DNA of 13,022 bases, taken from positions 1-13,022 of the forward strand of contig JASLFF010000552.1 of assembly GCA_030150795.1 (NCBI GenBank). The letters run 5' to 3'. The stretch comes from Terriglobales bacterium. GTDB lineage: Bacteria; Acidobacteriota; Terriglobia; Terriglobales; Gp1-AA117. The position numbers and the translations under genes were made by a program. Below are positions 1-13,022 of this stretch, piece by piece (within the stretch, counting starts at the first letter, position 1; the number at the start of each line of letters is the position of its first letter). Under the pieces are notes generated by a model that was given only the letters and a program-made list of their open reading frames with translations, made no database searches and was not told the DNA's origin.

Positions 1-733
1 GAATGGCGGCAAGCCAATCACTCCTGCAGAGGGCGGATGGACGCCGATTTTTGCGCCCAGCGCGGTGGCCTTTTCTGACGGCTACCAGGTGCCGCAAGCT
101 CTAACCGAGGCAGAGATCGGTTCCATCATTCAGGCTTTTGCAGCCGCAGCACGCCGTGCCCACGCCGCAGGCGCAAAACTGATTGAGCTGCACTCCGCAC
201 ACGGATACCTGCTGCACTCTTTCTTGTCGCCCCTGAGCAATCAGCGCACAGACCAATATGGCGGCTCATTCGCTAACCGCACCCGGATTGTGTGTGAGGT
301 TGTGGAGGCAGTAAGAAAAATCTGGCCGGAGCAATATCCACTTTGGGTGCGTATCTCCGCCACCGATTGGACGGAAGGCGGATGGACTCCCGAAGAATCA
401 GTCGAGCTGGCCCGGACACTGAAGCTGCTGGGCGTCGACCTGGTCGATTGTTCCTCTGGCGGCAACGTGGCTCGGGCAAAAATTCCTGTGGGACCCGGCT
501 ATCAGGTGGCGTTTGCCGAAAAAATCCGCCGTGAAGCCGGCGTTCCAACAGGCGCTGTGGGCATGATTACCGATCCAGCCCAGGCAGACCAGATCATCCG
601 CTCCGGCCAGGCGGACATGGTGATCCTGGCAAGGCAATTTCTGCGTGATCCTTACTGGCCGCTTTTGGCTGCGCACGCTCTTGGTCAGGACATTAAATGG
701 CCGCTGCAATATGATCGCGCCAAGAAAAAATGA
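1..733 (+). CDS. NADH:flavin oxidoreductase, Old Yellow Enzyme family (5'-truncated)
   Basis: This is the C-terminal part of an FMN-dependent ene-reductase of the Old Yellow Enzyme family, probably the YqjM/xenobiotic-reductase branch. The family reduces activated C=C bonds with NAD(P)H in the cytoplasm. The reading frame is open from base 2, so the gene starts upstream of the window; the GTG at 65 is internal. About 243 residues are visible. The family signature is clear at visible residues ~62-93: ELHSAHGYLLHSFLSP, then SNQRTDQYGGSF and NRTR. Further on come WVRISATDW (beta-strand barrel core), VDLVDCSSGG, and the C-terminal FMN-phosphate region GAVGMITDPAQAD to DMVILARQFLRDPYWPL. The stop is TGA at 731-733. 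It converges on the Lrp-type gene, with 97 bases between the two stops. The natural substrate cannot be told. Family assignment is firm. Confidence 0.93.
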   Translation, partial: NGGKPITPAEGGWTPIFAPSAVAFSDGYQVPQALTEAEIGSIIQAFAAAARRAHAAGAKLIELHSAHGYLLHSFLSPLSNQRTDQYGGSFANRTRIVCEVVEAVRKIWPEQYPLWVRISATDWTEGGWTPEESVELARTLKLLGVDLVDCSSGGNVARAKIPVGPGYQVAFAEKIRREAGVPTGAVGMITDPAQADQIIRSGQADMVILARQFLRDPYWPLLAAHALGQDIKWPLQYDRAKKK

Positions 734-777
734 TATCCGGCAAAACCTCGTCACGGATGAACACTGATCCCATGCAC

Positions 778-811
778 ACTGATCGATCAGCGTTGTCTCG
801 CGCTAATCAGT
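778..811. terminator. imperfect hairpin between convergent genes
   Basis: ACTGAT (778-783) can pair with ATCAGT (806-811), and AGCG (789-792) with CGCT (801-804), leaving unpaired bases between the two helices. It lies between the convergent stops of the flavin oxidoreductase and the Lrp-type gene, where a shared terminator would be expected. It has no clean T-tract on either side, so an intrinsic terminator is only possible, not shown. The centre of the left arm is also a perfect 12-base palindrome, CTGATCGATCAG (779-790). Confidence 0.25.
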
Positions 812-830
812 AATAAGGTCTCTGTTGGAG

Positions 831-1343
831 CTATTTCCGCGGCGCTGCCTGGGCAGATTGAGCGCTCGGCTGCGTTTCTTCCATGCGGTTCATGGCGCGT
901 TTTTCCACCGGCGACGACAGAACAATGGACGTGGAGGTGGTCCCAAACGGCGTAAGCCTATCAATGAGTGACTCCAGGTGCTCTACCGAACGCACATGGA
1001 CTTTCATAATGAAAGAGTCTGCTCCGGTGCCGCGATGGCATTCCACGACTTCAGGCGAATTCTTAACAACCGCGGTGATCCGGGTAAAAACATCTCCCAC
1101 AACAGACATACGAATAAAAGCTGTGATTGGCATTCCGACCTTCATTGGGTCGACGTCGGCATGGTATCCAACAATAATCCCGGCTTCTTCCATGCGCTTG
1201 ACCCGCTCCACCACGGCCGGCGTTGTGAGGCCCACGCGGCGTCCCAGCTCAGCGTAAGAGAGCCGCCCATTGATTTGCAGTTCTTGCAGCAGCTTCCAGC
1301 CAATCTGGTCGAGCAACTTGTCGGTTCTTAAATTTGTTTCCAT
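831..1343 (-). CDS. Lrp/AsnC family transcriptional regulator
   Basis: This is a 170-residue feast/famine-type DNA-binding regulator. Residues ~8-58 form the winged helix-turn-helix: [20 protein letters not shown], then [27 protein letters not shown], the classic AsnC/Lrp recognition-helix arrangement. Residues ~70-145 form the RAM (ligand-binding, oligomerisation) domain, with ITAFIRMSV, a [13 protein letters not shown] strand and [10 protein letters not shown]. The last ~20 residues are a low-complexity Gln/Ser/Ala tail, slightly longer than usual. The start ATG (complement of 1341-1343) has only a weak AGG upstream. A consensus-like TATAAT lies at 1356-1361 on the minus strand, which would give a very short leader. 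The AT-rich inverted repeat at 1428-1447 may be its own operator. Which amino acid or effector it senses is not evident. Confidence 0.93.
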
Positions 1344-1355
1344 GTTTTGCCTGAC

Positions 1356-1361
1356 ATTATA
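1356..1361 (-). promoter_or_regulatory. -10-like box for the Lrp/AsnC-type gene
   Basis: On the minus strand the sequence reads TATAAT, a perfect -10 hexamer, ending 12 bases before the ATG at 1343. A recognisable -35 is not obvious (CCAACA about 16 bases upstream matches TTGACA at three positions). The transcript would have a leader of only about six bases. Confidence 0.4.
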
Positions 1362-1427
1362 AGACAGATTTTCCTTTTGTTGGCCTCATTTTGGAACATT
1401 GGCCTTAAATGATCCGCTAAACCCAAA

Positions 1428-1447
1428 AGATTAGTAAATTCTAATCT
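1428..1447. promoter_or_regulatory. AT-rich inverted repeat, candidate Lrp-type operator
   Basis: AGATTAG (1428-1434) and CTAATCT (1441-1447) form a perfect 7-base inverted repeat with the six-base spacer TAAATT. The 15-base stretch 1432-1446 agrees at 12 of 15 positions with the E. coli Lrp consensus YAGHAWATTWTDCTR as I recall it. It sits about 85 bases upstream of the Lrp/AsnC-type start codon, a normal place for autoregulation. Binding is inferred, not shown. Confidence 0.4.
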
Positions 1448-1828
1448 AATTTGTGGGCTTATATTTAACACGAAAAGTTGATTTCCACCCAACAAAAATT
1501 GGTTGTCGGTGGTTGTCTGAAGAAGCTGCCATGTTGGCAGCGAGTCGGCGCTCGCATTTGAACCGGATTAAGCCGGCAGTTCTCAGCTTGTTGACTCGAT
1601 GCTGTATCTCTGAAAACCACGTTCGGCGAAAGCCACGCCTTCGGTCCACCCTGCGTCGCCCTTGGAATAACTGACTGACGCTCATTTCCGTTCCGGCTAA
1701 AAGTATGGGCGGTTTCAGGATGAGTGCGGCACCCTATATATAAGGAATGCGATTGCTAAGGCATTCCGCTGAATGGCTTCAGACAGTCTTCGCGATACAC
1801 TAATGTACCGATGCCGTAATGGTTTTCC

Positions 1829-1855
1829 TTGCTTTGGGCTTATAACCAATATAAA
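1829..1855 (+). promoter_or_regulatory. weak candidate promoter of the protease/Ubl operon
   Basis: TTGCTT (1829-1834) and TATAAA (1850-1855) resemble -35 and -10 boxes, but the spacing is 15 rather than about 17 bases. They lie some 70 bases upstream of the first gene of the operon, in the most AT-rich part of the upstream region. Other pairings are possible. Confidence 0.25.
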
Positions 1856-1925
1856 AATGATCTACCCAATTGATTTAATATCGCACGCCGCATTCACTCC
1901 CCCAGGCGTAAGCTAGAAATTTTCC

Positions 1926-3029
1926 ATGGACCCTATAGTCATCACTACTCAAGAAGTTGCCCAGGCACAGATTCCGTTGCAGGGCGCTCAGGAAGTCCGC
2001 CCTAAAGTGCCGAACCCCGTCCCTTTGTGGACGCGCCTGTTATTTGTGCCGCTGGTTCTGGTGTTGCCGTTATTGTGCCTTGCTGCGCTGATCATGCGTA
2101 TTGCAACGCGCACTCAAGCGCCGCGTGTCCGGCAGACGTGGGCCTCATATCTTCTTACGCTGCTCATCATCAGCGGAATCTTTTCCACGATTCTGGCGGT
2201 CTTCACCATCTCGCTTGATACGGTTCCGGTACCGGACGCCATCAGCTCTTCTCTTTCTGATCTGGACGAGCGTGGCAACTTCCCCGCGCTGCCTGCGGGC
2301 AAGGAGATGTCCAGCGTGGAGTTAAGCTCGACTCTGAAGCCGCTGGTGCTGCTGGCCTCGCCTGCGGCAAAGCGTTGGTTCCAGCCGACTGCCGGCGTTT
2401 CCGGCCTGCTTGGCGCGGCGATGATTCTGCACTCAGATTCGCACGGCTATTTGCTGGCGACGGCCCGCCACGTGGCCGATGGTGAAAATTGGCGCTCGCG
2501 TACCGGCCCGCAAAAAGTAATGGTCTCAGTCGGCATGAACGGCTGGGCTTCAGCGCAGGTGGTTGGACGCCACAAGCATCTTGATGTCGCGCTGCTCTGG
2601 CTGGAGCGCCATTACGGCGACGCGGAATTTACCCAGCCGGTTGCAACATACGCCAGCGTGCAGATGGGCGAGAAGATTTTTGTCATCGGCCATCCTGAAG
2701 GCCTGAATTTTTCCGTGAGCAACGGAATCGTTTCGCGCACTCCGGGCAACGACGTGTTGCAGGTTTCCGCACCCATCAGCCCGGGCAACAGCGGCGGCCC
2801 TGTGTACGACGAATTTGGCAACCTGCTCGGCATCGTTACCTCCAAGGTAGCGCGCTCCATGGAGCCGGAGGCCGAGAACCTGAATTTCGCGGTCAGCACG
2901 GACGCGTTGCTGCATGAAGCTGACTGGGAGTTTGTTTCTGGCGGAAGCGCACCCAAGAACCTGCTCGCGGATTTCGTGCATCAGGCCAAGGTGCGCAAAG
3001 TGCCCATGACATCCGCGGCTGCCCGATAG
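1926..3029 (+). CDS. membrane-anchored trypsin-like serine protease (HtrA/DegS-like fold, no PDZ)
   Basis: This 367-residue protein has two N-terminal membrane segments (~35-57 and ~73-97) followed by a chymotrypsin-fold protease domain (~155-335). The catalytic triad is visible: His182 in LLATARHVAD, Asp220 in HKHLDVALLWL and Ser289 in ISPGNSGGPVYDEFGNLLGI. The loop between the two membrane segments is rich in Arg (R58, R62, R67, R69). By the positive-inside rule this puts the loop in the cytoplasm and the protease domain outside, as in DegS. Only about 30 residues follow the domain, so no PDZ domain is present, unlike most HtrA/DegS proteins. No good ribosome-binding site precedes the ATG at 1926. 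It is the first gene of the run, 13 bases before the ubiquitin-like gene. The protease call is firm; its place in the modification pathway is inferred from position only. Confidence 0.9.
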   Translation: MDPIVITTQEVAQAQIPLQGAQEVRPKVPNPVPLWTRLLFVPLVLVLPLLCLAALIMRIATRTQAPRVRQTWASYLLTLLIISGIFSTILAVFTISLDTVPVPDAISSSLSDLDERGNFPALPAGKEMSSVELSSTLKPLVLLASPAAKRWFQPTAGVSGLLGAAMILHSDSHGYLLATARHVADGENWRSRTGPQKVMVSVGMNGWASAQVVGRHKHLDVALLWLERHYGDAEFTQPVATYASVQMGEKIFVIGHPEGLNFSVSNGIVSRTPGNDVLQVSAPISPGNSGGPVYDEFGNLLGIVTSKVARSMEPEAENLNFAVSTDALLHEADWEFVSGGSAPKNLLADFVHQAKVRKVPMTSAAAR

Positions 3030-3042
3030 GAAAATCTCAAAC

Positions 3043-3318
3043 ATGGCTAACATAACTGTTACTGTTTACGATTCAACGGAAAACAAGCGCGTCCCGGTGG
3101 AGCTGCCGGATGACGCACCGGCGAATCGCATTATTGCCGTGCTGGTGGACAAGCTGCAATTGCCGCAAAACGGTCCAGACGGCGCTCCGCTCAGCTACAA
3201 GTTTCACCACAAGAACTCAGGCCGCCAGATCCAGGATTCGCAAACCCTCTCTGACGCTGCCGTAAAAGAAGGCGACATTCTCCGCCTTCAGCCGGAAATC
3301 ACCGCAGGAGCGCGATGA
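3043..3318 (+). CDS. small ubiquitin-like (beta-grasp) protein, YukD/EsaB-type
   Basis: This 91-residue protein has the order of elements of a ubiquitin fold. Strands ITVTVYD (4-10) and KRVPVELPD (15-23) are followed by helix ANRIIAVLVDKLQL (27-40), then strands around LSYKFHHKNSGRQI (49-62). It ends with TLSDAAVKEGDILRLQP, whose DILRLQ aligns with the last strand of ubiquitin. The sequence most resembles the YukD/EsaB family. The tail after the last strand is EITAGAR: there is no terminal Gly-Gly, so any conjugation would have to use a single Gly or follow trimming. Next to E1, JAB and E2 genes it is the obvious modifier. AGGA (3028-3031), overlapping the protease stop, is the likely ribosome-binding site. 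Its stop overlaps the E1 start (ATGA). Confidence 0.85.
   Translation: MANITVTVYDSTENKRVPVELPDDAPANRIIAVLVDKLQLPQNGPDGAPLSYKFHHKNSGRQIQDSQTLSDAAVKEGDILRLQPEITAGAR
3306..3310 (+). promoter_or_regulatory. ribosome-binding site of the E1 gene inside the Ubl C-terminal codons
   Basis: AGGAG (3306-3310) lies four bases before the E1 ATG at 3315, within the codons for the final Ala-Gly-Ala of the ubiquitin-like protein. Together with the ATGA overlap this indicates translational coupling of modifier and E1. Confidence 0.6.
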
Positions 3319-4526
3319 GCAAGTCTGTGGCATCGCCGAACGGCGGCGCATCCATTCCGGCCAGTGATGACAGGTTCAGCCGCTTCCGTCTCATTGGCTG
3401 GTGGGACCAGGAAAAGCTGCGCTCGGCGCGCGTGCTGGTGATCGGCGCTGGCGCGCTCGGCAATGAGATTCTCAAGAACATGGCGTTGCTCGGCTTCGCC
3501 AACATTGTGGTGGTTGATCTCGACTCCATTGAAGCTTCGAATCTTTCCCGCAGCATTCTTTATCGCGCATCCGACGTAGGCCGCCGCAAAGCTGATGTCG
3601 CAGCCGACGCTGTCAGAAATATTTTTCCTGAAGCTCGCGTTCACGCCATTACCGCCAACGTGGTCCATGGTCTTGGGTTGGGACTCTTCGCGTGGGCCGA
3701 TGTTGTGATCGCTGGACTCGACAACCGCGAAGCGCGTCTCTGGATCAATCGCGCCTGCTGGAAGATGAATAAGCCGTGGATCGATGGGGCCATTGAAGGC
3801 ATCAATGGTGTGGCCCGCGTATTCAAGGCCGGACAGCCGCCCTGTTATGAATGCACGCTCGGTGAAACCGACTGGGCCATCCTGAATAAGCGCATGTCAT
3901 GCAACCTGCTGGCGCTGGAAAACGATACCGAAGGCAAAGTCGCCACCACGCCCACCATCTCTTCCATCATTGCCGGACTGCAGGTGCAGGAAGCCGTGAA
4001 GCTGTTGCACGGGCTTCCGGTGCTGGCAGGCAAGGGTTTTATCTTCGAGGGGCTGAACCACACTTCTTACAAGGTTGAATACACTGAGAACCGCGATTGC
4101 ATGAGCCATTACACCTTTGCTGAGGTGATTCGGCTTCAGGAAGCGTCGCGTGATTTCTCTCTTGCCCAATTGCTGGATCGCGCCCGGCTCAATCTTGGAT
4201 CGAAGGATGTCGCTCTTGAGTTCAGCCGCGACGTGATTCACAAGCTGGCTTGTCCGGGTTGTGGTGCGGAAGAAGAGTTGTTTGCCGCTGTCGGCACCGT
4301 GCCTTACGCAAAAGGCAAATGCGCCAAAGACGGCCAGATGCGCGCCGTAATCACCGCCCACGGATATTCAGGCCACGAGTCATTTGGCGATCGAACTCTT
4401 GACCAGCTTGGTCTTCCGCTTTTTGATGTTGTTACCGCCCGCTCACCGGAACGCGAGATCGCCTACCTGATCGGCGGCGATGAAAAACAAGTGCTCGGAC
4501 AGAGTGCCATGGGGGCAGCACGCTGA
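3315..4526 (+). CDS. E1-like adenylating enzyme (ThiF/MoeB/HesA family)
   Basis: This 403-residue cytosolic enzyme should adenylate the C-terminus of the ubiquitin-like protein with ATP and take it up as a thioester. Residues ~20-265 are the ThiF domain. The nucleotide loop is GAGALGN (44-50), followed by VVVDLDSIEASNLSRS (65-80; D68 and D70 at the strand end, then the N-L-S-R element), DVGRRKAD (87-94) and VIAGLDNREAR (131-141). The C177-x2-C180 pair and the D261-C262-x2-H265 element are likely zinc ligands. Cys196 in KRMSCNLLA, just before the conserved VATTPTISSIIAGLQVQEAVKLLHG helix, is the best candidate for the thioester cysteine. The ~135-residue C-terminal extension contains C313-x2-C316 and C336 and may be a ubiquitin-fold/E2-recruiting domain; this is inferred. 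It overlaps the neighbours at both ends (ATGA upstream, TGATG downstream). Confidence 0.93.
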   Translation: MSKSVASPNGGASIPASDDRFSRFRLIGWWDQEKLRSARVLVIGAGALGNEILKNMALLGFANIVVVDLDSIEASNLSRSILYRASDVGRRKADVAADAVRNIFPEARVHAITANVVHGLGLGLFAWADVVIAGLDNREARLWINRACWKMNKPWIDGAIEGINGVARVFKAGQPPCYECTLGETDWAILNKRMSCNLLALENDTEGKVATTPTISSIIAGLQVQEAVKLLHGLPVLAGKGFIFEGLNHTSYKVEYTENRDCMSHYTFAEVIRLQEASRDFSLAQLLDRARLNLGSKDVALEFSRDVIHKLACPGCGAEEELFAAVGTVPYAKGKCAKDGQMRAVITAHGYSGHESFGDRTLDQLGLPLFDVVTARSPEREIAYLIGGDEKQVLGQSAMGAAR

Positions 4527-5422
4527 TGCCTAAGCCGGCCAAAGTAAAAGTCAGAGTTTCCACACAGCCTGTGGTGGTGATGGAGGCGGAAGTCGCGCGT
4601 AAAATCCGCCAGCACGCCCGCACGTCAATGAAGGCGGAAGTTTGCGGCGTGCTGATCGGCAACACTGACCATGAGCGCATGACCGTGGAAGCATGCATTC
4701 CCGGAGTGAATGCCGCGCAAGGGGGAGCGCACGTCACCTTCACCCAGGATGCCTGGGAACATATTTATAAGATCAAGGACAAGGAGTATCCGGACGATAA
4801 GATCGTCGGCTGGTACCACTCGCATCCCGGCTTTGGAGTATTTCTTTCCGAGCACGATCTTTTCATACACCAGAATTTCTTTTCCAATCCTCAGCAGGTG
4901 GCATGGGTTTACGATCCGCACACGGACGAAGAAGGGTGCTTCGGCTGGATTGGCGGCAATATAGAAAAGCTTTCTGCCATCCGCGTGGGCTATTCCCAGA
5001 GCGTTGAGATTACCGGCACAGCTGCCCATGAATTTGAAGAAGAAGAAGACGGCGCGCTGGATTCCATGGTCCGTACTGATCGTGAACAACGACCTGCAGA
5101 ACCGTCTTGGATGAAGTGGATGAGCATGATTGTGGGATATCTGGCTGCTTTCATGGTGGGATTTGTGCTCTGTTATTTATTCCTGAATTGGCGATGGGCT
5201 CCTCTCTTTGACCGATTGGAAAAAGATGAGCAGGTCATTGAGCAGATCAAACAATTCGCAATGCAGCATCCGGAAATTTTCAATCCAGGCGTCACAAGTC
5301 CGGATGGCCTGAGCCAGTCTGCGGGAGGAGGAAGCCAACCGCAGCCCTCTCCACAACAGCACGCTCCGGCGCAAAAAACAAACGACAAGGCAAGTGGCAA
5401 AGGAAACAATGGCAAACAGTGA
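4526..5422 (+). CDS. JAB/MPN (JAMM) metallopeptidase with C-terminal membrane anchor
   Basis: This 298-residue protein is a predicted zinc isopeptidase, the class that removes or matures ubiquitin-like modifiers. The JAMM motif is complete: Glu38 in MKAEVCGVLIG, then HSHPGFGVFLSEHD (98-111), which fits H-x-H-x7-S-x2-D exactly (H98, H100, S108, D111). The catalytic domain spans ~15-165. An acidic stretch FEEEEDG (~170-176) leads to a single membrane helix at ~200-221 (MIVGYLAAFMVGFVLCYLFL). The ~77-residue C-terminal tail has a charged segment (DRLEKDEQVIEQIKQF) and a Ser/Pro/Gln/Gly-rich end. The catalytic domain must be cytoplasmic to meet E1/E2 products. The start ATG shares a base with the E1 stop. 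Its end overlaps the FHA gene by 14 bases. A membrane anchor is unusual for bacterial JAB proteins, which are normally soluble. Confidence 0.93.
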   Translation: MPKPAKVKVRVSTQPVVVMEAEVARKIRQHARTSMKAEVCGVLIGNTDHERMTVEACIPGVNAAQGGAHVTFTQDAWEHIYKIKDKEYPDDKIVGWYHSHPGFGVFLSEHDLFIHQNFFSNPQQVAWVYDPHTDEEGCFGWIGGNIEKLSAIRVGYSQSVEITGTAAHEFEEEEDGALDSMVRTDREQRPAEPSWMKWMSMIVGYLAAFMVGFVLCYLFLNWRWAPLFDRLEKDEQVIEQIKQFAMQHPEIFNPGVTSPDGLSQSAGGGSQPQPSPQQHAPAQKTNDKASGKGNNGKQ

Positions 5423-6473
5423 CGACAAACCCGCATTGAAAATCACTCTGGAAGACCTTGCCAGCGTGGAACTACCCGCTGCTGTCCCTGCCGGAAGCAT
5501 GATGCCAGTTGCGGCAGGCGCCAAACAGTATGGCAACATCGCTGCGCCTGCTGACGGTCCGGCAGTAGTAACGGAAGAGAAAGGACACATCTTTTTACAG
5601 GGATGGTTCTATCTGGGTGTTGCGGGAATGCTTGGCGCGCTCATCGGATGGGCCATTTGTGAGCCTTTCTTTGAAGAACATGGGAGGCGAAGCTGGCTTA
5701 GCTTGATTACTCTTCCAGTGATCGTGATGTTGATTTGCCTGGGCCTGGGAATTGCAGAAAGCATTGTGGAGCGTTCCGGCAAGAAAGCCCTGATTCGCGG
5801 GCTGACCGCTTTAGGTTTGGGCGCGGTCTTTGGAATATTTTTTGATATCGGCGCTGAAGTTGTGTTTGTGATGTTGCGCCAGATCGTTTTTGCTCTTGGC
5901 GTGCAGACGGTAAAAAATCCCGCGTTCTGGCTGGTTCGCGGCATTGCCTGGGCTGTGTTTGGGGCAGCGGGCGGCCTGGTTTATGGACTGGTGGACCGTT
6001 CCGGCGCCAAGATCAAATACGGAATTTTCGGCGGGCTCATTGGCGCCGGGCTGGGCGGAACAATTTTTGATCCCATCAGCTTTGCCACAAAGACCGGCAC
6101 TCTCAGCCGCGCCGTGGGCTTTGCCCTGGTTGGCCTGGCCACCGGTGTCGCGATCGGCATTGTGGAAAGCGCACTGAAAGACCGCTGGCTTTACGTGGCG
6201 TCAGGCCCGCTGGCAGGGAAGCAATTCATCCTTTATAAGCCGATGACCATCATCGGCAGCAGCCAGGCGTCAGACATCTATTTGTTCAAGGACACCAGCA
6301 TTCTTCCGCAGCATGGAGTCATTGAGCTGCGCGGCGCGCAGACGTTTATCCGTTCCGCGGGGACGGTATTCGTTTCCGGCGCACCCGTGCGTAACCAACG
6401 CGCATTACAAAGCGGCGATCTCATACAGATTGGGCGGTATGCGTTTCATTTCCGTGAAAGGCAAAGAAACTAA
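5409..6473 (+). CDS. polytopic membrane protein with C-terminal degenerate FHA domain
   Basis: I prefer the ATG at 5409 (354 residues): AGGA at 5401-5404 precedes it by four bases. A GTG at 5394 would add five residues. After a ~60-residue soluble N-terminus, about six Gly-rich hydrophobic segments follow (~66-85, 96-118, 128-155, 174-195, 203-222, 232-253). Residues ~258-352 form an FHA-like domain: WLYVASGPLAGKQFILYK, IIGSSQASDIYLFKDTSILP, QHGVIEL, GTVFVSGAPV and GDLIQIGRYAFHF. Three residues that normally contact phosphothreonine are replaced. The Arg of G-R is Ser284, the Ser of S-R-x-H-A is Leu, and the Asn of V-N-G is Ser323. His302 of the same motif is kept. It may bind partners without phosphorylation. 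It overlaps JAB (14 bases) and the RING gene (TAATG). Confidence 0.85.
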   Translation: MANSDDKPALKITLEDLASVELPAAVPAGSMMPVAAGAKQYGNIAAPADGPAVVTEEKGHIFLQGWFYLGVAGMLGALIGWAICEPFFEEHGRRSWLSLITLPVIVMLICLGLGIAESIVERSGKKALIRGLTALGLGAVFGIFFDIGAEVVFVMLRQIVFALGVQTVKNPAFWLVRGIAWAVFGAAGGLVYGLVDRSGAKIKYGIFGGLIGAGLGGTIFDPISFATKTGTLSRAVGFALVGLATGVAIGIVESALKDRWLYVASGPLAGKQFILYKPMTIIGSSQASDIYLFKDTSILPQHGVIELRGAQTFIRSAGTVFVSGAPVRNQRALQSGDLIQIGRYAFHFRERQRN

Positions 6474-7108
6474 TGGCCGAGCCGGTCTGCCCATATTGCC
6501 GCATGCCTTTTGACGATGCTTCTCCGCCAAAGATTTTCTGTACCGCGTGCGGAATGCCCCACCATGAAGATTGTTATCTGGAAAATGGGGGCTGCACCGT
6601 TTTTGGCTGCAAGCGCGCGCCCGCCGATGATCCCAAATTGCAAGTTTCACAAAGCGATTTAAGCGCGGTATCGATTCCGGGCCAGCAGTATGCTCCTGTT
6701 GCGCCGCAATACGCTCCCGTGGCACCGCAGCCGACTCCAGTGGCGCCGCAGCCCGCTCCGGTGCAGGGGTATCAACCATCGCGCTACAGCGGGCCGCTGG
6801 GATTGTCGCAAGCGGCTGCCACTGCACCCGCACAGGTTGCAGCGCCGTCGCCCACTCCAACGCAGCCAGCGTATGTCGCGCCGGCCTACAGTTCCACGTA
6901 TAAAAGCCGGACAAGCTACATTGTTCTCGGCATTTTTCTTGGCGCGTTAGGCATACATAACTTTTATGCCGGATACACCGGACGTGCGGTGGGCCAGCTA
7001 TGTCTGACGGTTTTGACGCTGGGCTATCTGGGCATCGTGTCGTGGATCTGGGCCATCATCGAAATCTGCATCGTGGAAAAGGACAGCACCGGCCTTCGTT
7101 TCAGCTGA
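6473..7108 (+). CDS. Prok-RING-like zinc finger fused to a TM2 membrane domain (candidate E3)
   Basis: This 211-residue protein starts with a cysteine/histidine-rich module (residues 6-46). It has C6-x2-C9, C23-x2-C26, H30/H31, C34, C41 and C46, in the context FCTACGMPHHEDCYLENGGC. This spacing and the H-x2-x-C-x-E-N-G-G-C element match the prokaryotic RING (treble-clef) family. A proline-rich linker (~52-143) follows, containing a seven-residue repeat (Y/P-A/T-P-V-A-P-Q). The last ~65 residues are a TM2 domain: KSRTSYIVLGIFLGALGIHN, FYAGYTGRAVGQ and a second helix LGIVSWIWAIIEICIV. In TM2 proteins both ends usually face the cytoplasm, so the finger could meet a charged E2. RING-type E3 activity is inferred from family and neighbours. 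It overlaps the FHA gene (TAATG) and lies 15 bases before the GYF_2 gene. Confidence 0.87.
   Translation: MAEPVCPYCRMPFDDASPPKIFCTACGMPHHEDCYLENGGCTVFGCKRAPADDPKLQVSQSDLSAVSIPGQQYAPVAPQYAPVAPQPTPVAPQPAPVQGYQPSRYSGPLGLSQAAATAPAQVAAPSPTPTQPAYVAPAYSSTYKSRTSYIVLGIFLGALGIHNFYAGYTGRAVGQLCLTVLTLGYLGIVSWIWAIIEICIVEKDSTGLRFS
6689..6766 (+). repeat. 21-base tandem repeat encoding a Pro-rich heptapeptide
   Basis: Three full 21-base units (6689-6709, 6710-6730, 6731-6751) and a partial fourth encode YAPVAPQ, YAPVAPQ, PTPVAPQ and PAPVQ in the linker between RING and TM2 domains. The copies differ mainly at third codon positions, so the peptide appears to be maintained rather than recently duplicated. Confidence 0.75.
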
Positions 7109-7123
7109 GTGCATGGATGACGA

Positions 7124-7846
7124 ATGAAATACTACATTCAACGCCAACTCAATGAATACGGTCCTTATACCCTGGCCGATCTCCAGCGTTACGTCGCGCA
7201 GGGCAGCATCTCGCTTTCTGACATGACGCGTAGCGAGGGCATGACGGAGTGGACGCCCGTATCGCAAGTCATCGGCAACATTCCCATTCCTGCTCCAATC
7301 CAGTCAGGGTATGCGCCCGGCACGCCTGCTTATGGTGGAGGAACGGTCTACGGCGGCGGCACAACCCTGTACGGCGCGCAAGGCGCAATGCCCGCGATAA
7401 CCACAGGACCGGTACCGCCAGATTTTCACTGGGCACTTGTCCTGGTGATCGGATTTGTGACCTGTGGCCTGTTCTGGTGGGTTTGGTGGATCGTGGAAGC
7501 CGCGTTCATAAGGAAGGTGAAATCAGACAGCAAGGCCCTTCTTTTTGTCATCCTGTCATTCGTCTGCTATTTCGCCGGCGGTTTCATCAGAGGGCTGATG
7601 CGGGCCATGAATCCTGGCGATACAGTTAATTATGGCGTGCCATTCTCTCTCATCGGGCTTTTGTTGTTCGTGATTGCCGAATTCCAGATGAAGAACGATT
7701 TGGAGGAGTATTACAACTCTGTGGAACCGATTGATCTCCGTCTTCACGGCGGCATGACTTTCTTCTTCGCCGTGTGGTACTTTCAGCATCACTTTTCACG
7801 GATTGCTCAGTGGAAGAAAACGGGCGTGCTTGCACCGCAGGGCTAA
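7124..7846 (+). CDS. GYF_2 (DUF4339) domain membrane protein
   Basis: This is a 240-residue protein. Residues 1-50 form a GYF_2 domain: MKYYIQRQLNEYGPYTLADL, then VAQGSISLSDMTRSEGMTEW. These domains are usually taken as peptide-binding modules, often for proline-rich ligands. A Gly/Tyr/Pro-rich linker (~51-98, with AYGGGTVYGGGTTLYG) leads to hydrophobic segments at ~102-124, ~138-158 and ~171-187. The C-terminal region, with MTFFFAVWYFQHHFSRIAQW, resembles the ends of DUF4234-type membrane proteins. The neighbouring RING protein carries a long proline-rich linker, which would be an attractive ligand for the GYF_2 domain; this is an inference. GGATGA shortly before the ATG is a weak ribosome-binding site. 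Its stop overlaps the next gene (TAATG). Confidence 0.82.
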   Translation: MKYYIQRQLNEYGPYTLADLQRYVAQGSISLSDMTRSEGMTEWTPVSQVIGNIPIPAPIQSGYAPGTPAYGGGTVYGGGTTLYGAQGAMPAITTGPVPPDFHWALVLVIGFVTCGLFWWVWWIVEAAFIRKVKSDSKALLFVILSFVCYFAGGFIRGLMRAMNPGDTVNYGVPFSLIGLLLFVIAEFQMKNDLEEYYNSVEPIDLRLHGGMTFFFAVWYFQHHFSRIAQWKKTGVLAPQG

Positions 7847-8226
7847 TGAAACAGCGAACCATTACCGGAATGGCAATCGCGGCGCTGGTTGGCGGCTTAG
7901 GCGTGGTATACCGGTTTCCGCCAGCGGAGCATTCGTTCTATCCTCGTTGCCCGATCTATCTCACGACGCACTGGCTATGCCCAGGTTGTGGCAGCACGCG
8001 AGCACTGCATGCGCTTCTGCATCTAGATTTTCATAGCGCGCTGCATTACAACGCTTTGTTCACATTGCTGTTCCCGTTTGCATGCCTGTGGTTTGGTTTC
8101 ATCTGCTATCGGATCTTACGGTATGATCAGTTTCCGACTCTGGTATTTCCGCGCAGCGTGGCGGTTTGCCTGACCGTGACGGTCGTCCTGTTCACGGTCG
8201 CCAGAAATACTATGTTCGCTTTTTGA
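7846..8226 (+). CDS. DUF2752 family membrane protein
   Basis: The protein has 126 residues when started at the ATG overlapping the upstream stop (TAATG). The frame is open further upstream, but that part overlaps the GYF_2 gene. The DUF2752 signature is present: C35-P, then C45-PGC48-GSTRALHALLHLDFHSALHYNALF. Hydrophobic segments lie at ~7-22, ~68-90 and ~104-122. The biochemical function of DUF2752 is not known to me; the conserved cysteines suggest metal binding or a structural thiol pair. Its place between two genes of a ubiquitin-like operon, with an overlap on one side and a seven-base gap on the other, argues that it belongs to the same unit. Confidence 0.82.
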   Translation: MKQRTITGMAIAALVGGLGVVYRFPPAEHSFYPRCPIYLTTHWLCPGCGSTRALHALLHLDFHSALHYNALFTLLFPFACLWFGFICYRILRYDQFPTLVFPRSVAVCLTVTVVLFTVARNTMFAF

Positions 8227-8233
8227 GTTGCTT

Positions 8234-8842
8234 ATGTTGTCACCCAGAATTCGCCGGTTAAAACTCGATCACGACTCGCTCTTCAAGCGCTTTTCCGGAT
8301 GGCCTTTGATCCGCATTGTGGGCACGGCCGGGATGCCGCCCGAGCTGTATCGTTTTCAATACCTTGTCCGTGGACTGTATGTGGCCCCGGATGGGGCGAT
8401 CCTGGAGCGCAACGATCATTTGCTGGAAGTGAATCTTTCCCTTGGATACCCGCGCCGTGCGCCTCAGTGCCGCATGCTCACGCCGGTGTTTCATCCAAAT
8501 TTCGACGACAGTTCTGTCTGCATCGGAGATTTCTGGGCCGCTTCAGAGTCTCTGGACGATCTGATTATCCGCATTGGCCGCATGATTTCCTATCAGGAAT
8601 ACAACACCAAGAGCCCACTAAACGGGTTGGCGGCAAAATGGGCCGCACAGAACCCCACCCTTTTGCCGGTCGATCCTCGTCCTATTGCTCCGCCGCTCGA
8701 TCAACTGGTGGAGGAATCAAGTTTGTCAACACCTTTTGCGTCTCAATCTGCCGTTGCTCCAATCCCACAGCCCCTGGTTGAAACAGCTTCTGCCGCGCCG
8801 CAAGGTGAAGATCCGTGGGAAAAGAAAATTGTGATTTCATAA
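8234..8842 (+). CDS. E2-like ubiquitin-conjugating (UBC-fold) protein
   Basis: This 202-residue protein is a predicted E2, which would take the ubiquitin-like protein from the E1 as a thioester. I chose the ATG at 8234, with TTGAG (8223-8227) six bases upstream. A TTG at 8228 is less likely. The N-terminal ~65 residues give the first helix and strands. The E2 core is SLGYPRRAPQCRMLTPVFHP, then NFDDSSVCIGDFW. The HPN triad is at 87-89 and Cys96 is the predicted active site, seven positions after Asn89 (eight in canonical E2s). The later helix region is SLDDLIIRIGRMISYQEYNT, with SPLNGLAAKWA like the PLN-A segment of eukaryotic E2s. The last ~60 residues are Pro/Ser/Ala-rich and not part of the fold. 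It is the last gene of the run, seven bases after DUF2752. Confidence 0.88.
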   Translation: MLSPRIRRLKLDHDSLFKRFSGWPLIRIVGTAGMPPELYRFQYLVRGLYVAPDGAILERNDHLLEVNLSLGYPRRAPQCRMLTPVFHPNFDDSSVCIGDFWAASESLDDLIIRIGRMISYQEYNTKSPLNGLAAKWAAQNPTLLPVDPRPIAPPLDQLVEESSLSTPFASQSAVAPIPQPLVETASAAPQGEDPWEKKIVIS

Positions 8843-9171
8843 ATCCAACGGCAAGGTTTTCCCTGAAAAATATTTCCTCTCTTGGCTTTCAGCCATGGAA
8901 AAAGATAGCATCCCGCTTCAATGCTTCGCGTAGCACGACACATTGTGGTCACTTAAAATCTTCGGTGCGTTGCGCTGATCGCATTTTTCTTCCACGAAAT
9001 TCCCATTTCCGCATTCCGGATTTTTTCAAAATCTTTTTCGAAGCCAACTTTATGAATGGTAATCTGCGGCAACACTGAGCCGACTTCCGGGTCTTCGTGC
9101 TGCGCCAGAAAGCGAACGACCAATTCATAAGTGCTGGATTTCCAGTGGAGAAAACTGTTCCCATTTATCCC
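8843..9171. other. gene-free region between the E2 gene and the first EXORDIUM-like gene
   Basis: No gene is supported here; the small open frames have no recognisable content. A short GGCT-ttc-AGCC hairpin lies near 8884-8894, but no strong intrinsic terminator for the upstream operon is visible. The AT-rich end presumably contains the promoter of the first EXORDIUM-like gene, but I cannot assign boxes. Confidence 0.45.
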
Positions 9172-9236
9172 GGCTTCCTCTGTTCATGTTGATTCGACAG
9201 ACGCAGCATAACCCAAACAAAAATGAGGTCACAGAA
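9172..9236 (+). promoter_or_regulatory. conserved leader of EXORDIUM-like gene 1, with hairpin
   Basis: The leader shares a layout and much sequence with those at 10516-10578 and 11750-11809: GGCTTC, TCTGTTCAT, a spacer, (A/G)ACAGAC, then GAGGTCA before the ATG. Here TCTGTT (9179-9184) pairs with GACAGA (9196-9201), the last pair being U-G. GAGGTCA (9225-9231) carries the ribosome-binding site. The distance from hairpin to ATG is 35 bases. Confidence 0.65.
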
Positions 9237-10217
9237 ATGAAACTTCCCCAGGGAAAAATCAAATTTGCATCCGTTTTTCTCTTCTTGATCTTGGCTGTGA
9301 ACTTTATGGCCGCGCAAAAGCCACTCACAAACCCTGACGGCGATCTCGTGCCGAACGGCAAGCACGGGAGTTCTGGACAAACCCAGTCAGCGGTGCAGCA
9401 GGGTCCGGTGGGCCAGGCTGTGGTCACCGGCAACGGCATCAACTATCATGGCGGCCCTGTATTAAAAGGCAATCCTGTTCCGATCTACCTGATCTTTTAC
9501 GGCAATTGGAATGGCACAGGCTCCAACACGGCAGCCAGCGTCAGCCTGATCGAGCATTTCGTTAGCACGCTCGGCAACAGCGCCATTGAGCATGTGGCTA
9601 CCACCTACGGCGACAACACGGGCAATGTAAGCGGCAACGTCAGTCTGGGCGGCGTGGCCACCGTGAGCAGCTCAAGCAACCTGAGTGACAGCAGTTTGCA
9701 GACCACGGTCAGCAATGTCCTCAACAGTGGCGCGCTGCCGCGCAATGCCAACGGCATATATATGGTGCTGACGTCCTCAAACATCAATGAAACCTCCGGA
9801 TTCTGCACCCAGTACTGCGGCTTCCATACCCATGCAACGCTGGGCGGAGTCGATATTAAGTACGCTTTTGTCGGCAACCCGGATCGTTGCCCCAGCGGCT
9901 GCGAAATCCAGTCCACCGGCCCCAACAGCCCATCCCCGGGCGCAGGCGGCGCAGATGGCCTGATCAACGTGCTCTCACACGAACAGTTTGAAGCGATCAC
10001 AGATCCGGATCTGAACGCATGGTTTGACAACAGCGGCCAGGAAGATTCCGATAAGTGCAACTTCAACTTCGGCACAACTTCAACCTGCAATGCCAACGGG
10101 CTTTGCTCTTCTGGCGCCGGTGCAGCCAAGTATAACCAGACCTTTGGCAGCAACAACTGGATGATCCAGCAGCAGTGGGAAAATGCTGCCGGCGGCAAGT
10201 GCGTCCAGCACCTGTAA
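9237..10217 (+). CDS. secreted EXORDIUM/phosphate-induced-1-like protein, paralog 1
   Basis: This is a 326-residue exported protein. I chose the ATG at 9237, preceded by GAGG eight bases away. The upstream ATG at 9186 lies in the leader hairpin loop and would spoil the signal peptide. Residues 1-26 (KIKFASVFLFLILAVNFMAA) are a signal peptide, probably cut before Gln27. The body matches the plant EXORDIUM/Phi-1 family. Its landmarks are INYHGGPVLKGNPVPIYLIF, YGNW, IYMVLTSSNINETSGFCTQY, CGFHTH, AFVGNPDRCPSGC, GGADGLINVLSHEQFEAITD and a C-terminal WMIQQQWE...GKC. H248-E249-x2-E252 matches the family HE-x2-E region and could bind metal, though no activity is known. Eight cysteines are visible (190, 194, 218, 222, 274, 284, 290, 322), consistent with disulfides. 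Plant relatives are apoplastic growth-related proteins of unknown chemistry. Confidence 0.88.
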   Translation: MKLPQGKIKFASVFLFLILAVNFMAAQKPLTNPDGDLVPNGKHGSSGQTQSAVQQGPVGQAVVTGNGINYHGGPVLKGNPVPIYLIFYGNWNGTGSNTAASVSLIEHFVSTLGNSAIEHVATTYGDNTGNVSGNVSLGGVATVSSSSNLSDSSLQTTVSNVLNSGALPRNANGIYMVLTSSNINETSGFCTQYCGFHTHATLGGVDIKYAFVGNPDRCPSGCEIQSTGPNSPSPGAGGADGLINVLSHEQFEAITDPDLNAWFDNSGQEDSDKCNFNFGTTSTCNANGLCSSGAGAAKYNQTFGSNNWMIQQQWENAAGGKCVQHL

Positions 10218-10515
10218 ACAATTATTTGTGGGCCGCCCGCTCCTGGCGGCCCCTTCTTTCCTTTTCGAAAGCGCCAACCGTTGGCGAATTATGTAAGAAG
10301 CTGTTCGTAATGGGAAAACAAAGCATAGCTGGATTGCCAGCTTTGCAGACGCTTTTGAAAACCGCGTATCGCCGCGAAAAATCATGCGATTCTGTGATTG
10401 TATCCGGCCAAGTCTCGTGATACGCTTTCGCACATTCTGTTCTGCTCGATTCCGGGGGGCCGCGAATCAGAATCAACCTTCATTCATAAATGTCGATCTC
10501 ATATAAATGCTTTTC
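10218..10515. other. spacer between EXORDIUM-like genes 1 and 2
   Basis: No gene is seen. After the terminator come two further hairpin candidates. CGCCAA-ccg-TTGGCG (10272-10286) is the first. The second has ten-base arms at 10323-10332 and 10337-10346 with one mismatch and loop ATTG. A TATAAA at 10502-10507, nine bases before the conserved leader, is a plausible -10 box for gene 2. Confidence 0.45.
10230..10270 (+). terminator. intrinsic terminator after EXORDIUM-like gene 1
   Basis: GGGCCGCC (10230-10237) and GGCGGCCC (10245-10252) form a perfect 8-bp GC-rich stem with a seven-base loop. A pyrimidine-rich, T-containing run to about 10265 follows. It lies 12 bases after the stop codon. Confidence 0.75.
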
Positions 10516-10578
10516 GGCTTCTTCTGTTCATTTCATTCAACAGACGCAGCAACACCTTACAGCGAGGTCATTGCAACA
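10516..10578 (+). promoter_or_regulatory. conserved leader of EXORDIUM-like gene 2, with hairpin
   Basis: It has the same layout as the leaders of genes 1 and 3. TCTGTT (10523-10528) pairs perfectly with AACAGA (10539-10544) around a ten-base loop. GAGGTCA (10564-10570) precedes the ATG, with GAGG ending 11 bases before it. The hairpin ends 34 bases before the ATG. Confidence 0.65.
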
Positions 10579-11553
10579 ATGAAAAATCCCCTGAGATATG
10601 CGTTAGCTCTTCTCTTTGTTCTGTTGGCCGCCAATTTCGTGATGGCGCAATCGGTACTTCATCCATCAGTTCCTTCTGGCGACAGGATGGTTCCTAACGG
10701 TGACGGTACAGCCGCGGCAGTGGCTGGCAGCGCCCGGCCAGTCGGCGATGCCGTAGTCACCGGCAACGGCATCAACTATAACGGCGGCCCAGTCCTGCAC
10801 GGTAGCCCGGTCCCCATCTACATCATTTGGTACGGAAACTGGAGCGGCACGGGATCGAACACGGCGGCCACCCAAACCCTTCTCCAAGGATTCCTGTCGA
10901 GCACGTCTCTGGGCGGCTCCAGCTATGAGCAGATCAACACCCTGTACGGCGACAATAGTGGAAACGTGAGCGGCCATCTGAATTTCGTCCAGGCGGTCTC
11001 TGACACCGGCTCGCAGGGAACACGGCTCAGGAACAGTAATATCACCGCGGCCATTTCCGCCCAGTTAACTGGAGGCCATCTGCCAACCGATCCTAACGGC
11101 ATCTATATCTTTGCAACCTCCTCGAACATCAAAGAGAGCGGATTCTGCACCCAGTTCTGCGGCTTCCACACCCATCAGACGATCAATGGCGCCGACATCA
11201 AGTGGGCCTTCATTGGCAACACTGACCAGTGCCCCAGCGGCTGCGAAATCCAGGCCACCGGTCCCAACAGCCCGGCAACGGGCGTGGGCGGCGCGGACGG
11301 CATGGCCAATGTGATGACACACGAAACAGAAGAAGCCATCACTGATCCGGATCTCAATGCCTGGTTTGATTCCAGCGGCAATGAAGACGCGGACAAGTGC
11401 AACTTCAAATTCGGTCCTACACAGACGGCACCCAACGGAGCCCGTTTCAACCAGACCTTTGGCGGCCACAACTGGATGATCCAGATGGAATGGGAAAACA
11501 GCCGCGGCGGCGGTTGCGACCAGGTTCTTGGCGGAGCATTCTTTACCAGCTAG
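10579..11553 (+). CDS. secreted EXORDIUM/phosphate-induced-1-like protein, paralog 2
   Basis: This 324-residue exported paralog starts at the ATG at 10579; an upstream in-frame ATG at 10507 lies before the conserved leader. The signal peptide is KNPLRYALALLFVLLAANFV-MA, cut before Gln24. Landmarks are INYNGGPVLHGSPVPIYIIW, YGNWSGTGSNTAAT, IYIFATSSNIKESGFCTQFC, GFHTH, DQCPSGCEIQ, GGADGMANVMTHETEEAITD and PDLNAWFD. It is the most divergent of the three. HExxE is kept as HETEE. The loop after DKCNFKFG lacks the cysteine pair found in paralogs 1 and 3, and the C-terminus is extended to GGCDQVLGGAFFTS. It has its own leader and terminator, so it is probably transcribed alone. Confidence 0.87.
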   Translation: MKNPLRYALALLFVLLAANFVMAQSVLHPSVPSGDRMVPNGDGTAAAVAGSARPVGDAVVTGNGINYNGGPVLHGSPVPIYIIWYGNWSGTGSNTAATQTLLQGFLSSTSLGGSSYEQINTLYGDNSGNVSGHLNFVQAVSDTGSQGTRLRNSNITAAISAQLTGGHLPTDPNGIYIFATSSNIKESGFCTQFCGFHTHQTINGADIKWAFIGNTDQCPSGCEIQATGPNSPATGVGGADGMANVMTHETEEAITDPDLNAWFDSSGNEDADKCNFKFGPTQTAPNGARFNQTFGGHNWMIQMEWENSRGGGCDQVLGGAFFTS

Positions 11554-11569
11554 TTCTATCTTTTACGAT

Positions 11570-11597
11570 AAAGCCGTCCGGCATGCCGGACGGCTTT
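11570..11597 (+). terminator. strong intrinsic terminator after EXORDIUM-like gene 2
   Basis: Bases 11571-11596 form a perfect 26-base palindrome. The arms are GCCGTCCGG and CCGGACGGC around a GCATGC-type centre, with flanking A and T runs and seven T residues after the GC arm. It begins about 17 bases after the stop codon. The A-run on the other flank means it could also work from the opposite side. Confidence 0.9.
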
Positions 11598-11749
11598 TTT
11601 TCACCGAACATTGGCTTTCAAACAATTTCCCAAAATGGGACTTGCCTCATTTGAGTTTGCTTTCTGGTACCAGCAGAAGTTCGCGTGCTTTTCAGAAAGA
11701 AAATCGTAGTACACTCCGCAAACGGACCGCACCCGATTTCAATTACTCT

Positions 11750-11809
11750 GGCCTCTTCTGTTCATTTTTCAACAGACAGTCGCAAAATCTCTCAAAGTGA
11801 GGTCATCGA
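11750..11809 (+). promoter_or_regulatory. conserved leader of EXORDIUM-like gene 3, with hairpin
   Basis: TCTGTT (11757-11762) pairs perfectly with AACAGA (11771-11776) around an eight-base loop. GAGGTCA (11799-11805) is the ribosome-binding region, seven bases from GAGG to the ATG. The hairpin ends 33 bases before the ATG. Loop and spacer sequences differ from those of genes 1 and 2, while stem and ribosome-binding site are kept. Confidence 0.65.
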
Positions 11810-12874
11810 ATGAAACTCCCCTTTGGAAAGATGCAATATGCTTTTGTTTTCCTTCTTGTAATTCTGACCACCAACTTTTTGATGGCGCAGGAACTACTCA
11901 AACAGCACGTCGACAACCCCGGACAAACGGCAACGGTCGATAATCCCGGACAGACCGCAGCGGTCGATAACCCGGGACAGACGCCAATGAAAGATACGGC
12001 GGCCACCGGCCACGTTCCGGGCGTTCTTCCGCAGACCATGGATGCAATTCCCGGCCCAGTCGGCTTGGCGGTCGTTACCGGCAATGGGATCAACTACCAC
12101 GGCGGCCCAGTGCTGAAGGGCAACCCGGTCAAGTTTTATGTGATCTGGTACGGCAACTGGTCGGGCACAGGATCGAATACTGCCGCCACAGTCAGCCTGG
12201 TTGAGCACTTCATCAACACGCTGGGCAACACGCCCTATGAAAAAATTGCCACAACCTACGGCGACAACACTGGCAATGTAATCGGCAACGTGACCCTTGG
12301 CGGCGCAATTTTTGTGAGCACCACAACCAATCTGACCGATGCCCTTCTGCAGACCACGGTTAAGAACGCGCTTACCAGCGGTGCCTTGCCCACCGATGCA
12401 GGTGGCGTGTATTTCGTGCTCAGCTCTTCCAACATCAACGAAACTTCCGGATTCTGCACCCAATACTGCGGCTTTCATACTCATGCCACGCTCAACGGCG
12501 CGGACATTAAGTATGCGTTTGTCGGCAATCCTGACCGCTGCCAGAGCGCTTGCGAAATCCAAACCACGGGCCCCAACAGTCCTGCCACAGGCGTGGGTGG
12601 CGCGGACGGCCTGATCGACGTGTTTGCGCACGAACAATTTGAAGCCGTCACCGATCCTGACCTGAACGCCTGGTTTGATTCCAGCGGCCAGGAAGACTCC
12701 GACAAGTGCAACTTCAACTTTGGAACTACCAACACTTGCGTTTCAGGCAGTCTATGCAGCCCGGCGGGCATTGCCGCGCATGCAAAATGGAACGTAAGCT
12801 TTGGCAACAACGACTGGATGATTCAGCAGCAATGGAAGAACTCGGGTGGCGGCGGTTGCGTCCTGCATCTGTGA
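11810..12874 (+). CDS. secreted EXORDIUM/phosphate-induced-1-like protein, paralog 3
   Basis: This is a 354-residue exported paralog, closer to paralog 1 than to 2. The signal peptide is MKLPFGKMQYAFVFLLVILT-TNFLMA, cut before Gln27. A tandem nine-residue repeat follows (VDNPGQTAT, VDNPGQTAA, VDNPGQTPM; residues 34-60) that the other two paralogs lack. The conserved body has INYHGGPVLKGNPVKFYVIW, YGNWSGTGSNTAAT, VYFVLSSSNINETSGFCTQY, CGFHTH, DRCQSACEIQ, GGADGLIDVFAHEQFEAVTD, PDLNAWFD and a C-terminal WMIQQQWK...GGCVLHL. The HE-x2-E motif is kept as HEQFE. The cysteine pair in NTCVSGSLC is present, as in paralog 1. The protein would be released to the periplasm or outside; its function is unknown. 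Confidence 0.88.
   Translation: MKLPFGKMQYAFVFLLVILTTNFLMAQELLKQHVDNPGQTATVDNPGQTAAVDNPGQTPMKDTAATGHVPGVLPQTMDAIPGPVGLAVVTGNGINYHGGPVLKGNPVKFYVIWYGNWSGTGSNTAATVSLVEHFINTLGNTPYEKIATTYGDNTGNVIGNVTLGGAIFVSTTTNLTDALLQTTVKNALTSGALPTDAGGVYFVLSSSNINETSGFCTQYCGFHTHATLNGADIKYAFVGNPDRCQSACEIQTTGPNSPATGVGGADGLIDVFAHEQFEAVTDPDLNAWFDSSGQEDSDKCNFNFGTTNTCVSGSLCSPAGIAAHAKWNVSFGNNDWMIQQQWKNSGGGGCVLHL
11909..11989 (+). repeat. three 27-base tandem repeats encoding VDNPGQT-x-x
   Basis: Units 11909-11935, 11936-11962 and 11963-11989 encode VDNPGQTAT, VDNPGQTAA and VDNPGQTPM just after the signal peptide of paralog 3. The DNA copies differ mostly at third codon positions. Such a stretch looks like a flexible, exposed linker. 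Confidence 0.85.
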
Positions 12875-12895
12875 TCTCTTTGATTCCCCAGACCA

Positions 12896-12924
12896 AGGGC
12901 CGTCCGATTGCGACGGCCTTTTTT
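12896..12924 (+). terminator. intrinsic terminator after EXORDIUM-like gene 3
   Basis: GGCCGTC (12898-12904) and GACGGCC (12912-12918) form a 7-bp stem with a seven-base loop, followed by six T residues (12919-12924). It starts about 23 bases after the stop. Confidence 0.88.
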
Positions 12925-13022
12925 AACGCCCGGACACACTGAGGTGCGGACAATTTGGTCCCAAAATGGCCATGCGAAATCCCGTTCCGGCACAGGAACA
13001 GGATAGAACCGCCCGTTCGCGG

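What the first reader, a model, noticed from the sequence alone, without database searches (positions are those of the whole stretch)
1926..8842. Membrane-centred bacterial ubiquitin-like conjugation operon with all component classes
Seen: one tightly packed run encodes a ubiquitin-fold protein, E1 (GAGALG, candidate Cys196), E2 (HPN plus Cys96), complete JAMM isopeptidase, RING-like finger, a protease and FHA/GYF_2/DUF2752 membrane proteins. Known: prokaryotic clusters of E1/E2/JAB/Ubl, and Prok-RING proteins, have been reported as a class by comparative genomics; the Bil antiphage system has Ubl, E2, JAB and E1. Inference: this version acts at the membrane, since JAB and RING carry membrane segments and four more genes encode membrane proteins. 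I know of no experimental description of this nine-gene arrangement.
Basis: partly seen in the sequence, partly recalled or inferred. Interest (0 to 1): 0.9.

Follow-up and report, generated by a model that had tools for sequence, protein, structure and literature searches.

The report
Bacterial ubiquitin-like tagging system at membrane
A soil acidobacterium carries a tightly linked gene set that looks like a complete ubiquitin-type protein-tagging pathway fixed to its cell membrane, of a kind predicted before for bacteria, with new evidence of how the tag is matured and how well the set is conserved.

Summary
Nine co-directional, mostly overlapping genes at 1926-8842 encode a membrane trypsin/HtrA-type protease, YukD-family Ubl, E1, JAMM-TM, FHA-like multi-TM, Prok-RING-TM2, GYF_2-TM, DUF2752 and E2 proteins. 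Of 22 close loci examined (window included), 16 are whole and keep this order (DUF2752 found in 10 of 16); 5 are cut by contig ends, 1 is split. Active sites are intact: E2 HPN+Cys 21/21, JAMM 17/17, E1 Cys196 17/17, RING ligands 19/19 readable.

New here: the Ubl has a sharp C-terminal boundary. QPEITAG occurs in 17/17 genomic copies and 117/120 database relatives; 9/17 and 55/120 stop at that Gly, the rest carry varied tails. So the mature modifier very probably ends in Ala-Gly; the window's "AR" is a propeptide, probably removed by the Rpn11-like JAMM.

Best reading: a membrane-anchored, reversible Ubl-conjugation cascade. The class (Acidobacteria included) was predicted in 2011, so this is a new variant, not a new kind. 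Conjugation, E3 activity, substrates and role are unproven; anti-phage defence is the main rival.

The parts
1926..3029 (+). Membrane-anchored trypsin/HtrA-type serine protease (367 aa), two N-terminal TM segments, triad H182/D220/S289; protease domain perhaps periplasmic
   Evidence: Trypsin_2 2.4e-20; triad in 16 of 17, the exception L060 being read in pieces; K/R-rich loop between the two TMs and few K/R after the second in 6 of 6 looked at, though the N-terminal flank has 2-3 K/R too
3043..3318 (+). Ubl modifier precursor, YukD family (91 aa), ...QPEITAG|AR; Gly89 the probable mature C-terminus
   Evidence: YukD 7.2e-14; QPEITAG in 17/17 genomic copies and 117/120 database relatives, followed by nothing or by varied tails
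3315..4526 (+). E1 (403 aa): ThiF adenylation domain, candidate catalytic Cys196, C-terminal domain with a zinc ribbon (C313, C316, C336)
   Evidence: ThiF 3.5e-56; Cys196 invariant; single-stretch PDB scores SAE2 100 bits and UBA3 92 bits against 75 for MccB and ThiF
4526..5422 (+). JAMM (JAB) isopeptidase with one TM-like segment at residues 202-220
   Evidence: JAB 1.6e-15; best PDB matches RPN11 5.2e-10 and an N11-like protein (6fjv) 9.6e-10; JAMM residues 17/17; TM-like segment 16/17
5409..6473 (+). Multi-TM protein with C-terminal FHA-like domain (alternative start 5394)
   Evidence: Yop-YscD_cpl 4.3e-9, FHA 8.9e-7; GR-type Arg absent in 17 of 19
6473..7108 (+). Prok-RING-like C4HC3 finger (C6 C9 C23 C26 H31 C34 C41 C46), Pro-rich linker, TM2 membrane domain: candidate E3
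   Evidence: Prok-RING_1 1.5e-6, below its cut-off, TM2 8.3e-12; eight ligands in 19/19 readable copies
7124..7846 (+). GYF_2 domain plus TM protein
   Evidence: GYF_2 4.2e-10; in 16/16 whole operons, several copies in L059 and L062
7846..8226 (+). DUF2752 small membrane protein, accessory (found in 10 of 16 whole operons)
   Evidence: DUF2752 1.6e-17 (scanned from 7843); distribution
8228..8842 (+). E2 (HPN 89-91, Cys98) with variable linker and a C-terminal xPW-type motif; ATG start probably 8234
   Evidence: UQ_con 1.2e-8; best PDB profile match UBE2C 9.3e-7, Cys aligned; HPN+Cys 21/21

Best explanation
It is a membrane-anchored, reversible ubiquitin-like conjugation cascade. The YukD-family Ubl is made as a precursor; the Rpn11-like JAMM (or, less likely, another protease) trims it to a C-terminal Ala-Gly (boundary shown by comparison; the enzyme is inferred). 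The E1 adenylates that Gly and takes the Ubl on Cys196, passes it to E2 Cys98 (inferred from intact active sites), and the membrane RING-TM2 protein acts as E3, bringing E2~Ubl to membrane or membrane-near substrates (inferred). The tethered JAMM removes the tag: it stays intact in the nine genomic copies where the Ubl gene already ends at Gly, so maturation cannot be its only job. The FHA-like, GYF_2 and DUF2752 proteins are probably scaffold or recruitment factors, and the perhaps periplasmic HtrA-like protease couples the system to the envelope. Most likely role: membrane-protein quality control or envelope-stress signalling. I put about 0.75 on the chemistry and about 0.4 on that role.
For: Intact catalytic residues across 17-21 copies; same order in 16/16 whole operons; component trees over 14 operons share 53 of 77 splits with the concatenated tree; sharp Ubl C-terminal boundary, with four different tails on the tree beside tail-less copies; Ubl the slowest-evolving component, 83-100% identity to the window against 63-96% E1, 64-89% E2, 40-74% JAB and 42-95% protease; purifying selection; JAMM closest to RPN11; E1 closer to SAE2/UBA3-type E1s than to ThiF/MoeB by sequence and led by UBA3 chains in Foldseek, from a poor model; TM segments; RING-like proteins, below Pfam cut-offs, also beside divergent Acidobacteria clusters L017, L018 and L034. 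Experimental precedent: C. subterraneum Rpn11 trims a 9-residue Ub tail and that E1/E2/RING cascade works in vitro (passages of PMC6043591 and PMC5654768).
Against: No biochemical data. Prok-RING_1 scores just below its cut-off; RING model failed. E1 model is poor outside the C-terminal domain. The residue after the last RING Cys, a usual linchpin position (recalled), varies. YukD itself was reported not to be conjugated (PMC1779556 passage). In L058 the E2 stands alone, with a Ubl gene about 47 kb away, and in L064, cut at the RING gene, no GYF gene lies between RING and E2. Seven splits supported above 0.9 conflict with the concatenated tree, and the RING tree shares only 3 of 11.
Confidence: 0.62

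Rival explanations
1. It is an anti-phage or other conflict system of the Bil/Bub type: the Ubl is conjugated to a phage or host membrane protein on infection, with the membrane proteins as effectors.
For: A review says that characterised bacterial Ubl-conjugation operons appear to act mainly in phage defence (passage of PMC12687455). L015 has IetA/IetS anti-phage genes starting about 360 bp after its E2 and an IS110 transposase upstream. A divergent relative, L018, has an apparent Ubl-E2 fusion with E1, JAB and a RING-like protein, resembling published conflict systems (passage of PMC7159879). Presence is patchy: close copies in 16 of 399 sampled genomes of the class.
Against: Of 20 flanking proteins from 11 loci scanned against PADLOC, the only strong hits were IetA and IetS at L015; two more were partial (PDC-S10 5.3e-10 at L030, Csa3 2.6e-5 on an Lrp regulator) (a selection of flanks, not all). 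In the genus of the window's close relatives 6 of 9 genomes have a close copy, and OYE/Lrp or Phi_1-like flanking genes recur there (by eye). The Ubl hardly changes. With the E2 as query, one plasmid match, 30% identical, and none in phages. Bub operons have not been shown to protect against phage (PMC13373217 passage).
Confidence: 0.2
2. The Ubl is attached to a membrane lipid, such as phosphatidylethanolamine, as Atg8 is, and the tethered JAMM releases it.
For: Modifier ends in a single Gly after a non-Gly residue, as Atg8 and UFM1 do (recalled); six of the nine proteins have TM-like segments.
Against: The E2 matches UBE2C/UBE2A-type E2s with HPN; a RING-type candidate E3 is present; JAMM enzymes are known for isopeptide bonds (recalled).
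Confidence: 0.06
3. The Ubl is a non-conjugated YukD/EsaB-type part of a type VII-like secretion or membrane complex.
For: Best Pfam family is YukD, which sits with ESAT-6 export genes in low-GC Gram-positives and actinobacteria (PMC1779556 passage).
Against: No FtsK/EssC or WXG100 family among the 12 window proteins scanned; E1, E2 and JAMM are catalytically intact; the Gly boundary has no reason in that role.
Confidence: 0.04
4. A sulfur-carrier system (ThiS/MoaD-like) for a cofactor or thiolation.
For: E1 is a ThiF-family enzyme.
Against: HPN-type E2 and RING are constant partners; no cofactor or rhodanese family among the nine operon proteins.
Confidence: 0.02

Closest known systems
Prokaryotic Ubl/E1/E2/JAB/RING operons predicted by Burroughs, Iyer and Aravind 2011 (paper not held; seen through passages of PMC4197634, PMC7159879 and PMC11354881)
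   Same: Same component classes, C4HC3 prokaryotic RING, Acidobacteria named among carriers; that a YukD-like Ubl may be conjugated is my recollection of its abstract
Caldiarchaeum subterraneum ubiquitin operon (PMC5654768, PMC6043591 passages)
   Same: Single Ubl precursor with a tail, E1, E2, RING and an Rpn11-like JAMM in or beside one cluster
   Different: That system ends in Gly-Gly; here Ala-Gly, a YukD-family Ubl, JAMM and RING with TM segments, and added protease, FHA-like, GYF_2 and DUF2752 membrane proteins
Bil (BilABCD) anti-phage system (PMC11354881 passages)
   Same: Ubl, E1, E2 and JAB in one operon
   Different: BilA has two Ubl domains, BilD two adenylation domains, BilB a CEHH-type E2; here single Ubl, single ThiF domain, HPN-type E2, RING-like and membrane partners
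Bub operons (PMC13373217 passages)
   Same: Bacterial Ubl-pathway operon class; 219 of 544 reported there sit with CapW or CapH+CapP regulators
   Different: The only regulator family seen among the 12 window proteins scanned is Lrp/AsnC; the defining Bub papers are not held

Membership tests
Prokaryotic RING-containing Ubl-conjugation operon (Burroughs 2011 class) | Ubl, E1, E2, JAB and RING encoded together | tested here: met
   Pfam on the window, RING just below its cut-off; 16 of 16 whole operons
Prokaryotic RING-containing Ubl-conjugation operon (Burroughs 2011 class) | Catalytic residues of E1, E2 and JAB present | tested here: met
   17/17, 21/21, 17/17
Prokaryotic RING-containing Ubl-conjugation operon (Burroughs 2011 class) | RING finger binds E2 and promotes transfer | tested here: inconclusive
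   Eight ligands intact but Prok-RING_1 28.5 bits vs cut-off 29.1 and model pLDDT 48.7
Prokaryotic RING-containing Ubl-conjugation operon (Burroughs 2011 class) | Covalent Ubl conjugates formed | not testable with these tools
   Needs biochemistry
C. subterraneum-type (eukaryote-like) ubiquitin system | Ub precursor with a tail removed by an Rpn11-like JAMM | tested here: inconclusive
   Tail boundary shown, JAMM Rpn11-like; cleavage itself not testable here
C. subterraneum-type (eukaryote-like) ubiquitin system | Mature Gly-Gly C-terminus | tested here: not met
   Ala-Gly in 17/17, 9 of which stop there; L030 (AG|GQ) alone among the 17 could in principle be cut after a Gly-Gly
C. subterraneum-type (eukaryote-like) ubiquitin system | E1 C-terminal ubiquitin-fold domain | tested here: inconclusive
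   VIA alignments to UBA3 chains run to model residue about 390 at rmsd about 17 over two domains; no sequence match
Bil | Modifier with two Ubl domains | tested here: not met
   91-aa single-domain Ubl
Bil | E1 with inactive plus active adenylation domains | tested here: not met
   One ThiF stretch, residues 24-256 of 403; the C-terminal part matches only zinc ribbons, weakly
Bil | E2 with CEHH motif | tested here: not met
   HPN upstream of the Cys in 21/21; the Cys-x5-Glu spacing is absent after C98 in the window sequence
Bub | Bub protein families | not tested
   Definition papers not held
YukD/type VII secretion | Neighbouring FtsK/EssC ATPase and WXG100 genes | tested here: not met
   None among the 12 window proteins scanned; genes beyond the window not held
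Sulfur carrier (ThiS/MoaD) systems | No E2; cofactor or rhodanese genes | tested here: not met
   E2 in the same run in 16/16, no such families among the nine proteins

The most novel reading that the evidence does not exclude
A housekeeping (non-defence) bacterial ubiquitin system: a complete E1-E2-RING-JAMM cascade built into the cytoplasmic membrane, using a YukD-family modifier that matures at Ala-Gly and is far more frozen in sequence than its partners, to tag membrane proteins (or even lipids) for envelope quality control, with a periplasmic HtrA-like protease as partner.
Probability: 0.3. Interest if true: 0.82.

Novelty: new variant of a known kind. Interest (0 to 1): 0.6.

Why it matters
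If true, bacteria run a full ubiquitin-type cascade with a RING protein at the membrane as part of ordinary physiology, not only for phage defence. The YukD family, known from type VII secretion, would gain a conjugated branch with a defined C-terminus. The exact predicted conjugation site (Gly89, preceded by QPEITA) makes the question directly testable: a trypsin digest should leave LQPEITAG on substrate lysines, a remnant that can be sought in proteomes of carriers. It also gives a compact bacterial comparator for the archaeal ubiquitin operon and the origin of the eukaryotic system.

Tried and rejected
RING fold: model from 3 sequences had mean pLDDT 48.7, so no fold search was made with it. 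E1 fold: 47-sequence model had mean pLDDT 54.8, with 270-395 the better part; the Foldseek list is led by UBA3 chains and the VIA list by UBA3/SAE2-type chains aligned mostly over residues 27-136; the C-terminal domain was not folded alone, and its profile matched nothing relevant in PDB, and in Pfam only zinc ribbons, weakly; a ubiquitin-fold domain is therefore only suggested. FHA as phospho-reader: rejected as an assumption. Promoter and terminator scan: 1 and 7 sites, below the shuffled means of 4.6 and 10.4: no information. The protease as the Ubl-maturing enzyme: disfavoured by tentative topology. Sulfur-carrier and secretion readings: disfavoured, see rivals. Taxonomic reach outside Acidobacteriota was barely tested: one genome-contig scan gave 3 loci, the sampled genomes are all from the phylum of G002, and the plasmid search gave one distant cyanobacterial case. 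Literature: eight answered searches in a library of open-licence papers; listings and passages only, no paper read whole. I found no experimental account of this operon there, which does not show that none exists. Dropped rows: L063 (divergent cluster) was left out of the counts, L064 out of those and its RING fragment out of the ligand count; L060, L062 and L033 proteins that lie in pieces were represented by their longest piece. Only the best 120 of 3133, 4122 and 7938 database hits were listed.
Full report
WHAT IS THERE. The window holds nine co-directional genes at 1926-8842, with overlaps of 1-4 nt or more at five joints and gaps of at most 15 nt at the others. Domain scans give, in order: Trypsin_2 protease, YukD-family Ubl, ThiF-type E1, JAB, FHA-like multi-TM protein, Prok-RING_1 (just under its cut-off) + TM2, GYF_2, DUF2752 and a UQ_con E2. 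NCBIfam shows no row above its curated cut-off for any of them (for E1 25 of 28 rows shown). PADLOC gives only domain-level matches to E1, JAB and protease models. No whole genome is held for the window; nearest named relatives are mostly Candidatus Angelobacter and Terriglobia/Acidobacteriaceae MAGs, with one Candidatus Binatia name, so the source is very probably an acidobacterium.

CONSERVATION. I examined 22 close loci including the window. Sixteen carry the whole run; all sixteen keep the order protease-Ubl-E1-JAB-FHA-RING-GYF-(DUF2752)-E2, with DUF2752 found in 10 of 16 and extra GYF copies in L059 and L062; some genes of L060 and L062 read in pieces. Five are cut by contig ends (L003, L033, L038, L054, L064); in L064 no GYF gene lies between the RING fragment and E2. 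In one, L058, the E2 is alone and a Ubl gene lies about 47 kb off on the same contig; a gene beside its E2 resembles one beside the L057 operon (by eye), which suggests rearrangement. Trees of seven components over 14 operons share 53 of 77 splits with the concatenated tree (3 of 11 for RING to 11 of 11 for FHA); seven splits supported above 0.9 conflict, in the protease, E1, JAB, RING and GYF trees. Close copies (E below 1e-70) were found in 3 of 297 genomes of the phylum sample, 16 of 399 of the class sample, 8 of 150 of the family sample and 6 of 9 of the genus; these samples overlap and include seed genomes. Inside that genus the flanks recur (Lrp regulator upstream, Phi_1-like proteins downstream; by eye); elsewhere they differ.

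ACTIVE SITES. E2 HPN and Cys: 21 of 21. JAMM E-HSH-S-D: 17 of 17. E1 nucleotide-site residues, C177, C180 and C196: 17 of 17; C196 also in all 121 sequences of the database set, window included. E1 zinc-ribbon Cys313/316/336: 15 of 17, L059 differing and L062 being in pieces. RING ligands: 19 of 19 readable, L064 being a fragment. Protease triad: 16 of 17, L060 being in pieces. NG86 dN/dS of the window against L001 and L002 is 0 to 0.205 in 13 of 14 comparisons, one being saturated.

THE UBL TAIL. The genomic copies all read QPEITAG and then: nothing in 9, AR in 5 (one genus), GQ, CR and AAREN in one each, 17 in all. In the 120 best database relatives 117 read QPEITAG, one HPEITAG and one QPSITAG; one (P0201) departs before the AG. 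Of the 119, 55 stop at the Gly and 64 carry 1-54 further residues, 50 different tails; AR alone occurs 11 times and 33 tails begin with Ala, 7 with Gly (clustered at 90% identity, so not independent). On the operon tree the tail state changes at least four times, judged by eye. More distant Acidobacteria Ubls end AG or GG plus a short tail (L016, L019, L020, L035, L036, L063), and a plasmid Ubl of Crinalium ends GG|Y while its neighbour has no such end. What precedes the Gly is fixed and what follows is free: the pattern expected of a Ubl propeptide. C. subterraneum Rpn11 removes such a tail experimentally (PMC6043591, PMC5654768 passages). The nine copies without a tail still keep an intact JAMM, so deconjugation is its likely lasting job.

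RELATIONSHIPS. JAMM: nearest solved structures are RPN11 chains and an archaeal N11-like protein (organisms recalled). E1: by single matched stretch SAE2 100 bits and UBA3 92 bits, against 75 for MccB and ThiF and 59 for UBA5; UBA3 chains lead the Foldseek list, though the model is poor (mean pLDDT 54.8). E2: UBE2C, UBE2B and relatives. Ubl: only weak matches, to polyubiquitin repeats and to the Caldiarchaeum Ubl 2mqj at 0.011. RING: only weak matches, best 0.18 to a protein that I recall as a PHD-type.

MEMBRANE. TM-like segments occur in JAB (16/17), RING (18/19), protease (16/17), FHA (19/19), GYF (20/20) and DUF2752 (14/14), and not in Ubl (17) or E2 (20); the same simple hydropathy rule fires within the E1 adenylation domain in 7 of 17. 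The protease has two TMs with a K/R-rich loop between them in 6 of 6 examined, which tentatively places its catalytic domain outside, away from the Ubl. Divergent Acidobacteria clusters show the theme too: JAB with a C-terminal hydrophobic segment in L017 and RING-like proteins with an N-terminal one in L034 and L036 (by eye; Pfam support for the L034 RING is weak and absent for L036).

HOW IT PROBABLY WORKS, AND WHAT IS NOT SHOWN. See Best explanation. Shown by comparison: component set, order, intact active sites, Gly boundary, TM segments. Inferred: thioester relay, JAMM maturation, E3 role, substrates, envelope role. The main rival, phage defence, is kept alive by the IetAS neighbour at L015 and by class precedent.

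NOVELTY. PMC4197634 states that Acidobacteria carry related operons, citing Burroughs 2011 (passage); that paper is not held, so I cannot say how closely it described this set. I file it as a new variant of a known kind.

Noticed in passing
L034:8070-14591: In G415, placed in the same genus as the window's close relatives, a divergent E1-E2-JAB cluster with a RING-like gene lies just upstream of type VI secretion genes (T6SS_VasE 2.2e-41, DotU 1.5e-28).
   Followed up: partly
L015:10251-13875: IetA/IetS anti-phage genes directly downstream of the operon, IS110 transposase upstream.
   Followed up: partly
window 9186-12874: Three similar secreted-type proteins downstream; the first matches Phi_1 (phosphate-induced/EXORDIUM-like, 5.1e-24). 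Similar arrays follow the operon in several genomes of the genus (by eye).
   Followed up: partly
window 8807-8842: E2 C-terminal xPW-type motif (window DPWEKKIVIS) kept after a variable linker in 17 of 21 copies, absent in L031, L032, L062 and L064: possible docking peptide.
   Followed up: no
L018:4977-10704: Apparent Ubl-E2 fusion with E1, JAB and a Prok-RING_1-like protein (2.3e-4), resembling published conflict systems.
   Followed up: partly
L017:6035-12885: Cluster with an apparent tandem Ubl, E2 with zinc-ribbon-like tail, JAB with C-terminal hydrophobic segment, and a vWA protein ending in a Prok-RING_1-like finger.
   Followed up: no
L069, L070 (G586): Two Ubl-like genes in tandem on one contig of G586, one divergent.
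   Followed up: no
database Ubl set, one protein of P0121-P0240: One Ubl relative runs on after QPEITAG into what reads like the E1 N-terminus: a possible Ubl-E1 fusion or read-through.
   Followed up: no
L039:6257-9734: A cyanobacterial mobilizable plasmid carries ThiF, two small Ubl-like genes, E2 and Mov34/MPN in a row; one Ubl ends GG|Y.
   Followed up: partly
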